64,000 nt of DNA from Arthrobacter citreus (GCF_038405225.1 NZ_CP151657.1:1116001-1180000), one strand, 5' to 3'; positions 1 to 64,000 are shown, counted from the first letter of the stretch. Notes: generated by a model from the sequence alone, not told the origin. Numbers and translations are program-made.

Positions 1-1099
1 TCCAAGGCCAGGTGAACAGGAGGGTGAAGACAATTCCAGCCGGAACCAGCGCCGGGAACAGCACGTTCATGGAGAGCGTGTTGGTGCCCCACGGGAACGG
101 GATGTTCCACTCCATCGGGATGTTGCCGATCCAGCCCGGCATCAGGCGCAGGGCGCCGTCAACCCAGCCGATGTACCAGTCAGGCTGGGTACCGGCGGAC
201 ACGGGGGAGGGGTCGTACGGGCCGTAGTTCCAGATCGGGTTGATCGTGAACAGCCCGGCGATGACGGCGATGATGCCGAAGACGATGAAGAAGAATCCAC
301 CGGCCTTGGCTGCGTAAACCGGTCCAACCGGGTAGCCGACAACGTTGTTGTTCGTGCGGCCGGGGCCGCGGAACTGGGTGTGCTTGTGAACAACCACCAT
401 GAAGAGGTGAATGGCGATCATCAGCAGGATCAACGCCGGCACCAGGAGGATGTGGAGCATGTACAGGCGGCCGATGATATCGGTGCCCGGGAATTCTCCG
501 CCGAAGAGGAAGAAGCTGATGTAGGTTCCGACAACCGGAACAGCCTTGATCACGCCGTCGATAATCCGCAGGCCGTTACCGGACAGCAGGTCATCGGGAA
601 GCGAGTAACCGGTGAAGCCGGCTGCGAGGGACAGGATGAGCAGGACGCCGCCCACCACCCAGTTCAGCTCGCGGGGCTTGCGGAATGCGCCGGTGAAGAA
701 CACACGGAGCATGTGCACCGATACGGCGGCAACAAACAGCAGCGCGGACCAGTGGTGAACCTGGCGCATGAAGAGGCCGCCGCGGATATCGAAGGAGATG
801 TTCAGCGAGGACTCGTAAGCCACCGACATCTCGACGCCCTTAAGCGGGACGTAGCTGCCGTTGTAGTGCGTTTCGGCCATTGACGGGTCGAAGAAGAACG
901 TCAGGAACGTTCCGGACAGCAGGAGGATGACGAAGCAGTACAGCGCGACTTCGCCGAACATGAACGACCAGTGGTCCGGAAAGACCTTGCGGCCGAATTC
1001 CTTGACCATGGCGGAGCCGCCGACCCGGGAGTCGACGAAGTTGGTAACGCGGCCCAGACGGGTCTTGGCCTCGTAGGGAGTAGCGGAGGGAACACTCAT
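1..1099 (-). CDS. qcrB: Cytochrome bc1 complex cytochrome b subunit (partial, C-terminus cut by window edge)
   Basis: Membrane-embedded di-heme b subunit of the actinobacterial menaquinol:cytochrome c reductase, which passes electrons to the aa3 oxidase. Reading the minus strand from ATG 1099 gives MSVPSATPYEAKTRLG, then about 366 codons open to base 1. Visible family marks are the helix with HWSALLF and VSVHMLRVFFTGAFRKPREL (heme-ligand helix), GYSLPDDLLSGNGLRI, and HILLVPALILLMIAIHLF. The stretch WNYGPYDPSPVSAGTQPDWY is the Qo-side region typical of QcrB. The start lies 3 bases after the qcrA stop, so the two are co-translated. The rest of the gene lies outside the window. Confidence 0.95.
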   Translation of the reverse strand, partial: MSVPSATPYEAKTRLGRVTNFVDSRVGGSAMVKEFGRKVFPDHWSFMFGEVALYCFVILLLSGTFLTFFFDPSMAETHYNGSYVPLKGVEMSVAYESSLNISFDIRGGLFMRQVHHWSALLFVAAVSVHMLRVFFTGAFRKPRELNWVVGGVLLILSLAAGFTGYSLPDDLLSGNGLRIIDGVIKAVPVVGTYISFFLFGGEFPGTDIIGRLYMLHILLVPALILLMIAIHLFMVVVHKHTQFRGPGRTNNNVVGYPVGPVYAAKAGGFFFIVFGIIAVIAGLFTINPIWNYGPYDPSPVSAGTQPDWYIGWVDGALRLMPGWIGNIPMEWNIPFPWGTNTLSMNVLFPALVPAGIVFTLLFTWPW

Positions 1100-1102
1100 G
1101 GT

Positions 1103-2134
1103 TTAGCCACGCTCCCAGTAGCTCGGTCCAACGGGTTCATGGAAATCGCTGGTGGCGATCAGGTAGCCATCGCTGTCAACGGCGATGGGCAGCTGCGGAA
1201 GCGGGTGGACAGCCGGTCCAAAGATGACCTTGCATTCCTGCGTCAGGTCAAAGGTGGACTGGTGGCACGGGCAGAGCAGATGGTGGGTGTGCTGTTCGTA
1301 CAGCGCAACCGGGCAACCGACGTGGGTGCAGATCTTGGAGTATGCGACGATGCCGTCGACGTTCCAGTCCTCGCGTCCCGGAGAGGGGTTGAGGGACTCC
1401 GGGTCCAGGCGCATCAGGAGGACAACGGCCTTGGCCTTCTCCTCCAGCTTGTGCTCGGACTCGTTCAGGCCTTCGGGAATAACGTGGAAAGCGGAACCGA
1501 GCGTCACATCCGAGGCCTTGATCCGGGTACCGCTGGGATCGCGGGTCAGGTGCACGCCTTCGGCCCACATGGTGTGGCGCAGAACGTCTCCGGGCAGCGG
1601 ACCGAGGTCGCGGAAGACGGCGATGGCCGGAAGCGGCGCGAGAACCATGGCACCCAGGAGGGTGTTGCGGATCAGCGGACGGCGCTTGATGCCCGTCTCT
1701 TCGACGATGTCCCCAAGCATCTTCTCGGCAACGGCGCGGTCTTCCTCGGGACGGATTTCATGCCGTTCCTCGATGACCTCGTGGTCCGGCATGAGCGTCT
1801 TGGCCCAGTGAACAATGCCGACGCCGATGCCGAGCATCGCAAACGCGGTGCCCAGGCCCAGGAGCAGGTTCTGCACCCGGATGTCGGCAATGGTGTGGCC
1901 GCCTTCGAGCTTGATGCCGAAGTAGCCGACAAAAAACACGAGCGTACCGATGATGGAGATGACGAACAGTGCCGCCACCTGCCGCTCGGCCCGCTTCTCA
2001 GCGTGGGGATTCGTATCGGCCAGCCGAGGACGGTGCGGAGGAAGTCCGGGATTCCGGAACTTCTCTTCAGCGTCCTGGCCAGCCGTAGCGACGGTGCCCG
2101 AGGTGTTCGGACTGCCGTGACTATGGTCGCCCAT
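1103..2134 (-). CDS. qcrA: Cytochrome bc1 complex Rieske iron-sulfur subunit
   Basis: Rieske [2Fe-2S] subunit of the bcc complex, carrying electrons from menaquinol to the di-heme cytochrome QcrC. Numbered from an upstream ATG at 2146, the cluster motifs are CTHVGCP (Cys273, His275) and CPCHQS (Cys292, His295), with Cys278 and Cys294 placed for the stabilising disulfide. Three hydrophobic segments (about 58-80, 92-114 and 160-178) give the long, triple-spanning N-terminus typical of actinobacterial QcrA rather than the single anchor of proteobacterial forms. I chose ATG 2134 (MGDHSH) because GAGGGGG lies just before it. The ATG at 2146 directly abuts its purine run and is less likely. It sits between qcrC and qcrB in the usual order. 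Confidence 0.95.
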   Translation of the reverse strand: MGDHSHGSPNTSGTVATAGQDAEEKFRNPGLPPHRPRLADTNPHAEKRAERQVAALFVISIIGTLVFFVGYFGIKLEGGHTIADIRVQNLLLGLGTAFAMLGIGVGIVHWAKTLMPDHEVIEERHEIRPEEDRAVAEKMLGDIVEETGIKRRPLIRNTLLGAMVLAPLPAIAVFRDLGPLPGDVLRHTMWAEGVHLTRDPSGTRIKASDVTLGSAFHVIPEGLNESEHKLEEKAKAVVLLMRLDPESLNPSPGREDWNVDGIVAYSKICTHVGCPVALYEQHTHHLLCPCHQSTFDLTQECKVIFGPAVHPLPQLPIAVDSDGYLIATSDFHEPVGPSYWERG

Positions 2135-2220
2135 GATCCCCCTCATCCTTCTCTTGAAACTGCATTTATAGACCTATGTGTAACTGTGATGTCACCCCGA
2201 AAGGTGAGCGCGGGTGATGT

Positions 2221-3012
2221 CTAGGAAGACCGGGCGGTCAACCAAATGGTGAAAGCAATGACGAGGCCGAGGCCTGCGGTCCAGATGAACAGGCCTTCGG
2301 AGACGGGGCCCAGCGAGCCAAGTTCGGCTCCGCCCGGCGAACCGTTGGCTTCGATGTTCTTCAGGAAAGCGATGATGCTCTGCTTGTCCTCCGGGGAGAT
2401 GTTGGCGTCATTGAAGACCGGCATGTTCTGCGGGCCGGTGACCATGGCCTCGTAGATGTGCTTCTCCGAGACTCCCTCCAGGGACGGAGCGAACTTGCCC
2501 TGCGTCAGGGCACCGCCGGCGCCGGCGGCGTTGTGGCACATGGCGCAGTTGACGCGGAAGAGCTCGCCGCCCTCGGCGGCGTTGCCGGCAGCGGCGTTGG
2601 TGAGCTCGGTGTCCGGTACAGCGGGACCGGCGCCGAGGCTGGCGACGTAGGCAGCAAGCTGGCTGGTCTGTTCCTCGGTGAACTGAACCGGCTTCTGCTG
2701 GGCCTGCGGGCCCTGCATGGCCATCGGCATGCGGCCGGTGCCCACCTGGAAGTCGACGGAGGCGGCGCCCACGCCAACGAGGGAGGGTCCGTTGGCGGAT
2801 CCCGAAGCGTCCATGCCGTGGCAGGTGGCGCAGTTGGCGATGAAGAGCTTCTCGCCCTGGTTTTCGTCATCAGCCGTGTAGGCGGTGCTTGCAGCCTGGG
2901 CCTCGTTGGCGCCGCTGACTGCTGCATAGAGCCCACCTGTAACGAGGAGTCCCAGCAGCAGCAGCGCAACTGCTGCTAGGGGATGACGTCGCCTTTGCGA
3001 TAGTGCCTTCAC
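2221..3012 (-). CDS. qcrC: Cytochrome bc1 complex diheme cytochrome c subunit
   Basis: Di-heme cytochrome c of the bcc-aa3 supercomplex. It replaces both cytochrome c1 and a soluble cytochrome c, handing electrons directly to the oxidase. The 263-residue protein has an N-terminal signal-anchor (about 11-32), two c-type heme sites, CATCH (61-65) and CAMCH (156-160), and a C-terminal membrane helix (about 241-260). Each heme domain has a later Met-containing loop, RMPMAM and NMPVF, as likely axial ligands. It lies between ctaE and qcrA on the same strand, with gaps of about 80 bases on each side. Confidence 0.96.
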   Translation of the reverse strand: MKALSQRRRHPLAAVALLLLGLLVTGGLYAAVSGANEAQAASTAYTADDENQGEKLFIANCATCHGMDASGSANGPSLVGVGAASVDFQVGTGRMPMAMQGPQAQQKPVQFTEEQTSQLAAYVASLGAGPAVPDTELTNAAAGNAAEGGELFRVNCAMCHNAAGAGGALTQGKFAPSLEGVSEKHIYEAMVTGPQNMPVFNDANISPEDKQSIIAFLKNIEANGSPGGAELGSLGPVSEGLFIWTAGLGLVIAFTIWLTARSS

Positions 3013-3092
3013 TTGGTGGTTCCTAACTTCTGTGGTCTTTGGTGTGCTGGTGCCACTTTGGATTTCTTAAGGGTTGCCGGCTCAAGCAGGTG

Positions 3093-3731
3093 TTACTTGA
3101 GGAAGTAGATGATGACGAACAGGGCAATCCAGACTACGTCCACGAAGTGCCAGTAGTACGACGTCACGATCGCAGAGGTGGCTTCAAAGTGGCCGAAGCG
3201 CTTCGCTGCGTAGGCACGTCCGATGATGAACAGGAACGCGATCAGTCCACCGGTGACGTGAAGGCCGTGGAAGCCCGTGGTCAGGTAGAACGAGGATCCG
3301 TAGGAGTTCGAGGAAAGCGAAACTCCTTCAGTCACGAGCATCGCGTATTCGTAGGCCTGGACGGACACGAACACGGCACCCATGAGGAAGGTGAGGAGGA
3401 ACCACTCGACCATGCCCCAGCGGGAGACTTGGAAGAGTCCTCCCGTGCGGCGCGGCTGGAGGCGTTCTGCGGCGAAGACGCCGAACTGGCAGGTAACGGA
3501 ACTAAGAACGAGGATCACCGTGTTCGCGAACGCAAACGGAACGTTGAGCTTCTCCGTCTCCATGGCCCACAGGTCGCTCGAGGTGGAGCGAAGAGTGAAA
3601 TACATGGCAAAAAGGGCGGCGAAAAACATCAGTTCGCTGGCCAGCCACACTACGGTTCCGACGGAAACCATGTTGGGGCGGTTCAGCGTGGGGTGAGCCG
3701 GGGTACTGGGGGCATGGGTCGCTGTTGTCAC
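3093..3731 (-). CDS. ctaE: Cytochrome aa3 oxidase subunit III
   Basis: Subunit III of the heme-copper cytochrome c oxidase, a 212-residue protein with five membrane helices, which is the short actinobacterial form. Recognisable parts are [20 protein letters not shown] near the N-terminus, [12 protein letters not shown], and the C-terminal [20 protein letters not shown]. It is the promoter-proximal gene of ctaE-qcrCAB, so the terminal oxidase subunit and the bcc complex are made together. The start is GTG at 3731; the sequence before it has no purine-rich ribosome site but does have a -10-like CATAAT six bases upstream, which suggests a leaderless message. Confidence 0.96.
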
Positions 3732-3737
3732 ATAGAC

Positions 3738-3890
3738 ATTATGGACGTAAAACAGCCCAGTTCTCCAACAGATATAGACGGTCGGCGCGTCTAAATAGTG
3801 CCGAAACCCCGCCGATCCCAGTAACGGCGCGGAACTGGCTCTCCAGAAACAAATCAGTATTTTCTACGAAACGTAGATAACCTAGGGGAT
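3738..3890. promoter_or_regulatory. Divergent ctaE/trpD promoter region with an inverted repeat
   Basis: This short gap carries both promoters. For ctaE (minus), CATAAT (complement of 3738-3743) ends six bases before the GTG. For trpD (plus), TAACCT at 3878-3883 ends seven bases before its GTG. Neither gene has a convincing Shine-Dalgarno site, so both may start transcription at or next to the start codon. A perfect inverted repeat TCTACG-AAA-CGTAGA (3863-3877) lies directly upstream of the trpD -10 and is a possible operator. -35 boxes are weak on both sides. These assignments are inferred from spacing only. Confidence 0.5.
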
Positions 3891-4937
3891 GTGACTACGA
3901 ATCCGAGCTCCGAACACGCCTGGCCGCAGCTTCTCAACGCCCTGATTTCGCGTCAGGATCTGCGCGCTGACCAGACCCGCTGGGCGATGAACACCATCAT
4001 GGCCGGGGAGGCATCCGATGCGCAGATGGCCGGCTTTCTGGTGGCGCTGCGGGCCAAGGGCGAGACCGTGCAGGAGCTGACCGGCCTGGTGGAGGCCATG
4101 CTGGAGAATGCCAAGCCCATCGACATTCCCGGTGAGACGCTGGACATCGTCGGCACGGGAGGTGACCGCCACAACACGGTCAACATCTCCTCCATGGCTG
4201 CGCTTGTCTGCGCGGGAGCCGGTGCCAAGGTGGTCAAGCACGGCAACCGTGCGTCGTCGTCGGCGTCGGGCTCCGCCGATGTCATCGAGGCTCTCGGAGT
4301 GCGGCTGGACCTCACCGTGGACCGGGTGGCCGAGGCTGCGCTTACAGCGGGCATCACGTTCTGCTTTGCCCAGGTCTTCCATCCGTCCATGCGGTATGCC
4401 GCCGTGCCCCGGCGCGAAATGGGAGTGCCCACTGCCTTCAACTTCATGGGTCCGCTGACCAACCCGGCCCGGCCCGCGGCATCGGCCATTGGCGTGGCCG
4501 ACGCCCGTCTGGCCCCGCTCATCGCCGGGGTCCTGGCGGAGCGCGGCGTGCGCGCACTGGTGTTCCGCGGGGAGGATGGGCTGGATGAGATGACGACGAC
4601 GGGCGTCTCCACCGTCTGGGAGGTCCGTGACGGGGCCGTGGAGACCTCAACAGTGGATCCCCTGGACCTGGGGATACCCCGGGCCACCCTGGAGGATCTG
4701 CGGGGCGGAGACGCCGCCGCCAACGCCGCCGTGGTCCGGAGTGTCCTGGCCGGGGATCGGGGACCCGTGCGTGACGCCGTCGTCCTCAATGCCGCAGCCG
4801 CCCTGGTGGCGCTGGATACGGATGCCGCGGGCAGCCTCACCAAGCGCCTGGCCGCGGGTATCGCCCGTGCCGAGGCCGCGATCGACGGCGGCGGCGCCCG
4901 GGCCGCCCTTGACCTCTGGGTGGAAGTGACGCGCTGA
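3891..4937 (+). CDS. trpD: Anthranilate phosphoribosyltransferase
   Basis: Second step of tryptophan synthesis, transferring phosphoribose from PRPP to anthranilate in the cytoplasm. The 348-residue protein has the PRPP-binding [13 protein letters not shown], the flexible [15 protein letters not shown] loop, and [15 protein letters not shown] followed by [11 protein letters not shown], all diagnostic of TrpD. The start is GTG 3891, with no ribosome site at usable spacing. It stands alone, apart from other trp genes and divergent from ctaE, an arrangement I recall in other actinobacteria. A strong hairpin terminator follows. Confidence 0.96.
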
Positions 4938-4989
4938 AGGCAGCGCCGAAGGGGCAGCCCGCACCAGCAGGCGGCGGGTGACCAAATTC

Positions 4990-5034
4990 AAAAAATGAGG
5001 CCGTTCCCGTTGCCGGGGACGGCCTCATTTTTTA
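4990..5034. terminator. Bidirectional intrinsic terminator after trpD
   Basis: A near-perfect stem (TGAGGCCGTTCCCG pairing with CGGGGACGGCCTCA, loop TTGC) is flanked by a run of A on the left and T on the right, so it can stop transcription from either strand. It closes trpD; the stretch from here to 5223 holds no gene I can support. Confidence 0.9.
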
Positions 5035-5223
5035 GTTTTCGGGGACGGATTTCCGGGTCAGCGCGGTCCGGAGCCAAGAGTGAAATCGGTGCCAAGGGCG
5101 TCTGGAAAAGTTGTAAATCCGTTACCCAAAAGATGCAATGACGTGATAACAGGGCGTTTTGTGCTCAGTATTTCCCGCTGGGGATGCCGTAGTGCAGCCC
5201 TGAGACCGTCTGAATCCGTAGTT

Positions 5224-5505
5224 TTAGCCGTCGAAGCCGAGGGAAAATGCGGCGTCCAGGTCATGCTTGGAGTACGCCCGGAAGGCGATCTGCGTGGTGG
5301 TCCCGATGACGCCCTCCACCTTGGACAGGCGGTTGGCAATGGCATCGGCCAGGTCTTCGTGGCGGCGGACGCGGGCAATGGCGATCAGGTCCCACTCACC
5401 CGTCACGGAGTAGACCTCGCTGATGCCTTCGATCTCAGAGATTTCCTCGGCGCATTCCGGGATGCGCGCTGAATCGGTCTGGATGAGTACAAAAGCGGTG
5501 ATCAT
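5224..5505 (-). CDS. Stand-alone Lrp/AsnC-type ligand-binding (RAM) domain protein
   Basis: A 93-residue protein consisting only of the Lrp/AsnC effector-binding alpha-beta domain, with no helix-turn-helix. The fold pattern is clear: first strand ITAFVLIQT, then EISEIEGISEVYSVTGEWDL and IANRLSKVEGVIGTTTQIAF. I chose ATG 5505 (MITAF) because AAAGGG sits seven bases before it; the ATG at 5520 lies ahead of that site. Such proteins can form the ring oligomers of Lrp without DNA binding and may modulate a full-length partner or sense an amino acid. The role is unknown here. It follows the DUF3054 gene by 38 bases and may be the last gene of that operon. Confidence 0.88.
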   Translation of the reverse strand: MITAFVLIQTDSARIPECAEEISEIEGISEVYSVTGEWDLIAIARVRRHEDLADAIANRLSKVEGVIGTTTQIAFRAYSKHDLDAAFSLGFDG

Positions 5506-5543
5506 GTTGGGCCCTTTCATGGTGCTGCCTGTGGGCGGAGACG

Positions 5544-6002
5544 TTACGCCCTGCTGTCGAGCCTATCGGACGGGGCGGACACGCGGCGGCTGGCGGATCG
5601 GCGGCCTCTGCTGAGAAGCGCGGCCGCAGCCCGCGGCACCAGGAGGAAAGCGCCCAGAACGCAGAACGTCACCACGGCGAAGCTCGGTGCCACACCGCCT
5701 CCGGCCATGGCGCGGATCCCCAGCCCGGCCCCCGCGGTGATCACCCACAGGATAACTCCAGCAGGCCACAGTGAAGCGGGGGAGCGCCAGCGGCCCAGCA
5801 GCAGCCAGCCGGCGAGGCAGGCGGCCAGGAACGGTGAGGCGGTGATAAGGATTCCGGCCGGGTCCAGGCCGTGTTCGTGTGTATCGCGCCCCAGGGCGGC
5901 AAACAGGATGATGAGGACGGCGTCGAGGGCCGGGACCAGGAAAAGCCAGGGCTTGCTGCGGTGCCCGGTGTTCCGGGGAGGTGTGCTGCGGTTGGCTGTC
6001 AT
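5544..6002 (-). CDS. DUF3054 family membrane protein
   Basis: A 152-residue protein with four hydrophobic segments (about 17-38, 50-68, 78-98 and 104-127) and the family pattern DAVLIILFAALGRDTHEHGL with LITASPFLAACLAGWLL. Its function is not known. The start overlaps the stop of the TetR gene by four bases (ATGA), so it is translationally coupled to the upstream ABC/TetR operon. The basic Arg/Ser-rich C-terminus (about 131-152) is probably cytoplasmic. Confidence 0.85.
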   Translation of the reverse strand: MTANRSTPPRNTGHRSKPWLFLVPALDAVLIILFAALGRDTHEHGLDPAGILITASPFLAACLAGWLLLGRWRSPASLWPAGVILWVITAGAGLGIRAMAGGGVAPSFAVVTFCVLGAFLLVPRAAAALLSRGRRSASRRVSAPSDRLDSRA

Positions 6003-6604
6003 GGCTGCTGCTCTCCGGGAGCGGAGCGGCGGTGCTCCCGTACATAGGGTTCCAGTAGTTCCTTGACACGGGCCTCAACGTCTTCCTGCGTCCTCTCGCC
6101 CTCAAGGAGCTTGGTTGCCGTGTGGACGATCCCGTTGATCAGTTCCGCAGTGGCGGCCGGATCGGGGGATCCCAGCTCCTGAAGGGTGCTCACCAAGGGA
6201 TCCAGCAGCTGGGAATGCATCATCGCGCTCTGGGTGTTGAGTTCCTCACTGGGCGCCACGGCCGCCAGGGCGTTCCCCACGGCATGCTCGCCCTCGGCCA
6301 CCAGGGCGATGTTGGTCAGCACGTAGGCGAGAATCCGGTCCGCCGGATCGGGCTCGGACCGCATTGCCTCCTCGACCCGCTGCGCCCACCGCGGAAAGAC
6401 ATCCAGGACCAGCGCATGCAGCAGGTCCTGGCGTGATTTGTAGTACTGGTAGGCGCTGGGACGGGCGAGGCCCGCCAGCGCGGCCACTTCGGCCATGCTG
6501 GGGGCCTCGCCCGTTTGGGCCAGCAAAGTGCGTGCCGCATCCAGAAGTGCCCGCTGCTGGGCCGCGCGGTGCTCTGCGACCGTGGGGGCGTTAATGCGGG
6601 GCAC
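5999..6604 (-). CDS. TetR family transcriptional regulator
   Basis: A 201-residue repressor-type protein. The N-terminal helix-turn-helix reads AARTLLAQTGEAPSMAEVAA then GLARPSAYQYYKSRQDLL, with a variable ligand-binding domain after it. The start is GTG 6604, preceded by AGGAGG four bases upstream; the frame stays open further but overlaps the ATPase gene. It is the third gene of the permease-ATPase-TetR-DUF3054 operon. Its likely targets are the two tandem near-palindromes at 8495-8533 before the permease, which would make the operon self-regulating. The ligand is unknown. Confidence 0.92.
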   Translation of the reverse strand: MPRINAPTVAEHRAAQQRALLDAARTLLAQTGEAPSMAEVAALAGLARPSAYQYYKSRQDLLHALVLDVFPRWAQRVEEAMRSEPDPADRILAYVLTNIALVAEGEHAVGNALAAVAPSEELNTQSAMMHSQLLDPLVSTLQELGSPDPAATAELINGIVHTATKLLEGERTQEDVEARVKELLEPYVREHRRSAPGEQQP

Positions 6605-6626
6605 GAGCCCTCCTGATTGCTGCGGT

Positions 6627-7322
6627 TTACGGGTTGATGAGCCGTCCGTCGACCATCTCCACCACCCGGTGGCAATGGTGCAGTACGTCGTGATCATGCG
6701 TCACCATAACTGTAGCAACGCCGCGCTCCGCGGTTTCGCGCGCCAGCAGGGCCACCACATCCTGGCTGCGCTTCCGGTCAAGGGCTGCCGTGGGTTCATC
6801 CACGAGCAGCAGCCGCGGCTTGGTCACCAGGGCCCGGGCAATTCCCACCCGCTGGCGCTCTCCGCCGGACAGCTGGTCCGGGCGGCTCTTGAGCTTATGC
6901 TCCATGCCCACGGCGGCGAGCAGTTCCCGGGGATCGAAGTTCTTCTTCCCGAACGCCAACCGGTGCAGCAGCTCCAGCTGTTCCCCGGCGGTCAGTGCCG
7001 GAATCAGGTTGCCGGACTGGAAGACGAAGCCGATGTTCCGCAGGCGGAAACGGGCGCGGGCCGAGCTGTTCAGCGTCCCGAGGTCAGTGCCGTTGACCGT
7101 AACAGTTCCGCTGTCCGGCGAAGTGAGGGCCCCGGCTGCCGCCAAGAGGCTGGATTTGCCGGCTCCGGAGGGGCCGACGACGGCAACCAGTTCCCCGGGC
7201 CGCACTGTGAGGGACACATCATCGAGTGCCTGGACCGTGCTGTCTCCGTCGCCGAGGGCAAGACTGGCGCCTTCAATAACGAGTCCAAGGGTGTCCGTGG
7301 GAGTTTCGGTTGCGGTGCTCAT
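6627..7322 (-). CDS. ABC transporter ATP-binding protein (MacB/LolD type)
   Basis: The 231-residue nucleotide-binding subunit of a type VII-like ABC system. It has Walker A GPSGAGKSS, Q-loop FVFQSGNLIPALT, signature LSGGERQR, Walker B LLLVDEPT and the switch histidine in MVTHDHDVL. The start overlaps the permease stop by four bases, so the pair is made in equal amounts. The closest families (LolD, MacB, FtsE-like) power extrusion of lipids, peptides or drugs by a mechanotransmission permease; the substrate cannot be told from sequence. Confidence 0.95.
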   Translation of the reverse strand: MSTATETPTDTLGLVIEGASLALGDGDSTVQALDDVSLTVRPGELVAVVGPSGAGKSSLLAAAGALTSPDSGTVTVNGTDLGTLNSSARARFRLRNIGFVFQSGNLIPALTAGEQLELLHRLAFGKKNFDPRELLAAVGMEHKLKSRPDQLSGGERQRVGIARALVTKPRLLLVDEPTAALDRKRSQDVVALLARETAERGVATVMVTHDHDVLHHCHRVVEMVDGRLINP

Positions 7323-8464
7323 CGCTGTCCTCCAAGTGCTGCCAGGGGATCAACCCGGGAAATACGAATAATGGCTGCCGCCGCGCCGAGCAGTCCCAGG
7401 AAAATCGTCAGGGCAGTGGCAATGCCGATCGGGGCCGCCTCCAGGGCGAACGGCATGGCGGTGCCGGAGAGTGCGGATCCCATTCCCAGGCCGGCCAGCA
7501 CGCCCAGGGCGGTGAAGCCGACAAGGATTATGGCGGCTTGGGCCAGGCCGTCGCGCAGCAGATAGGCCGTGGAGGCGCCGATGGCGCGCAGGACTGCCAG
7601 CTCATGCTTGCGCTGCACGGTCCACACCGTGAAGAAGGCACCGACCACCAGTGCGCAGATGGCGTAGAGGAACACCTGGATCATCTGCAGGGTCAGCGTT
7701 TCCGCTGAGTAGCCGGGGGATGCGTTGAAGGATTCCTTCAGCGAGGAGGTTACCGTTCCCGCAGCCTCGTCGCCGGCGGCGAAGTCGATGTCTGCGCCGT
7801 CTTCGGCCAGGAGGGCCACGGTGCTCGCCGTGTCGCGCTGCGCGGAAGCAACGTCGGCTTCGGTGGGGGCTCCGGGTGCCGCGTCCCCGCCGGTGATGTA
7901 CTGCCAGGTGGGAAGCGGGAGGTAGGCGATGGTGACGTGCCCGAATGTTGCCTGGCCGTTGGTGTAGCCGACAACGGTCAGTTCGGTGCCAATCCGGTCC
8001 AGTGTCACCACAGAACCCAGTTCCAGGCCTTCGTCGGCTCCGGTGCTGGAGACAACAATCTCGTTGGGGGCGGAGGAGGCGCGGCCTTCACCGATTTCCG
8101 GTGCGAGGAAGGAATCGGATTCGACGCCGAAGAGCGAGAGATCCACCTGGGTTCCGTCACCGGTGGCACCATTCATCATGGTTGAACCCATGAGGGTGAC
8201 ATCTTCGACGCCGGGCTGGCTGCGCCAGGCTTCAGCTTGGGATTCGTCGACAACGCTGCGGGAGAAGGCGTTGTCTGTCTTGGTGCCTTCATTGAAGGCG
8301 AAAGCAGTGGCCGGCATGGCCTTGAGTCCGGAAACACCGTCATTGACGAGTCCGGAGGACAGGCCCGAGAGCAGGACCATCAGGACGGCAATCAGGGCAA
8401 TGACGCCGCCCATCAAGCCAAACCGCGCCCGGGCGAAGCGCAGTTCGCGCAGCGCTAGAAACAT
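7319..8464 (-). CDS. FtsX-like/MacB-type ABC transporter permease
   Basis: A 381-residue permease with one N-terminal helix (about 15-37), a large extracytoplasmic domain (about 40-255), and three C-terminal helices (about 258-282, 308-332 and 340-364), the standard FtsX topology. HELAVLRAIGAS just after the second helix is the conserved cytoplasmic coupling motif. It starts at ATG 8464 and heads an operon with its ATPase, a TetR regulator and a DUF3054 protein. Co-encoding with TetR suggests induction by a toxic or signalling compound. Confidence 0.93.
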   Translation of the reverse strand: MFLALRELRFARARFGLMGGVIALIAVLMVLLSGLSSGLVNDGVSGLKAMPATAFAFNEGTKTDNAFSRSVVDESQAEAWRSQPGVEDVTLMGSTMMNGATGDGTQVDLSLFGVESDSFLAPEIGEGRASSAPNEIVVSSTGADEGLELGSVVTLDRIGTELTVVGYTNGQATFGHVTIAYLPLPTWQYITGGDAAPGAPTEADVASAQRDTASTVALLAEDGADIDFAAGDEAAGTVTSSLKESFNASPGYSAETLTLQMIQVFLYAICALVVGAFFTVWTVQRKHELAVLRAIGASTAYLLRDGLAQAAIILVGFTALGVLAGLGMGSALSGTAMPFALEAAPIGIATALTIFLGLLGAAAAIIRISRVDPLAALGGQR

Positions 8465-8494
8465 GGGAATTCTCCAGGGGTTGTGGGCTGTATC

Positions 8495-8534
8495 GATACC
8501 AACATGGTGTCAGCATCATACCAACATCGTGTCA
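8495..8534 (-). promoter_or_regulatory. Two tandem TetR-type operator candidates before the ABC exporter operon
   Basis: ATACCAACATGGTGTCA (8496-8512) is repeated with one change as ATACCAACATCGTGTCA (8518-8534), 22 bases apart or about two helical turns. The first copy sits in an imperfect palindrome, GAtACCA-ACA-TGGTgTC (8495-8511). On the minus strand a -10-like TATGAT lies between the sites, so bound protein would block the promoter. The obvious candidate binder is the TetR protein encoded in the operon. The same gap also serves the divergent gene at 8639. Confidence 0.6.
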
Positions 8535-8638
8535 GGAAGCAGCCTTCGGGTGCAAATTGGGAACGTCTTCCGCACTGCCCCGGTGATCCGCCGGTCCTTC
8601 TCTGGCCCCGGTCCCTCAGCTCTGCTGTCCTTGAGAGC

Positions 8639-9763
8639 ATGACCTTGCACCTGCGCGCGGCCTGGGCCCGGGTCCGCGGATCCCGCCTGATCCGGTGGGT
8701 GGCGGCACTGCTCGCCGTGGTGCTGGTGATCGAGTACATCGTCCTGCCGCAGCTGGTGGGTTCGGGAAACGTGGCCGCCGCCCTGCTGCGGCTGCCGCCG
8801 GTGCTGGTGCTTTTTGCCCTGGCGCTGCAGGCTCTTTCCCAGGCCAGCTACAGCCTGCTGACCCGTGCCGTGCTCCTGGGTGACGAGCGTCCCGGCTTTT
8901 TCACTCTGCTGCGCATCGATCTGTGCGACCTGGCCATCAATAACACGGTTCCGGGCGGGGGTGCGACGGCGGCCGCAGCCAGGTTCCGGCTGCTGGCGCT
9001 GTGCGGCGTGCAGTCGCAGAATGCCCTCAGCGCCGCCACGATCCAGGTGGTGGGCTCCAATCTGGTGCTTGCGGGACTGTTTGCCGTGGGCCTGCTGGCC
9101 GGGCACGGAGGAGGCGGCGGCGGGAGGTACCTCAGTGTTGCGGGGACCGTTGTGCTCGTGCTGCTGGGAATTTCCCTGATCGGCCTTGTCGTCCTGGACC
9201 GGCAGTTGAATGCCGCAGTCCGTGCGGCGCGGGCGGCAGCGCGCGCCGTGAGGGTGATCAAGCAGGATTCCGCCGAACAGTTTGTGCGGACGATAGCCGC
9301 GGAAGTGCATCTGTTCCGCGCCGAGCCCCGGCGCCTGGGCGCGGCAGTGCTCCTTGCCGCCACACGGTACCTGCTGAGCGCGGCCTGCCTCTGGGTCTTC
9401 GTGGCAGCATACGGGCACGTCCTGGACCCCGGGGAACTGCTCCTGGCCTATTCATTGGCCAACCTGGTGGCGCTTGCACCGCTGACTCCGGGCGGCCTGG
9501 GCCTTGTCGAGGGAATCCTGGTACCGATGCTTGTCAGTTTTGGGGCACCCGACCATGTGGCGGTCCTGGGGGTTCTGTCCTGGCGGGTCGCGCAGTTCTG
9601 GCTGCCAATCCCGCTGGGCGGGCTGTCCTATGTGTCCCTGCGGCTGGGGATCCTCCGGCGCACGGCGGCTGGAAAGCGGGTTTCTCAGCGGACGGCCAGG
9701 AAGCCGCCGCCACGGACGGCGGCCCCGGAACCTCGGTCCCGGGGCCGCCGCCGTGCCGCCTGA
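8639..9763 (+). CDS. Flippase-like UPF0104/lysylphosphatidylglycerol-synthase-TM family membrane protein
   Basis: A 374-residue integral membrane protein of the YbhN/MprF-flippase-like family, with about eight helices. Conserved family pieces are NNTVPGGGATAAAARF in the middle and LTPGGLGLVEGILVPML near the C-terminus. Homologs are linked to lipid translocation or cell-envelope traits, but no LPG-synthase catalytic domain follows, so only a transport-like role is suggested. I start at ATG 8639 (MTLHLRAAW), after a weak GAGAG; the open frame back to 8483 reads through the operator region and is not credible. The tail (about 345-374) is basic and Pro/Arg-rich. Confidence 0.85.
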   Translation: MTLHLRAAWARVRGSRLIRWVAALLAVVLVIEYIVLPQLVGSGNVAAALLRLPPVLVLFALALQALSQASYSLLTRAVLLGDERPGFFTLLRIDLCDLAINNTVPGGGATAAAARFRLLALCGVQSQNALSAATIQVVGSNLVLAGLFAVGLLAGHGGGGGGRYLSVAGTVVLVLLGISLIGLVVLDRQLNAAVRAARAAARAVRVIKQDSAEQFVRTIAAEVHLFRAEPRRLGAAVLLAATRYLLSAACLWVFVAAYGHVLDPGELLLAYSLANLVALAPLTPGGLGLVEGILVPMLVSFGAPDHVAVLGVLSWRVAQFWLPIPLGGLSYVSLRLGILRRTAAGKRVSQRTARKPPPRTAAPEPRSRGRRRAA

Positions 9764-9769
9764 TTGTTT

Positions 9770-9849
9770 GAGCTAAACCGGATGGTCTGGGCTAAGCCGG
9801 AATGCTCCGGTTTAGGCCGAAACGGTTTGGGCTAGGCCGGAAGGTTCTG
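9770..9849. repeat. Four degenerate 20-bp tandem repeats between convergent genes
   Basis: Units begin at 9770, 9790, 9810 and 9830, each close to GGCTAAGCCGGAATGGTCTG, with about 60-75 percent identity between copies. The array fills the gap between the flippase-like gene and the SDR, and its last copy contains the SDR stop codon and final codons. No terminator-type hairpin with a U-run is obvious here. Confidence 0.75.
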
Positions 9850-10641
9850 GCCTTCTCCGCTCCAGATATCATCTCCGCGCAGCGTGGCGTCAGCCCCACC
9901 GTCGGTGTAGATGGTCTGGCCGGTGGTGTGGGTGTTTTCCTCGCTCGTCAGCCAGGCCAGCAGCCGGGCAATGACCACGGGTTCGGAGTGGCCGTTCAGC
10001 GGCATCGGCACCGAGGAATCAACCATCTGGCGTCCCTCCGGCGTGGCCAGCAGCTCCTTGGTCATGGCGGAGAGGACAGTGCCCGGGGCAACGGCGTTCA
10101 GGGGAATGCCGGCACCTGCCCACTGTTCGGTAATGCTGGCGCGGCGCACCCAGCGGCTGAGGGCGCGCTTGGAGGACGGGTAGTTCAGGTATCCGACGCG
10201 CGGACCCTGCTCAGCCAGCGATGCACCAATTTCCAGGGCCCGTGCTTCGTCCCCGGCCAGCAGCGCCTCCACCAGTTCGGGGGAGTTGGGCTGCAGGGAT
10301 GCCATGGAGCTGACAACTGCCGCCCGCGGTGCGTCACTCTTGGCCAGTGCCGGTGCCAGCAGTTCCAGGAACTCGGTCACGCCGAAGTAGTTCACGGCAA
10401 CGGTGATGGGAGCAGGCGCGGAAATGCCGGCGCAGGCGATAACGGCGTCGACCCTGCCTCCCGCCAGCTCAAGTGCCTTGTCCGCGGCGGCGCGGCGGCC
10501 TTCCGGGGTGCTGAGGTCCGCTTCGACTTCTGCCCCCCGAAGATCCACGCCTACCACGGTGTAACCGCGTTCGCGCAGCAGTTCGGCAGTTGCGGCGCCG
10601 ATTCCCGATCCTGATCCGGTAACAATATATGTACGTGTCAT
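9832..10641 (-). CDS. Short-chain dehydrogenase/reductase (3-alpha-hydroxysteroid dehydrogenase-like)
   Basis: A 269-residue cytoplasmic NAD(P)-dependent oxidoreductase. It has the nucleotide-binding TGSGSGIGAA, an Asp after strand two (VGVDLRGAE) that favours NAD(H), ACAGIS, the catalytic Ser in VVSSMASLQ and the YPSSK pair (Tyr-x3-Lys). The insert between Ser and Tyr and the short TGSGSGIG start match the 3-alpha-HSD/carbonyl reductase subgroup. The natural substrate is unknown. It stands alone, convergent with the gene to its left. Confidence 0.9.
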   Translation of the reverse strand: MTRTYIVTGSGSGIGAATAELLRERGYTVVGVDLRGAEVEADLSTPEGRRAAADKALELAGGRVDAVIACAGISAPAPITVAVNYFGVTEFLELLAPALAKSDAPRAAVVSSMASLQPNSPELVEALLAGDEARALEIGASLAEQGPRVGYLNYPSSKRALSRWVRRASITEQWAGAGIPLNAVAPGTVLSAMTKELLATPEGRQMVDSSVPMPLNGHSEPVVIARLLAWLTSEENTHTTGQTIYTDGGADATLRGDDIWSGEGQNLPA

Positions 10642-10805
10642 GCCTTCAGCTTACGCTGTAAACATGATCTGTCGCAGACCATTGTGAGGCGCGTGACGCG
10701 GCTCGCGCTCCGGGCCCCGGGAGGGGGCTGCGTTAGCCGCTGCAGCCCGCTCGGCCCGGCGTCGGGAACAGTTCCTGGAGGCGAGGGACCGGCAGTGGGG
10801 GTGGA

Positions 10806-11156
10806 TTAGCCGGACAGCCTGGTTTGCCAATCCGGAGGCACGCGGCCGGCCGGCCCGGGGGCACTCTGGTTCAGCGGGTGGGACTCCGGCGGCGCCAGCG
10901 GAGGACCCTGGAAAACCGAACTGCTCCGGTAATCCCAGAACCAGTTCTCGCCCGGCTCATAGCTGCGGATGACCGGATGTCCCGTTGCCGCTTCGTGTGC
11001 TGTGGCATGCCGGTTGGGGGAGGAATCGCAACAGCCAATGTGGCCGCATTCAGCGCAGCGCCGCAGATGAAACCACCAGCTTCCCTCGGCCGTGCATTCC
11101 ACGCAGCCGGGTCCGGAGGGTGGAACGGATACGTTGATGCCGGATGAATAATCCAT
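10806..11156 (-). CDS. UBP-type zinc finger domain protein
   Basis: A 116-residue protein built around a ubiquitin-hydrolase-type zinc finger: CVEC, CAEC, GCCDSSPNRHATAHEAATGH and a following RSYEPGENWFWDY. Cys and His spacing fits the zf-UBP ligands. Bacteria of this kind lack eukaryotic ubiquitin, and such small stand-alone proteins are of unknown function in actinobacteria. The start is ATG 11156, with GGAGCGAGG upstream; the frame stays open to 11315 but those residues do not resemble the family. The C-terminus is Pro-rich. Confidence 0.88.
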   Translation of the reverse strand: MDYSSGINVSVPPSGPGCVECTAEGSWWFHLRRCAECGHIGCCDSSPNRHATAHEAATGHPVIRSYEPGENWFWDYRSSSVFQGPPLAPPESHPLNQSAPGPAGRVPPDWQTRLSG

Positions 11157-11360
11157 GGGTCCTCGCTCCTTGTGAAGGTGCCTTCCGCGTTCCTCCACGG
11201 TAGCCAGTGGCCGGGGCTGCGAACAGCCCCCGAATGAGGCATGGCTCAACGGGTGGGGTTCACCAGGGGCCGGCTCAGCGAGGGTCCGGCCCGTTAGGAA
11301 CTCACGCCCCGTCAATTGCGGCTGAAGGGGCTGATATCCGTCGGCCTGCTCCGGCGCGCG

Positions 11361-12365
11361 TCAGCGCTGGGTGCTTTGCCGGGCCACGAGTTCGGGGGTG
11401 AACCGCACCTGCCGGGGCGGAAGCGGCGCCTGCCCGAGCTGTTCCTGCAGGAGGGCCACGGCGGTCCGCCCAATTTCCTCCGCGGGCTGGCGGATCGAGG
11501 ACAGGGGCACCACGGTGGACTGGGCAAAGTCGATGTCGTCGTAGCCGATCAAAGCCACGTCCTGCGGAACGCGCAGTCCGTTGATCAGCAGCAGGGACTG
11601 CAGGACGCCAACGGCCAGTAGATCGTTGGCGCAGAAGATCGCTTCCGGCAGCCTGTCCCTGCCCCGTTCCACCAGGTCCTGGCCAACGGCACGTCCGGCG
11701 AGGACGGTCATATCCGCGGCCGTGAGGACTTCGAGGGACGCCTCCGGAACCCGGGCGACGGCGTCGCGGGCCCCCTCGAGCCGGTCGGCAACCTGCCGGA
11801 TGTCCGGAGATCCGCCGACAAAGGCCAGGCGCCGCCGGCCGGTATCCAACAGATGTTCGGCCGCCATGTATCCACCGGCGGCGTCATCCACGGAGACCGA
11901 GCTGTGCATCTTGGGGTCACCCTCGCTGTCCACCAGGACGGTGGCCACGCCGCGGTCCTGCAGGGAGCGGAGGCGGCTGGTGATGTCCCCGGCGGGCGAT
12001 ATCAGCACGCCCTGCACGCGCTGCTCCTCGAACAGGGTGACGTAGCGTGCTTCACGCTCCGGATTGCTGCCGCTGTTGCCGAGGATGATGTCCGCGCCGT
12101 GCCGGGTCGCCTCATTTTCCGCAGCCCGTGCAACGGCGGCAAAAAACGGGTTGGAGGAATCCAGGACAATCATGCCGATGGTCCGGCTCTGCCCGGCGCG
12201 CAGCTGGCGGGCCGCGTCATTGCGCACAAAGCCCAGGGCTTCGACGGCATTCATGACGCGCTCGAGGGTGGGCGGAGAGACCCGGTCGGGATGGTTGAGG
12301 ACGTTCGAGACGGTTCCCACGGCCACGCCGGCGCGCGCAGCCACCTCTTTAATGCTCGCTGCCAT
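11361..12365 (-). CDS. LacI family transcriptional regulator of L-rhamnose genes
   Basis: A 334-residue repressor. The N-terminal helix-turn-helix and hinge read IKEVAARAGVAVGTVSNVLN then ARQLRAGQSRTIGMI; the rest is a periplasmic-binding-protein-like sugar sensor ending ELVARQST. I start at ATG 12365 (MAASIKEV), where the family begins; the open frame to 12485 is spurious. It is divergent from rhaI-rhaEW-rhaB. A LacI-type palindrome lies in the shared gap and related sites precede the rhamnose MFS/mutarotase genes at 20797-20821, so it probably controls all of them, with rhamnose or an intermediate as inducer. Confidence 0.93.
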   Translation of the reverse strand: MAASIKEVAARAGVAVGTVSNVLNHPDRVSPPTLERVMNAVEALGFVRNDAARQLRAGQSRTIGMIVLDSSNPFFAAVARAAENEATRHGADIILGNSGSNPEREARYVTLFEEQRVQGVLISPAGDITSRLRSLQDRGVATVLVDSEGDPKMHSSVSVDDAAGGYMAAEHLLDTGRRRLAFVGGSPDIRQVADRLEGARDAVARVPEASLEVLTAADMTVLAGRAVGQDLVERGRDRLPEAIFCANDLLAVGVLQSLLLINGLRVPQDVALIGYDDIDFAQSTVVPLSSIRQPAEEIGRTAVALLQEQLGQAPLPPRQVRFTPELVARQSTQR

Positions 12366-12398
12366 TGGAACCCCCCGTATTTTTAGCCGGCATCTGTC

Positions 12399-12451
12399 TT
12401 GACAGCGTATCGCGGAAACCATAGGTTTGTTCCTATAAATGAAACGATTCA
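12399..12451 (+). promoter_or_regulatory. rha operon promoter with LacI-type operator
   Basis: TTGACA (12399-12404), 17 bases, then TAGGTT (12422-12427) make a near-ideal sigma-70 type promoter. Just downstream is TGAAACGATTCA (12440-12451), a 10-of-12 LacI-family palindrome placed where binding would block initiation. A second perfect inverted repeat, AAACC-ATA-GGTTT (12416-12428), covers the -10 box. The leader to the rhaI ATG at 12573 is about 140 bases. Confidence 0.75.
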
Positions 12452-12572
12452 AGCACGATCGCTTGTTCCGCCGCCTTCCCCCCACCCGCGCTGTTCGGTA
12501 CCCTCCCGTCCAGCGGCCCGGGCACGCGGCGGCCGTGGAATCGTCCCATCCGCCCAGCTTGGAGAACAGCCA

Positions 12573-13739
12573 ATGACGTCACTGACCGACATCTTTCCCG
12601 CCCTGGAGGGCCTGGGCATCGAGGTCCCCTCATGGGCCTACGGAAATTCCGGCACCCGTTTCAAGGTCTTCGCGACCCCGGGCACGCCGCGCACCATCCA
12701 GGAAAAGATCGCGGATGCCGCCAAGGTTAATGAACTGACCGGGCTGGCACCCGCCGTCGCCCTGCACATTCCCTGGGACAAGGTTGATGACTACGCCGAG
12801 CTGGGCGCCTATGCCAAGGAACACAGCATTGCCCTCGGCACCGTCAACAGCAACACGTTCCAGGACGACGAGTACAAGTTCGGCAGCCTGACCCACAGCA
12901 ACCCCGCCGTGCGGCAGAAGGCCATCGACCACATGTACGAGTGCATCGACATCATGCACCAGACCGGCTCGCAGGACCTGAAGATCTGGCTTGCCGACGG
13001 CACGAACTACCCCGGCCAGGGCAACATGCGCTCGCGCCAGGACTGGCTGGCCGATTCGCTGCGCAAGGTCTACGACCGCCTGGGCGATGACCAGCGCATG
13101 GTCCTGGAGTACAAGTTCTTCGAGCCGGCGTTCTACCACACCGACGTTCCCGACTGGGGAACCTCCTACGCCCACACCCTGGCCCTGGGCGAGAAGGCAC
13201 TGGTCTGCCTGGACACCGGCCACCACGCGCCCGGAACCAACATCGAATTCATCGTGGCCCAGCTGCTGCGCCTGGGAAAGCTCGGATCCTTCGACTTCAA
13301 CTCACGCTTCTATGCCGACGACGACCTGATTGTTGGTGCGGCTGACCCGTTCCAGCTGTTCCGGATCCTGTTCGAAGTGGTCCGCGGCGGCGGCCTGGGC
13401 CCGGATTCGGGCGTATCGCTGATGCTGGACCAGTGCCACAACCTCGAAGAGAAGATTCCCGGCCAGATCCGCTCGGTGCTCAATGTGCAGGAGATGATGG
13501 CCCGCGCCCTGCTGGTTGACGTTGACGCCCTTGACGCCGCACAGACATCAGGAGACGTGCTCGGCGCAAACGCCGTGTTCATGGACGCCTTCTACACAGA
13601 CGTCCGTCCGGGCCTGGCCGAATGGCGGGAGTCCCGCGGGCTGCCCGCCGACCCGATGGCGGCATATGCGGCCAGCGGCTACCAGGACAAAATCAACACC
13701 GAACGCCAGGGCGGCCAGCAGGCCGGATGGGGAGCATAA
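12573..13739 (+). CDS. rhaI: L-rhamnose isomerase (RhaI type)
   Basis: Converts L-rhamnose to L-rhamnulose, first step of the phosphorylated rhamnose pathway. The 388-residue TIM-barrel protein belongs to the Pseudomonas stutzeri-like RhaI class rather than the E. coli RhaA class. Visible metal and active-site segments are VLEYKFFEPAFY, CLDTGHHAPGTN, GSFDFNSRFYADDDL and LMLDQCHN. The start is ATG 12573 with GGAGAA ten bases before it; the upstream open frame is the promoter region. It is followed after four bases by the aldolase/dehydrogenase gene. Confidence 0.95.
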   Translation: MTSLTDIFPALEGLGIEVPSWAYGNSGTRFKVFATPGTPRTIQEKIADAAKVNELTGLAPAVALHIPWDKVDDYAELGAYAKEHSIALGTVNSNTFQDDEYKFGSLTHSNPAVRQKAIDHMYECIDIMHQTGSQDLKIWLADGTNYPGQGNMRSRQDWLADSLRKVYDRLGDDQRMVLEYKFFEPAFYHTDVPDWGTSYAHTLALGEKALVCLDTGHHAPGTNIEFIVAQLLRLGKLGSFDFNSRFYADDDLIVGAADPFQLFRILFEVVRGGGLGPDSGVSLMLDQCHNLEEKIPGQIRSVLNVQEMMARALLVDVDALDAAQTSGDVLGANAVFMDAFYTDVRPGLAEWRESRGLPADPMAAYAASGYQDKINTERQGGQQAGWGA

Positions 13740-13743
13740 AAGA

Positions 13744-15780
13744 ATGAGCAACGAGACCGTCAGCGCGCTGATCGCCCGATCCAACCGCCTGGGCGCGGAC
13801 AAGCGCAACACCAACTACGCCGGCGGCAACACTTCCGCCAAGGGCTTTGACACGGACCCGGTGACGGGGGAAAACGTTGAGCTGCTCTGGGTCAAGGGTT
13901 CCGGCGGAGACCTCGGCACGCTGAAGGAATCCGGCCTTGCCGTCCTGCGGCTGGACCGCATGCGCGCCATGGTGAACACCTACCCCGGCGTGGACCGCGA
14001 GGATGAAATGGTCGCGGCCTTCGACTACTGCCTGCACGGCAAGGGCGGAGCCGCTCCCTCGATCGACACCGCCATGCACGGACTCGTGGACGCGGCCCAC
14101 GTGGACCACCTCCATCCGGATTCCGGCATCGCCGTTGCCACGGCTGCCGACGGCGAGGAACTGACCCGCAAGATTTTCGGCTCCAAGGTTGTCTGGGTAC
14201 CCTGGCGCCGCCCGGGCTTCCAGCTCGGTCTGGACATCGCCGCCATCAAGGAAGCCAACCCGCAGGCTGTCGGCACCATCCTCGGCGGTCACGGCATCAC
14301 CGCCTGGGGCGCCACCTCCGACGAGGCCGAGGCCAACTCGCTGTGGATCATCGAAACCGCCGAAGCCTACATCGCTTCCAACGGCCGGCAGGACCCGTTT
14401 GGCGCCGTGCTCCCGGGATACTCTCCGCTGCCCGAGGCCGAGCGCCGGGCCAAGGCCGCCGCCCTGGCCCCGGTCATCCGCGGCCTGGCCTCCACCGACA
14501 AGCCGCAGGTGGGGCACTTCACCGACGACGCCGTCGTTCTGGACTTCCTGGAACGCGCCGAACACCCGCGCCTTGGCGCCCTGGGCACCTCCTGCCCGGA
14601 TCATTTCCTGCGCACCAAGGTCAAGCCGCTGATCCTGGACCTGCCCGCCGATGCGTCCGTCGAGGACAGCGCCGCCCGGCTGAAGGAATTGCATGAGCAG
14701 TACCGCGCCGATTACCAGGCGTACTACGACCGCCACCGCAGCGAAGACTCGCCCGCGATGCGCGGCGCCGATCCCACCGTCGTCCTGGTTCCCGGCGTCG
14801 GCATGTTCACGTACGGTGCGAACAAGCAGACCGCCCGCGTGGCCGGCGAGTTCTACATCAATGCCATCAACGTGATGCGCGGTGCCGAGGCCATCTCCAC
14901 CTATGCTCCGATCGAGGAATCCGAAAAATTCCGGATCGAGTACTGGGCGCTGGAGGAAGCCAAGCTGGCCCGGATGCCCAAGCCGAAATCCCACGCCACC
15001 CGGATCGCACTGGTGACCGGTGCGGCGTCGGGCATCGGCAAGGCCATCGCCACCCGCCTGGCCGCTGAAGGCGCCTGCGTGGTCATCGCCGACCTGAACC
15101 TGGAAAACGCCGAAGCCGTGGCGGCCGAACTGGGCGGCGCCGACGTCGCGGTGGGCGTGCAGGCCGACGTGACCGATGAGGCCCAGGTGCAGGCGGCCAT
15201 CGACGCCACCGTCCTGGCCTTCGGCGGACTGGACCTGGTGGTCAACAATGCCGGGCTGTCCATTTCCAAGCCGCTGCTGGAAACCAGCGAAAAGGACTGG
15301 GACCTGCAGCACAACGTGATGGCGAAGGGTTCGTTCTTTGTCTCGAAGGCAGCCGCCAAGGTGCTGATCGACCAGGACATGGGCGGGGACATCATCTACA
15401 TCTCCTCCAAGAACTCCGTCTTTGCCGGGCCGAACAACATCGCCTACTCCGCCACCAAGGCCGACCAGGCCCACCAGGTGCGCCTGCTGGCCGCCGAACT
15501 GGGCGAATACGGCGTGAAGGTCAACGGAATCAACCCCGACGGCGTGGTGCGCGGCTCGGGCATCTTCGCCGGCGGCTGGGGTGCCAAGCGCGCCGCGGTG
15601 TACGGGGTTCCGGAAGAGGACCTGGGCAAGTTCTACGCCCAGCGCACCCTGCTCAAGCGTGAAGTGCTGCCGGAAAACGTTGCCAATGCGGTGGCGGTAC
15701 TGACCGGCGAGGACCTCTCGCACACCACCGGCCTGCACATTCCGGTTGACGCCGGCGTGGCGGCTGCCTTCCTGCGATGA
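13744..15780 (+). CDS. rhaEW: Bifunctional rhamnulose-1-phosphate aldolase / short-chain (lactaldehyde) dehydrogenase
   Basis: A 678-residue two-domain enzyme. Residues about 1-400 are a class II aldolase, with zinc-ligand-like HVDHLHPDSG and GGHGITAWG, which cleaves L-rhamnulose 1-phosphate to DHAP and L-lactaldehyde. Residues about 415-678 are an SDR with VTGAASGIGKAIA, NNAGLS, YISSKNS and YSATK, which would oxidise the lactaldehyde. This is the same arrangement as Bacillus subtilis RhaEW (YuxG). The start is ATG 13744, just after the rhaI stop. Its stop overlaps the rhaB start (ATGA). Fusing the aldolase and dehydrogenase keeps a reactive aldehyde local. Confidence 0.95.
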   Translation: MSNETVSALIARSNRLGADKRNTNYAGGNTSAKGFDTDPVTGENVELLWVKGSGGDLGTLKESGLAVLRLDRMRAMVNTYPGVDREDEMVAAFDYCLHGKGGAAPSIDTAMHGLVDAAHVDHLHPDSGIAVATAADGEELTRKIFGSKVVWVPWRRPGFQLGLDIAAIKEANPQAVGTILGGHGITAWGATSDEAEANSLWIIETAEAYIASNGRQDPFGAVLPGYSPLPEAERRAKAAALAPVIRGLASTDKPQVGHFTDDAVVLDFLERAEHPRLGALGTSCPDHFLRTKVKPLILDLPADASVEDSAARLKELHEQYRADYQAYYDRHRSEDSPAMRGADPTVVLVPGVGMFTYGANKQTARVAGEFYINAINVMRGAEAISTYAPIEESEKFRIEYWALEEAKLARMPKPKSHATRIALVTGAASGIGKAIATRLAAEGACVVIADLNLENAEAVAAELGGADVAVGVQADVTDEAQVQAAIDATVLAFGGLDLVVNNAGLSISKPLLETSEKDWDLQHNVMAKGSFFVSKAAAKVLIDQDMGGDIIYISSKNSVFAGPNNIAYSATKADQAHQVRLLAAELGEYGVKVNGINPDGVVRGSGIFAGGWGAKRAAVYGVPEEDLGKFYAQRTLLKREVLPENVANAVAVLTGEDLSHTTGLHIPVDAGVAAAFLR

Positions 15781-17315
15781 GCGCGAACACGCCGGACACG
15801 CAGGCTGCAGCCGGCGTGTTTGCCGCCGTCGATATTGGTGCCTCGTCCGGCCGGGTCATCCTCGGCCGGACGGGGCCCGGCGGGCTGGCGCTGGAGACCG
15901 TGCACCGGTTCCCCAACGGAGTCCGGGAGATCGACGGTGCGCTGCGCTGGGACCTGCCCGGGATTTTTGAAGAGGTGCTCAGCGGCCTGACGCTGGCCGC
16001 CGCCCGTGCCGCGGAGGGTGGGGAGCGGATCGTGAGCATTGGCATCGACACCTGGGCGGTGGACTACGCACTTCTGGACGCCGACGGCGAACTGGCGGCA
16101 CTGCCGCACAGCTACCGCGACGACCGGACCGACGCCGTGGTGCCCCTGGTCCACCGGAAGATCGCCGAGGACCGGCTGTACGAGGTGACCGGGCTGCAGC
16201 ACCTTCCCTTTAATACGCTGTACCAGCTGGCCGCCGAAGCGAACCTGGACGGGTTGCAGGCTCTGCTGATCCCGGATCTGCTCGCCTTTTGGCTGACCGG
16301 AAAGCGGCGCACCGAGCAGACCAATGCCTCCACCACCGGACTCTTTGATGCGGTGGCGGGGGAGTGGGCCACTGAGTTCCTCTCCGAGCTGGGACTGCCG
16401 GAAAACCTCTTTCCCGCGCTGATCGCCCCCGGACAAACCGTGGGCTGGCTGCTTCCCGCTGTTGTGGCACGGACCGGCCTTCCGGCCGGCACTCCGGTGG
16501 TGGCCGTTGGCTCCCACGACACCGCGTCAGCGGTGGCTGCCGTGCCCGCCCTGCAGCCCGGCTTTGCCTATGTTTCCTCCGGAACATGGTCGCTGGCCGG
16601 CATCGAGCTGGCGCATCCCGTGCTCACCGAGGCCAGCCGCAGGGCGAACTTCACCAACGAGCGCGGCGTGGATTCCACCATCCGGTATCTGCGCAATGTC
16701 GGCGGCCTGTGGCTGCTGAGCGAGTCCATGCGCACCTGGGCCGACGCCGGCCTGGACCTTGACCTGCCGGACCTGCTGGCAGCAGCTGAACTGCTGCCGC
16801 CCGGGGGTCCGCAGATCGATGCGGACTCGGACGAGTTCATCGCCCCGGGGAACATGCCTTCCCGGATCCGTTCCGCCGTGGCGTCGGGCGGCGGAATACT
16901 GCCCGAAGATCCCGCGGCGGTGACCCGCTGCATCCTGGATTCCCTGGCGGCGGCGTATGCCCGCACGCTGGCCAGGGCCGGGGAGCTCTCGGGTCAGCGG
17001 ATCGATGTTGTGCACATTGTGGGCGGCGGCTCGCAGAATGCCCTGCTGTGCCGGCTGACCGCTGACGCCACCGGACTGCCCGTGGTGGCGGGCCCGGTGG
17101 AAGCCACGGCCCTGGGTAACGTGCTGGTGCAGGCGCGGGCCGCGGGAACCGTGTCCGGTTCCCTGGCGGATCTGCGCCGCCTGGTGGCGGAGAGCTCAGC
17201 CACCGTCACGTACCAGCCCGGAACTGCCGGTGAGGGCTACCGGCCCGCGGCGGGTTCCAGCCCCACCATCCGGGCGCTTTCGTCCCACAGCCGGGCAGAC
17301 AGCGCGGCGTCGTAG
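15777..17315 (+). CDS. rhaB: Rhamnulokinase
   Basis: ATP-dependent phosphorylation of L-rhamnulose to rhamnulose 1-phosphate. The 512-residue FGGY-family kinase carries the rhamnulokinase signature VDIGASSGRVILG, then SIGIDTWAVDYALLD and, in the C-terminal half, HIVGGGSQNALLCRLTAD. It overlaps the preceding gene by four bases and completes the catabolic operon in the order isomerase, aldolase, kinase. The last 30 or so residues (after VTYQPG) look like non-family sequence and run 79 bases into the 3' end of the convergent SDR gene, as if an original stop was lost. Confidence 0.95.
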   Translation: MSANTPDTQAAAGVFAAVDIGASSGRVILGRTGPGGLALETVHRFPNGVREIDGALRWDLPGIFEEVLSGLTLAAARAAEGGERIVSIGIDTWAVDYALLDADGELAALPHSYRDDRTDAVVPLVHRKIAEDRLYEVTGLQHLPFNTLYQLAAEANLDGLQALLIPDLLAFWLTGKRRTEQTNASTTGLFDAVAGEWATEFLSELGLPENLFPALIAPGQTVGWLLPAVVARTGLPAGTPVVAVGSHDTASAVAAVPALQPGFAYVSSGTWSLAGIELAHPVLTEASRRANFTNERGVDSTIRYLRNVGGLWLLSESMRTWADAGLDLDLPDLLAAAELLPPGGPQIDADSDEFIAPGNMPSRIRSAVASGGGILPEDPAAVTRCILDSLAAAYARTLARAGELSGQRIDVVHIVGGGSQNALLCRLTADATGLPVVAGPVEATALGNVLVQARAAGTVSGSLADLRRLVAESSATVTYQPGTAGEGYRPAAGSSPTIRALSSHSRADSAAS

Positions 17316-18076
17316 GCGTCCTTGTTTGCCGTGGAGATTTTGCGCTTGTAGTAGTACTTGCCGGGCTGCCAGTCCTCACCGGGGACCGATGTCGCCAGCC
17401 AGACCAGGGTCTCCGCGCCCTGTTCGGGCGAGATCAGGAACCGGTTGAGGGCGGTCCGGTAGATCACGCGCATGATGCTGGTGGAGCCGGCGGCGAAGGA
17501 TGATGCCACAGCCCCCGGGTGGAAGGCTGCGGCGGAAATTCGGGCGGCCCGGTACCTGGCGTCCAGCTCCCGGGTGAACAGGATGTTCGCCAGTTTCGAG
17601 TTTCCGTAGGCGCGGTTCGGGGTGTACCGCCGCCGGGACTCCAGGTCATCAATGTCAAAATGCGCAAACAGGCTGTTGGCCACGCTGGAGGTGTTGATGA
17701 CGCTCGCCCCGGACTCCGTCAGCCGGTCCAGCAGCAGATTGGTGAGCAGGAACGGTGCCAGATGGTTGACCTGGAGCGTTTTTTCGTGCCCGTCAACGGT
17801 TTCTTCGCGCCCCCGCATGATGCCGCCGGCATTGTTCACCAGCACATCGATGCGCGGATACCGTTCCAGCAGAGCGGATGCCAGGGCGCGGACGTCGTCT
17901 AGGCGGGAATAGTCGGCGAGCAGGTAGTCGCTGTCCAGTTCCCGGGCCACCGCCGCGGTTTTCTCCGGTGAGCGGCCAACGACGACGACGCGGTTGCCAA
18001 GGCTTTTCAGGCTTCGCGCCGCTGCGGCTCCGATGCCGTCGCTGGCTCCGGTGATGACAATGGTTCGCTCTGACAC
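17237..18076 (-). CDS. Short-chain dehydrogenase (retinol-dehydrogenase-like SDR)
   Basis: A 279-residue oxidoreductase with TGASDGIGAAAAR, an Arg after strand two (VVVGRSPEKT) favouring NADP(H), NNAGGIMRG, NTSSVAN and the YGNSK catalytic pair. The layout matches the retinol dehydrogenase/WW-domain-oxidoreductase-like SDR group. I start at GTG 18076, preceded by GAAAGG; the earlier ATG at 18151 adds a low-complexity Pro/His stretch. The stop lies inside the tail of rhaB on the other strand. No link to rhamnose use is evident. Confidence 0.88.
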   Translation of the reverse strand: MSERTIVITGASDGIGAAAARSLKSLGNRVVVVGRSPEKTAAVARELDSDYLLADYSRLDDVRALASALLERYPRIDVLVNNAGGIMRGREETVDGHEKTLQVNHLAPFLLTNLLLDRLTESGASVINTSSVANSLFAHFDIDDLESRRRYTPNRAYGNSKLANILFTRELDARYRAARISAAAFHPGAVASSFAAGSTSIMRVIYRTALNRFLISPEQGAETLVWLATSVPGEDWQPGKYYYKRKISTANKDAYDAALSARLWDESARMVGLEPAAGR

Positions 18077-18177
18077 GGGCGGCCTTTCGGGCGGATGCGG
18101 GAACGGGTGCGAAGACTCTCCCAGTATTGCCCGGGACAGCGGATCCGCCAATCAGCGTGCTCCCCGGTGTCGCCGGA

Positions 18178-18771
18178 TTACTCCCGGAGGCGCGGGCTTT
18201 CCGGCCCGATAAGCCTGCAGGCTGCGGCTACGGCAGCGGCGCGGCGGCGGCTCTTGGACTCATCCTTCACATCCGATTCACCCGTGAACAGGAATTCGGG
18301 AGACTGGGCCCATGCGGTGGCCAGGGACAGGAGCATGGTGATCAGGTCATCCGGGTCCCACCGTGAATCGATAATGCCCGAGGCCTGCGCGCGGATCACG
18401 TCCTCGGTGCCCGGCCCGGGGCGCCCGCAGGGTGTCTGCGGAGCGAGTCCGGGTTCATTTTCCAGCCTCGCCCAGTCCAGCATGCGCAGATGGCCGGGGT
18501 TCTGCGTTGCGTGGTCGAACATGGCACCCACGAAGCCGGGCAAATCCGTGACATCGCCGGGAATCCTGTCCTTGGTCTCCTGCATGTTCAGGGCGAGGAC
18601 CGCGGCAAACAGTGCCCGCTTGTCACCGAAATACGCATAGAGGCGCTCCTTGCTGGCCCGGGCGTCGGCGGCTATCCGGTCCACCCGCGAGCCGGCAAGT
18701 CCGTAGCGCGCAAACTCGGTGCGCGCCGCTGCCAGGATGCGCGCTTTGGTTGCTTCGCCGTCGGTTCTCAT
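18178..18771 (-). CDS. TetR family transcriptional regulator
   Basis: A 197-residue repressor with the helix-turn-helix ILAAARTEFARYGLAGSRVD then IAADARASKERLYAYFGDK. It starts at ATG 18771 and is divergent from the DHA2 drug exporter. A 14-of-16 palindrome at 18792-18807 in the 56-base gap is the likely operator and would control both genes. This regulator-exporter layout is typical of inducible multidrug efflux. Confidence 0.93.
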   Translation of the reverse strand: MRTDGEATKARILAAARTEFARYGLAGSRVDRIAADARASKERLYAYFGDKRALFAAVLALNMQETKDRIPGDVTDLPGFVGAMFDHATQNPGHLRMLDWARLENEPGLAPQTPCGRPGPGTEDVIRAQASGIIDSRWDPDDLITMLLSLATAWAQSPEFLFTGESDVKDESKSRRRAAAVAAACRLIGPESPRLRE

Positions 18772-18791
18772 ACCTGTAGTCTAGCTAAGCC

Positions 18792-18807
18792 AACCAACTA
18801 GTTCGTT
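18792..18807. promoter_or_regulatory. TetR operator candidate between regulator and drug exporter
   Basis: AACCAACTAGTTCGTT reads the same on both strands at 14 of 16 positions, with a perfect AACTAGTT core. It lies 21 bases before the exporter ATG and 20 bases before the regulator ATG, ideally placed to repress both. Confidence 0.7.
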
Positions 18808-18827
18808 TGATTGAGGATTTCCCCCAC

Positions 18828-20309
18828 ATGGACCGTACGACCACCGCCGGCGAACCACCCGCCGTCGACCACTCCACCCATCCGCACCGCTGGATGCTCC
18901 TTGCCGTCCTGGCCCTGGCCCAGCTGATGGTGGTCCTGGACGGAACCATCGTCAACATTGCCCTGCCCGATGCCCAGCGCGAGCTCGGCATGTCCGACGG
19001 CGACCGCACATGGGTTGTTACCATTTACGCGCTGGCCTTCGGTTCGCTGCTGCTGCTCGGCGGCCGCATTGCGGATTACTGGGGACGCAAGCGCACGTTC
19101 ATGGTGGGCATGCTCGGCTTTGCCGTGGCTTCCGCCCTGGGTGGATTCGCCGGAAGCACCGAAGTGCTGCTGGCGTCCCGCGGGCTGCAGGGTGCCTTCG
19201 CTGCGCTGCTGGCTCCGGCATCGCTGGCCATCCTGACCATTACCTTCCCCTCGGGCAAGGACCGCATTAAGGCGTTTGCCGTGTACGGCGCCATTGGCGG
19301 CGGCGGTGCGGCCATCGGCCTGCTGCTCGGCGGCGTGCTGACACAGTACGCGTCCTGGAACTGGTGCCTTCTGGTGAACGTGCCGATCGCCGTCGTCGCC
19401 ATTGCCGGCGGCCTGCCGCTGATCCGGGAGAGCAAGGCGCACGGCAACACGCGGTATGACCTGCCCGGCGCCGTTCTGGTTGTTGCCGGACTGGCCTCGC
19501 TGGTTTACGGGTTCGCCCAGGCCGAAGAGGGGTGGGTGCGCCTGGAAACGCTCGGGTTCCTCGCCGTCGGCATCCTCATTCTCGCCGTCTTTGTCCTGGT
19601 GGAATCCAAGGTGTCCAACCCGCTGCTTCCGCTGCGCGTGCTCACCAACCGGGTGCGCGGCGGTGCCTTCCTGGTGTCCACCCTGACCGGTGCCGCACTG
19701 CTGGGCGGGATCCTGTTCCTGGTCTTCTACTTCCAGATTGTCCTGGGCTATTCGCCGCTGAAGTCCGGCCTGGCGTCGCTGCCGATGACCCTGGCCATCA
19801 CGGCCGGCGCCGGCGTGCTGTCCAAATTCCTGCCGCGCACAGGCGTGCGCGTGCCGATGACGCTGGGTCCGGTGGTTGGCGCCGTCGGCCTCTTCTGGCT
19901 CTCCTCGATCACGGTTGAGGGAAATTACGCGCTTCAGGTCCTGCCGGGCCTGATTCTGCTGGGCTTTGGCCTGGCCATGATTTTTGTGCCGCTGCAGAAC
20001 GTGGCGCTGGCAGGAATCGATGAGCACGACGCCGGCGTGGCCAGTGCCGCTGTTTCGGCCACCCAGCAGATCGGCGGGTCCATCGGCACCGCCCTGTTCA
20101 CCGCGATTTACACAGCCGCGGTCTCGGGCTACCTCAGCGGCCGGGAAGCCCTGCCGCTGACGCAGCTCGAAGCCCTGGTCAGCGGCTATTCCTCGGCGTT
20201 CATGTGGGCCGGTGCCGCCATCGCCCTGGCTGCTCCGATCAGCTTCTTCATGATCCGGCTGTCCAGGAAGGACCTGCTGGACGTTCCCGCCGTTCCCCAC
20301 GTCGGCTAG
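18828..20309 (+). CDS. MFS multidrug exporter, DHA2 (EmrB/QacA-like) family
   Basis: A 493-residue proton-driven exporter with 14 predicted helices. The first helix carries the DHA2 motif LDGTIVNIALPDAQRELG; loop 2-3 has GRIADYWGRKR, motif A; and the fifth helix has GAIGGGGAAIGLLLGG, the antiporter motif C region. I favour ATG 18828 (MDRTTT) over the in-frame TTG 18807, which falls inside the operator. GAGG lies about 11 bases before it. Likely controlled by the divergent TetR. Confidence 0.93.
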   Translation: MDRTTTAGEPPAVDHSTHPHRWMLLAVLALAQLMVVLDGTIVNIALPDAQRELGMSDGDRTWVVTIYALAFGSLLLLGGRIADYWGRKRTFMVGMLGFAVASALGGFAGSTEVLLASRGLQGAFAALLAPASLAILTITFPSGKDRIKAFAVYGAIGGGGAAIGLLLGGVLTQYASWNWCLLVNVPIAVVAIAGGLPLIRESKAHGNTRYDLPGAVLVVAGLASLVYGFAQAEEGWVRLETLGFLAVGILILAVFVLVESKVSNPLLPLRVLTNRVRGGAFLVSTLTGAALLGGILFLVFYFQIVLGYSPLKSGLASLPMTLAITAGAGVLSKFLPRTGVRVPMTLGPVVGAVGLFWLSSITVEGNYALQVLPGLILLGFGLAMIFVPLQNVALAGIDEHDAGVASAAVSATQQIGGSIGTALFTAIYTAAVSGYLSGREALPLTQLEALVSGYSSAFMWAGAAIALAAPISFFMIRLSRKDLLDVPAVPHVG

Positions 20310-20342
20310 ACAGCGTAGCTGGTCCGCAGCGGACCACGCCTT

Positions 20343-20376
20343 CGGACCGGCTCCTGCATTTGCAGGGGCCGGTCCG
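20343..20376. terminator. Hairpin between convergent MFS exporter and rhaM
   Basis: A 16-bp stem with one G-T pair and a 2-base TT gap (CGGACCGGCTCCTGCA / TGCAGGGGCCGGTCCG). No long U-run follows on either side, but the position between two converging stops (20309 and 20399) supports a terminator. Confidence 0.7.
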
Positions 20377-20398
20377 TGTGTGGTTAAGGCGCCTGTTC

Positions 20399-20719
20399 CT
20401 AGTCGAGGTGGAAGACCTCCGGCAGCGCCACCATGGCTTCATCCGGACGCCGGCCGTCCATAGGCTCAAAAAGGTCTCCCATGGACGCCTGCCACGCGGC
20501 GTTGATCTCCCGTTGGTCCATGGCTGCCTGAGCCGCGGCAAAGTCCTCGGTCTCGAGGTAGCCGATGAGCATGCCGTCCGGCTTCAGGAAGAGGCTGTAG
20601 TTGTGCCAGCCGGTTTCCCGGAGGGCCTGCTGCATCTCCGGCCACACGGCGGAGTGACGTGTCCGGTACTCGTCAATGCACTCGGGACGGACCTGAAGTG
20701 TGAAGCAAACCCGCTGCAT
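20399..20719 (-). CDS. rhaM: L-rhamnose mutarotase
   Basis: Interconverts alpha and beta anomers of L-rhamnose, giving the isomerase its preferred form. The 106-residue protein matches the RhaM/RhaU family: RVCFTLQVRPECIDEYRTRH at the N-terminus (with the conserved Tyr and His), AVWPEMQQAL, NYSLFL and a MDGRRPDE/VFHLD end. It is separated from the rha operon by 3 kb but divergent from the sugar porter at 20883, and the gap between them carries two LacI-type half-operators like the one at the rha promoter. Confidence 0.94.
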   Translation of the reverse strand: MQRVCFTLQVRPECIDEYRTRHSAVWPEMQQALRETGWHNYSLFLKPDGMLIGYLETEDFAAAQAAMDQREINAAWQASMGDLFEPMDGRRPDEAMVALPEVFHLD

Positions 20720-20790
20720 AATGAACCTCCGCGATCGTGACGGAGGCCGTTTTTAGCTTCCGCGCAAGCTGTTGTAGTCTGTGTCGAGTC

Positions 20791-20821
20791 TAACATTGAA
20801 TCGTTTTTATGAAACGTTCCA
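20791..20821. promoter_or_regulatory. Two LacI-type operators upstream of the rhamnose porter and rhaM
   Basis: TGAATCGTTTTT (20798-20809 region) and TGAAACGTTCCA (20810-20821) lie back to back. The first matches the reverse complement of the rha operator (TGAATCGTTTCA) at 10 of 12 bases; the second matches the ideal TGAAACGTTTCA at 11 of 12. A -10-like TAACAT (20791-20796) directly precedes them, so a bound repressor would block transcription toward the porter and possibly rhaM. The gap 20720-20882 holds nothing else I can name. Confidence 0.68.
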
Positions 20822-20882
20822 AAAGGACGCCACCGCCGATGGAAAGAGCCGGCGGACAGCTAAGATCAGGAGACACAACGGC

Positions 20883-22199
20883 GTGCGTATTGGCAGCAAG
20901 GAAACCAAAGGTTGGAAGGCCACCATCTCAGTGGCCATGTCCAACTACATCGAAGCCGGATCGATCATTGCGATCGCATCGAGCCTGTCCCTGTGGCAGG
21001 AATACCTCGGCATTGACAACTACCTCACCGGACTGCTGGCGGCGCTGAGCGCCAATGCTTTCGGCGCCGCCATTGGGGCGGCAATCGGCGGCCCGCTCTG
21101 CGACAGGTTCGGCCGGAAATTCATCTACACCTATGACCTCATGCTGTACATGGCCGGTGTCCTCCTTGCTGCCTTCGCCGGCAACTTCTGGATGCTGCTT
21201 GCCGCCTTTGTGATGACCGGCATCGCCGTGGGGGCCGGGGTGCCGGCCTCGTGGACCTACATTGCCGAGGAGGCCCCCGCGGACAAGCGGGCGGCCCACG
21301 TGGGCACCGCCCAGCTGGCATGGTCCATGGGTCCGGTCATCGGCTTCGCCCTTGCCGTTCTGGTGGGGCCGCTGGGGCTGCTGGGCAGCCGCCTGATTTT
21401 CCTCCACCTCTTTGTGGTGGCCTTCGTGACCTGGTACATCCGCCAGGGGCTGAAGGAATCCGTGATGTGGACCGAGGAGAAAGCCCAGGCCAAGCGCAGC
21501 CCCGTCAGTGGCGGCCGCGCCCGGCCCAAATACTCCGAGCTCTTCACCAACCGGACCAACCTCAAGGCGCTGCTGTTCCTCTTCGGCGTCTACGCGTTCT
21601 GGAACACCGTTGCAGGTGCCATGGGCATCTTCATGCCGAGGATCTACGAAGCGGTTGGCGGTTTGGACGGCGTGCAGGCCAACATGCTCCAGGTGGTGCT
21701 GTGGGGCTTCACGGTCCTGGCCACGTACTTCGGATTCATGCGCCTGGCGGACCGCTACAGCCGGCGGCTGCTGTATGGGATTGGAGCGGCCCTGGGCCTC
21801 ATCGCCTGGGTGCTCCTGGTCTTCGCTCCGCCGGTGCCCATGGTGCTCGGTGCCTTCGTGGTCCTCTGGGGCGTCTCCGCCGGCATCGGCGCGCAGGCCT
21901 TCTACGGCCTGTGGGCCAGCGAACTGTTCGCCACGCGCTACCGGGCCGGTGCCCAGGGCATCCTGTTCTTCGCAGCCCGGACCGCAACCGGCATCCTCAG
22001 CTTCTTCTTCCCGACCATGCTGGCCACCGTCGGCTTTGTCCCGCTGGGCCTGACCCTGATTGCGCTGCTGCTGGTAGCCGCCGTCGTGGGCGTTCTGTAC
22101 GCCCCCGACACGCAGGGCAAGACGCTGCAGGAGATTGAAGTGGAGCGTTACGGCGCAGTGGTGGGGGAGTCCCCGGAACCGGTGCGCGTCCCGTCCTAG
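20883..22199 (+). CDS. MFS sugar porter, probable L-rhamnose uptake transporter
   Basis: A 438-residue major facilitator with about 12 helices. Sugar-porter features are GGPLCDRFGRKFIYTYDLM in loop 2-3, MRLADRYSRRLLYGIG in loop 8-9, and the WASELFATRYRAGAQG segment after helix 10. I start at GTG 20883, eleven bases after AGGAG; the open frame back to 20781 crosses the operators. Import of rhamnose is inferred from the shared operators, the divergent mutarotase and the absence of any other rhamnose transporter in the window. Confidence 0.85.
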   Translation: MRIGSKETKGWKATISVAMSNYIEAGSIIAIASSLSLWQEYLGIDNYLTGLLAALSANAFGAAIGAAIGGPLCDRFGRKFIYTYDLMLYMAGVLLAAFAGNFWMLLAAFVMTGIAVGAGVPASWTYIAEEAPADKRAAHVGTAQLAWSMGPVIGFALAVLVGPLGLLGSRLIFLHLFVVAFVTWYIRQGLKESVMWTEEKAQAKRSPVSGGRARPKYSELFTNRTNLKALLFLFGVYAFWNTVAGAMGIFMPRIYEAVGGLDGVQANMLQVVLWGFTVLATYFGFMRLADRYSRRLLYGIGAALGLIAWVLLVFAPPVPMVLGAFVVLWGVSAGIGAQAFYGLWASELFATRYRAGAQGILFFAARTATGILSFFFPTMLATVGFVPLGLTLIALLLVAAVVGVLYAPDTQGKTLQEIEVERYGAVVGESPEPVRVPS

Positions 22200-22288
22200 G
22201 GGCCGGTGGCCCCACAGAGGCGCAGACCCGGATCAGCTCCAGTCATCTCCCGGCAGGCGGGGTGTGAACAGTGCACCCCGCCTGGTCC

Positions 22289-23098
22289 TCAGCGGAACCC
22301 GCCGTCGCTGGTCAGCACCTGACCCACCATCCAGCGGCCCTCGTCGCTCACCAGCCAGGCAATCAGGCGCGCCGGGTCGTCGGGTTCGCCGAACCGGCCG
22401 CCGGGGAACCGGGAAAGCACTTCCTCGAGGACTTCGGGCGGACGGTCCGCAGTGTCAACATTCAGGTATCCGGTGTTCACGGGACCAGGATTCACGGTGT
22501 TCAGGATGATTCCCCGGCGGATCAGGTCCGCCGCGACGGAGGGGGTGATTCCGGCCAGGGCTGCCTTGGAAGTGGCATAGGCGATTTCGTTCTCCATCAC
22601 GCCCCCGTTGATCTGGCCGGAGGTCATCCAGATGACCCTGCCGCCGGGCCGGCCGTCGTGCTGCTCGGAAAACCCCCGGGTGAGCAGCAGCGTCGAACGG
22701 GTATTGACCTGCCAGTGCGCATCCAGTTTTTCAGCCGTCATTTCCGCCAGCGGACCGTCACCGCCGCTGCGCGCATGGTTGCAGATCAAAATATCCAGAT
22801 GCCCCAGTGCGGACACAGCGGTGTCGATGACCTGCGCGGCGCCGTCGGCTTCCGCGAGGTTGATGCCTGTGTGGGCCAGGCGGGCACCGTCAGCAAGCTG
22901 GGTGCGCAGGCCTGCGACGACGTCGTCGACGGCGTCGGCGCCCCACGGCTGCTCCGCGTCATGGGGAGAGTAGTGGGCCAGATACAGGCTCGCGCCCATC
23001 CGCGCCAGCCGGGAAGCCACGGCATAGCCGATGCCCTGCCGCCGGCTGACCCCGGTAATGACGGCGGTGCGGCCCGTCAGGGGAAGCGGTGCGTTCAC
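22289..23098 (-). CDS. Short-chain dehydrogenase/reductase
   Basis: A 269-residue SDR. It has GVSRRQGIGYA as the nucleotide site, an unusual but recurring actinobacterial form of TGxxxGIG, then CNHARSG in place of NNAG, MTSGQ, and the YATSK catalytic pair. The end VLTSDGGFR is the usual SDR C-terminus. The substrate is unknown; FabG-like reduction is possible. Its start overlaps the SGNH hydrolase stop by four bases, so the two form a small operon. Confidence 0.88.
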   Translation of the reverse strand: MNAPLPLTGRTAVITGVSRRQGIGYAVASRLARMGASLYLAHYSPHDAEQPWGADAVDDVVAGLRTQLADGARLAHTGINLAEADGAAQVIDTAVSALGHLDILICNHARSGGDGPLAEMTAEKLDAHWQVNTRSTLLLTRGFSEQHDGRPGGRVIWMTSGQINGGVMENEIAYATSKAALAGITPSVAADLIRRGIILNTVNPGPVNTGYLNVDTADRPPEVLEEVLSRFPGGRFGEPDDPARLIAWLVSDEGRWMVGQVLTSDGGFR

Positions 23099-23721
23099 GG
23101 CCGTCCAGCCACCGCGTCCAGCCAGGCGGCGGCAATGGCAGCGTGCCCGCGTTCCGTGGGATGGACGCCGTCCTCCGCCAGCGTTTGGGGTGCCGTGCCC
23201 GCCGCAACCAGATTGTTCAGGATTTCATCGGTGCGGACGAGGACTGCTCCGAATTCCTTGGCCAAACGGCGCACTGACGCAATCCTCGGATCCAAATCCT
23301 GCCGCCACTTCTGCTGCTCGGCGTCCACGGGGAGAACAAACGGTTCCATCAAAATAATGGGGGTGTCCGGAGCCAGCCGCTCCAGCATGGAGCGGTACCG
23401 TGCGAGGAAGGTCGCCTGATCCGTTTCCTGGCCGGAATCGAAGCGGCGCCAGGTGTCGTTGATGCCGATCATGACCGATACACAATGCGGGGTTTCCGCG
23501 AGGACGTCAGCTTCCCACCGGCGGGCCAGGTCCTCGGCCCGGTCCCCGCCGACACCGCGGTTAATGACCGACGCACCGGCAAACGGGGCACTCTCGGCCA
23601 GCATGCGGACGTAGCCGTCCCCCAGTCCGCCGCCGGCGCCCCCGCGCCGTCCGCAGTCGGTGACGCTGTCGCCCGCAAAGACAATCCGTTCTCCGTCGAA
23701 CAGCCGTGCTGCGTCTGCCAT
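23095..23721 (-). CDS. SGNH/GDSL-family hydrolase
   Basis: A 208-residue esterase-type protein. Block I is FAGDSVTDCGRR with the catalytic Ser, block II GVGGDRAEDLARR, block III IGINDTWRR with the Asn, and block V DGVHPTERGHAAIA with the Asp/His. There is no signal peptide, so it is probably cytoplasmic. This form resembles acetylxylan-esterase-like or sugar O-acetylesterases of the family. I start at ATG 23721 with AGGAG seven bases before it; the open frame to 23958 runs into the neighbouring terminator region. Confidence 0.9.
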   Translation of the reverse strand: MADAARLFDGERIVFAGDSVTDCGRRGGAGGGLGDGYVRMLAESAPFAGASVINRGVGGDRAEDLARRWEADVLAETPHCVSVMIGINDTWRRFDSGQETDQATFLARYRSMLERLAPDTPIILMEPFVLPVDAEQQKWRQDLDPRIASVRRLAKEFGAVLVRTDEILNNLVAAGTAPQTLAEDGVHPTERGHAAIAAAWLDAVAGRP

Positions 23722-23822
23722 GGGGTTTCTCCTTGGATGATCAGGGGTGTAACTCAGATCACTCACCTTAGTCTGCAAATGAGCGGCAAACGCGCGGGCA
23801 CGCCTGAGGTTCAGGCAAGGGG

Positions 23823-23852
23823 AGCCGGCCCGGCGGATGTGCCGGGCCGGCT
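23823..23852. terminator. Perfect GC-rich hairpin after the aldo/keto reductase gene
   Basis: Twelve-base perfect arms, AGCCGGCCCGGC and its complement, around a GGATGT loop. It lies 36 bases past the aldo/keto reductase stop. There is no U-run. Confidence 0.65.
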
Positions 23853-23887
23853 GCCGCTGCGCACCTGGCGCAGGCCTGAGCCGGCTG

Positions 23888-24892
23888 CTAGGACGGGCGG
23901 CTCTCGGGTGACTGCGTTTTCGCGGGATCGCGTTCCGCCAGTCCACCCACGGCTTCATCGATGCGTGCCAGGATGTCCGGTTTCAGCTCCACGCCGGCTG
24001 CCTGCACGTTGGACGTGACCTGCTCCGGGCGGGATGCTCCAATGATGGCGCCGGCCACGTTCGGGTTCTGCAGCACCCAGGCAAGCGCCAGCTGGCCCAT
24101 CGTGAGCCCGGCCTCGTCGGCGATGGGCTGCAGCTTCTGCACCCCTGCCAGGACGTCGTCGTTCATCCACCGGCCGATCATCTTCGCGCCGCCCTTGGCA
24201 TCGGTGGCCCGGCTGCCTTCGGGAAGGTCCGCTCCGGGCTTGTACTTGCCGCTGAGGACTCCCTGGGCCATGGGGGAGAAGACGATCTGGGACATGCCCA
24301 GCTCCTCGGAGGCGGGCACGACGTCGGCCTCGATGACCCGCCACAGCATGTTGTACTGCGGCTGGTTGGAGATCAGCTGGAAGCCTAGCTGGCGGGCGAG
24401 TTCATGACCGGCACGGATCTGCTCCGCGTTCCATTCGCTGACCCCGATGTACAGCGCCTTGCCCTGGCGAACCACGTCGGCAAACGCCTGCATGGTTTCC
24501 TCCAGCGGCGTCTCGCAGTCGTAGCGGTGGGCCTGGTAAAGGTCCACGTAGTCGGTCTGCAGGCGCTGCAGGGAGCCGTTGATGGATTCCATGATGTGCT
24601 TGCGGGACAGTCCGGAGTCATTGTGGCCGCCGGGGCCGGTGGGCCAGTAGACCTTGGTGAGGATTTCCAGGGATTCCCGGCGCTCGCTCTTCAGTGCGGT
24701 GCCGAGGACTCCCTCGGCGATGGTGTTGGCATAGGCATCTGCGGTGTCGAAGGTGCTGATTCCCGCGTCCAGTGCCGCGCGAACGCAGGAGGCTGCGACG
24801 TCGTTCTCCACCTGTGAACCGTGCGTGAGCCAGTTGCCGTAGATGATTTCGGAGATTTTCAGTCCGCTGTTGCCGAGGTGTCTGTGTTCCAT
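23888..24892 (-). CDS. Aldo/keto reductase (Kv-beta/YghZ-like)
   Basis: A 334-residue NADPH-dependent carbonyl reductase with a TIM barrel. The catalytic tetrad is visible: Asp49 and Tyr54 in FDTADAY, Lys80 in ILTKVYW and His122 in YQAHRYD. The cofactor segment SPMAQGVLSGKYKPG and IIGASRPEQV place it with the potassium-channel beta subunit/YghZ group, which reduce methylglyoxal and other aldehydes. A single gene with its own terminator. Confidence 0.92.
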   Translation of the reverse strand: MEHRHLGNSGLKISEIIYGNWLTHGSQVENDVAASCVRAALDAGISTFDTADAYANTIAEGVLGTALKSERRESLEILTKVYWPTGPGGHNDSGLSRKHIMESINGSLQRLQTDYVDLYQAHRYDCETPLEETMQAFADVVRQGKALYIGVSEWNAEQIRAGHELARQLGFQLISNQPQYNMLWRVIEADVVPASEELGMSQIVFSPMAQGVLSGKYKPGADLPEGSRATDAKGGAKMIGRWMNDDVLAGVQKLQPIADEAGLTMGQLALAWVLQNPNVAGAIIGASRPEQVTSNVQAAGVELKPDILARIDEAVGGLAERDPAKTQSPESRPS

Positions 24893-25016
24893 CTGCTGCG
24901 CTCTCTCTTCCGGTGGTTTGTACGAGCAAAACTAAGGCAGCTGTGCAATTCGGTCAAAGGGGGTCCGCAGAGTGGAATGCCGGGGGAGATGCTGTACTGG
25001 AGCGGTGAGAACCACA

Positions 25017-26045
25017 ATGAGCCTGCCGGCCGTCGACCTGCAGGTGCGCCAGCCCTTCGACGCGCCGGGAATCTTCCGCTTCCTCGCGGTGCGTGCCATC
25101 CACGGTGTGGAAACAGCGGACCTGAGCGATCCCGGACAGCTGCGGTACGCGCGCACCCTCATGCTCCCGCACGGGCCCGGGGCCATCGAGGTCACAGCTG
25201 CCGCTGGCCCCGGCGGTGAATGGCGGCTGCTGGCGCGCCTGGAACTTGCCGCCTCCGCCGACGCCGGGCCGGCACTGAACCGTGTGCGCGCCCTGTTTGA
25301 TGCCGACGCCGATCCAGCCGTCATCGATGCGGCGCTGGCGGCTGACCCGGCCCTGGCTCCGCTGGTGGCGCGCACCCCGGGCATCCGGGTCCCCGGCGAC
25401 GTGGAACCGCATGAACTCGTGGTGCGTGCGCTGGTGGGCCAGCAGATCTCCGTGGCCGCCGCCCGCACCCACCTCAACCGTCTGGCCGCAGCGGCTGGAA
25501 CTCCCTACAGATCCGCTGTCTCCGGCCTGGACCGCCTGTTTCCTGCGCCGGCGGACATTGTTGCCTGCGTGCCCGAACCCGTTCCGGGGCAGGCACTGGA
25601 CCCTGACCGGCCGCTTCGGCTGCCCGGACAGGCCATTCGTGCCGTGCGGGCCGCGGCGCATGACCTGGCAAACGGAGCACTGGAGGTGGGTGCGGGAACC
25701 GATCCGGACACCATGCGCGCGCAGCTGCTGTCCCGGCCGCGGATCGGCGCCTGGACAGCCGCCTACATCGCCATGCGGGTGCTGGGCGATTCCGATGCAT
25801 GGCTTACCGGCGACGTTGCCCTTATTGCCGGCGCCAAGGCGGCAGGAGTGCTGGAGCACGGCACGGCCAAAGCCGCCGCCCATCGCATCCTGGCCGCACG
25901 GGCCGTGGACTGGGCGCCGTGGCGCTCCTACGCGGCCGCGCATCTGTGGCAGGCGGCGGCTGCGGCTCAGGCCGGACCGCGGGCCACTGCAACATCCGGG
26001 ACCCAGGCGGCCCCGAAGCCCGGCATTAGGCTTTCTGCACCGTAA
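25017..26045 (+). CDS. DNA-3-methyladenine glycosylase II-like protein (AlkA domain)
   Basis: Base-excision repair enzyme removing alkylated purines. The 342-residue protein has an N-terminal beta domain (about 5-75, QPFDAPGIFRFLAVRAIHGVE) and the HhH-GPD barrel, with LVGQQISVAAARTHLNRL and the catalytic-Asp region WLTGDVALIAGAKA. In many actinobacteria this domain is fused to the Ada regulator; here it stands alone. Start choice: ATG 25017; GTG 25005 is possible but sits too close to GGAG. The Ala/Pro-rich C-terminus overlaps the tail of tusA on the other strand by 20 bases. Confidence 0.85.
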   Translation: MSLPAVDLQVRQPFDAPGIFRFLAVRAIHGVETADLSDPGQLRYARTLMLPHGPGAIEVTAAAGPGGEWRLLARLELAASADAGPALNRVRALFDADADPAVIDAALAADPALAPLVARTPGIRVPGDVEPHELVVRALVGQQISVAAARTHLNRLAAAAGTPYRSAVSGLDRLFPAPADIVACVPEPVPGQALDPDRPLRLPGQAIRAVRAAAHDLANGALEVGAGTDPDTMRAQLLSRPRIGAWTAAYIAMRVLGDSDAWLTGDVALIAGAKAAGVLEHGTAKAAAHRILAARAVDWAPWRSYAAAHLWQAAAAAQAGPRATATSGTQAAPKPGIRLSAP

Positions 26046-26253
26046 TGGACCACTCCGCCGGGCCGATCTTGGAAAAGTCAGTCACCGGGTAGCCGCTCTC
26101 GGCTGCCCAGCGCGGAATGGCGTCTGTTGCCTGGGTGCAGTCGAACCGGATGACCAGCTCATCGCCGGCGGACATCGTGGTCATGGCCTCCTTGGCTTCC
26201 ACCAGGGGGAAGGGGCACACCTGTCCGTTTGTTTCGAGGGTTACTTGTGCCAT
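26026..26253 (-). CDS. tusA: TusA family sulfurtransferase
   Basis: A 75-residue cytoplasmic sulfur-carrier with the active-site CPFPLVEAKEAM (Cys-Pro-x-Pro) near the N-terminus and the end FSKIGPAEWSITVQK. TusA-type proteins carry persulfide sulfur. It follows the YedE gene by 35 bases on the same strand, the common yedE-tusA pair in which the carrier accepts sulfur from imported thiosulfate or a related compound. The start ATG 26253 has AAGGAAG nine bases before it. Confidence 0.93.
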   Translation of the reverse strand: MAQVTLETNGQVCPFPLVEAKEAMTTMSAGDELVIRFDCTQATDAIPRWAAESGYPVTDFSKIGPAEWSITVQKA

Positions 26254-26288
26254 GTGATGTTCTTCCTTTCGGGAGGAAATGATGTGGT

Positions 26289-27437
26289 CTAGCAGTGGGT
26301 CGTGGGGTGGCAGCGGGTCATGGGGTGCGGGCGCCGGCGGCTGCGGGCGCCGGCGGCTGCGGGAGCCGTCTGGGACGCAGCGCTGGACGCCGCCCTTGAC
26401 GCCGTGCCAGCGGGTGCCGGAGGGCGGCGCTTCATAATCGTGAGCCTGGCAGCCAGCCCGGTGCCCAGGATCATGCACACCAGGGCGGTCCAGCCCTGGA
26501 AGCTGAACTGAGCCGTTTCAACCATGGCGTTCCCAATGGTGCAGCCGCCGGCCAGCGCAGCGCCGACGCCCATCAGCGCACCGCCGCCAAGGCTTTTGTG
26601 CACAGTGTTGGCGTCCGGAATGCGGATCCGGAATTCGCCGCTGCCCTTGGCGGCAATGAACGAGCCCACAAGGATGCCCAGAACCAGGAAAACTCCCCAG
26701 TCGACCAGTTCTGGATCGCCCGTCACCAGGTAATTGACTGCGTTCGACGACGGCGTGGTGATTCCCAGCCCAGCCTCGCGCCCCGTGGCCCAGCTCAGCG
26801 GCCAGGCGAGAATCGCGATCAGGCCAATCACCACAGCGGTGGCGAAGGCATTCCAGGGCTTCTCGAAGAGCAGGTGCGCCAGACCTGTTTTGGATGGCGG
26901 CGGGGTGGCCATGGTGAACTTCGGCTTGCTCAGGTGATGGCGGACGGCCAGGGCCACGCCGCCGGTCAGGACTGCGACAAGGATCCAGGGCGAAACGTTC
27001 AGCACGGAATGGAAGGTGCTTTGTTCCACGGTGACTGAGCGCATGGATGTGGTGAACCCGGCCAGCGGCCCGGTTTTCATCACGGCCGCAAACAGGGCGT
27101 ACGTGATCAGGGCCAGCCAGCTGCCCACAAGGCCTTCCCCGGCGCGGTAATACGTCCCCGTGGCGCAGCCGCCGGCCAGGACAATGGCAAACCCGAAGAT
27201 CAAACCGCCCACTATGGTGGCCAGCCACGGGAAGGGACCGGAATCCAGGCTAATGACGCCGGCTGCATCCAGGGCGAAAACCCCGATGCTCTGCACGGCC
27301 ACAACCACCATGAAGGCGGTCAGCCACCGGGTATTGCGGGTCACCCAGACATCGCGGAAAGCGCCGGTGACGCAAAAACGTCCGCGCTGCATCACGAAGC
27401 CCAGTGCGATGCCGACGAACAGGCCGGAAATAAGCAT
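26289..27437 (-). CDS. YeeE/YedE (TsuA-like) thiosulfate/sulfur transporter
   Basis: A 382-residue membrane protein with about nine helices. It has the three cysteine motifs of the thiosulfate transporter family: GRFCVTGAFRD near residue 20, AGGCATGTYYRAGEG in the middle and AGGCTIGNAM in the second half. Imported thiosulfate would be relayed along these cysteines and passed to the adjacent TusA. The last 40 residues are Ala/Arg/Pro-rich and end in a Cys/His-containing tail, encoded by short tandem repeats (26292-26363); they do not look like family sequence. Confidence 0.92.
   Translation of the reverse strand: MLISGLFVGIALGFVMQRGRFCVTGAFRDVWVTRNTRWLTAFMVVVAVQSIGVFALDAAGVISLDSGPFPWLATIVGGLIFGFAIVLAGGCATGTYYRAGEGLVGSWLALITYALFAAVMKTGPLAGFTTSMRSVTVEQSTFHSVLNVSPWILVAVLTGGVALAVRHHLSKPKFTMATPPPSKTGLAHLLFEKPWNAFATAVVIGLIAILAWPLSWATGREAGLGITTPSSNAVNYLVTGDPELVDWGVFLVLGILVGSFIAAKGSGEFRIRIPDANTVHKSLGGGALMGVGAALAGGCTIGNAMVETAQFSFQGWTALVCMILGTGLAARLTIMKRRPPAPAGTASRAASSAASQTAPAAAGARSRRRPHPMTRCHPTTHC
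26292..26363. repeat. Two consecutive tandem repeats in the 3' end of the yedE-like gene
   Basis: An 18-bp unit, GCAGTGGGTCGTGGGGTG, occurs twice (26292-26309 and 26310-26327, three differences). It is followed by a 16-bp unit, TGCGGGCGCCGGCGGC, present 2.4 times (26326-26363). The 16-bp unit is not a multiple of three, so gaining or losing a copy would change the frame of the protein tail. Confidence 0.85.
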
Positions 27438-27759
27438 GGAAGTGTCCCCTTCCGGGGTCGAAGAAATAGCGGGAAAAGCGGCGGTTGGGAAGCCGGGATC
27501 AGTGCGGGAGCAAACTGCGCTGCCTCCGCCGTCAGGATGACGTGCGCCAAAGCGGCCGTTTCTCAGGGCGGCCGTTGCTCGGGGCCGCAGCCATCAACGC
27601 TATTGCTCCCGGCTTCCGCCGGGCAAAGAATGTGGCGCCGCGTGAACAGCGGTTAAGTGCGGTGACGCCGGGGGAATAAAATCTCTCCCAGCCAGCCCCT
27701 AGCAATTACTAGGTAGTCCAAGTAAATTGGGCGACCACGGTACCAATGAAGGGCGGAGC
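27438..27759. other. Gene-free divergent region between the sulfur transporter and the acyl-CoA dehydrogenase operon
   Basis: No protein-coding gene is supported here. There are two hairpins: CCCGGC-TTCC-GCCGGG (27608-27623) and CGGCCG (27553-27558 and 27569-27574). On the minus strand GAGCAA occurs twice within these structures, and an open stretch ends LPGGSREQ-stop but lacks a normal start. It may be a structured leader of the sulfur genes. It does not match the SAM-I riboswitch core as I know it. Promoters for both sides must lie here but none is clear. Confidence 0.45.
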
Positions 27760-28896
27760 ATGTTCGAACTCACCGAGGATCAACAAGCGATCAGGGACAT
27801 GGTGCGCGAATTTGCCGCTGATGCCCTGGCCCCCAACGCAGCTAAATGGGATGAGACGAAGCACTTTCCGGTGGACGTCCTGGCGCAGGCCGGAGAACTG
27901 GGCATGGGCGGAATTTACGCCGCCGAGGAGCACGGGGGTTCCGGTCTTTCCCGGAGCGATGCCGTCCTGATTTTCGAAGAGCTTTCCAAAGCCGACCCTT
28001 CCATTGCCGCCTACATTTCCATCCACAACATGGTGGTGTGGATGATCGACGCCTTCGGTAATGAAGAACAGCGTGCGCGCTGGATTCCGGAACTGGCCTC
28101 CATGCAGGCGCTGGGCAGCTACTGCCTCACCGAGCCCGGCGCCGGCTCGGACGCCGCAGCGCTGACCACCAAAGCCGAACGCGACGGCGACGAGTACGTG
28201 CTCAACGGCGTCAAGCAGTTCATCTCCGGTGCCGGCAGCTCGGCGTACTACGTTGTCATGGCGCGCACCAGCGGCTCCGGAGCCCGCGGGATCAGCGCGA
28301 TTGTTGTTCCCGCCGACACCCCGGGCCTGTCCTTCGGCCCCGCGGAGCGCAAGATGGGCTGGAACGCGCAGCCCACCGGCCAGGTGATCTTCACCGACCT
28401 GCGGGTGCCCGTCAGCAACCGGCTGGGGGAGGAGGGCGCCGGGTTCGGCATTGCCATGAAGGGCCTGAACGGCGGCCGCCTGAACATGGGGGCATGCTCG
28501 CTGGGCGGTGCACAGGCAGCCCTGGACCAGACGGTGGCCCACCTGAAGCAGCGGATGGCGTTCGGCCGGCCGCTCATTGAGCAGTCATCGCTCCTGTTCC
28601 GTCTTGCAGACATGGAAATGAAGCTTCAAACCGCCCGCACCATGCTGTGGCGGGCCGCGGATGCGCTGGACCGGGGAGCGCCCGACGTCGTCGCGCTGTG
28701 CGCCATTGCCAAGCGGGTGGCCACCGACAATGGCTTCGCTGTGGCCAACGAGGCGCTGCAGCTGCACGGCGGCTACGGCTACCTCTCGGAGTATGGGCTG
28801 GAAAAGATCGTCCGGGACCTGAGGGTCCACCAAATACTGGAAGGCTCCAACGAAATCATGCAGCTCATTGTTGGCCGGACCTTGGCGGAGGCCTGA
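27760..28896 (+). CDS. Acyl-CoA dehydrogenase, probable isobutyryl-CoA dehydrogenase
   Basis: FAD-dependent oxidation of a short branched acyl-CoA, probably isobutyryl-CoA from valine. The 378-residue protein has SYCLTEPGAGSDAAAL (FAD and substrate loop), RMAFGRPLIEQSSL, LHGGYGYLSEYGLEKIVRDL and the catalytic Glu in ILEGSNEIMQ, characteristic of the isobutyryl-CoA dehydrogenase/ACAD8 branch. The start ATG 27760 follows AAGGGCGGAGC closely. It heads a run of overlapping valine-pathway genes: hydrolase, hydroxyisobutyrate dehydrogenase and hydratase. Confidence 0.92.
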   Translation: MFELTEDQQAIRDMVREFAADALAPNAAKWDETKHFPVDVLAQAGELGMGGIYAAEEHGGSGLSRSDAVLIFEELSKADPSIAAYISIHNMVVWMIDAFGNEEQRARWIPELASMQALGSYCLTEPGAGSDAAALTTKAERDGDEYVLNGVKQFISGAGSSAYYVVMARTSGSGARGISAIVVPADTPGLSFGPAERKMGWNAQPTGQVIFTDLRVPVSNRLGEEGAGFGIAMKGLNGGRLNMGACSLGGAQAALDQTVAHLKQRMAFGRPLIEQSSLLFRLADMEMKLQTARTMLWRAADALDRGAPDVVALCAIAKRVATDNGFAVANEALQLHGGYGYLSEYGLEKIVRDLRVHQILEGSNEIMQLIVGRTLAEA

Positions 28897-28897
28897 G

Positions 28898-30028
28898 ATG
28901 ACCAAAAGCACCGCACCTGAACAGACGCAGGCACCGGCCGGCAGTGCAGAGCCCGAGGTCCTCATTGAACGCACCGGCCATCTGGGCCGGATCATCCTGA
29001 ACCGCCCCCGGGCCATCAACGCGCTCACCGCGGCCATGGTGTCCGCGATCCGCGGCGCGCTGGACGAGTGGGAGCACGACGACGGCGTGGCCACCGTCCT
29101 GCTGTCCGGTGCCGGTGAGCGCGGGTTGTGCGCCGGAGGCGACATTGTGGCCATTTACCGGGACGCCGGCAACGGGGGTGCCGCATCCGCACGGTTCTGG
29201 GCCGAGGAGTACGAACTCAACGCCCGGATCAGCAGCTATCCCAAACCCTATGTGGCGATCATGGATGGAATTGTCCTGGGCGGCGGCGTCGGCGTTTCAG
29301 CTCACGGCCGCCACCGGATCGTCACCGAGCGCACCAAAGTGGGCATGCCCGAAACGGGCATCGGTTTTGTGCCCGACGTCGGCGGCACCTATCTGCTCTC
29401 ACGCGCACCGGGGGAACTGGGCACCCATGCCGCCCTCACCGCCGGAACCATGACCGGAGCTGATGCCATCCTCCTGGGGCTTGCCGACGTCTACGTGGAC
29501 AGCAGCCGGTTGGAGGAACTGGCCGCCGCGCTCGCCGAAAAACCGGCCGGGGACGTCCTGCGGAACTTTGCCGGGGAGGCTCCGGAAGCCCCGCTCGCCG
29601 CTGCACGGCACTGGATTGATGAGTGTTACGGTCACGACGACGTCGAGTCCATCCTGGATGCCCTGCTCCGCTCCGGGAACAGGGACGCCAACTCCGCCGC
29701 CGCCGCAGTGCAGGCCAAGTCGCCGACGGCGCTGAAGGTGACACTGCAGTCACTGCGCCGGGCACGCGCGCTTCCGGACCTGGTGAGCGTCCTGGCGCAG
29801 GAATACCGCGTGTCCCTGCATGCCCTGGCCGCGCCGGACTTCGCCGAGGGGGTCCGGGCACAGGTCATCGACAAGGACCGCAATCCGCGCTGGCAGCCCG
29901 CATCTTTGCAGGAGGTGCGCCGGAGCGACGTCGACGCATACTTTGAACCCGTGCGCGGCCAGACGGACATCTTCACCCCGGAGGTCATTGGCACGGACTT
30001 CGTCACTAAGAGCCAGGAGCCGAAATGA
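28898..30028 (+). CDS. 3-Hydroxyisobutyryl-CoA hydrolase
   Basis: Releases 3-hydroxyisobutyrate from its CoA thioester in valine breakdown. The 376-residue crotonase-fold enzyme is longer than simple hydratases and shows the HIBCH pattern: CAGGDIVAIYRDA, FWAEEYELNARISSYPKPYV, MDGIVLGGGVGVSAHGRHR, then MPETGIGFVPDVGGTYLLSR. It begins one base after the dehydrogenase stop and its own stop overlaps the next start (ATGA). Confidence 0.94.
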   Translation: MTKSTAPEQTQAPAGSAEPEVLIERTGHLGRIILNRPRAINALTAAMVSAIRGALDEWEHDDGVATVLLSGAGERGLCAGGDIVAIYRDAGNGGAASARFWAEEYELNARISSYPKPYVAIMDGIVLGGGVGVSAHGRHRIVTERTKVGMPETGIGFVPDVGGTYLLSRAPGELGTHAALTAGTMTGADAILLGLADVYVDSSRLEELAAALAEKPAGDVLRNFAGEAPEAPLAAARHWIDECYGHDDVESILDALLRSGNRDANSAAAAVQAKSPTALKVTLQSLRRARALPDLVSVLAQEYRVSLHALAAPDFAEGVRAQVIDKDRNPRWQPASLQEVRRSDVDAYFEPVRGQTDIFTPEVIGTDFVTKSQEPK

Positions 30029-31071
30029 GACAGGAACCGGAAACCGCGCAGGCACAGGACATGATCCAGGGCACCAGAGTTGGATTCATCGGCCTGGGCA
30101 ACATGGGCGGCCCGATGGCCGCCAACCTGGCCGCCGCAGGCTACCCCGTGACCGGCTATGATCCGGTCCCCGCGGCGGCGGAGCGTGCCGCAGCCAAAGG
30201 CATCCGGATGATGCCCACCGCTGACCAGGCCGTGGCGGAGGCCGACGTCGTCATCACCATGCTGCCCACCGGCCAGCACGTCCTGAATGCGTTGTCCGGC
30301 GACGGCGACAGCCTAGGGCTGCTCGCCGCGGCCGCACCCAACGCCCTGTTTCTTGAGTGCTCCACCATTTCCGTGGACGACGCCCGCACCGCCCACGCGC
30401 TGATGCTGGAAATGGGACACCGCGGGCTGGACGCGCCGGTATCCGGCGGCGTGGTTGGCGCCGAAGCGGGAACCCTGACCTTCATGGCAGGCGGCGCGGC
30501 CGCCGACTTCGCGGCCGCACGCCCCCTGCTGGAGGTCATGGGCGGCCGGGTGGTGCACTGCGGCGACGCCGGAGCAGGCCAGGCCGCCAAGATTTGCAAC
30601 AACATGATCCTGGGCGTGTCCATGATCGCGGTCAGCGAGGCCTTTGTCCTCGGCGAGGAACTGGGCCTGACGCACGAGGCACTGTTCGACGTCGCCTCCG
30701 CTGCCTCCGGCCAGTGCTGGGCGCTGACCACTAATTGTCCGGTGCCCGGACCTGTCCCCACCAGTCCCGCCAACCGCGGCTACCAGCCCGGATTCGCCGC
30801 AGCGTTAATGGCCAAGGATCTGGGCCTGGCCGCCGACGCCCTCGATTCCACCGGAGTCCGCGCGGAGCTGGGACGGCGGGCCGGTGAAATCTACCGGGAC
30901 CTCACGGCGTCGGGCGGCGGCGGCCAGGACTTTTCCGCCGTCATCAAGACCATCCGGGCCGCTTCGGAAACTCCGGCCGCCCCGGAAGCCGATGCCGGAG
31001 CGCACCACCCCACCGAGGAACAACAGCCGGCTGGAACAACGCAGCCGGCAGAACAGAGCGGAGCAGTATGA
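30025..31071 (+). CDS. mmsB: 3-Hydroxyisobutyrate dehydrogenase
   Basis: NAD-dependent oxidation of 3-hydroxyisobutyrate to methylmalonate semialdehyde. The 348-residue protein has the dinucleotide site [38 protein letters not shown] and [18 protein letters not shown] with the catalytic Lys. The last 35 or so residues ([12 protein letters not shown] onward) are a Pro/Ala/Gln-rich extension not found in the family core, ending right at the ATGA overlap with the next gene. GGAG before ATG 30025 supports this start over an in-frame ATG 12 codons later. Confidence 0.94.
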
Positions 31072-31844
31072 GCGAGTACGAGAACATCCTTCTGGAGCGC
31101 AGCGGACGGGTTGGCATCATCACCCTGAACCGGCCCAAGGCCCTGAACGCGCTGAACTACGGGCTGATGCAGGATGTGGTCTCGGCAGCGGTGGAGCTTG
31201 ACGACGACCCGGACATCGGCGCCATCATCATCACCGGTTCGGAGCGGGCCTTCGCCGCCGGCGCCGACATTAAGGAGATGTCCGAAAAGTCCTACATGGA
31301 CATGTACCTGGGCAACTGGTTCCGCGGCTGGGACACCCTCGCCGCCGTCCGCACCCCGGTGATTGCCGCCGTCGCCGGCCATGCCCTGGGCGGCGGCTGC
31401 GAACTGGCGCTGCTGTGCGACTTCATCATTGCCGCGGACACTGCCACGTTCGGTCAGCCGGAAATCAAGCTGGGGGTCATTCCCGGGATCGGCGGGTCCC
31501 AGCGGCTCACCCGCGCGGTGGGCAAGGCCAAGGCCATGGAAATGATCCTCACCGGCCGGACCATCGGCGCCGAGGAAGCCGAGCGGGCGGGGATGGTGGC
31601 CCGCGTGGTGCCGGCCGCCGAGCTGCTCGACGACGCCCGGTCCACCGCCGAAACCATCGCGTCCATGTCGGCTCCGGTGGTCATGCTGGGTAAGGAGCTG
31701 GTGAACGCCGCGTTCGAGACCACGCTGGATTCGGGTATCCGGCTCGAACGCAGGGTCTTCCATTCCGTCTTTGGTTTGGAGGACCAGAAGGAGGGCATGG
31801 CGGCGTTTATCGAGAAGCGCAAACCTGATTTCAAGCACCGCTGA
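31068..31844 (+). CDS. Enoyl-CoA hydratase
   Basis: A 258-residue crotonase that hydrates 2-enoyl-CoA, probably methacrylyl-CoA in this operon. Both catalytic glutamates are present: Glu112 in [12 protein letters not shown] and Glu132 in [13 protein letters not shown]. The oxyanion-hole segment is [11 protein letters not shown]. It overlaps mmsB by four bases and has GGAG before its ATG. The order places hydratase after the enzymes that use its product, but all are co-transcribed. Confidence 0.94.
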
Positions 31845-31906
31845 GCCTGCGCATAGAACCCTGCATTACCCCAAGCAATCCGAGCACGACGAGAACACGA
31901 GGCATC

Positions 31907-33439
31907 ATGACCCAGCTCAACATTCCCTTGGAAGCGGAGCGCAGCGCTGACGGCAGCGCCCAGAGCCCCGATTACAGCTCCTTCCTGTCCGGTGTGGACC
32001 AGCCGATGTGGATTGGCGGCGAACCCGTGCCGGCCGCGTCCGGACAATGGCGCGACGTCCTCAACCCGGCGAAGCGGGAAACCGTCATTGCCCGGGTTCC
32101 GGCCAGCGGTCCCGAAGACGTGGACCGGGCCGTTTCCGCTGCCCGTGCGGCCTTCCCCGGCTGGCGCAGTGCCCACTTCACCGTCCGCTCCCGGGCTCTG
32201 TCCCTCATCGCCGATGAGATCGAGGCCCGCGCCGAAGACTTCGCCCGCCTCACCGCCCTGGACACCGGGAACGCGCTGCGCACCCAGGCCCGTCCGGAAG
32301 TCACCACCCTGGTAGCCCTGTTCCGCTACTTCGCCGGAATTGCCGGCGAGGTCAAGGGCGTGACCCTGCCCGCAGGGGAAGGCCAGCTGCAGTACACGCG
32401 CCTGGAACCGCTCGGCGTGGTGGCCTGCATCCTGCCCTGGAACTCACCGCTCATGATTGCCGGTTTCAAGCTCCCGGCGGCGCTGGCGGCCGGGAACACC
32501 GTGATCCTGAAAGCGGCCGACGACGCGCCGCTGACCATCCTGCTGCTGGCCGAAATCTGCGGCAAGCACCTGCCCGCGGGCACGGTTAACGCCCTGACCG
32601 GCAAGGGAAGCGTGATTGGTGCGGCACTGGCCGAGCACCCCGGCGTCGACAAGGTGTCCTTCACCGGATCCACCGAGGTGGGCCGCGGCGTCGCGCGCAC
32701 CGCCGGGGAGCGGCTGGCGCACGTGTCGCTGGAACTGGGCGGCAAGAACCCGTCCATCGTGTTCCCTGACGCTGTTGATGATGACCTGATCGACGGACTG
32801 CTGCTGGCTTCCCGGTTCACCCGGCAGGGCCAGAGCTGCACCGCCGGTTCACGGTTGTTCCTGCACGAGGACATTTACGACGAGGTCCTCGGACGGCTCT
32901 CCGCCAAGCTGGGTGCCCTGACCGTGGGCGACCCGCTGGATGAGGCCACCGACATGGGGGCGGTCATTAACAACAGCCAGTTCTCCTCCATCTCCGGTTA
33001 TCTGGAGGAGGGCCGCGGTTCCATGGCCACGATCCTCGGCGGTTCCGTGCCGGACGACGGTCCGCTGACCGAGGGGTACTTTCACCTGCCCACCGTCTTC
33101 GGTGGCGGCCGGAACGATTTCCGGCTGGCGCAGGAGGAAATCTTCGGTCCCGTGCTCGTGGCCATTCCCTGGCGGGACACCGAGGACGTCATCCGGATGG
33201 CCAACGAGTCCCATTACGGCCTGGCCGCCTATGTGTGGTCCCACAACCTGGATAACGCGCTGAACACTGCGCACCGGGTGGACGCCGGCTGGGTACAGGT
33301 CAATCAGGGCGGAGGCCAGGTGGTGGGCCAGTCCTACGGCGGCTACAAGCAGAGCGGAATTGGCCGGGAGGTGTCACTGGAGGGCATGCTCGCCGGGTTC
33401 ACCCAGACGAAGCAGATCAACGTCAAGCTGCGCGGCTGA
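31907..33439 (+). CDS. NAD(P)-dependent aldehyde dehydrogenase
   Basis: A 510-residue ALDH-superfamily enzyme oxidising an aldehyde to the acid. The catalytic Cys is residue 311 (GQSCTAGSR) and the general base Glu is residue 276 (LELGGKNP); NAD contacts are PWNSPLMIAGFKLPAAL and FTGSTEVGRG. It resembles betaine- or aromatic-aldehyde dehydrogenases more than the CoA-acylating methylmalonate semialdehyde dehydrogenase (MmsA) expected in a valine operon. It lies 62 bases after the hydratase, with GAGG before ATG 31907, and seven bases before the next gene. Confidence 0.92.
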   Translation: MTQLNIPLEAERSADGSAQSPDYSSFLSGVDQPMWIGGEPVPAASGQWRDVLNPAKRETVIARVPASGPEDVDRAVSAARAAFPGWRSAHFTVRSRALSLIADEIEARAEDFARLTALDTGNALRTQARPEVTTLVALFRYFAGIAGEVKGVTLPAGEGQLQYTRLEPLGVVACILPWNSPLMIAGFKLPAALAAGNTVILKAADDAPLTILLLAEICGKHLPAGTVNALTGKGSVIGAALAEHPGVDKVSFTGSTEVGRGVARTAGERLAHVSLELGGKNPSIVFPDAVDDDLIDGLLLASRFTRQGQSCTAGSRLFLHEDIYDEVLGRLSAKLGALTVGDPLDEATDMGAVINNSQFSSISGYLEEGRGSMATILGGSVPDDGPLTEGYFHLPTVFGGGRNDFRLAQEEIFGPVLVAIPWRDTEDVIRMANESHYGLAAYVWSHNLDNALNTAHRVDAGWVQVNQGGGQVVGQSYGGYKQSGIGREVSLEGMLAGFTQTKQINVKLRG

Positions 33440-33446
33440 GGCTCCG

Positions 33447-34382
33447 ATGAGCAAAGGGACCCTCAAGGTCACGAGGGACGGTCCGGTGGCAACCGTGCTG
33501 CTGGCCAATCCCGGGCGGCGCAACACGCTGACCGCCGCGATGTGGCGCCAGTTCGCCGTCGTGCTCGCACCGCTGGAGCACGACGACAGCGTCAAGGTGG
33601 TGATTATCCGCGGTGACGGGGAGGATTTTTCCGCCGGGGCGGACATTTCCGACCTGCGGGCCATCCTGCACAATCCGGACAACGGACTGCACGACGGCGG
33701 TGACGTCACGGCGGGGGAGGAAGCCATTGCCTCCTTTCCCAAGCCGGTCATTGCCGCCGTCGACGGGTATTGCCTGGGCGGTGCCTGGCAGGTCGCAGGC
33801 GCCTGCGACTTCCGGCTCGCCTCCGACCGCGCCGTTTTCGGTATCACTCCGGCGAAGATCGGCATTGTCTACCCGCTGTCGGGCATCAAGCGGCTGGTCC
33901 GGCTGGCCGGTCCCGGAGCCGCAAAGTACCTGCTGTTCAGCGGGGACTTTGTGCCGGCCGAGCAGGCGCTGCGTCTGGGACTCGTGGAGAGGGTCATTCC
34001 GCAGGCTGACTTCTGGACCGACGTCGCGTCCTTTGCCCGGCGTCTGGCGGGCCGTTCCCAGCTGTCGCTGCATGCCATGAAGGAGCTGGTGGACATCATT
34101 GCTGCCGGGGATCTGGAAGCAGGTGGTCTGGAAGCTGAGGGGCTGGAAGCCGGGGGCCTGGAAGCCGCCAGCCACCGCTGGCAGCAGGAGATGGCGGTGT
34201 CTCCGGATCCGGCCATTGGCGTCCGTGCCTTTCTCGCCAAGACCGAGCCCGTCTTCACCTGGACCGGACCCGCGGATTCGCGCAGCGACGGTGCCGGTGC
34301 CGGTGCGGCTGAGGTTGCCGGCGCGGCTAACAGCGGCGGGCAGGACGCCGCCGGCAGGGCATACGACCCGAAAGAGGAATGA
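33447..34382 (+). CDS. Enoyl-CoA hydratase/isomerase family protein lacking both catalytic glutamates
   Basis: A 311-residue crotonase-fold protein. The CoA and oxyanion segments are normal (DFSAGADISDL, YCLGGAW), but the two hydratase glutamates are replaced: Gln115 in GGAWQVAGACDF and Ala136 in FGITPAKIGI. It therefore probably does not hydrate enoyl-CoA; isomerase, hydrolase or lyase activity is possible. Residues 222-241 are a four-copy LEAGG-type repeat and the C-terminus after about residue 280 is low complexity. It starts seven bases after the ALDH stop and overlaps the acyl-CoA synthetase start. Confidence 0.85.
   Translation: MSKGTLKVTRDGPVATVLLANPGRRNTLTAAMWRQFAVVLAPLEHDDSVKVVIIRGDGEDFSAGADISDLRAILHNPDNGLHDGGDVTAGEEAIASFPKPVIAAVDGYCLGGAWQVAGACDFRLASDRAVFGITPAKIGIVYPLSGIKRLVRLAGPGAAKYLLFSGDFVPAEQALRLGLVERVIPQADFWTDVASFARRLAGRSQLSLHAMKELVDIIAAGDLEAGGLEAEGLEAGGLEAASHRWQQEMAVSPDPAIGVRAFLAKTEPVFTWTGPADSRSDGAGAGAAEVAGAANSGGQDAAGRAYDPKEE
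34110..34169 (+). repeat. Four tandem 15-bp repeats inside the crotonase-like gene
   Basis: Units start at 34110, 34125, 34140 and 34155, each encoding a form of (D/G)LEA(G/E/A). The array is in frame, so copy-number change would lengthen or shorten the linker without a frameshift. Confidence 0.9.
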
Positions 34383-36127
34383 TGAACCAGAACAATGCCA
34401 CCCCTTTGTTCCGTGCCGCCCGTGACGAGCTGCTCGGTTTGTCCGGCAGCTACGAAAAGGCCGTGGAGACCTTCGCCTGGCCGCTGATCGACGGTCCGTT
34501 TAACTGGGCCGTGGATTACTTCGATGCGATGGCACGCGGAAACGATGCCTGCGCGTTATGGATCGTGGAGGAGGACGGTTCGGAACAGCGCTACAGCTTC
34601 GACGAAATGGCGCACCGTTCCGACCAGGTTGCGGCCTGGCTCGCTGCCCAGGGCGTAGGCCGGGGTGACCCTGTGATGCTGATGCTGGGCAACCAGGTGG
34701 AGCTGTGGGAGAGCATGCTCGCCGCCATGAAGCTGGGCGCCGTCATCATGCCCACCGCATCTGCGGCAGGCAGCGCGGACCTTGCCGACCGGATCAGCCG
34801 CGGCGGCGCACGGTGGGTGATCACCAACGCTGCGGATGCGGCAAAGTTTGACGGCGTTCCCGGGGACTACGGGAAAATCCTGGTGGATTCAGGGCGGCAG
34901 CCCGGTGCAGGGCAGCAGACCGCCGCACCGGGTTTCACGGAGAAGACTGAATGGCTGGACTATGGGCAGGCCTATGCCGCCGCACCGGTACAGCTTCAGA
35001 CGGTTACCGATGCCGCCGATCCGCTGCTGTTCTACTTCACCTCCGGTACCACCAGCAGGCCCAAGCTTGTCGAGCACACGCAGGTCTCTTATCCGGTGGG
35101 ACACCTGTCCACCATGTATTTCCTGGGACTGCAGCCCGGGGATATCCACCTGAACATCAGTTCTCCGGGATGGGCCAAGCACGCATGGAGCAGCTTCTTC
35201 GCTCCTTGGAATGCGGAGGCCACCGTTTTCATTTACAACTACGCCAGATTTCGGCCTGAAACCCTTTTGGAGCAGCTGCATCGGGCCGGTGTAACGAGTC
35301 TGTGTGCGCCCCCAACGGTGTGGCGGATGATGATCCAGTCCAATCTGGGGGAACGTCCGGCACAGCTGCGGGAGCTGATCGGTGCCGGCGAACCGCTCAA
35401 TCCCGAGGTGATATCGCGTGTCGAGGAGGCGTGGGGACTGTCCATCCGGGATGGTTTCGGGCAGACGGAAACCACGGCACTGGTGGGCAACACCCCTGGA
35501 GCGGAGCTGCATCCGGGTTCCATGGGCCGGCCGCTCCCGGGCGTACCGGTGGTCCTTGTTGATCCGGCCTCCGGGCTCAGCGCTGACGAGGGGGAAATCT
35601 GTCTTGATCTCGCACGGCAGCCGCTCAACCTCATGACGGGATACCGCGGTGATCCGGAACGGACCGAGGCTGTCATGGAGGGCGGCTATTTCCATACCGG
35701 TGACATGGCGGTCCGTGACGCCGCCGGCTACATCACATACCTAGGCCGAACCGATGATGTCTTCAAGGCTTCGGACTACAAGATCAGTCCTTTTGAGCTC
35801 GAAAGTGTCCTCATCGAGCATCCCGCGGTGGCCGAGGCCGCCGTCGTTCCCGCACCGGACGAGCTGCGGCTGGCCGTGCCCAAGGCCTATGTCGCGCTCG
35901 CAGACGGATGGGAGCCGAACCGGGAGACGGCGCTGTCCATTCTGGCGTATGCCCGCGAACACTTGGCGCCCTACCTGAGGGTGCGCCGGCTGGAGTTCCA
36001 CGAGCTGCCCAAGACGATGTCCGGAAAGATCCGCCGGGTGGAACTGCGGACGCAGGAGAACGACGGCGGCGCCGGCCGGTCCGGCGTCGAATTCCGGGAT
36101 GACGAGTTTCCGGAGCTGCGGGGGTGA
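34379..36127 (+). CDS. Acyl-CoA synthetase (AMP-forming, medium-chain/ACSM-like)
   Basis: Activates a short or medium carboxylic acid to its CoA ester through an acyl-adenylate. The 582-residue protein has the P-loop-like FYFTSGTTSRPK, DGFGQTETT, FHTGDMAVRDAAGYITYLGR and the C-terminal KTMSGKIRRVEL with the catalytic Lys. The closest group is the acetyl-CoA-synthetase-like ACSM branch. Two adjacent ATGs (34379, 34382) overlap the previous stop, after AGAGG. Together with the dehydrogenase run upstream, it would feed an external acid into the pathway. Confidence 0.92.
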   Translation: MMNQNNATPLFRAARDELLGLSGSYEKAVETFAWPLIDGPFNWAVDYFDAMARGNDACALWIVEEDGSEQRYSFDEMAHRSDQVAAWLAAQGVGRGDPVMLMLGNQVELWESMLAAMKLGAVIMPTASAAGSADLADRISRGGARWVITNAADAAKFDGVPGDYGKILVDSGRQPGAGQQTAAPGFTEKTEWLDYGQAYAAAPVQLQTVTDAADPLLFYFTSGTTSRPKLVEHTQVSYPVGHLSTMYFLGLQPGDIHLNISSPGWAKHAWSSFFAPWNAEATVFIYNYARFRPETLLEQLHRAGVTSLCAPPTVWRMMIQSNLGERPAQLRELIGAGEPLNPEVISRVEEAWGLSIRDGFGQTETTALVGNTPGAELHPGSMGRPLPGVPVVLVDPASGLSADEGEICLDLARQPLNLMTGYRGDPERTEAVMEGGYFHTGDMAVRDAAGYITYLGRTDDVFKASDYKISPFELESVLIEHPAVAEAAVVPAPDELRLAVPKAYVALADGWEPNRETALSILAYAREHLAPYLRVRRLEFHELPKTMSGKIRRVELRTQENDGGAGRSGVEFRDDEFPELRG

Positions 36128-36663
36128 GCGCGTCGGGCAAGCCCCTGGCCCAGGATCCCATCGCGCAGGCCCGGCGGCACTGGGAGGAACACGGATGGGG
36201 GGACGCCGCCGACGGAATGGCGGCGGTGACTGCCGTCATGCGCACCTCGCAGATCCTGTTCACCCGGGTGGAGACCGTGCTGAAGCCGTTTGGACTGACC
36301 TTTTCCAGGTTTGAACTGCTGGTCCTGCTGAGCTTCACGGCCAGCGGAGCCCTGCCCATGGCTAAGGCGGGCGCCCGGCTCCAGGTGCATCCAACGTCCG
36401 TAACCAACGCCGTGGACCGTTTGGAACAGGCCGGACTTGCCGAGCGGCGCCCGCATCCCACGGACGGGCGCACGGTTCTGGTGGCCATAACGCCCGCCGG
36501 CCGGAAACTGGTGCCCCTCGCCGCTTCGGCACTGAACGCGGAGGTGTTCGCCCATCCTGGGTTTGGGCGCCGGGACCTCACTGACCTGACGGCCATCCTG
36601 ACGCGCTTCCGCCGGGCCGCCGGGGATTTCGACGAGTCCTCCGGGGAGAGCGTCCGGGCCTGA
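36124..36663 (+). CDS. MarR family transcriptional regulator
   Basis: A 179-residue winged-helix regulator. The DNA-binding part reads AKAGARLQVHPTSVTNAVDR then LEQAGLAERRPHPTDGRTVLVAITPAG, the MarR wing. GTG 36124 overlaps the acyl-CoA synthetase stop (GTGA). As the last gene of the acyl-CoA catabolic run it probably represses that run and responds to a CoA thioester, as MarR proteins beside acyl-CoA ligases often do; this is inference. Confidence 0.92.
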   Translation: MSASGKPLAQDPIAQARRHWEEHGWGDAADGMAAVTAVMRTSQILFTRVETVLKPFGLTFSRFELLVLLSFTASGALPMAKAGARLQVHPTSVTNAVDRLEQAGLAERRPHPTDGRTVLVAITPAGRKLVPLAASALNAEVFAHPGFGRRDLTDLTAILTRFRRAAGDFDESSGESVRA

Positions 36664-36720
36664 GACGCGGCGTGTCCCGGCGCCGGGTAGGGTCGTCTTA
36701 TCCAAGGAAAGGACCTGCCC

Positions 36721-38139
36721 GTGGTCTCCATCGCCTGGCTCCGCGACGACCTGCGCACAGCTGACAATCCAGCCCTCCTCTCCGCAGCCCAGGACGGCGC
36801 CGCCGTGGCCCTCTATGTTCTGGATGAGGACTCACCGGGCATCCGGCCGCTGGGTGCCGCCGCGAAGTGGTGGCTGCACCACGCATTGACGTCACTGCGC
36901 CAGGACCTGGAGGCCCTGGGCATTCCGCTGGTGCTGCTGCGGGGCCCGGCGGGCAGCGTCGTTCCAGCGTTCGTACAGGAAGCGGGCGCGGAGCGGATCT
37001 GCTGGAACCGGCGCTACGGCGGGCCGGAGCGGGAAGTGGACACGGCGGTCAAGGCGTGGGCCGCCGGCGCGGATGTGCACGCGGAGAGTTTCCAGGCTTC
37101 CCTGCTGCACGAACCCTGGACCGTGCGGACGGGCAGCGGCGGGCCTTACCGCGTCTTTACTCCCTTCTGGCGCACGGTCTCAGCAATGGATTTCCGGGCG
37201 CCCCTTTCCGCACCGGAAAAGGCCGCCGCTCCGCCGGGCGGCATGCCCGCCGGGGATGACCTGGCGGACTGGAACCTGCTGCCGAAGCACCCGGACTGGT
37301 CCGCAGGCCTGGCCGAAGCGTGGACCCCGGGCGAGCAAGCCGGACTGTCCGCGCTCGAGGACTTCCTGGCCGGTCCGGTGCAGGATTACGACGACGGCCG
37401 CGACCGCCCGGCGAAGCCCGGAACCAGCCGGCTCTCTCCCTACCTGCGGTGGGGGCACGTGAGTCCGTTCCAGGTCTGGCACACGCTGTCCCGGGTCCGC
37501 GGCAACGGGCCGGGCCCGGCTGTGTTCGGCACCGAGATTGGCTGGCGCGAGTTCTGTTGGCACCAGCTCTTTCACAACCCGGAGCTGGCCACCAAGAACC
37601 TGCGCCCTGCCTTCGACGGGTTCCCCTGGGAACATCCGCAGGGCTCCGGACCGCAGACTCCGCAGATCCTGCGCGGGAAAGATGCGCAGGCGCGGCCGGA
37701 TTCCCGGCCCGATGACCTGGACCCCCTTGATGCGTGGAAGGCAGGACTGACCGGGATTCCACTGGTCGACGCCGGCCAGCGGCAGCTGTGGAGGATGGGC
37801 TGGATGCACAACCGGGTGCGGATGGTCGCCGCCAGTTTCCTGATCAAGAACCTGGGCATCCATTGGCGGGTGGGGGAGGAATGGTTCTGGGAGACACTGG
37901 TGGATGCGGACCCGGCAAGCAATCCCGCCAACTGGCAGTGGGTTGCCGGCTCCGGCGCTGACGCAGCGCCATTCTTCCGGATCTTCAATCCGGAAACCCA
38001 GGCGAAGCGCTTTGACCCCGACGGCGAGTACGTCACCCGCTGGGTGCCGGAGGCACTGACCCCGCTCTATCCCGAACCGCTCGTGGATCTGAAGGAGTCC
38101 CGCCGGCACGCGCTTGAGGCATACGAGAGCATCCGCTGA
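36721..38139 (+). CDS. phrB: Deoxyribodipyrimidine photolyase
   Basis: Light-driven repair of UV-induced pyrimidine dimers. The 472-residue protein starts with the photolyase domain (VSIAWLRDDLRTADNPAL), and the FAD domain has REFCWHQLFHNPEL, the helix MGWMHNRVRMVAASFLIKNL, WRVGEEWFWETLVDADPASN, and WQWVAGSGADAAPFFRIFNP. These match class I CPD photolyases. The start is GTG 36721, about nine bases after AAAGGA. Its stop codon begins a degenerate tandem repeat. Confidence 0.95.
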   Translation: MVSIAWLRDDLRTADNPALLSAAQDGAAVALYVLDEDSPGIRPLGAAAKWWLHHALTSLRQDLEALGIPLVLLRGPAGSVVPAFVQEAGAERICWNRRYGGPEREVDTAVKAWAAGADVHAESFQASLLHEPWTVRTGSGGPYRVFTPFWRTVSAMDFRAPLSAPEKAAAPPGGMPAGDDLADWNLLPKHPDWSAGLAEAWTPGEQAGLSALEDFLAGPVQDYDDGRDRPAKPGTSRLSPYLRWGHVSPFQVWHTLSRVRGNGPGPAVFGTEIGWREFCWHQLFHNPELATKNLRPAFDGFPWEHPQGSGPQTPQILRGKDAQARPDSRPDDLDPLDAWKAGLTGIPLVDAGQRQLWRMGWMHNRVRMVAASFLIKNLGIHWRVGEEWFWETLVDADPASNPANWQWVAGSGADAAPFFRIFNPETQAKRFDPDGEYVTRWVPEALTPLYPEPLVDLKESRRHALEAYESIR

Positions 38140-38200
38140 GCGGCCTTGGTTGGCTGGCCTTGGCAGCTGAGGGCCGTGGTTAGCTGAGTGGCCGTGGTTA
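38135..38200. repeat. Degenerate 17-18 bp tandem repeats starting at the photolyase stop
   Basis: GCTGAGCGGCCTTGGTTG, a shortened GCTGGCCTTGGCA, GCTGAGGGCCGTGGTTA and GCTGAGTGGCCGTGGTTA follow one another. The first copy contains the phrB TGA stop. Confidence 0.8.
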
Positions 38201-38207
38201 ACGGGAA

Positions 38208-38255
38208 AGGTCCGCGCCGTCTGCGCTCTCGGGGGAACGCAACCGGCGCGGACCT
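38208..38255. terminator. Hairpin between photolyase and the convergent monooxygenase gene
   Basis: Perfect 12-base outer arms (AGGTCCGCGCCG and its complement) enclose a smaller GCG/CGC stem. It lies between two converging genes. No U-run. Confidence 0.7.
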
Positions 38256-38267
38256 GATCCTGCTGCT

Positions 38268-38579
38268 TTAGACCTGGCCCTGGCCGGCGGTGCCTGCCGG
38301 GTGGGGCTGGAGGACCTGTACGTCCATCTCGGCGGACATCTTTCCGTCCAGAGCCGCAGTCAGGGCTTGGAATGCCGGGCTGGTCGAATGTGCCTGCAGG
38401 TCTTCAGGACTGGCCCATTTTTCGATCATGACGAGCCGCTCACGGCCCTCATTGAGGCTGTACAACTCACAACCGGCATCCTCGGCGTGCACCCGGCCGA
38501 TCACTTCTTCGAGCGTTGCGATGACGTCATCCCGAAACTCGGGCTTGGGGAACATGGTGGCAACAATGACGAGACTCAT
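38268..38579 (-). CDS. Antibiotic biosynthesis monooxygenase (ABM) domain protein
   Basis: A 103-residue ferredoxin-like dimeric alpha-beta-barrel protein of the YgiN type: VIVATMFPKPEFRDDVIATL, CELYSLNEGRERLVMIEKWAS, then LQAHSTSPAFQAL. YgiN-like members act on quinols. It overlaps the upstream NAD(P)-binding reductase by four bases, so the two are coupled and may form a small quinone-handling or stress unit. Confidence 0.88.
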   Translation of the reverse strand: MSLVIVATMFPKPEFRDDVIATLEEVIGRVHAEDAGCELYSLNEGRERLVMIEKWASPEDLQAHSTSPAFQALTAALDGKMSAEMDVQVLQPHPAGTAGQGQV

Positions 38580-39241
38580 GCTTCCTGGCCCTTCAGCGAG
38601 TCAAGGGCGGCATCCACGGGAACAGTGCCGTTGTTAAACTCGATCGTCTGCCCGATGGTTTCGGGACGGTCCAGCACGGCAGCGGCCACCAGGGCCACAT
38701 CCTCCCGGGAGACCTGGGTGCCTTCAATACCGGGACCGGTTTCGATCATGCCGGTGCCGGGATCGAGAGTCAGCGCGCTGGGACCGAGGATGGTCCAGTC
38801 CAGACCGCTGCGGCGCAGGTACTCGTCCGCGTCCGCCTTGGCCTGCGCGTACGCGAAGAAGCTGTTGTCTTCCGGCACCCCGTGATCGGGGCCGGCACCA
38901 AAATAGGACACCATGACATATCGGTTTGCACCCGCATCCTTGGCAGCATCCATGGACCGGATGGCCGCGTCCCGGTCCACCGCATACGTCCGCTCCGGGG
39001 AGCCACCGCCGGCTCCGGCAGACCAGACCACGGCATCCAGCCCGGCCAGCTTCTCGGCGATTTCGCCGGTGGAGAGGTTTTCGACGTCGGCGACGACGGC
39101 GGTTGCCCCGGTGGCCTCGACGTCGGCCGTGTGTTCGGGGTTGCGGAAAAGCGACGTGACCTCATGGCCGTTGGCAGTGAGGTCCTTGGCCAGGTGCAGA
39201 GCAACTTTGCCGTGGCCGCCGATGATGGCTATGCGTGACAT
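38576..39241 (-). CDS. NAD(P)-binding atypical SDR (NmrA/YwnB-like)
   Basis: A 221-residue Rossmann protein with IAIIGGHGKVALHLAKDL (glycine-rich loop), VTSLFRNPEHTADVE and WTILGPSALTLDPG, as in the SDR-a5 group (NAD-dependent epimerase-like, often annotated NAD(P)H-binding). It lacks an obvious Tyr-x3-Lys pair. It overlaps the ABM protein gene at its stop. The substrate is unknown. Confidence 0.87.
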   Translation of the reverse strand: MSRIAIIGGHGKVALHLAKDLTANGHEVTSLFRNPEHTADVEATGATAVVADVENLSTGEIAEKLAGLDAVVWSAGAGGGSPERTYAVDRDAAIRSMDAAKDAGANRYVMVSYFGAGPDHGVPEDNSFFAYAQAKADADEYLRRSGLDWTILGPSALTLDPGTGMIETGPGIEGTQVSREDVALVAAAVLDRPETIGQTIEFNNGTVPVDAALDSLKGQEA

Positions 39242-39423
39242 GGTGAGTCCTTTCCAAAAAGGGAAAACGCGTTCAACAGGAATGAGCGTTCCCTGTCACC
39301 CTAAGCGTGCTGACGGTTCAGATGCCTACTTGTTCCGCTGATGGCAGACCCGGACACCTTTATCGCTGCGGCGGGAATAAACGGCGGCCTGCACACCTGG
39401 CTGAATCCTGTAGCGTCGCTGAG

Positions 39424-40179
39424 ATGCAGCGCTCCGAGATCTTCGACATCGCCCACCGGCGCCACCCCATTGCCGCGCCGGTGGCGCCCGACCGGCTGCG
39501 CGAACTGGTCGCCTGGCTGAGCCCAAGCGGCGGCGCCCGCGCCGTTGACCTCGGGTGCGGTGAGGGCGAGTGGCTGCAGGAGCTGCTCCTCATCCATCCC
39601 GGAACCACTGGCGTGGGAATTGACCGAATGCTTCCCGCCTCTGCCGCCCGGCGTGCCGGCGAGCGGAAACTGAGTGACCGGGTGCGCTGGATCGAGACGG
39701 ATGCCGCCACCTGGAACGACGGGCTCTTTGACGTGGTGCTGTGCGTCGGTGCGAGCCACGCCTTCGGCCGGATGGAGGACATGCTGGGCGCTGTCCGGCA
39801 GCATCTGCGCCCCGGTGGCCAAGCGCTGATCGGTGACAGTATCTGGGAGGGGTCCCCGTCGGCTTCTGCGCTGGCAGCGCTTGAGGTTTCCGCCGACGCC
39901 TATCCCGACCTTGCCGGCCTCGTGCGGGCCATCCGGGAGCACGGGTTCGAGCCGTCGTACGGGCACGTCAGCACGTTGGAGGAGTGGGACGATTACCAGT
40001 TCAGCTGGACCGGCTCGCTGGTGGACTGGGCCGTGCGGGAGGCCTCGACGACCGAGGATCGTAACCAGGCGCTAGCGGCGGCATGCGAGAATCGGGACGC
40101 CTGGCTGAGCGGCGCACGACGCGAGCTGGGGTTCGCAACCTTCGTCCTGCACGACGTCGCCGCCGGCGTGCGTGACTGA
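39424..40179 (+). CDS. Class I SAM-dependent methyltransferase
   Basis: A 251-residue methyltransferase with motif I AVDLGCGEGEWLQELL, an acidic motif II (VGIDRMLPA), and motif IV FDVVLCVGASHAFGRMEDML. The first 30 residues carry a basic HRRHPIAAPVAPDRL. I start at ATG 39424; an open frame upstream to 39307 has no homologous character. The substrate is unknown; small-molecule or sugar methylation is most likely for this fold. Confidence 0.87.
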   Translation: MQRSEIFDIAHRRHPIAAPVAPDRLRELVAWLSPSGGARAVDLGCGEGEWLQELLLIHPGTTGVGIDRMLPASAARRAGERKLSDRVRWIETDAATWNDGLFDVVLCVGASHAFGRMEDMLGAVRQHLRPGGQALIGDSIWEGSPSASALAALEVSADAYPDLAGLVRAIREHGFEPSYGHVSTLEEWDDYQFSWTGSLVDWAVREASTTEDRNQALAAACENRDAWLSGARRELGFATFVLHDVAAGVRD

Positions 40180-40210
40180 CCGGCTCCCACGGGGGATGCA
40201 GGCAGGCAAC

Positions 40211-41104
40211 TCAGATGGGCAAGTCCCTCAGCATCCCGGACAGCCGCATAAGTTCCACCGGAAGGTGCTCCGTCACGGTCAGGCCCACAATTTCCGCCGC
40301 TGCGGACAGATCGCCGATAAGGCGCACCAGATCGGAAGCCCTCATGCCATCCGTTTGCCTGCCCGCCGTGTTCGTGAAATCACGCGGGTCCAGGACATCC
40401 AGGTCAATATGGATGGCAAGCCGGGAGGCACCCGTGCCGGCAACCCAGTCCACCACCCGCCTGCTGTCCTCGGCGGTATCCGTCAGGCCCACACTCTGGA
40501 TGCCAAGGCGCTCCTTGACCGCAATGCCCTCATCATCCCAGTGCCGCAGCCCCACCTGCAGGATCTTCAGCGGCGGAACGAGCGCCGGCAGCTCCGCGAG
40601 GATGCCGGCATCGCCCTCACCGGCGAGCGTCGCCAGGGCCATGGACCGGAAACCTGTGTAGGACTGGCCCGGAACGCCCGTGTCCGGGTGTGCATCGATC
40701 CAGAGGACCGCGAGGTCATCCCCGTACAGATTGGCAAGGTAGCTGAAGGGGGCAACACTGACGGAGCACTCCCCGCCGAAGGTAACCACCGACGCCGGGG
40801 CGGCCTCGCGCAGCAGCGCCAGCGCGTCCGTCAGCTGGCGGACCACTGCTTCACGGGCATAAATGCCGTCCACCGTGGCGAGGGCCTCGTCGCTGGTGTC
40901 GGTACTGACCGGCACATAGGCCGTGGGACCGTCGTGGTCCGGAGAGATCAGCGCCAGCAGTTCCGGCCCCAGCTGGTAGGACAGCTGACTGTCGTGGGCG
41001 TCCACCCCGCTCATCAGCTGATGGGTTTGAGGCCCGGAAGCTCCCTGCCACTGCGGGAAGTGCAGGCGGAGTGCGCCGGGACCTGAGGGGTGGATTGGGC
41101 TCAT
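40211..41104 (-). CDS. Arginase/ureohydrolase family protein with an altered metal motif
   Basis: A 297-residue ureohydrolase-fold protein. Two of the three manganese motifs are intact: DAHPD (137-141) and DLDVLDP (234-240). The first, normally GGDHS, reads GGECS (110-114), so the His ligand is replaced by Cys113. It may act on arginine, agmatine, formiminoglutamate or another guanidino compound, or have lost activity. It starts at ATG 41104, divergent from the ABC-F gene across a repeat-filled gap. Confidence 0.87.
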   Translation of the reverse strand: MSPIHPSGPGALRLHFPQWQGASGPQTHQLMSGVDAHDSQLSYQLGPELLALISPDHDGPTAYVPVSTDTSDEALATVDGIYAREAVVRQLTDALALLREAAPASVVTFGGECSVSVAPFSYLANLYGDDLAVLWIDAHPDTGVPGQSYTGFRSMALATLAGEGDAGILAELPALVPPLKILQVGLRHWDDEGIAVKERLGIQSVGLTDTAEDSRRVVDWVAGTGASRLAIHIDLDVLDPRDFTNTAGRQTDGMRASDLVRLIGDLSAAAEIVGLTVTEHLPVELMRLSGMLRDLPI

Positions 41105-41223
41105 GAGCCCAATTTACGCCGCAGCACCGGCGCGGATAAGGGCCGGGAAGCCGTGGCCGGAGCTGGAGCGCAAATTGCTTCCGGAACAGGCCGGGTGGAG
41201 CAGCTCCGCGCCAAGGCGACGGG

Positions 41224-41334
41224 CCCGGAAGGGAGCGCACGGCCCGGACGGGAGTGCGGCCCGGCCCGGACGGGAGTGCGGCCCGGCCCGGACGGGAGCG
41301 CACGGCCGGGGCAGGGGACATCCCGGACGGGAGC
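41224..41334. repeat. 22-bp tandem repeats in the arginase/ABC-F divergent gap
   Basis: The core CCCGGACGGGAG recurs at 41243, 41265, 41287 and 41322, with a variant at 41224. The middle copies are exactly 22 bases apart. Each core holds CCCG-GA-CGGG, a small inverted repeat. The array fills much of the space upstream of both genes. Confidence 0.88.
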
Positions 41335-41374
41335 CGCGGACAAAATCAGAACCGGCACAAAATAGGATGGAGGT

Positions 41375-43012
41375 ATGACTGCAACACTCGTCGCCCGGGA
41401 TCTTTCCGGCGGCTACGCCCACCGCACCCTTTTCTCCCACCTGAACCTGACCGTCGCCCCCGGCGATGTGGTGGGTGTTGTGGGCTCCAACGGCGCCGGC
41501 AAGTCCACTCTGCTGCGCCTGCTGGCCGGTGCGGACGAGCCGCTCGCCGGCACCGTGTCCACGGCCCCGGCCGATGCCTTTATCGGATGGCTGCCCCAGG
41601 AGCATGAGCGGGTGGAGGGGGAAACCGTGGCTGCGTACATCGCCCGCCGCACCGGTGCCACAGAGGCCACGCTCACCATGGAAGCCACCGCTGAGGCGTT
41701 GGGCTCCGGCGCTAAGGGTGCCGATGACGCGTACGCCGTCGCGCTGGACCGCTGGCTCGCCTGCGGAGCCGCGGATCTGGAGGACCGGATTCCGGCCGTG
41801 CTGGCTGAACTCGGCCTGGACGTGGGAGCGGATGCGCTGATGACATCGCTCTCCGGCGGGCAGACGGCACGGGTGGCGCTGGCCGCGCTCCTGCTGAGCC
41901 GCTTCGACATTGTGCTGCTGGACGAACCCACCAATGACCTGGACCTGGCCGGTCTGGACCGGCTGGAGGAATTTGTGCAGGGGCTGCGCGGCGGCGTCGT
42001 CCTGGTTTCCCATGACCGCGAGTTCCTGGCCCGCTGCGTCACCACCGTGGTGGAACTGGATCTGGCGCAGAACAAGGTGGCAGTGTACGACGGCGGCTAC
42101 GACGCCTTCCTGGAGGAGCGCGACGTTGCACGCCGGCACGCGCGGGAAGCGTACGAGGAGTTCTCCGACAAAAAAGCGGATCTGGTGTCCCGGGCAAGGA
42201 CCACGAGGGAGTGGAGCTCCCAGGGCGTCCGGAACGCGATGAAGAAGGCTCCGGACAATGACAAGATCCGCCGCCGGGCGTCGATGGAATCCTCGGAGAA
42301 GCAGGCGCAGAAAGTGCGCCAGATGGAATCCCGGATCGCGCGCCTGGACGAAGTGGAGGAGCCGCGCAAGGAATGGCAGCTGCAGTTCACCATCGGATCC
42401 GCTCCGCGCTCGAGTTCCGTGGTGGCAACTTTGAACTCCGCAGTGGCCCGCCGCGGTTCCTTCACGCTTGGCCCCGTTTCGGTGCAGGTGAACGCCGGCG
42501 AGCGGATAGGTATCACCGGTCCGAACGGTGCCGGAAAGTCCACTCTGCTGGCCCTGCTCCTGGGCCGGCTCGAACCCGCTGGGGGAACCGCATCCCTGGG
42601 GTCCTCAGTGGCGGTCGGCGAAATCGACCAGGCACGCGGTCAGCTGGATCCCGCCATGCCGCTGGGGGAAGCTTTCGAAGCCGCCGTTCCGGACATGAAC
42701 AGCGCCGAGGTCCGCACCCTGCTTGCCAAGTTTGGGTTGAAGGCGGATCAGGTCAACAGCCGGGTCTCCTCCCTTTCACCGGGAGAGCGGACCCGTGCTT
42801 CGCTGGGCCTGCTGCAGGCGCGGGGCGTGAATCTGCTGGTGCTTGATGAGCCCACAAACCACCTGGATCTGCCTGCCATCGAGCAGTTGGAGGAGGCGCT
42901 GGACAGCTATGAGGGCGCGCTGCTGCTCGTATCCCATGACCGGCGGATGCTGGAGAACGTTCACCTGGATGCCCGGTGGGATGTCACCGATGGCGTTGTG
43001 ACAGTTTCCTGA
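41375..43012 (+). CDS. ABC-F family ATPase
   Basis: A 545-residue soluble protein with two tandem ATP-binding domains and no membrane part. Walker A sites are GSNGAGKST and GPNGAGKST; signatures LSGGQTARVAL and LSPGERTRASL; Walker B with LLDEPTNDLD and VLDEPTNHLD. The charged linker (about 245-330) is the ABC-F interdomain arm that reaches toward the ribosomal P-tRNA. ABC-F proteins act as translation factors or ribosome-protecting antibiotic resistance proteins; the sequence alone does not say which. GGAGGT precedes ATG 41375. Confidence 0.94.
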   Translation: MTATLVARDLSGGYAHRTLFSHLNLTVAPGDVVGVVGSNGAGKSTLLRLLAGADEPLAGTVSTAPADAFIGWLPQEHERVEGETVAAYIARRTGATEATLTMEATAEALGSGAKGADDAYAVALDRWLACGAADLEDRIPAVLAELGLDVGADALMTSLSGGQTARVALAALLLSRFDIVLLDEPTNDLDLAGLDRLEEFVQGLRGGVVLVSHDREFLARCVTTVVELDLAQNKVAVYDGGYDAFLEERDVARRHAREAYEEFSDKKADLVSRARTTREWSSQGVRNAMKKAPDNDKIRRRASMESSEKQAQKVRQMESRIARLDEVEEPRKEWQLQFTIGSAPRSSSVVATLNSAVARRGSFTLGPVSVQVNAGERIGITGPNGAGKSTLLALLLGRLEPAGGTASLGSSVAVGEIDQARGQLDPAMPLGEAFEAAVPDMNSAEVRTLLAKFGLKADQVNSRVSSLSPGERTRASLGLLQARGVNLLVLDEPTNHLDLPAIEQLEEALDSYEGALLLVSHDRRMLENVHLDARWDVTDGVVTVS

Positions 43013-43123
43013 TGCTGGCCTAAGTACCGCAGCGGGCCCTGAATGTGGTAGAAGTTACGGACGGTCTGTGCTGGAACAGCCGGCGCATGCTTAGGTCTCG
43101 GTCTCTTGGGGGGAGTTTTCACC

Positions 43124-43162
43124 ATGTCTTCACAGCAGCTTTCTGCAAGGACTGAGCAATGA
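43124..43162 (+). CDS. Putative 12-residue leader peptide coupled to the next ORF
   Basis: MSSQQLSARTEQ then stop, preceded by GGGGGGAG nine or so bases upstream, the strongest ribosome site in this stretch. Its TGA overlaps the ATG of the 77-residue ORF at 43159 (ATGA), the classic layout for translational coupling. No run of a single amino-acid codon is seen, so attenuation by a charged tRNA is not indicated. Confidence 0.4.
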   Translation: MSSQQLSARTEQ

Positions 43163-43392
43163 GGGGCGTGCGCGCGGAGGTTCCGGTCCTCTTGGCCGTG
43201 TGGGTCCTCTGCGTCACCACTGACTGGTCCACGGGGACGAAGATTGCCCTGAATGTTGCCGCCGTCGCCGGTCTGTGCCTGAACGAGTACCTCACGCACC
43301 GGCGCCTCCAGCGGGAGCGCAGCGCGGGATCCGGCCGGGCTGCCGCAGCCACGGCGGGCCGGGCCCGCCACCGGTCCTTCGCGGCAGTCTAA
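43159..43392 (+). CDS. Small hypothetical membrane protein
   Basis: A 77-residue protein not assigned to a family. Two hydrophobic stretches (about 8-21, VPVLLAVWVLCV, and 28-42, KIALNVAAVAGLCL) are joined by a short DWSTGT turn, which would give a helical hairpin with the basic C-terminus (RRLQRERSAGSGR) in the cytoplasm. Its own ATG has no good ribosome site, but it overlaps a 12-codon leader ORF that has one. It lies alone between the ABC-F gene and the carboxyethylornithine-synthase-like gene. Confidence 0.55.
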   Translation: MRGVRAEVPVLLAVWVLCVTTDWSTGTKIALNVAAVAGLCLNEYLTHRRLQRERSAGSGRAAAATAGRARHRSFAAV

Positions 43393-43562
43393 ACGGGGTC
43401 TGGAGACACACATCCTTCCCGGCAGCTTGAACCGGCAGCCTGAACCAGCGTGTCCCCCGCCGCAGCCCGAACCGGCCTTGTGCGCCTGCCGGTCAGGCGC
43501 GGCGGCGGCGGGGGAGTAGTCTCGGTATCCCGGCGCACCGCCGGGCCAACACGGGGGTACGC

Positions 43563-44732
43563 ATGAGCGGCACGGCTACGAATGGCACTTTGATGACGCT
43601 TGGCGTGATCGGAACTTCGAGGAAAGTCGACGAGCGGCGCCTGCCGCTGCACCCCCGCCACCTTGAGCGCATTGACGACGATTTGCGGCACCGAATCATC
43701 TTGGAGGAGGGCTACGGCGAGCGCTTCGGTTTCTCCGATGCCCAGCTTTCTCCGCTGGTGGCACGCGTAGCTCCGCGCAGCGAAGTTATTTCCGCTTCCG
43801 ACGTGGTGCTGCTGCCCAAGCCGCAGGCACGGGACCTGCAGGATCTTCGGGACGGACAGGTGCTGTGGGGCTGGCCGCACTGTGTCCAGGACGCGGAGAT
43901 CACCCAGCTGGCGGTCGACAAGTCGCTGACACTGATCGCCTTTGAAGCCATGAACCACTGGAACGCCGACGGCGGGTTCGGGCTTCACGTGTTCCACAAA
44001 AACAATGAGCTCGCCGGCTACAGTTCGGTGCTGCACGCCCTGGAGCTCGCCGGGTCGACCGGCGACTACGGGCGCCGGCTCACCGCCGTCGTCATCGGTT
44101 TCGGGGCAACCGCACGCGGCGCCGTCACGGCACTGAATGCGCTGGGCATCCACGAAGTTCAGGTGCTCACCAACCGGGAGACCGCCGCAGTCGGCTCGCC
44201 CATCCACTCAGCCCGGATTCTGCGGTTTGAGCGCGACGCCGATCAGCCGCACCTCAGCCATGTCATCACCGATGACGGCAACCAGCCGCTGGCGCCCTAT
44301 CTGGCGGGCTTTGACCTGGTGGTCAACTGCACGCTCCAGGATCCCAACGCCCCGCTGACCTACCTCCAGGAAGCGGATCTGGAAGAGTTCGCTCCAGGCA
44401 GCCTGATCATTGACGTGTCCTGTGACGAGGGCATGGGATTTTCCTGGGCCAAGCCCACGTCCTTCGCCGATCCGGTGTTCACCGTTGGAGAGGGCATCCT
44501 GTACTACGCGGTGGACCACAGCCCTTCTCACCTGTGGGACTCGGCCACCTGGGAAATCAGCGAAGCGGTCCTGCCGTTCCTGCGCACTGTGATGTCCGGT
44601 CCCGCAGCTTGGGACGCGGAATCGAGCGTGGCCCGCGCCATCGAAATCCGCGGTGGAAGGATCCTGAATCCAGCCGTCCTGGCCTTCCAGGGCCGTTCCG
44701 GCGACTATCCGTACGCGGTGTCCCCAGCCTGA
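43563..44732 (+). CDS. N5-(carboxyethyl)ornithine synthase-like dehydrogenase (alanine dehydrogenase/PNT family)
   Basis: A 389-residue NAD(P)-dependent enzyme. The N-terminal domain opens LGVIGTSRKVDERRLPLHP, where KVDERR..HP resembles the substrate-binding Arg/Lys region of alanine dehydrogenases. The Rossmann part is AVVIGFGATARGAVTALNALG. This resembles carboxyethylornithine synthase, which condenses pyruvate with ornithine, but is longer than the lactococcal enzyme. Saccharopine- or opine-type substrates are possible. ATG 43563 follows GGGGG by six bases; ATG at residue 11 is an alternative. Confidence 0.78.
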   Translation: MSGTATNGTLMTLGVIGTSRKVDERRLPLHPRHLERIDDDLRHRIILEEGYGERFGFSDAQLSPLVARVAPRSEVISASDVVLLPKPQARDLQDLRDGQVLWGWPHCVQDAEITQLAVDKSLTLIAFEAMNHWNADGGFGLHVFHKNNELAGYSSVLHALELAGSTGDYGRRLTAVVIGFGATARGAVTALNALGIHEVQVLTNRETAAVGSPIHSARILRFERDADQPHLSHVITDDGNQPLAPYLAGFDLVVNCTLQDPNAPLTYLQEADLEEFAPGSLIIDVSCDEGMGFSWAKPTSFADPVFTVGEGILYYAVDHSPSHLWDSATWEISEAVLPFLRTVMSGPAAWDAESSVARAIEIRGGRILNPAVLAFQGRSGDYPYAVSPA

Positions 44733-44990
44733 GGGCAACCGGGTGCCCAAAGCCATGGCCGGACCTTGGGCACCGGGACCTGAGGCACCAGCCCAAGCCC
44801 TGGACAAACGGGCATGGGCGACCACTTCAGGGGAAGGGCCAGCCCAACGCGTCCGGAGGCTAGGACGCGCGAGTATGCCGGGTCTATGGTTTTAAGGCCC
44901 TCCGGTTTTTGGCCTCGCGGTACGCCCCCGGACGTTAGCGCGGAGGGCGATTGGCCGGGCCAAAACCGCTGACAGTGAATTGAGCAGCTC

Positions 44991-46508
44991 ATGACAACAG
45001 ACGTGATTCCCCTGCTGATTCCCACCGTCGACGGCCCGGTCCGGGGAATTGTGGCCAATGGAGTGCGCACCTGGCGCGGCATCCCGTACGCTGCTCCGCC
45101 TGTGGGGGAACTGAGGCTTCGGGCGCCGCGCAGGCCGGAGCCATGGAGCGGTGTCCTGGACGCCTCCAGCTTCGGAGCAGCGCCGCCGCAGTCCCGGAAT
45201 CCTTCACTGACCGGATCACGGCGTCGTGCTCCGATGGATGAAGACTGCCTGACACTGAATGTCTCGGCACCGCTGGAACCCTCCTCCGAACGCCTGCCGG
45301 TGCTTGTCTACTTTTACGGCGGTGCGTTCAGCTCCGGGTCATCCACCGTGAAGACCTACCGCGGCGCATACCTCGTGCAAACCGGTGAGGCCGTGTATGT
45401 CTCCCTGAACTACCGGATCGGCGCCCTGGGATTCACCGACTTCAGCTCCTTCTCAACCGCAGACCGCACCTTTGAATCCAACCTGGGCCTGCGGGATCAG
45501 GTTGCGGCATTGGAATGGGTGCGGGACAACATCGCCGCCTTTGGCGGGGACCCCACCAACGTGACGATATTTGGGGAATCCGCCGGCGGCATTTCCGTCA
45601 CGTCGCTCATGTGCATTCCCGCGGCGAGAGGGCTTTTCCACCAGGCCTACGCCCAGAGCGCGGCGCCCTCCAGCGCCTACTCCCTGGACCTGCACGCAGC
45701 CTGGGCCCGGGACCTCCTGCACATCCTTCATGTTCCCCTTTCGGACGCGGCACAGGCCCTGTCCACTTTGCCGGCTGAAGCGCTGGTCCGGGCCACCAAC
45801 AAACTCACCTCCAAGATCGGGCCGGCTGACAAGCCGGGTTCCCTCAGCGTTTCACCGGTGGTGGACGGCGATTTCCTGCCCGAGCACCCGATTGACATGT
45901 TCCGGCAGGGGCGGGCTGCGCCGGTGCCGCTGGTGCTGGGCACCATGGCCCGTGAAGGTGCATTGTTCGCAAAAATCGTGGACATCCTGCCCTCCACGCC
46001 GGACCGGATCGAGAAGATGTTCGCCGGCACCGATCCCGAAGCCCAGGACCGGGTGCTTGCCGCCTATCCCGGATACCCGTCCAAGGAGCGGTCGGTGGAA
46101 ATCAGCGGTGACCTAGTGTTTTGGTATCCCTCCACAATGGTGGCCGAGTATCACTCGCTGGTGGCGCCCACCTGGTCCTACCGCTATGACTTCGCGACGC
46201 CCCTGATGAACCTCCTGGGATTCGGCGCAACCCATGCAATGGACGTGCCCGTGATGTTCGGGGAAACCCGGGAGCCGATCACCCGGGCACTGTCCCTGTT
46301 AGGCGGCGCCGGCGCAATGAAGGAACTCTCAGCGCGGTTTCAGGGCACCCTGCTGAACCTGGCCCGAACCGGCAATCCCGGCGACGATTGGCCGCGGTAC
46401 GAGCCGGTGCAGCGCAGGACCCGGATTTTTGACCGGGAAGACCGGGTTGAATCCGACCCCTTCTCCGAGCGGCGCCGGGCCTGGGCGGGTTACCGAGGGT
46501 ACCTCTAA
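44991..46508 (+). CDS. Type-B carboxylesterase
   Basis: A 505-residue alpha/beta hydrolase. The nucleophile Ser197 sits in FGESAGGIS, the oxyanion hole in VYFYGGAFSSGSS, and the N-terminal ANGVRTWRGIPYAAPPVGELR and EDCLTLNVS are the type-B signature segments; the catalytic His lies in the GATHAMDVPVMFG region. No signal peptide is visible, so it is probably cytoplasmic. It hydrolyses esters of unknown nature. A 258-base gap before it has no recognisable gene. Confidence 0.92.
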   Translation: MTTDVIPLLIPTVDGPVRGIVANGVRTWRGIPYAAPPVGELRLRAPRRPEPWSGVLDASSFGAAPPQSRNPSLTGSRRRAPMDEDCLTLNVSAPLEPSSERLPVLVYFYGGAFSSGSSTVKTYRGAYLVQTGEAVYVSLNYRIGALGFTDFSSFSTADRTFESNLGLRDQVAALEWVRDNIAAFGGDPTNVTIFGESAGGISVTSLMCIPAARGLFHQAYAQSAAPSSAYSLDLHAAWARDLLHILHVPLSDAAQALSTLPAEALVRATNKLTSKIGPADKPGSLSVSPVVDGDFLPEHPIDMFRQGRAAPVPLVLGTMAREGALFAKIVDILPSTPDRIEKMFAGTDPEAQDRVLAAYPGYPSKERSVEISGDLVFWYPSTMVAEYHSLVAPTWSYRYDFATPLMNLLGFGATHAMDVPVMFGETREPITRALSLLGGAGAMKELSARFQGTLLNLARTGNPGDDWPRYEPVQRRTRIFDREDRVESDPFSERRRAWAGYRGYL

Positions 46509-46613
46509 TCCGGCCGCTTCCGTGATGGAGTCCACAGACGGGCCGTGAGAGGGTTAACCCAGCTTGTACCGCTTGAACCCCTACCGCACCGCGCAAAAGG
46601 AGAGTTGGCCAGC

Positions 46614-48014
46614 ATGAGTGAACATTACGACGTCGTAGTCCTGGGAGCCGGTCCGGGAGGTTACGTGGCAGCCATCCGTGCAGCGCAGCTGGGGCTGCGC
46701 GTGGCGGTGGTGGAGGAAAAGTACTGGGGCGGAGTATGCCTGAACGTTGGCTGCATACCCTCCAAGGCACTGCTGCGTAATGCCGAACTGGCGCAGATCT
46801 TCAACAACCAGGCGAAAACCTTCGGCATGAGCGGCGACGTCAGCTTTGACTTCGGTGCCGCCTTCGACCGCAGCCGGCAGGTGGCCGACGGCCGCGTCAA
46901 GGGCGTGCACTTCCTCATGAAGAAGAACAAGATCACCGAGTACGACGGCCACGGGGTTTTTACCGATGACCACAGCCTCGAGGTGAGCCTCTCGAAGGGC
47001 GGCACCGAAACGGTCACCTTCGACAACGTCATCCTTGCCACCGGCACCTACGTGCGGCTGCTGCCCGGAGTGGAGCTGTCCGACAACGTCGTGACCTACG
47101 AAGCGCAGATCATGGACCGGGACCTGCCCAAAAAACTGGTCATCGTGGGAGCCGGTGCCATTGGCATGGAGTTTGCCTACGTGCACCGCAGCTATGGGGT
47201 GGACGTGACCATCATCGAGTTCCTGGACCGCGCGCTGCCAAATGAGGATGCCGACGTGTCAAAGGAAATCACCAAGCAGTACAAAAAGATGGGTGTGCCC
47301 ATCCTGACGTCCACCAAGGTGGAAACGGTTACGGATAACGGATCCTCGGTGACCGTCACGTACACGGACAAAAACGGCAAGGAAGGCTCCATCGAGGCTG
47401 ACCGGGTCATGCTGTCGATTGGGTTTGCCCCACGGACCGAAGGCTACGGGCTGGAGAAAACCGGGGTCCAGCTCACCGACCGCGGCGCCATCGGCATCGA
47501 CGAATTCATGCGCACCAACGTCCCGCACATCTACGCCATCGGCGACGTGACCGCGAAGCTGCAGCTCGCCCACGTGGCCGAAGCGATGGGCGTAGTGGCG
47601 GCGGAGACCATCGGGAAAGCCGAAACCATGGCGCTTGGCGATTACCGGATGATGCCGCGGGCCACCTTCTGCCAGCCGCAGATTGCCAGCTTCGGCCTCA
47701 CCGAGCAGCAGGCCCGCGACGAAGGCTATGACGTAGTGGTCAGCACCTTCCCCTTCACCGCCAACGGCAAGGCCCACGGCCTGGGCGAGCCCGTCGGATT
47801 CGTCAAGCTCGTGGCGGACAGGGCACACCTGGAGCTCCTGGGCGGGCACATGATCGGTCCGGACGTTTCCGAGCTGCTTCCGGAACTGACCCTGGCGCAG
47901 AAATGGGATCTGACAGCTTACGAATTGGCACGCAACGTCCACACGCACCCCACGCTCAGCGAGGCTCTGCAGGAAGCATTCCACGGCCTCACGGGACACA
48001 TGATCAATTTCTGA
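46614..48014 (+). CDS. lpdA: Dihydrolipoyl dehydrogenase
   Basis: The E3 flavoenzyme reoxidising dihydrolipoamide in the pyruvate and 2-oxoglutarate dehydrogenase complexes. The 466-residue protein has the FAD site [20 protein letters not shown], the redox-active disulfide [10 protein letters not shown], the NAD site [20 protein letters not shown], and the C-terminal [13 protein letters not shown] with the catalytic His-Glu pair. AAAAGGAG lies about 12 bases before ATG 46614; the open frame from 46545 is not supported. A strong terminator follows. Confidence 0.96.
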
Positions 48015-48033
48015 GGCACCAGGTTTCACCCCT

Positions 48034-48070
48034 GGAAGGGCACCGCCGGACAGTCCGGCGGTGCCCTTCC
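48034..48070. terminator. Strong hairpin terminator after lpdA
   Basis: Perfect 17-base arms (GGAAGGGCACCGCCGGA and its complement) around a 3-base loop, 20 bases past the lpdA stop. The right arm ends in CCCTTCC rather than a U-run. Confidence 0.85.
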
Positions 48071-48150
48071 CCTGCACGCCCGGGAAACTTGACACTGAGG
48101 GTGCTGGAGCGAACCCTGAGAACAGGGGTGGTCCGGACTAGGGCTGCGCC

Positions 48151-49899
48151 GTGAGAACAAGCCGAATCGTCATGCTGGTCATAGGGAGCCTTCTGATCCT
48201 GATGGGGCTGGGGCTGGCAGCGGGAGCAGCGGCTCTTGGCGTGCTCAACGCGCGGCAGGGGGAGGACAGGTTCCTGTCGCTGCCGGAGGGCGTTTACGAG
48301 GTGGACACCTATGCAATCACGACGTCGGAGATCGAGGTTGGCCCGGGAGTCCAGGCTGGTGATGCAGTGGGAACGCTGCAGGTCCAGGGCCGGCCGGCCA
48401 ACACCGGCAAGGAGCTGTTCCTCGGCATCGGCCCGGAAGCGGAGGTGGAGCGGTACCTGCTGGACGTGCAGCACAGCGAGCTGCAGGAGGTTTCCTTTGA
48501 CCCGTTCCGTGCCTACTACGAGGAACGGCAGGGGGGTGCCCCCGACGGACTCCCCGAAGATCAGGACTTCTGGGCCTCCAGCACCAGCGGCAGCGGTGAG
48601 CAGTCCCTGGAATGGAACCTCGAGAACGGCAGCTGGACCGTGGTGGTGATGAACGCCGACGGAAGCAGGCCGGTGTCTGCTGAGCTGCAGATAGGCGCCC
48701 GCACGGATCTGCTCGGACCGCTGACCTGGATCCTGCTGATCAGCAGCATCGTGCTGCTTGTAGCCGGCATCGGGCTCGCAGTAGCCGGCGCCGCAGGCCT
48801 GCGGCGGCGTTCAGTGGGGCCGGGCGGTCCCTACGGCAGCTACTCCTCGGCCGGGCTGCCGGGGCAGCCCGGAGGGCCGGCAGAAGCTGGACAGGGTCCG
48901 GGTGCGGGGCTGCAGCCCGCTTCCGGACAGCCGGCCGGAACACCCCAAACCGCCGGAACACCCCAAACTTACGGACAGATGCAGGACAGGTACGGCAGGG
49001 AACAGCGGCCGACGGCGGGCGCGACGCCGGGCGCACGGGTGTCCGGAGCCGTACGGGCAGCCGCAGCGGGGGCGACCGCCGTCGGCGTCCGGGACCCGGG
49101 ACTGACGGGACCACGTTATCCCGCCCGGCTCTACGGCGAGCTGGACCCCAACGTGTCGCGCTGGATGTGGCTGGTGAAATGGTTCCTCGCCATTCCGCAC
49201 TACATCGTGCTTTTTTTCCTGTGGGTTGCTTTCTTTGTCTCCACGGTGATTGCCGGAATCGTCATTCTTTTCACCGGACACTATCCGCGGGGCATCTTTG
49301 ACTTCAACGTGGGCGTGGTGCGCTGGAGCTGGCGGGTGACGTTCTACGCCACACGGGTGCTGGGCACCGACCGGTATCCACCGTTCACCCTGGAACGGAC
49401 CGACTATCCCGCGGACTTCGGCGTCGACTATCCCCGGGAGCTTTCACGCTGGCTGGTGCTGGTGAAGTGGTGGCTGCTGGTGCTCCCGCAGGCGCTGGTG
49501 GTCAGTGCCATCACCGAAGCAACACTTGTTGTGAACCGGTTCTGGCGGGCCGGCGGCCCGGAAGAAATGGAGTACGGCGGCTGGACCCGGTGGGGTGCAG
49601 GCATGTGGCAGGACTGGGATGAAGGCTGGACCGGCGGCGTGTACACCACGGTGAGCCGGCAGGGCCTGTCCCTGCTGGGGCTGCTGGTTCTCATTGCAGC
49701 GCTCATTCTGCTGTTTACCGGACGCTACCCCCGCCAGTTGTTCGACTTGCTCATGGGATTGAACCGCTGGACCTACCGTGTCCTTGCCTATGGGGCCTTG
49801 ATGCGCGATGAATATCCGCCGTTCCGGCTCGATCAGGGTCCGGCGGACCGCAGGGATGAGGCGGCCGGCCTCGGTCGGCCCGGTCCGGACAGAGGCTAG
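48151..49899 (+). CDS. DUF4389 membrane protein with duplicated C-terminal domain
   Basis: A 582-residue membrane protein of unknown function. An N-terminal helix (about 5-30), an extracytoplasmic domain (about 35-185), a second helix (about 189-214), a Gly/Pro/Gln-rich linker (about 218-320, with TPQTAGTPQT encoded by an 18-bp tandem repeat) and two DUF4389 units. Each unit ends alike: FTGHYPRGIFDFNVGVVRW followed by DRYPPFTL, and FTGRYPRQLFDLLMGLNRW followed by DEYPPFRL. The start is GTG 48151. It is monocistronic, after the lpdA terminator. Confidence 0.85.
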   Translation: MRTSRIVMLVIGSLLILMGLGLAAGAAALGVLNARQGEDRFLSLPEGVYEVDTYAITTSEIEVGPGVQAGDAVGTLQVQGRPANTGKELFLGIGPEAEVERYLLDVQHSELQEVSFDPFRAYYEERQGGAPDGLPEDQDFWASSTSGSGEQSLEWNLENGSWTVVVMNADGSRPVSAELQIGARTDLLGPLTWILLISSIVLLVAGIGLAVAGAAGLRRRSVGPGGPYGSYSSAGLPGQPGGPAEAGQGPGAGLQPASGQPAGTPQTAGTPQTYGQMQDRYGREQRPTAGATPGARVSGAVRAAAAGATAVGVRDPGLTGPRYPARLYGELDPNVSRWMWLVKWFLAIPHYIVLFFLWVAFFVSTVIAGIVILFTGHYPRGIFDFNVGVVRWSWRVTFYATRVLGTDRYPPFTLERTDYPADFGVDYPRELSRWLVLVKWWLLVLPQALVVSAITEATLVVNRFWRAGGPEEMEYGGWTRWGAGMWQDWDEGWTGGVYTTVSRQGLSLLGLLVLIAALILLFTGRYPRQLFDLLMGLNRWTYRVLAYGALMRDEYPPFRLDQGPADRRDEAAGLGRPGPDRG

Positions 49900-49933
49900 A
49901 CGGGAAAAGGTGCTGGTCGGGAAAAAGAGAAGC

Positions 49934-50320
49934 CTAGGAACCGGCCGGTCCGGAACTGGACGATGAGGCAAGGATGCAAAATTCATTGCCCTCCGGATCT
50001 GCCAGCACCACCCAAGTAACTCCAGGACCCTGGCCCTGGCCGACGTCGGCCCGTACCGCGCCCAGCGCCAGCAGGCGCTCCACTTCCTCCTCCTGGGTGC
50101 AGTCAACCGCATGCAGATCCAGGTGCAGCCGGTTCTTCACGGATTTGGCCTCGGGCACCGGCAGGATATACATCGGCGGGCCGTCGCCGTCGGAGGACGC
50201 GAGACTGATGAAGGAGTCCTCCTCCTCCGTGATCCGGTAATCCAGAACCTGAGTCCAAAACTCCGCCATCCGGTGGGTGTCCACGGCATCAAGGGTGATG
50301 GAAGACAATGCGCTGGTCAT
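49934..50320 (-). CDS. VOC/glyoxalase-like domain protein
   Basis: A 128-residue single-domain vicinal-oxygen-chelate protein: SSITLDAVDTHRMAEFWTQV, NRLHLDLHAVD with the metal-ligand-like His, and WVVLADPEGNEFCIL. Such proteins bind small molecules or confer resistance to antibiotics such as bleomycin; no specific substrate can be given. ATG 50320 has AGGAG nine bases before it; the longer frame to 50575 overlaps the opposite gene's promoter. Confidence 0.88.
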   Translation of the reverse strand: MTSALSSITLDAVDTHRMAEFWTQVLDYRITEEEDSFISLASSDGDGPPMYILPVPEAKSVKNRLHLDLHAVDCTQEEEVERLLALGAVRADVGQGQGPGVTWVVLADPEGNEFCILASSSSSGPAGS

Positions 50321-50471
50321 AACGGAGGCTCCTGGGCGGGGTGGGCGAAAGTTCGCCCAAATTAGCACCGGACCGGGACCAGGGTAAAGGTGCGGCACGC
50401 CGCGGATGCGGAAGGCGGAACCTGATGTGCTTGCGGGATGGGAGACTGCTTGCACCAAGGGGAGGGGAACA

Positions 50472-51812
50472 ATGGGTGAGGCAGGGGAAAAACCGTCTGC
50501 GGCCCGGGTTCGGCTGCGGCAGAATCCGGCGTTCATGCGGTTCTGGCTGGCTTCGACCGTCTCCGATTTCGGCACTTACATCACCACGCTCGCGGTCTCC
50601 GTCCTGATTCTGGTAACGATGGACGGAACTGCCCTGGACCAGGGCCTGGTTAACGCCGCGCGCTGGGCGCCGTACCTGTTCTTTGGCCTTGCGGCGGGGA
50701 TATGGGTGGACCGGTTTCCCCGCCGCACGGTCCTGGTAGCCGGAGACCTGGGCAGGGGTCTGGTCCTCGCCGGAATCTGCGCCGCAGGAGCCACAGCGTC
50801 CCTTACCGTGCCGTGGCTGATGTTCCTCATGTTTGCCTTTGGAACACTTGCCTTGACGAGCGACGCCGCCTATCAGAGCTTCCTTCCGCGGCTGGTTCCA
50901 CGGCCGCTTCTCACGCGGGCCAACGCCAGGCTCCAGCAAAGCGACACCGCCGCGCAGACCACGGGAAGCGCTGTGGCCGGTGGCCTCGTGGCGTTGGTCA
51001 GCGCACCCTTTGCACTTTTGGTGGACGCCGCATCGTATCTGTTCTCGGCGGTGATACTGCTGACTCTCAAACCGGATGCCAAACAGGAGCCGGAACCCGT
51101 CCCGGATGCCGCCAAAGCAGGTTTCCTTTCACGGGTGGCAGAGGGCCTGCGTTGGGTTTACGGACATCCGTATCTCGCGCCAATGGCCCTGAGCACCCAC
51201 ATATGGTTCATCGGCTCCGCGGTCTTGGGAGCGGTGCTGCCGGCGGTGATCCTGAAGGAGCTCGGACTGGGGCCGGCGGGACTGGGACTCATCCTGGGAT
51301 GCGCCGGGGTGGGAGCCGTAATCGGCACCACGCTCTCCACCGGGCTGGGGCTGCGGTGGGGAACGGGACGGACCATTATTGCCGCACGGATCATCCAACC
51401 GGCAGCGATCGCCTTGGTCGCCCTTGCTCCGCTGGCCGCCGGCGGGCGGGGACAGGGCGGACCTCTCCCGGAGTGGCCGGTGGAATTGTGGTGGTCCCTG
51501 GCCCTGGCAGGCGGTGGGCAGCTGCTGTTCGGCATGGCGATGGGACTCGAAGGCCCACTGGAAATGGGCTACCGGCAGGCAGTGACACCCGACCGGCTGC
51601 TGGCACGGATGAGCGCCACCATGCGGTCCGCGAACCGGGCGATGATTGTCCTCGGGGCACCGCTGGGCGGGCTGATAAGCGCCGCCGCGGGAACAGGCGC
51701 AGCACTGTGGACCTCCTGCGCCCTGCTGCTGGTGGCCGCCGTCGTGCTCTTGTTTTCCCGGTTCCGAAATGCCGGGGAAGAACAGCACCTGACAGGTGTT
51801 TTCCCTCACTAG
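50472..51812 (+). CDS. MFS transporter (EntS/MFS_3-like)
   Basis: A 446-residue major facilitator with about 12 helices. The N-terminus NPAFMRFWLASTVSDFGTYI, the loop GIWVDRFPRRTVLVAGDLGRG and FLPRLVPRPLLTRANARLQQ match the MFS_3 group, which includes enterobactin and macrolide exporters. GGGGAGGGGAAC directly before ATG 50472 fixes the start. The substrate is unknown. Confidence 0.91.
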   Translation: MGEAGEKPSAARVRLRQNPAFMRFWLASTVSDFGTYITTLAVSVLILVTMDGTALDQGLVNAARWAPYLFFGLAAGIWVDRFPRRTVLVAGDLGRGLVLAGICAAGATASLTVPWLMFLMFAFGTLALTSDAAYQSFLPRLVPRPLLTRANARLQQSDTAAQTTGSAVAGGLVALVSAPFALLVDAASYLFSAVILLTLKPDAKQEPEPVPDAAKAGFLSRVAEGLRWVYGHPYLAPMALSTHIWFIGSAVLGAVLPAVILKELGLGPAGLGLILGCAGVGAVIGTTLSTGLGLRWGTGRTIIAARIIQPAAIALVALAPLAAGGRGQGGPLPEWPVELWWSLALAGGGQLLFGMAMGLEGPLEMGYRQAVTPDRLLARMSATMRSANRAMIVLGAPLGGLISAAAGTGAALWTSCALLLVAAVVLLFSRFRNAGEEQHLTGVFPH

Positions 51813-51868
51813 GACAAAGAGGGGCCCTGCCCTGGTGCAGGGCGGAAGGCACCGGCAGGTGCAAGGGG

Positions 51869-51897
51869 TGTGACCGCGGTCCGTCTGCTCGGTCACA
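51869..51897. terminator. Inverted repeat between the MFS gene and the thioesterase
   Basis: TGTGACCG (51869-51876) and CGGTCACA (51890-51897) pair perfectly. A second short stem, GCCCTG with CAGGGC, lies at 51824-51843. Either could end the MFS transcript; the longer repeat could also be an operator for the thioesterase gene. Confidence 0.4.
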
Positions 51898-51938
51898 GCC
51901 GGCCACATCTTCATGCCGCCGCTGGATAGTCTTGAAAT

Positions 51939-52373
51939 ATGGACCTCGAGAACATTAATTTTCATACCCGAAAGTGGGTCCGTCCCGAAGATCTCAACGC
52001 CAACGGCACCCTGTTTGGCGGCAGTCTTCTGCGATGGATCGATGAAGAAGCAACCATCTACGCCATCCTTCAGATGGGCAACGGCCGAGTGGTCACCAAG
52101 TTTATGTCGGAGATCAACTTCGTCAGCTCCGCCCAGCAGGGCGACATGATTGAAATGGGCCTGCGTGCCACGAAGTTCGGCCGGACATCACTGACCATGC
52201 GCGCCGAAGTGCGCAACATGATCACCCGCCGCAGCATCCTCACGATAGACCGGATAGTCTTCGTCAGCCTGGACGGGCACGGACACCCGGTGCCCCACGG
52301 CTTCACCGAAATTACCTATGACCGTGACCGGCTCCCCGATCACCACATTCCGCCGGTGACGTTCGACGCCTAG
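51939..52373 (+). CDS. Acyl-CoA thioesterase, hotdog fold (YciA-like)
   Basis: Hydrolyses acyl-CoA thioesters. The 144-residue hotdog protein has FHTRKWVRPEDLNANGTLFG with the catalytic-helix Asn, GGSLLRWIDEEATIYA with the catalytic Asp/Glu region, and FGRTSLTMRAEV, the usual YciA/BACH core. A single domain, so it should act as a hexamer. No ribosome site is strong; ATG 51939 is where the family begins. Confidence 0.9.
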   Translation: MDLENINFHTRKWVRPEDLNANGTLFGGSLLRWIDEEATIYAILQMGNGRVVTKFMSEINFVSSAQQGDMIEMGLRATKFGRTSLTMRAEVRNMITRRSILTIDRIVFVSLDGHGHPVPHGFTEITYDRDRLPDHHIPPVTFDA

Positions 52374-52544
52374 CGGTTTTTCCTTCCCGGGAGGGCCGCA
52401 GGCGGCCGCAGGGAGGCCAGGCGAAGACCGCCGTGGGATACTCAAAGCAGCAGCAAAGCCCATGACTGAAGCCCGGTGACGACGGCGGTCCGGCACCGCG
52501 GGACGGCGCCGGCCGCCCGGATTCCGGGCTGGAACGGAGCCTGC

Positions 52545-53594
52545 ATGCCTGAGCCGGCACACCTGGGAGCCGATTCGCTGATCGGCGAGTGGCTCGACCA
52601 CCCCACCGGACGCACCGTCCTGATTGACGTGCTGGCGCGCCGCAGCCCGGATGCCCGCGCACTCTATGCCATGCGGATGCTGCCGCTTTCCTCCCTGGTG
52701 ACCCTCAGCGACGGGGTGGTGACGCCGGAATACCTGAACCTCATGGTGCAGGCAGCCAACACGCTCATCGACCTCCCCTCGGTTCGCCCGACCACAGCCC
52801 ACCTCTTTCCCTCAGCACCACCCTCTGCTCCCAATGACTGGGAGGAGCCCATTGTCGAAGGCCGGTTCCGCGGCAAAACGGTGGTGGTCTCCGGGGCGGC
52901 CTCGGGGATTGGCCGGGCCACCGCGCTGCGCGTGGCCAGGGAAGGGGGCCACGTCCTCGCCATCGATCTCAGTTCCCTGCGGACGGAAGCGCTGCTGGAG
53001 ATGAACCCGGAGCTGGACATTACCGGCATTGTGGCTGATATCTCCAACCAGGACGACGTGAACAAAATTGCGGTGCAGGCGCGGGGCCGGGTGGACGGAC
53101 TCGCCGTGGTTGCCGGAATCGCCGATGACATGGTTGCCCTTCACGAGGTGGAGGACGAGCTGTGGGAGAGCGTCTTCCGGATCAATGTTGACGGACCGTT
53201 CAGGCTGTCCCGGGCCATCATTCCGCTGATGCTTGCTCGCGGCGCCGGGTCCATCGTGAACGTGTCATCCCAGGCGGGACTCCGCGGTTCCATCGCAGGC
53301 GCCGCTTACACCGCGTCCAAGCATGCCGTGATCGGGCTGACCCGCAGCGCCGCGTACATCTACAGTCCGCGCGGCATCCGGGTCAATGCCGTTATTCCGC
53401 GGCCCACCCGCTCGGCCCTGGAATCAAACTATGGCTCGCTCGGCGGCGCCGGGCCGCTGCCGGCCCCAACGTTCACGTCGCCGGAGATCGAATCTGCGCA
53501 GATTGCTTCGCCCATGACCTATTTGCTCAGCGACGACGCCGCCAATGTCACCGGGGCGATCATGCCGGTGGACGAAGGCTGGGGCGTCGCCTGA
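52545..53594 (+). CDS. SDR with an N-terminal domain shared with the neighbouring GH3 tail
   Basis: A 349-residue protein. Residues about 107-349 are an SDR: VSGAASGIGRATA, VAGIAD, NVSSQAG, the YTASK pair and the NVTGAIMPVDEG end. The first 75 residues are not SDR sequence: LGADSLIGEWLDHP (7-20), MLPLSSL (45-51) and VTPEYLNLM (59-67). This pattern recurs at the C-terminus of the GH3 glycosidase at 53708 (LGIGSSIEEWLADP, SMPLNRL, VTPELLKRL). GGAG six bases before ATG 52545 supports this start. The SDR may act on a sugar or glycoside product; that is inferred only from the shared domain and neighbourhood. Confidence 0.85.
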   Translation: MPEPAHLGADSLIGEWLDHPTGRTVLIDVLARRSPDARALYAMRMLPLSSLVTLSDGVVTPEYLNLMVQAANTLIDLPSVRPTTAHLFPSAPPSAPNDWEEPIVEGRFRGKTVVVSGAASGIGRATALRVAREGGHVLAIDLSSLRTEALLEMNPELDITGIVADISNQDDVNKIAVQARGRVDGLAVVAGIADDMVALHEVEDELWESVFRINVDGPFRLSRAIIPLMLARGAGSIVNVSSQAGLRGSIAGAAYTASKHAVIGLTRSAAYIYSPRGIRVNAVIPRPTRSALESNYGSLGGAGPLPAPTFTSPEIESAQIASPMTYLLSDDAANVTGAIMPVDEGWGVA

Positions 53595-53662
53595 GTCTGG
53601 CTGTCGCCCGACTCTGGCTGTCGCCCGACTCTGGCTGTCGCCCGACTCTGGCTGTCGCCTGG
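53586..53662. repeat. Four 17-bp tandem repeats generated from the SDR stop codon
   Basis: The first copy, GTCGCCTGAGTCTGGCT (53586-53602), contains the last two codons and the TGA stop. Copies two to four (53603, 53620, 53637) read GTCGCCCGACTCTGGCT and are identical. A partial fifth copy follows. They lie between two converging genes. Confidence 0.92.
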
Positions 53663-53707
53663 CGCGGGGCTGTCGCCTGGATACGCCAAGGCTTGGGGCA
53701 GCGGCCG

Positions 53708-56074
53708 CTAGCTTCCGCGCCGTGACTTCAGTGCCGCTTCAAGGCGCTTCAGCAGTTCAGGAGTGACAGGACTGCCGGGAAACCGGGCCAGCCGGTTCAA
53801 CGGCATGCTGCCCACAAGCGCCAGGGACGCAGCCAGCTGGGCTCCGCCGGATGCTGAGCCGGATGCTGAGCCGGCCCCTTCGCCGCCTGCTTCGCTCAGG
53901 GCCGAGACCAGCGCGGCCGCCGCTTCCGGATCGGCCAGCCATTCCTCGATTGATGATCCGATGCCCAGCAGGGGAGCGGGAACGGTTCCGTCCAGGGCAG
54001 CGACTCCGGCCAGCCGGATATCCCGTGACGACGCCCCGATCTCCAGCCGGTATTCCCCGGCATCCGCCACCCAGGTCCGGGTGACAGGCTCATAGCGGGA
54101 CAGGGAGCGGACGTCGAGGCGGAACTCCACGGTCCGGGACTCACCCGGCTCCAACCGCACCTTTTCGAAGCCGCGCAGTTCACGCCGCGGGTGCAGCGGC
54201 CGTTGCTGACCGGCGTCATCCCCCGGGGCGCCGGAATACAGCTGCACCACATCGCTGCCGGCGCGCCCGCCCGTATTCGTCACGGTGAGCTCAACATGGA
54301 CCAGCTGCCCGGACCCGGCGCCCACCACTCGCACCCCAAGATCCGAATACGCGAAGCTGGTGTACGAGTACCCATGGCCAAAGGGGTAGGCCACCTCCAT
54401 GCCACGGGTGTCGTACCAGCGGTAACCCACCAGGAGGCCCTCGCCGTACCGGACCGTTCCACCCTCACCGGGATAGTTGCCGTAGGCGGGAGTGTCGGAC
54501 AGCCGCAGTGGTACGGTTTCGGCCAGCCGTCCGCCCGGCTCGTCCCGGCCCAGGAGCACGTCGGCTACCGCGCCGCCGCCCGCTTCGCCCGGCAGCCAGG
54601 CCTCCAGGACCGCCGGCACGTCAGCCGCCCAGCCCATATTTACGACACCGCCGTTGGAAAGCACCACCACGGTCCGCGGATTCGCTTCGGTGACGGCGGT
54701 GAGCAGCTCCAATTGCGCATCGGGCAGATCCAGCGTGGTGCGGTCATACCCCTCGCTTTCCGCGGCGTCCGGCAGGCCCAGGAAGACGACGGCGGTGTCG
54801 GCCGCCGCCGCGGCGGCAGCAGCCATTTCCACCAGGTCCTCTCCGGCACAGGGCGATTCCCGGGACAGGACATAGCCGGGCTCAAACAGCAGTCCGGGCA
54901 CCAGCTCCTGCAGTCCGTCCAGGGGCGTGACCAGCCGAACGGGGTTTACCCGGGAGGATCCGCTGCCCTGATACCGGGGTGTGCGCGCCAGCTCGCCAAT
55001 CACCGCCAGGGTGCCCTCCGAAGACAGGGGAAGGATGCCGCCGTCATTCTGCAGCAGCACCATGGACGCGGCCGCGGCCCGGCGGGCCAGGTCATGATGC
55101 GCTGCGTAGTCCGCCTCTGCTCCGGCGGTGCCTGAAGCCGTGCCCGCAGCCCTGCCTGCGCTGGTCCCGTCAGCCGTCCCCGCAGCCGTCCCTGCGCCGG
55201 CATCCGGCTGCACCGGGGCGCGGCGCATTAGGGCGAGGATCCGTTCCACTGAAACGTTGACCAGTTCCTCGGTGATGGTGCCGGCGTCCAGGGCCGCGGC
55301 AAGTTCCCGCACACCGAGACCGCCGCTGGACGGCATCTCCAGATCCAATCCGGCGGCGAGCGCTGCCGCCCGGTCAGTCACCGCACCCCAGTCCGACACC
55401 ACCACGCCCTCATAACCCCAGGTGTCGCGCAGCACGGTGCCGAGCAGCCAGGGGTTCTCAGCGGCATGCAGGCCGTTGACCTTGTTGTAGGCGGCCATGA
55501 CGGTCCACGGTCCGGCAGTGCGGACAACTATCTCGAATGCGCGCAGATAGATTTCATGCAGGGTCCGCTGATCAACCACGGCATCCACCCGCATCCGGTC
55601 CGCCTCCTGGTTATTGGCGGCGAAATGCTTGGGGCTGGCGCCCACGCCCGCCGCCTGGACGGCGGCCGTCCACGCAGCACCCAGTTCACCCGCGAGCAGC
55701 GGGTCCTCGGAGAAATACTCAAAGTTGCGTCCGCACAGCGGCGTTCGCTTGATGTTCAGGCCCGGTCCCAGCAGGACGTCCACGCCCTGGGCGCGGGCTT
55801 CGTGTGCGACGGCGGTGCCCAGTTCCGCTAGCAGGCTGCGGTCCCAGGAACACGCCGTCGCGCACTCGGCGGGAAAACATGTGGCGGGAAGCGACTCGCC
55901 CAGTTCCAGCCCCGCTCCATCACCGGCCGGGCGCCGGACGCCGTGCGGGCCGTCGGAAAGGACCAGGGCCCGAATCCCCTGGGCGGGAAAGGCTGCTGTT
56001 TCCCAGAATCCCGCACCGGAAAGGAGCTCCAGCTTCTCTTCCAGCGTCAGGTCCGGCATGGCTGGAATTTCCAT
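53708..56074 (-). CDS. Glycoside hydrolase family 3 (beta-glucosidase type)
   Basis: A 788-residue enzyme releasing sugars from beta-glycosides. Domains: the GH3 barrel (about 1-290) with the catalytic nucleophile in VVVSDWGAV; the second GH3 domain (about 330-540, AVIGELARTPRYQGSGSS); a fibronectin-III-like domain (about 580-690, VELTVTNTGGRAGSDVVQLY); and an 88-residue C-terminal tail (701-788) homologous to the N-terminus of the adjacent SDR. No signal peptide, so oligosaccharides would be imported first. GAGGAGG lies just before ATG 56074. An Ala/Gly/Thr-rich low-complexity insert (about 292-318) follows the barrel. Confidence 0.94.
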   Translation of the reverse strand: MEIPAMPDLTLEEKLELLSGAGFWETAAFPAQGIRALVLSDGPHGVRRPAGDGAGLELGESLPATCFPAECATACSWDRSLLAELGTAVAHEARAQGVDVLLGPGLNIKRTPLCGRNFEYFSEDPLLAGELGAAWTAAVQAAGVGASPKHFAANNQEADRMRVDAVVDQRTLHEIYLRAFEIVVRTAGPWTVMAAYNKVNGLHAAENPWLLGTVLRDTWGYEGVVVSDWGAVTDRAAALAAGLDLEMPSSGGLGVRELAAALDAGTITEELVNVSVERILALMRRAPVQPDAGAGTAAGTADGTSAGRAAGTASGTAGAEADYAAHHDLARRAAAASMVLLQNDGGILPLSSEGTLAVIGELARTPRYQGSGSSRVNPVRLVTPLDGLQELVPGLLFEPGYVLSRESPCAGEDLVEMAAAAAAAADTAVVFLGLPDAAESEGYDRTTLDLPDAQLELLTAVTEANPRTVVVLSNGGVVNMGWAADVPAVLEAWLPGEAGGGAVADVLLGRDEPGGRLAETVPLRLSDTPAYGNYPGEGGTVRYGEGLLVGYRWYDTRGMEVAYPFGHGYSYTSFAYSDLGVRVVGAGSGQLVHVELTVTNTGGRAGSDVVQLYSGAPGDDAGQQRPLHPRRELRGFEKVRLEPGESRTVEFRLDVRSLSRYEPVTRTWVADAGEYRLEIGASSRDIRLAGVAALDGTVPAPLLGIGSSIEEWLADPEAAAALVSALSEAGGEGAGSASGSASGGAQLAASLALVGSMPLNRLARFPGSPVTPELLKRLEAALKSRRGS

Positions 56075-56224
56075 GTACGCCTCCTCGTCGACAGGGCTCC
56101 GAGTCTAAGCCGCGGCCCGGAGGGGCGAAAGGGTGCCGGCACCCTGTTCCGGCTTTCGCAGCCGCCGTAAGGTTCAAAGACGGCTGCAGTTGCTCACGGC
56201 ATGCCGCCGGGACGGGAGCCACGT

Positions 56225-57886
56225 GTGAAGAGCCACCTTGACCGCTACAAGCAGATGGCGGAAATCCTGTACCGCAACGGACTGGGATTCCTGGTGTCCG
56301 CGTCCGGTCTGGACGCCCGGCTGCCCTTCCGGCGCAAGGCGCAGCCGGGGGACCGCCCGGAACACCCCAACAGCACGCCCGAGTACCTGCGCAAAGCACT
56401 GGAGGAACTAGGCCCAACCTTCATTAAGCTGGGCCAGCTGCTGTCGACCCGTCAGGACCTGCTGCCGCCCCGATACCAGCGGGAGTTGTCCAAGCTGCAG
56501 GATAACGCCGAACCCGTGCCCTGGGAGCAGATCCACCCCGTGCTCCAGGCGGCGCTGGGGGAGGATGTGCTGAGCCGGTTCACCCGCTTCGACACCACAC
56601 CGCTGGCCACGGCATCGATCGGTCAGGTGTACGGGGCGAGGCTGCCGGGCAACGCCGATGTCGTGGTGAAAATCCGCCGTCCCGGAGTCGATGAGGAGGT
56701 TAATGAGGATCTTGACATCCTGCAGGGGCTGGCGGGGTATGCCGGCAGGCACTGGGAAGCGGCACGGGATTACGACGTTCAGGGACTGATGGACGAATTC
56801 GCCGAGACGCTCCGTTCCGAACTGGACTACACGCAGGAGGGCCGCAACGCCCGGAGGTTCGCACTGAATTTCGAGGACAACCCCGCCGTCGATATTCCGG
56901 CTGTATATGACGAGTTCAGCACGGCCACGGTCCTGACGCAGCAGCGGCTCTACGGGCTGAAGGTGACTGACACCGCCGCACTGGATGCCGCGGGAATTGA
57001 CCGCAAGGCGCTCGCCGCCGCTGCGGCAGACGCCGAAATGAAGATGGTCTTCGACGACGGCTTTTTCCATGCCGACCCCCATCCGGGCAACATTTTCGTG
57101 GAGCAGGGCGGCAGGATCGGGCTCATCGACTTTGGCATGGTGGGGGAGATTGACGACAAATTCCGGGCCCAGCTTTCGGCACTCTTCGTCGCCGTCCTCC
57201 GCAAGGACCCGGACCGGATGGCATCGGCGCTGACGCGGATGTGCGTCAGGACCCGCCGCGTTGACCGGCTCCGGCTGCGCCTTGACCTGCAGCAGCTCAT
57301 CCGCCTGTACGAGGGGCGAACCCTGGGAAACGCCCCGGTGGGCCGCATCATCAACAGCGCCCTTGGCATTATCCGCAGCCACCATCTGCAGCTGCCGCGG
57401 GAGATGGCCCTGCTGCTGCGCATGCTGATCATGACGGAAGGCATGGGGGAGGTGCTCGATCCGGACTTCAGCATGGGCAACACCCTGGGCCCGTATGCCC
57501 GGCGGATGACAGTGCACGAGCTGAATCCGGTGGCGTTTGTCCGGCGGCTGGGCCAAGCCGGTGCGGAAACGCTGGAGCTCGGTGCGGAGCTGCCGGACCA
57601 GCTGCGCCGGCTGCTCAACACGCTTGATTTTGAAGGACTCGAGGTGCACCTCAGGGCCGAGGAACTCTTCCCCCTGGTGGAGCGGCTTGAACGGGTGGGA
57701 AACCGGATGGTGGCGGCCATTTTCGCGGCAGCATTCATCCGCGGCGTCGGGGAGCTGGCGCTGGGTGACACCGACCGCTGGAAGAGCTGGCAGGCGCCGC
57801 TGATGACCGCGGGGCTGGCTTCGACGGGAGCCCTTGGCGGGTATCTCGCCTGGACCGCCCGCAAACAGCGCATCAGGAACTATTGA
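56225..57886 (+). CDS. ABC1/AarF (UbiB-like) atypical kinase
   Basis: A 553-residue protein of the UbiB family, linked to isoprenoid quinone metabolism. Conserved parts are LGPTFIKLGQLLSTRQDLLP (the KxGQ motif), ATASIGQVYGARL (the Ala-rich nucleotide loop), VVVKIRRPGV with the Lys, HADPHPGNIF and LIDFGMVGEI. Two hydrophobic segments lie at the C-terminus (about 495-545). GTG 56225 follows GGGAG; ATG 56201 is an alternative. Its stop overlaps the next start by one base. Confidence 0.93.
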   Translation: MKSHLDRYKQMAEILYRNGLGFLVSASGLDARLPFRRKAQPGDRPEHPNSTPEYLRKALEELGPTFIKLGQLLSTRQDLLPPRYQRELSKLQDNAEPVPWEQIHPVLQAALGEDVLSRFTRFDTTPLATASIGQVYGARLPGNADVVVKIRRPGVDEEVNEDLDILQGLAGYAGRHWEAARDYDVQGLMDEFAETLRSELDYTQEGRNARRFALNFEDNPAVDIPAVYDEFSTATVLTQQRLYGLKVTDTAALDAAGIDRKALAAAAADAEMKMVFDDGFFHADPHPGNIFVEQGGRIGLIDFGMVGEIDDKFRAQLSALFVAVLRKDPDRMASALTRMCVRTRRVDRLRLRLDLQQLIRLYEGRTLGNAPVGRIINSALGIIRSHHLQLPREMALLLRMLIMTEGMGEVLDPDFSMGNTLGPYARRMTVHELNPVAFVRRLGQAGAETLELGAELPDQLRRLLNTLDFEGLEVHLRAEELFPLVERLERVGNRMVAAIFAAAFIRGVGELALGDTDRWKSWQAPLMTAGLASTGALGGYLAWTARKQRIRNY

Positions 57887-58647
57887 TGGATCTGTCACTG
57901 GCCGGCCTGACGGTGCTGGTGACGGGCGGAACCACCGGGATCGGCCGTGCCGTGGTGGAGGAATTTGCCCGGGAGGGTGCCAACGTTTCGTTCTGCGCGG
58001 AAAGGGCCTATGAGGTTGGAGTCCTGGAGGAGCAGTTGGCTGCATCTTCGGGACGCATCGAAGGATCCGTGGTGGACGTGGTGCACCCCGGCGCGCTGGC
58101 CCGGTGGGTCAGCGGAACAGCCGTCATTTTTGGCGCCGTCGACATAGTGGTTTCCGCTGCCAGCGCCGCGGCGCTGGAGGATACCGAAGAAAATTGGGAG
58201 GCATCCCTCGCAGTGGACCTGATGGGAACGGTGCGGCTGGTCAAAGCCGCGCTTCCGCACCTGGAACTGAGCACCGCGCCGTGCATCGTTGTTGTTTCCA
58301 GCACCTCGGGCCGGGAAGTGGACTTCGCCGCCGGCCCGTACGCAACCGCCAAGACCGCAGTGGCCGGCTACATGGCGGGCCTTGCCTTCCGGCTTGCGGG
58401 AAGGGGGATCCGGGCCAACACGGTGAGTGCCGGCAACACCTATTACCCGGGCAGTTTTTGGGCCCTGCTGGAGGAGAAGGACCCGGCAACCTTCGAAGCA
58501 GCGGTGGCGAGGAACCCCACGGGGCGGATGGGCACCCCGGCCGAGGTCGCTGACGTTGTCACCTTTGTCGCCAGCCCCCGCGCGTCTCGAATCACCGGGG
58601 CCAACATCCTGGTGGATGGCGCACTCTCACGCGCCGTCCAGCTGTGA
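57886..58647 (+). CDS. Short-chain dehydrogenase/reductase
   Basis: A 253-residue SDR with VTGGTTGIGRAVVEEFA, VSAASAAAL where most have NNAG, VVVSSTSGREVD and the YATAK catalytic pair, ending ITGANILVDGALS. ATG 57886 begins in the UbiB stop (TGATG), so it is coupled to the kinase. The substrate is unknown; coupling suggests, but does not prove, a role with the kinase in lipid or quinone chemistry. The gene's last codons are duplicated just downstream. Confidence 0.9.
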   Translation: MDLSLAGLTVLVTGGTTGIGRAVVEEFAREGANVSFCAERAYEVGVLEEQLAASSGRIEGSVVDVVHPGALARWVSGTAVIFGAVDIVVSAASAAALEDTEENWEASLAVDLMGTVRLVKAALPHLELSTAPCIVVVSSTSGREVDFAAGPYATAKTAVAGYMAGLAFRLAGRGIRANTVSAGNTYYPGSFWALLEEKDPATFEAAVARNPTGRMGTPAEVADVVTFVASPRASRITGANILVDGALSRAVQL

Positions 58648-58684
58648 GCTCGATTCAGGCCCAGCTGTGAGCTCGATTCCGGCC
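58639..58684. repeat. 23-bp tandem duplication spanning the SDR stop codon
   Basis: CAGCTGTGAGCTCGATTCAG plus GCC (58639-58661) is repeated with one change at 58662-58684. The first copy contains the final Gln-Leu codons and the TGA stop. Confidence 0.9.
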
Positions 58685-58741
58685 CATTGGGCTGGGCTGG
58701 GTTGGGGTGGACGGGGTTGGTTGGGGTGGACGGGCAAGAGC

Positions 58742-58784
58742 AGGCCCGGACGGACTGCGGCGGAACCGCAACCCGTCCGGGCCT
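58742..58784. terminator. Hairpin between convergent SDR and glutaminase genes
   Basis: Perfect 12-base arms (AGGCCCGGACGG with its complement) enclose a smaller GCGG/CCGC stem. It lies between converging genes, with the same nested-stem design as the hairpin at 38208-38255. Confidence 0.75.
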
Positions 58785-58829
58785 GATGCTGTGCTGATTC
58801 TTCCGGTGCTCTTATTGCTCCCGGTGCTT

Positions 58830-59780
58830 CTACTGCGCGAAGTCCGTTGAGTTGTAGATGTTCAGGTTCAGCGCCGATGCCACCTGGGCCACGGCATGCT
58901 GCGCCCGGACGCTGTTGCCCACCGGATCCAGCGGAGGAGAAAAGGCCGCGATGGCCAAGGTGCCCGGCATGATGGCCAGCACCCCGCCGCCCACCCCGCT
59001 CTTGGCGGGCAGTCCCACTTTGTAGGCCCAGTCTCCGGAGGCGGTGTACAGCCCCTCCATGGTCATCTCCGCCAGGATCGGCGGAACGAGGGAAGCATCA
59101 AACACCTGCTTTCCGGTGACGGGATTCCGCCCCCGGGCCGCCACTGTTGCACCCATGGTGGCCAGGTCCCGGGTGGTGACCAGAGTGGAACACTGCCGGG
59201 TGTACACCTCGCAGGCTTCCATGGGATCCGAGTACATGGTTCCGCCCGAGTACAGCAGCCAGGCAATGGCACGGTTATGGAAGTTGGTGGACTGCTCGGA
59301 GTCATTGACGGCATCGCTGATCCTGATCTCGCGTCCGGCAAAGGCGCTTTGCATGTCCAGGATCTTCTTCCAGCGCTCATCCGGCGAATCGGCCGGAATC
59401 AGGGACACTGTGGACATGGCGCCGGCGTTCACCAGGGGCGACACCGGTTTGTCCCCGTGCAGCGCCACGGCAATGACGGAATTGAAGGGCTCCCCGGTGG
59501 GATCCGCCCCCACTTTGTCGTGGAAGTCCGGCAGGCCAACACTCTGCATGGCAAGAGTCATGGAGAAGACCTTGGAAATGGACTCCAGGGCGAACTCGAA
59601 GCCGGCGTCCCCGGCCTCGAACGCCTCGCCGTCGGCCGTCACGACGCAGACGCCGAACAGCGAGGGATCCACGGACGCCAGGTACGGAATGTAGCTCGCG
59701 TTCTCACCGCCGGAGTCATTCGCGTGGTCCGCGTGGGCTGTTTGGACAGCCTGGGCTATCGCTGACTTGTCGGGGATCAT
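58830..59780 (-). CDS. glsA: Glutaminase
   Basis: Hydrolyses glutamine to glutamate and ammonia. The 316-residue serine-dependent glutaminase has FALESISKVFSM with the Ser-x-x-Lys active site, YIPYLASVDPSLFGV, NAGAMSTVSLIP, and VGLPAKSGVGGGVLA. It overlaps the antiporter stop by four bases, so it is part of the gadB-gadC-glsA operon. Its role there would be to make substrate for GadB and release ammonia that takes up protons in the cytoplasm. The longer frame upstream to 60614 is the shadow of the antiporter gene. Confidence 0.95.
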   Translation of the reverse strand: MIPDKSAIAQAVQTAHADHANDSGGENASYIPYLASVDPSLFGVCVVTADGEAFEAGDAGFEFALESISKVFSMTLAMQSVGLPDFHDKVGADPTGEPFNSVIAVALHGDKPVSPLVNAGAMSTVSLIPADSPDERWKKILDMQSAFAGREIRISDAVNDSEQSTNFHNRAIAWLLYSGGTMYSDPMEACEVYTRQCSTLVTTRDLATMGATVAARGRNPVTGKQVFDASLVPPILAEMTMEGLYTASGDWAYKVGLPAKSGVGGGVLAIMPGTLAIAAFSPPLDPVGNSVRAQHAVAQVASALNLNIYNSTDFAQ

Positions 59781-61546
59781 AGGGCTGCGCTCCCGCCTAC
59801 CGCCGGCCCGGACCGGTGGCGAATCGTTGATTTGTCGGTGCCGGACGCCGGGGAGGAATCCGACGACGGGGCACCGCCCGGGGCGGTTTCCCCGGAGCCT
59901 TCTCCGGCACCGGCGCCCGAGCCGACGGCGCCTGAAGCCATCGCCTGCTCGGTCAGGACCGCGGTGGGCACGGATGATTGTGTCTGGACGCCGGGATGGC
60001 GGTGCTCCAGCTCCCACGTAAAGGGAACGAAGCTGCTGGCCGGGTCCCGCCAGTGTGGTTTGCGCAGTGCATAGATCACCAGCGGAAGGATGAAGAACAC
60101 GGCTGCGCCGCCCGCCAGGATGCCTACATACACGGCCGGCGATCCTACGGAAATCTGGTCCGGAGGGATGAAGCTGAAGACAAAAGCCATCAGCGAGCCG
60201 AGGAAGCCGAGGCCTCCCACCAGCCACATGCCCACGTCCCCTCCGGGTATGTGGTACGGCCGGGGCCGGTTGGGCTGCGTGTAGCGCAGGTAAATGGCAG
60301 CGCCGAACATCAGCATGTACATGATCAGGTACAGGATGACGGTGAGCTGGCTCAGGATCTGGTACGCGGCCTGCACCGAGGGCAGTACCACGTAGACCAG
60401 GCCCAGGGCCGTGACCACCAGTGCCTGGAAAAGCATGATGTGGGTTCCCATGCCGTGCTTGTTGGTGTGCTGCCAGAACCGCGGCAGATACCCCGCCTTG
60501 GCCACGGACAGGAGGCCGCTGGACGGGCCGGCCACCCAGGTCACCACACCGGCGAGCACCCCGATCAGCAGCATGGCCGCAATGATTGGACCTGCCCAGC
60601 CAATGCCTGCCCACTCGAACATGTCGTTGTAGGAGGTCAAAAGTGATTGGGTCAGGTTGATGTCCGCCTGCGGAACCACGAAGGCAATGGCCAGCGTGCC
60701 CAGCACGAAGATCACCACCGTTCCCAGCGCGGCGATCAGCACTGCGAGCGGATAGTCACGGGTGGGGTTCTTCACTTCCTTGACGTGGATCGCGTTCATT
60801 TCCATGCCGGCGTAAAACAGGAAAATGCTTGCGGCCAGCACCACGTTGGAGAAGTTGGAGAAGTCAGGGACGAGTTCGCCCCAGCCCATCTTGATCTGGG
60901 GCGTGTTTCCCGCGAAGTAATACGAGAATCCCAGCACGATCAGGACAGCGGCCGGAATGATGGTGCCGATGATGCCGCCCCACTGGGCCACTTTGGAGAA
61001 CGCGGCGGCCCCCCGGAAGGCAATGAAGGTGGCCAGCCAGTAGACCACCAGCACCACCGCCAGGACAAAGGCCTTGTTCCCCGACAGCTGGGCATCCAGG
61101 TTTTGGTCGGTGCCGGTGTAGGCCAGGGACACCGCGCCGAAGGTGAGGACGGTCGGGAACCAGATGCTGACTTCGATGAAGAGCATGAACATCGCCACGA
61201 AGGCCCAGCGCGGGCCAAACGCCTCACCCACCCAGCGGAAGACGCCGCCCTGTTCCGGCCACCCTGTGGCCAGTTCGGCGGCGACGAGCGACACCGGAAT
61301 CAGGAAGACCACGGCCGCGAGCACATAGTAGAAAATGGAGCTGAGGCCGTACTCCGCCTCTGCGGGCAAACCGCGCAGGCTCACCACGGCCACAATGTTC
61401 ATGACGGCCAGGGCGCCGATGGTGATTTTGGCGGTCTGCTTTGCCTTGGCCGTCCGTGCCTGGTCCGAAGAACCCGGTGCGGAAGAACCAGATGATGACG
61501 AGCCGGTTGATGCGGACGATCCGGTTGATGCAGTGGAATCACTCAT
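59777..61546 (-). CDS. gadC: Glutamate:gamma-aminobutyrate antiporter (GadC-like APC permease)
   Basis: A 589-residue APC-family transporter exchanging external glutamate (or glutamine) for internal GABA. About 12 helices follow a Ser-rich N-terminus. Family features: ELATGWPEQGGVFRWVGEAF, EVSIWFPTVL, FYAGMEMNAIHVKEVKNPTRD and WVAGPSSGLLSVAKAG. The hydrophilic C-terminus (about 505-589), Ser/Gly/Pro-rich, is in the position of GadC's pH-gating C-plug. ATG 61546 has GAGGAGG eight bases before it. It lies between gadB and glsA. Confidence 0.93.
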   Translation of the reverse strand: MSDSTASTGSSASTGSSSSGSSAPGSSDQARTAKAKQTAKITIGALAVMNIVAVVSLRGLPAEAEYGLSSIFYYVLAAVVFLIPVSLVAAELATGWPEQGGVFRWVGEAFGPRWAFVAMFMLFIEVSIWFPTVLTFGAVSLAYTGTDQNLDAQLSGNKAFVLAVVLVVYWLATFIAFRGAAAFSKVAQWGGIIGTIIPAAVLIVLGFSYYFAGNTPQIKMGWGELVPDFSNFSNVVLAASIFLFYAGMEMNAIHVKEVKNPTRDYPLAVLIAALGTVVIFVLGTLAIAFVVPQADINLTQSLLTSYNDMFEWAGIGWAGPIIAAMLLIGVLAGVVTWVAGPSSGLLSVAKAGYLPRFWQHTNKHGMGTHIMLFQALVVTALGLVYVVLPSVQAAYQILSQLTVILYLIMYMLMFGAAIYLRYTQPNRPRPYHIPGGDVGMWLVGGLGFLGSLMAFVFSFIPPDQISVGSPAVYVGILAGGAAVFFILPLVIYALRKPHWRDPASSFVPFTWELEHRHPGVQTQSSVPTAVLTEQAMASGAVGSGAGAGEGSGETAPGGAPSSDSSPASGTDKSTIRHRSGPAVGGSAAL

Positions 61547-61564
61547 CCCACTCACCTCCTCGAG

Positions 61565-62950
61565 TTAGTGGTGGAAGCCGGGCTGTGCGGCCTCCTGCGG
61601 CATCGGCGACTCAAGCCGGTTGAGGTAGTCCGTTTCTGTCCGGATGTCCTCAAGGAGGCTGTCAGCCAGGTCCATGCTCAGCCCGTTGCGGACGACGATC
61701 CGTTCCACGGTCAGGTTTTCCAGGTTGCTGGGCATGGGGTAGGCGGGAACAAGCCAGCCCTTGGTCCGCAGCCGCTCGGCCAGGTCATACAAGCTCCACT
61801 TATCCGTGTGGCCTTCCTTCAGGCGCCAGGCGAACACCGGGATGTCAGACCCGTCATTCCACAGCTCAAAGGGGCCAATCTCGCTGATCCCGGAGGACAG
61901 GTACAGTGCAACGTCCTGGCACGCCTGCTGGACCTTGGCGTAACCGGAACGTCCGAGCCGCAGGAACAAATAGAACTGCAGGACAACCTGGGCGCCGGGA
62001 CGGGAAAAGTTCAGGGCGAAAGTGGGCATGTCGCCGCCAAGGTAGCTGACGTAGAAGATCAGGTCTTCGGGCAGCCACTGGCGCTCGCGCCACACCACCC
62101 AGCCGAGCCCGGGATAAACGAGGCCGTACTTATGGCCTGAAGTGCTGATGGAGTGCACCCGGGGAATCGAGAAGTCCCATTCCAGATCCGGCTGGATGAA
62201 CGGCGCGATCATGGCGCCCGAAGCGCCGTCCACGTGGATGGCGATATCCAGTCCGGTGGAGGCCTGGATTTCATCGAGCTTCGCTGCGATCTGCTTCACC
62301 GGCTCGTACATCCCGGTGTAGGTCACGCCCATGATGGCGACGACGCCGATAGTGTTCTCGTCGACGTAGTTTTCCAGCTCGAACCCGTCAAGGCATTTGT
62401 GCTCCTCGCTGATCGGAACCAGCCGGGCTTCCACATCGAAATAGTTGCAGAACTTTTCCCAGCACACCTGAACTGCTGAACTCATCACCAGGTTGGGCTT
62501 GTCAGTGGGCTTGCCGTCCGCCCGGCGGGAATGCTGCCACAGGCGTTTCAGGGCAAGGCCGCCCAGCATGCAGGCTTCGGAAGAGCCGACCGTTGAGGTG
62601 CCGATGGTGCCGCCGGGATCGGGGGAGTGCCACAGATCGGCAAGGATCTTCCAGCAGTTCTGCTCAATTTGGGCAGTCTGCGGATACTCGTCCTTGTCAA
62701 TCATGTTTTTGTCGTACGTCTCCGCGTACAGCTTGTTGGCATGATCGTCCATCCAGGTGCTGACGAAGGTTGCCAGGTTCAGACGGGCGTTTCCGTCCAA
62801 CATGGTTTCGTCATGGACGATTTGGTAGGCCGTTTCCGGGAGCATCTCGCCGTCTGCCAGTTTGGTTTTCGAGGCGACAGTGTCTTCGCCCGGGCGGGCA
62901 AACAGTGGATTGACGCTCAATGAGTCTTTATCGCGTTCCTGCGGCATCAT
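61565..62950 (-). CDS. gadB: Glutamate decarboxylase
   Basis: PLP-dependent decarboxylation of glutamate to GABA, consuming a proton. The 461-residue enzyme has IGTSTVGSSEACMLGGLALK, HVDGASGAMIAPF with the PLP-contacting Asp, and SISTSGHKYGLVYPGLGW with the PLP lysine, as in GadB. The C-terminus lacks the His-Thr end of E. coli GadB but closes near MPQEAAQPGFHH. ATG ATG at the start follows AAAGG. First gene of gadB-gadC-glsA; 18 bases to gadC. Confidence 0.96.
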   Translation of the reverse strand: MMPQERDKDSLSVNPLFARPGEDTVASKTKLADGEMLPETAYQIVHDETMLDGNARLNLATFVSTWMDDHANKLYAETYDKNMIDKDEYPQTAQIEQNCWKILADLWHSPDPGGTIGTSTVGSSEACMLGGLALKRLWQHSRRADGKPTDKPNLVMSSAVQVCWEKFCNYFDVEARLVPISEEHKCLDGFELENYVDENTIGVVAIMGVTYTGMYEPVKQIAAKLDEIQASTGLDIAIHVDGASGAMIAPFIQPDLEWDFSIPRVHSISTSGHKYGLVYPGLGWVVWRERQWLPEDLIFYVSYLGGDMPTFALNFSRPGAQVVLQFYLFLRLGRSGYAKVQQACQDVALYLSSGISEIGPFELWNDGSDIPVFAWRLKEGHTDKWSLYDLAERLRTKGWLVPAYPMPSNLENLTVERIVVRNGLSMDLADSLLEDIRTETDYLNRLESPMPQEAAQPGFHH

Positions 62951-63280
62951 CTGGACCTTTCAGTAAGGGTGTGGAATGCACCGGACCGGTGTGATCGCCG
63001 GTTATGAATCCCCATGAGGCTGCGCGCACCAAAAACTCTACGCGGGGCCAAAAACAGTGGCTAGGCTCGGCGGCCCCGGCAGCCTTGGGGTGTCGGTATT
63101 GGGTTTGGATCGGTGTTCCCGGCCGCGGATGGGGCATGGACCGTTGAGGCAGGGACGCTGCGCGCGTACTGTGAAACGACAAAACGAGCGGCATGACATG
63201 CAGCAACACGACATGTCCAGCGAGACACGCTCGGCCGAAACCACATACGGCATATCTGCACACATCTGCAAGGAGGCACC
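62951..63280. promoter_or_regulatory. Divergent gadB/hsp20 region with an hsp20 promoter
   Basis: TTGAGG (63144-63149), 17 bases, TACTGT (63167-63172) form a plausible promoter toward hsp20, with a leader of about 100 bases. No HspR (HAIR) or CIRCE element is evident. The gadB promoter must lie between 62951 and about 63120, but I could not fix it. No small gene is supported here. Confidence 0.45.
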
Positions 63281-63691
63281 ATGGCGGGACTGGCGCGGCG
63301 TGATCGGTTCGAACTGCCCGAACCCGTACGCAAATTCTTTGAAGGCGACTGGGAAGTCCCCGCCTTTCCGGTGGAGGAGTACCGGGACGGCGCCACCATG
63401 GTGGTGAAGGCCGAACTGCCCAATATTGATCCGGACAAGGACCTGGATGTGTCGGTCAGCGATGGCATCCTGCACATCAAGGGCGAGCGCCGGGAGGGCA
63501 GCGAGCACAAGGATAAGAACGGCTACCGCAGCGAGTTCCGCTACGGTTCCTTCACCCGCGACATTCCGCTGCCCGCAGGTTCCAGCCAGGACAACGTCAC
63601 TGCGTCCTACAACGACGGCGTGCTGGAAGTCCGGGTTCCGGTGCCTGAGGTGGGGGCTTCATCCACGAAGGTGCCGATTTCCCGGGGATGA
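63281..63691 (+). CDS. Hsp20/alpha-crystallin small heat-shock protein
   Basis: ATP-independent chaperone holding unfolding proteins. The 136-residue protein has a short N-terminus and the alpha-crystallin domain: VEEYRDGATMVVKAELPNID, VSVSDGILHIKGERRE, FRYGSFTRDIPLP and the YNDGVLEVRVP end, with a short tail carrying VPIS in place of the usual I-x-I/V motif. GGAGG precedes ATG 63281. It is next to the acid-resistance operon, fitting a stress-response neighbourhood. Confidence 0.95.
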   Translation: MAGLARRDRFELPEPVRKFFEGDWEVPAFPVEEYRDGATMVVKAELPNIDPDKDLDVSVSDGILHIKGERREGSEHKDKNGYRSEFRYGSFTRDIPLPAGSSQDNVTASYNDGVLEVRVPVPEVGASSTKVPISRG

Positions 63692-63757
63692 CCGCAGTTA
63701 CTGGGGGTGAGGGCCGCGGATCCAACACCGCGGAAAATGCTGCGGCGAGGAGGATCC

Positions 63758-64000
63758 ATGAGCGGCCAGGCCCCCAGCACCCCGGCTGGCGGAACCGGCG
63801 GTTCCGCCGGCGGGGTGGGAACGTCCCGGAAGTACCCCGACTGGGTCATCATCGCCACACTGGCCAGCGGCGGCGTCGTCGTCTCCCTGGAGAAAACGGC
63901 GGTGGTCCCCCTGCTGCCCGAGTATCCCGGGATTTTCGGCGTCAGCTCCGACGACGTGTCCTGGATGGTGACGGTGACGCTGCTCAGTGCAGCCGTCGCG
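63758..64000 (+). CDS. MFS transporter (partial, N-terminus only)
   Basis: An 81-codon start of a gene cut by the window edge. It has a Gly/Ser/Ala-rich leader (about 25 residues), then DWVIIATLASGGVVVSLEKT as the first helix, VPLLPEYPGIFGVSSDDVSW and the start of helix two. The layout is that of DHA1/DHA2 multidrug exporters, with DVSWMVTVTLL. GAGGAGG precedes ATG 63758 by five bases. Confidence 0.8.
   Translation, partial: MSGQAPSTPAGGTGGSAGGVGTSRKYPDWVIIATLASGGVVVSLEKTAVVPLLPEYPGIFGVSSDDVSWMVTVTLLSAAVA

Follow-up and report, generated by a model that had tools for sequence, protein, structure and literature searches.

The closest described relatives of the domain analyzed here lie at the C-termini of glycosidases. 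For the GH3 beta-glucosidase PSTG1, the structure paper (J Biochem 2023) reportedly describes a 'C-terminal lid domain' that takes part in aglycone recognition. Judging from its name, the PSTG1 of the PDB entries is probably PSTG, an intracellular and probably tetrameric GH3 enzyme acting on sesaminol triglucoside (PMC3622683). In FMN-binding gut beta-glucuronidases (GUS), the C-terminal domain is mobile and was unresolved in crystals (PMC8748916, PMC9377255). Models place it flanking the active site, where it "may act as a gate", and truncation of Rh2 GUS after residue 644 lowered activity on mycophenolate-glucuronide eightfold (PMC9377255). The C-terminal domain of Rh3 is likewise needed for triclosan-glucuronide processing (PMC8748916).

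We analyzed a 64,000-nucleotide stretch of the Arthrobacter citreus genome (the window), in which two convergent genes encode a short-chain dehydrogenase/reductase (SDR) and a GH3 glycosidase that both carry a small terminal module. This module belongs to the same sequence family as the C-terminal domains of PSTG1 (8j9f, 9lql) and C. thermocellum BglB (7ms2). The window GH3 has its module in the same C-terminal position as these enzymes, whereas in the SDR the module is N-terminal and attached through a disordered linker to a Rossmann-fold oxidoreductase. In the FMN-binding gut GUS (7kgz, 6mvg, 6mvh) the module falls inside the C-terminal region, but those proteins have a GH2 catalytic domain and a C-terminal domain of ~150 residues, larger than the module.

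Domain organization of the SDR and GH3 proteins

The SDR-family oxidoreductase is encoded by an ORF at 52545-53594 on the plus strand (349 aa), with an ATG start codon and GGAG upstream, and consists of an N-terminal helical lid-like domain, a flexible linker and a Rossmann domain. A Pfam scan matched adh_short (PF00106) to residues 111-295 at E = 2.8e-46. Like classical SDRs of that family, the protein is complete in its Rossmann and catalytic residues: the GxxxGxG-type motif is GAASGIG at 117, and N214, S242, Y255 and K259, all present, are invariant columns in SDR alignments. NAD(H) use by SDRs is read from an Asp after the second strand, and the presence of Asp141 in that position suggests NAD(H) as the cofactor. 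The departure from classical SDRs is an extra N-terminal part of ~105 residues, which many close homologues lack. Because close relatives without the tail exist (found at four loci), the tail is an add-on that is not essential to SDR catalysis.

Within this extra part, the helical module covers residues 7-72 by HMM (52563-52760, plus strand) and ~7-75 overall, and was matched at E = 2.7e-21 in a genome search with a profile that includes the SDR's own row. It is followed by a linker to the Rossmann domain, residues 76-100 (52770-52844, plus strand), which is predicted to be disordered and differs in length and sequence between homologues. In a model of the full-length SDR the tail mostly had pLDDT 78-92 and the C-terminal third was modeled poorly, while residues 76-100 had pLDDT 46-56, consistent with a flexible linker. 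Outside the genus, tailed SDRs lie near genes for TetR regulators, transporters and unrelated functions, a mixture without a common theme that would hint at the substrate. A plasmid search with the SDR returned one Streptomyces plasmid-like replicon with a full-length 42% relative, the rest being generic SDRs.

The GH3 glycosidase gene lies at 53708-56074 on the minus strand and encodes 788 aa with Glyco_hydro_3, Glyco_hydro_3_C and Fn3-like domains and the C-terminal module; Pfam matches were PF00933 (E = 1.6e-37) and PF01915 (E = 2.4e-55). The motifs SDWGA and ESEGYD start at residues 227 and 439, and a signal peptide is not evident. Its solved relatives are 7ms2, 8j9f and 5wab. The C-terminal helical module, residues ~703-784 (53729-53968, minus strand), matched the module profile at E = 2.9e-19, and a profile built without the window GH3 sequence aligned it to residues 677-752 of 7ms2 and 705-779 of 8j9f.

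The two tails as one homologous module

The initial annotation had proposed a tail common to the N-terminus of the SDR and the C-terminus of the GH3, with the same motifs in the same order and spacing. In our alignment, SDR LGADSLIGEWLDHP...MLPLSSL...VVTPEYLNLM pairs with GH3 LGIGSSIEEWLADP...SMPLNRL...PVTPELLKRL, so the motif order is indeed common to both. The spacing is not, since helix 2 and the MPL motif of the GH3 copy are set further apart by an insertion of ~15 residues rich in Gly, Ala and Ser. The local BLOSUM62 score of the two tails was 62, compared to a mean of 25.0 (sd 4.6) for shuffled GH3 tails, corresponding to Z~8, and none of 2000 shuffles reached 62. When separate profiles were built from 11 SDR N-terminal tails and 18 GH3 C-terminal tails, they matched each other at E = 3.6e-19, and enlarging the SDR profile to 49 tails brought this to E = 2.7e-21. 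The SDR profile alone also matched residues 721-753 of 7ms2 at E = 4.9e-4.

Segments this short and helical could resemble each other by chance or through convergence on amphipathic helices, and the reversed GH3 profile did mildly match the SDR profile (E = 2.7e-4). The true match, however, is ~17 orders of magnitude stronger than this reversed control, and column-shuffled controls gave only E = 0.13-0.42. In addition, five independently built module profiles mostly cross-match while their column-shuffled and reversed controls do not, and the fold match described below is independent of these comparisons. We therefore regard chance similarity as extremely improbable, and it is close to certain that the SDR and GH3 tails are homologous copies of one module.

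Modeling of SDR residues 1-85 with AF2, using only SDR tails as input, gave a mean pLDDT of 81.7 and five helices (13-18, 20-31, 37-42, 50-54 and 61-76). When this model was compared to 350,542 PDB chains with Foldseek, the top seven matches were all chains of PSTG1 (9lql, 8j9f), at probabilities of 0.87-0.99 though with E values of 0.1-0.7. VIA-align superposed the SDR-tail model on PSTG1 residues 674-753, the C-terminal domain, with Z of 7.1 and 6.5; a VIA Z below 8 is weak on its own, and here the fold match accords with the sequence evidence. The modeled SDR tail thus matches the PSTG1 C-terminal domain in fold. The proposal of a shared tail would have been refuted by a lack of profile similarity or by divergent predicted folds, and it survives both checks, as the two segments match at the profile level and the predicted fold of one is found at the C-terminus of a GH3 enzyme.

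The next structures in the fold search were the NMR entries 2k53 and 2k5e (VIA Z of 6.0 and 6.9 over 66-70 residues), which a DUF1858 (PF08984) profile matches at E = 1.7e-24 and 3.9e-18. DUF1858 has a helix arrangement similar to that of the module, but Z values of this size may reflect only a common helix layout, and the aligned DUF1858 members share a pair of conserved cysteines that is missing from the module. Membership in DUF1858/ScdA_N, suspected from the motif layout, was rejected given the absence of a Pfam match and hhalign E values of 0.11-0.19 against the SDR tails. Weak PDB matches to ribosomal L10, troponin and designed repeat proteins were treated as composition, and neither a viral library fold search nor a scan of viral contigs for the SDR from Bacillota (see below) gave a match.

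Occurrence of the module on unrelated enzymes

Scans of the SDR, GH3 and GH13 tails and of the secreted proteins against Pfam and NCBIfam at loose thresholds returned no credible family, and the module is uncatalogued in both. Its presence was instead traced with module profiles, for which the best reversed decoy reached E = 0.28; weak matches (L075-L081, L183, L185, L186 and L209) were left out of the evidence. Genome searches found the module C-terminal on GH3 enzymes of Actinomycetota, Bacillota and Pseudomonadota, and profile searches of the PDB found it at the C-termini of solved GH3 enzymes (7ms2, E = 8.1e-24; 8j9f, 2.9e-14; 5wab, 5.4e-4). The earlier description of EWL...MPL...TPE tails on some actinobacterial GH3 enzymes was thus right but too narrow. 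C-terminal copies also occur on GH2 proteins, at residues 652-729 of Rh3 beta-glucuronidase (7kgz, E = 5e-6) and on a GH2 protein with DUF4982 (L303). Among other GUS chains, R. gnavus 6mvg matched the module profile at E = 0.14 and Rh2 6mvh only at E = 2.5.

N-terminal copies are found on the SDR family of the window type at ~40 loci in Micrococcales, Amycolatopsis, Prauserella, Nocardiopsis and further taxa. In Bacillota, an SDR of another subfamily (L301) was matched at 1.2e-14 by a profile made from secreted proteins only, and GH13 alpha-glucosidase-like enzymes (L213 and others) were matched N-terminally at 5e-7 by the SDR profile. An apiosidase-like hydrolase (L304) gave a weak N-terminal match (5e-5). 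The module also occurs as single-domain proteins of ~110-140 residues with apparent signal peptides, in ~20 of 150 genomes of an Alphaproteobacteria-like order. The same module thus sits at the N- or the C-terminus of enzymes with several unrelated folds and also forms proteins by itself, in keeping with the small transferable helical unit that had been postulated. What is new is this range of partners (SDR, GH13 and single-domain secreted proteins) and not the domain itself, which was already present in solved GH3 structures.

Pairing of the SDR and GH3 genes

The A. citreus genome has three module copies at E <= 0.01, the window SDR, the window GH3 and a second SDR encoded at genome position 3346926. 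This third copy was absent from the initial annotation, which had proposed that the module couples a glycosidase to a dehydrogenase acting on sugars. Under that explanation the two tails would interact, directly or through a common partner, co-localizing GH3 and SDR so that a released sugar or aglycone is oxidized in place. The location of two of only three copies at this locus favors it, as does the finding that, of the 11 genomes of the genus carrying the window-type SDR, 10 have SDR and GH3 as near neighbors. Across all tailed SDR loci, however, just one in 40 had a second tailed gene within ~6 kb on either side, and that locus (L086) is from the same genus.

Within the genus, co-occurrence was not significant: among 29 genomes the SDR is present in 11 and a close GH3 in 23, with both in 10, GH3 only in 13, SDR only in one and neither in five (10/11 vs 13/18, Fisher p=0.24). 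An AarF/ABC1 kinase gene regularly adjoins the GH3 gene whether the SDR is present or absent. Gene order is also unfixed, as a thioesterase gene intervenes between SDR and GH3 in L086 and L280 and the GH3 is gone in L087 and L279. Two related genomes, representing two species, share a one-base deletion near nt 668 that frameshifts the SDR while the GH3 remains full length, and in five genomes of the genus the second SDR is retained with its tail where a close GH3 is absent. The module is probably not a link between the window GH3 and the window SDR, and docking of the two tails appears very unlikely.

The physical adjacency of the two genes could alternatively reflect recent copying of the tail from one neighbor to the other, leaving a similarity without functional meaning. 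In a tree of 88 tails, which rests on few columns and does not resolve deep branching order, tails instead clustered by enzyme type: the window SDR tail grouped with SDRs of other genera and the window GH3 tail with GH3s. Forcing the two window tails into a clade cost 96 log-likelihood units (AU p=1.9e-6), showing that the tail was not copied locally. Local copying is refuted under the tree model used, and we consider its probability negligible.

The module as a candidate lid or gate

The evidence from FMN-binding GUS and PSTG1 favors a tethered lid or gate that holds the non-sugar part of the substrate. We consider it about evenly balanced whether the module, a mobile helical accessory domain of ~70 residues, serves as the lid or gate of its own enzyme and not as a link between the SDR and the GH3. 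It would sit as a flexible element at the entrance to the active site, capturing and orienting a bulky, often aromatic or hydrophobic part of the substrate such as the aglycone. In the window GH3 the module would form a C-terminal lid, by direct extension from the solved and characterized relatives. By analogy with the glycosidases, the module of the window SDR may gate the substrate pocket from its ~25-residue tether, acting on its own subunit or on a neighboring subunit of a tetramer.

Some observations fit the lid reading poorly. The SDR module is N-terminal and loosely tethered while the GH3 module is not, and a lid role would not account for the single-domain secreted versions. The existence of close SDR relatives without the tail also speaks against a part that SDR catalysis requires. 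Since the GUS C-terminal domain comprises ~150 residues, the module is only part of the region that was deleted in the truncation experiments, and in Rh2, the GUS truncated after residue 644, the module is matched only at E = 2.5.

The main competing explanation is that the module is a homo-oligomerization or stability element that packs on sister subunits without direct contact to the substrate. A small helical domain found at either terminus would suit this role, and the conserved positions of the module are mostly hydrophobic, Gly or Pro. SDRs are usually tetramers. PSTG is probably tetrameric as well (PMC3622683). On the other hand, SDR homologues without the tail exist, and the FMN-binding GUS models put the C-terminal domain at the active site, where its removal lowers activity (PMC9377255). 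On this evidence we judge a purely oligomeric or stabilizing role to be unlikely, though a serious competitor to the lid or gate reading.

A broader form of the lid or gate reading is possible but can be put forward only tentatively. In this form, the module is a portable, uncatalogued gate domain that has become attached time and again, at one end or the other, to glycosidases of several unrelated folds and on at least two occasions to SDRs, and its secreted forms may, on their own, bind small molecules like those gated in the enzymes.

These findings show that an uncatalogued module forms a terminal region of GH3 enzymes with solved structures and also lies in the activity-setting C-terminal domain of drug-reactivating gut beta-glucuronidases. 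The GUS part, the GH3 tails, the N-terminal tails of GH13 enzymes and SDRs and the small secreted proteins form one family. PSTG1 residues 674-753 thereby offer a structural template for the FMN-binding GUS domain, which by published accounts has never been resolved, and the binding target of the module becomes testable on an 80-residue protein. If the portable-gate reading is true, chemically different enzymes would use one common part for substrate gating.

Distribution and variation of the module

The helical module shared by the window SDR and GH3 glycosidase also occurs on other proteins. It is N-terminal in seven GH13 alpha-glucosidase-like enzymes (loci L213, L214 and L216-L220), all from one small order of Bacillota, and it makes up the whole of a set of small proteins (L187-L207 and L211) that are secreted, as judged from apparent signal peptides. 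These module-only proteins were found in about 20 of the 150 genomes covered from a single proteobacterial order. Within the GH3 module, one loop is variable in length and rich in Gly, Ala and Ser throughout the group; many GGAPES(S/N) repeats enlarge this loop in the GH3 tail of L002.

Tailed SDRs of actinobacterial appearance were recovered under the labels Vibrio cholerae 35D (L098), Planococcus sp. (L094) and a Saccharibacteria MAG (L095), records that are probably mislabelled or contaminated contigs.

The SDR-GH3 junction and a second tailed SDR

A tandem array of the 17-bp unit GTCGCCCGACTCTGGCT (53586-53659; 4.4 copies, 96% matches) begins in the final codons of the window SDR and extends into the gap that separates it from the GH3 gene. 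Two relatives, L010 (genome G001) and L011 (G021), carry a window-type SDR with an identical one-base deletion near nucleotide 668, each adjoining a full-length GH3 gene; this common frameshift is inherited. Elsewhere in the window (58830-61555), a putative amino-acid antiporter gene adjoins a glutaminase-like gene, and the pair, as read from the sequence, resembles a glutamine-based acid-resistance pair.

A second tailed SDR (L085, L283; genome position 3346926-3347900) shares about 47% identity with the one in the window; it is kept throughout the whole genus, and may be a better target for functional studies.
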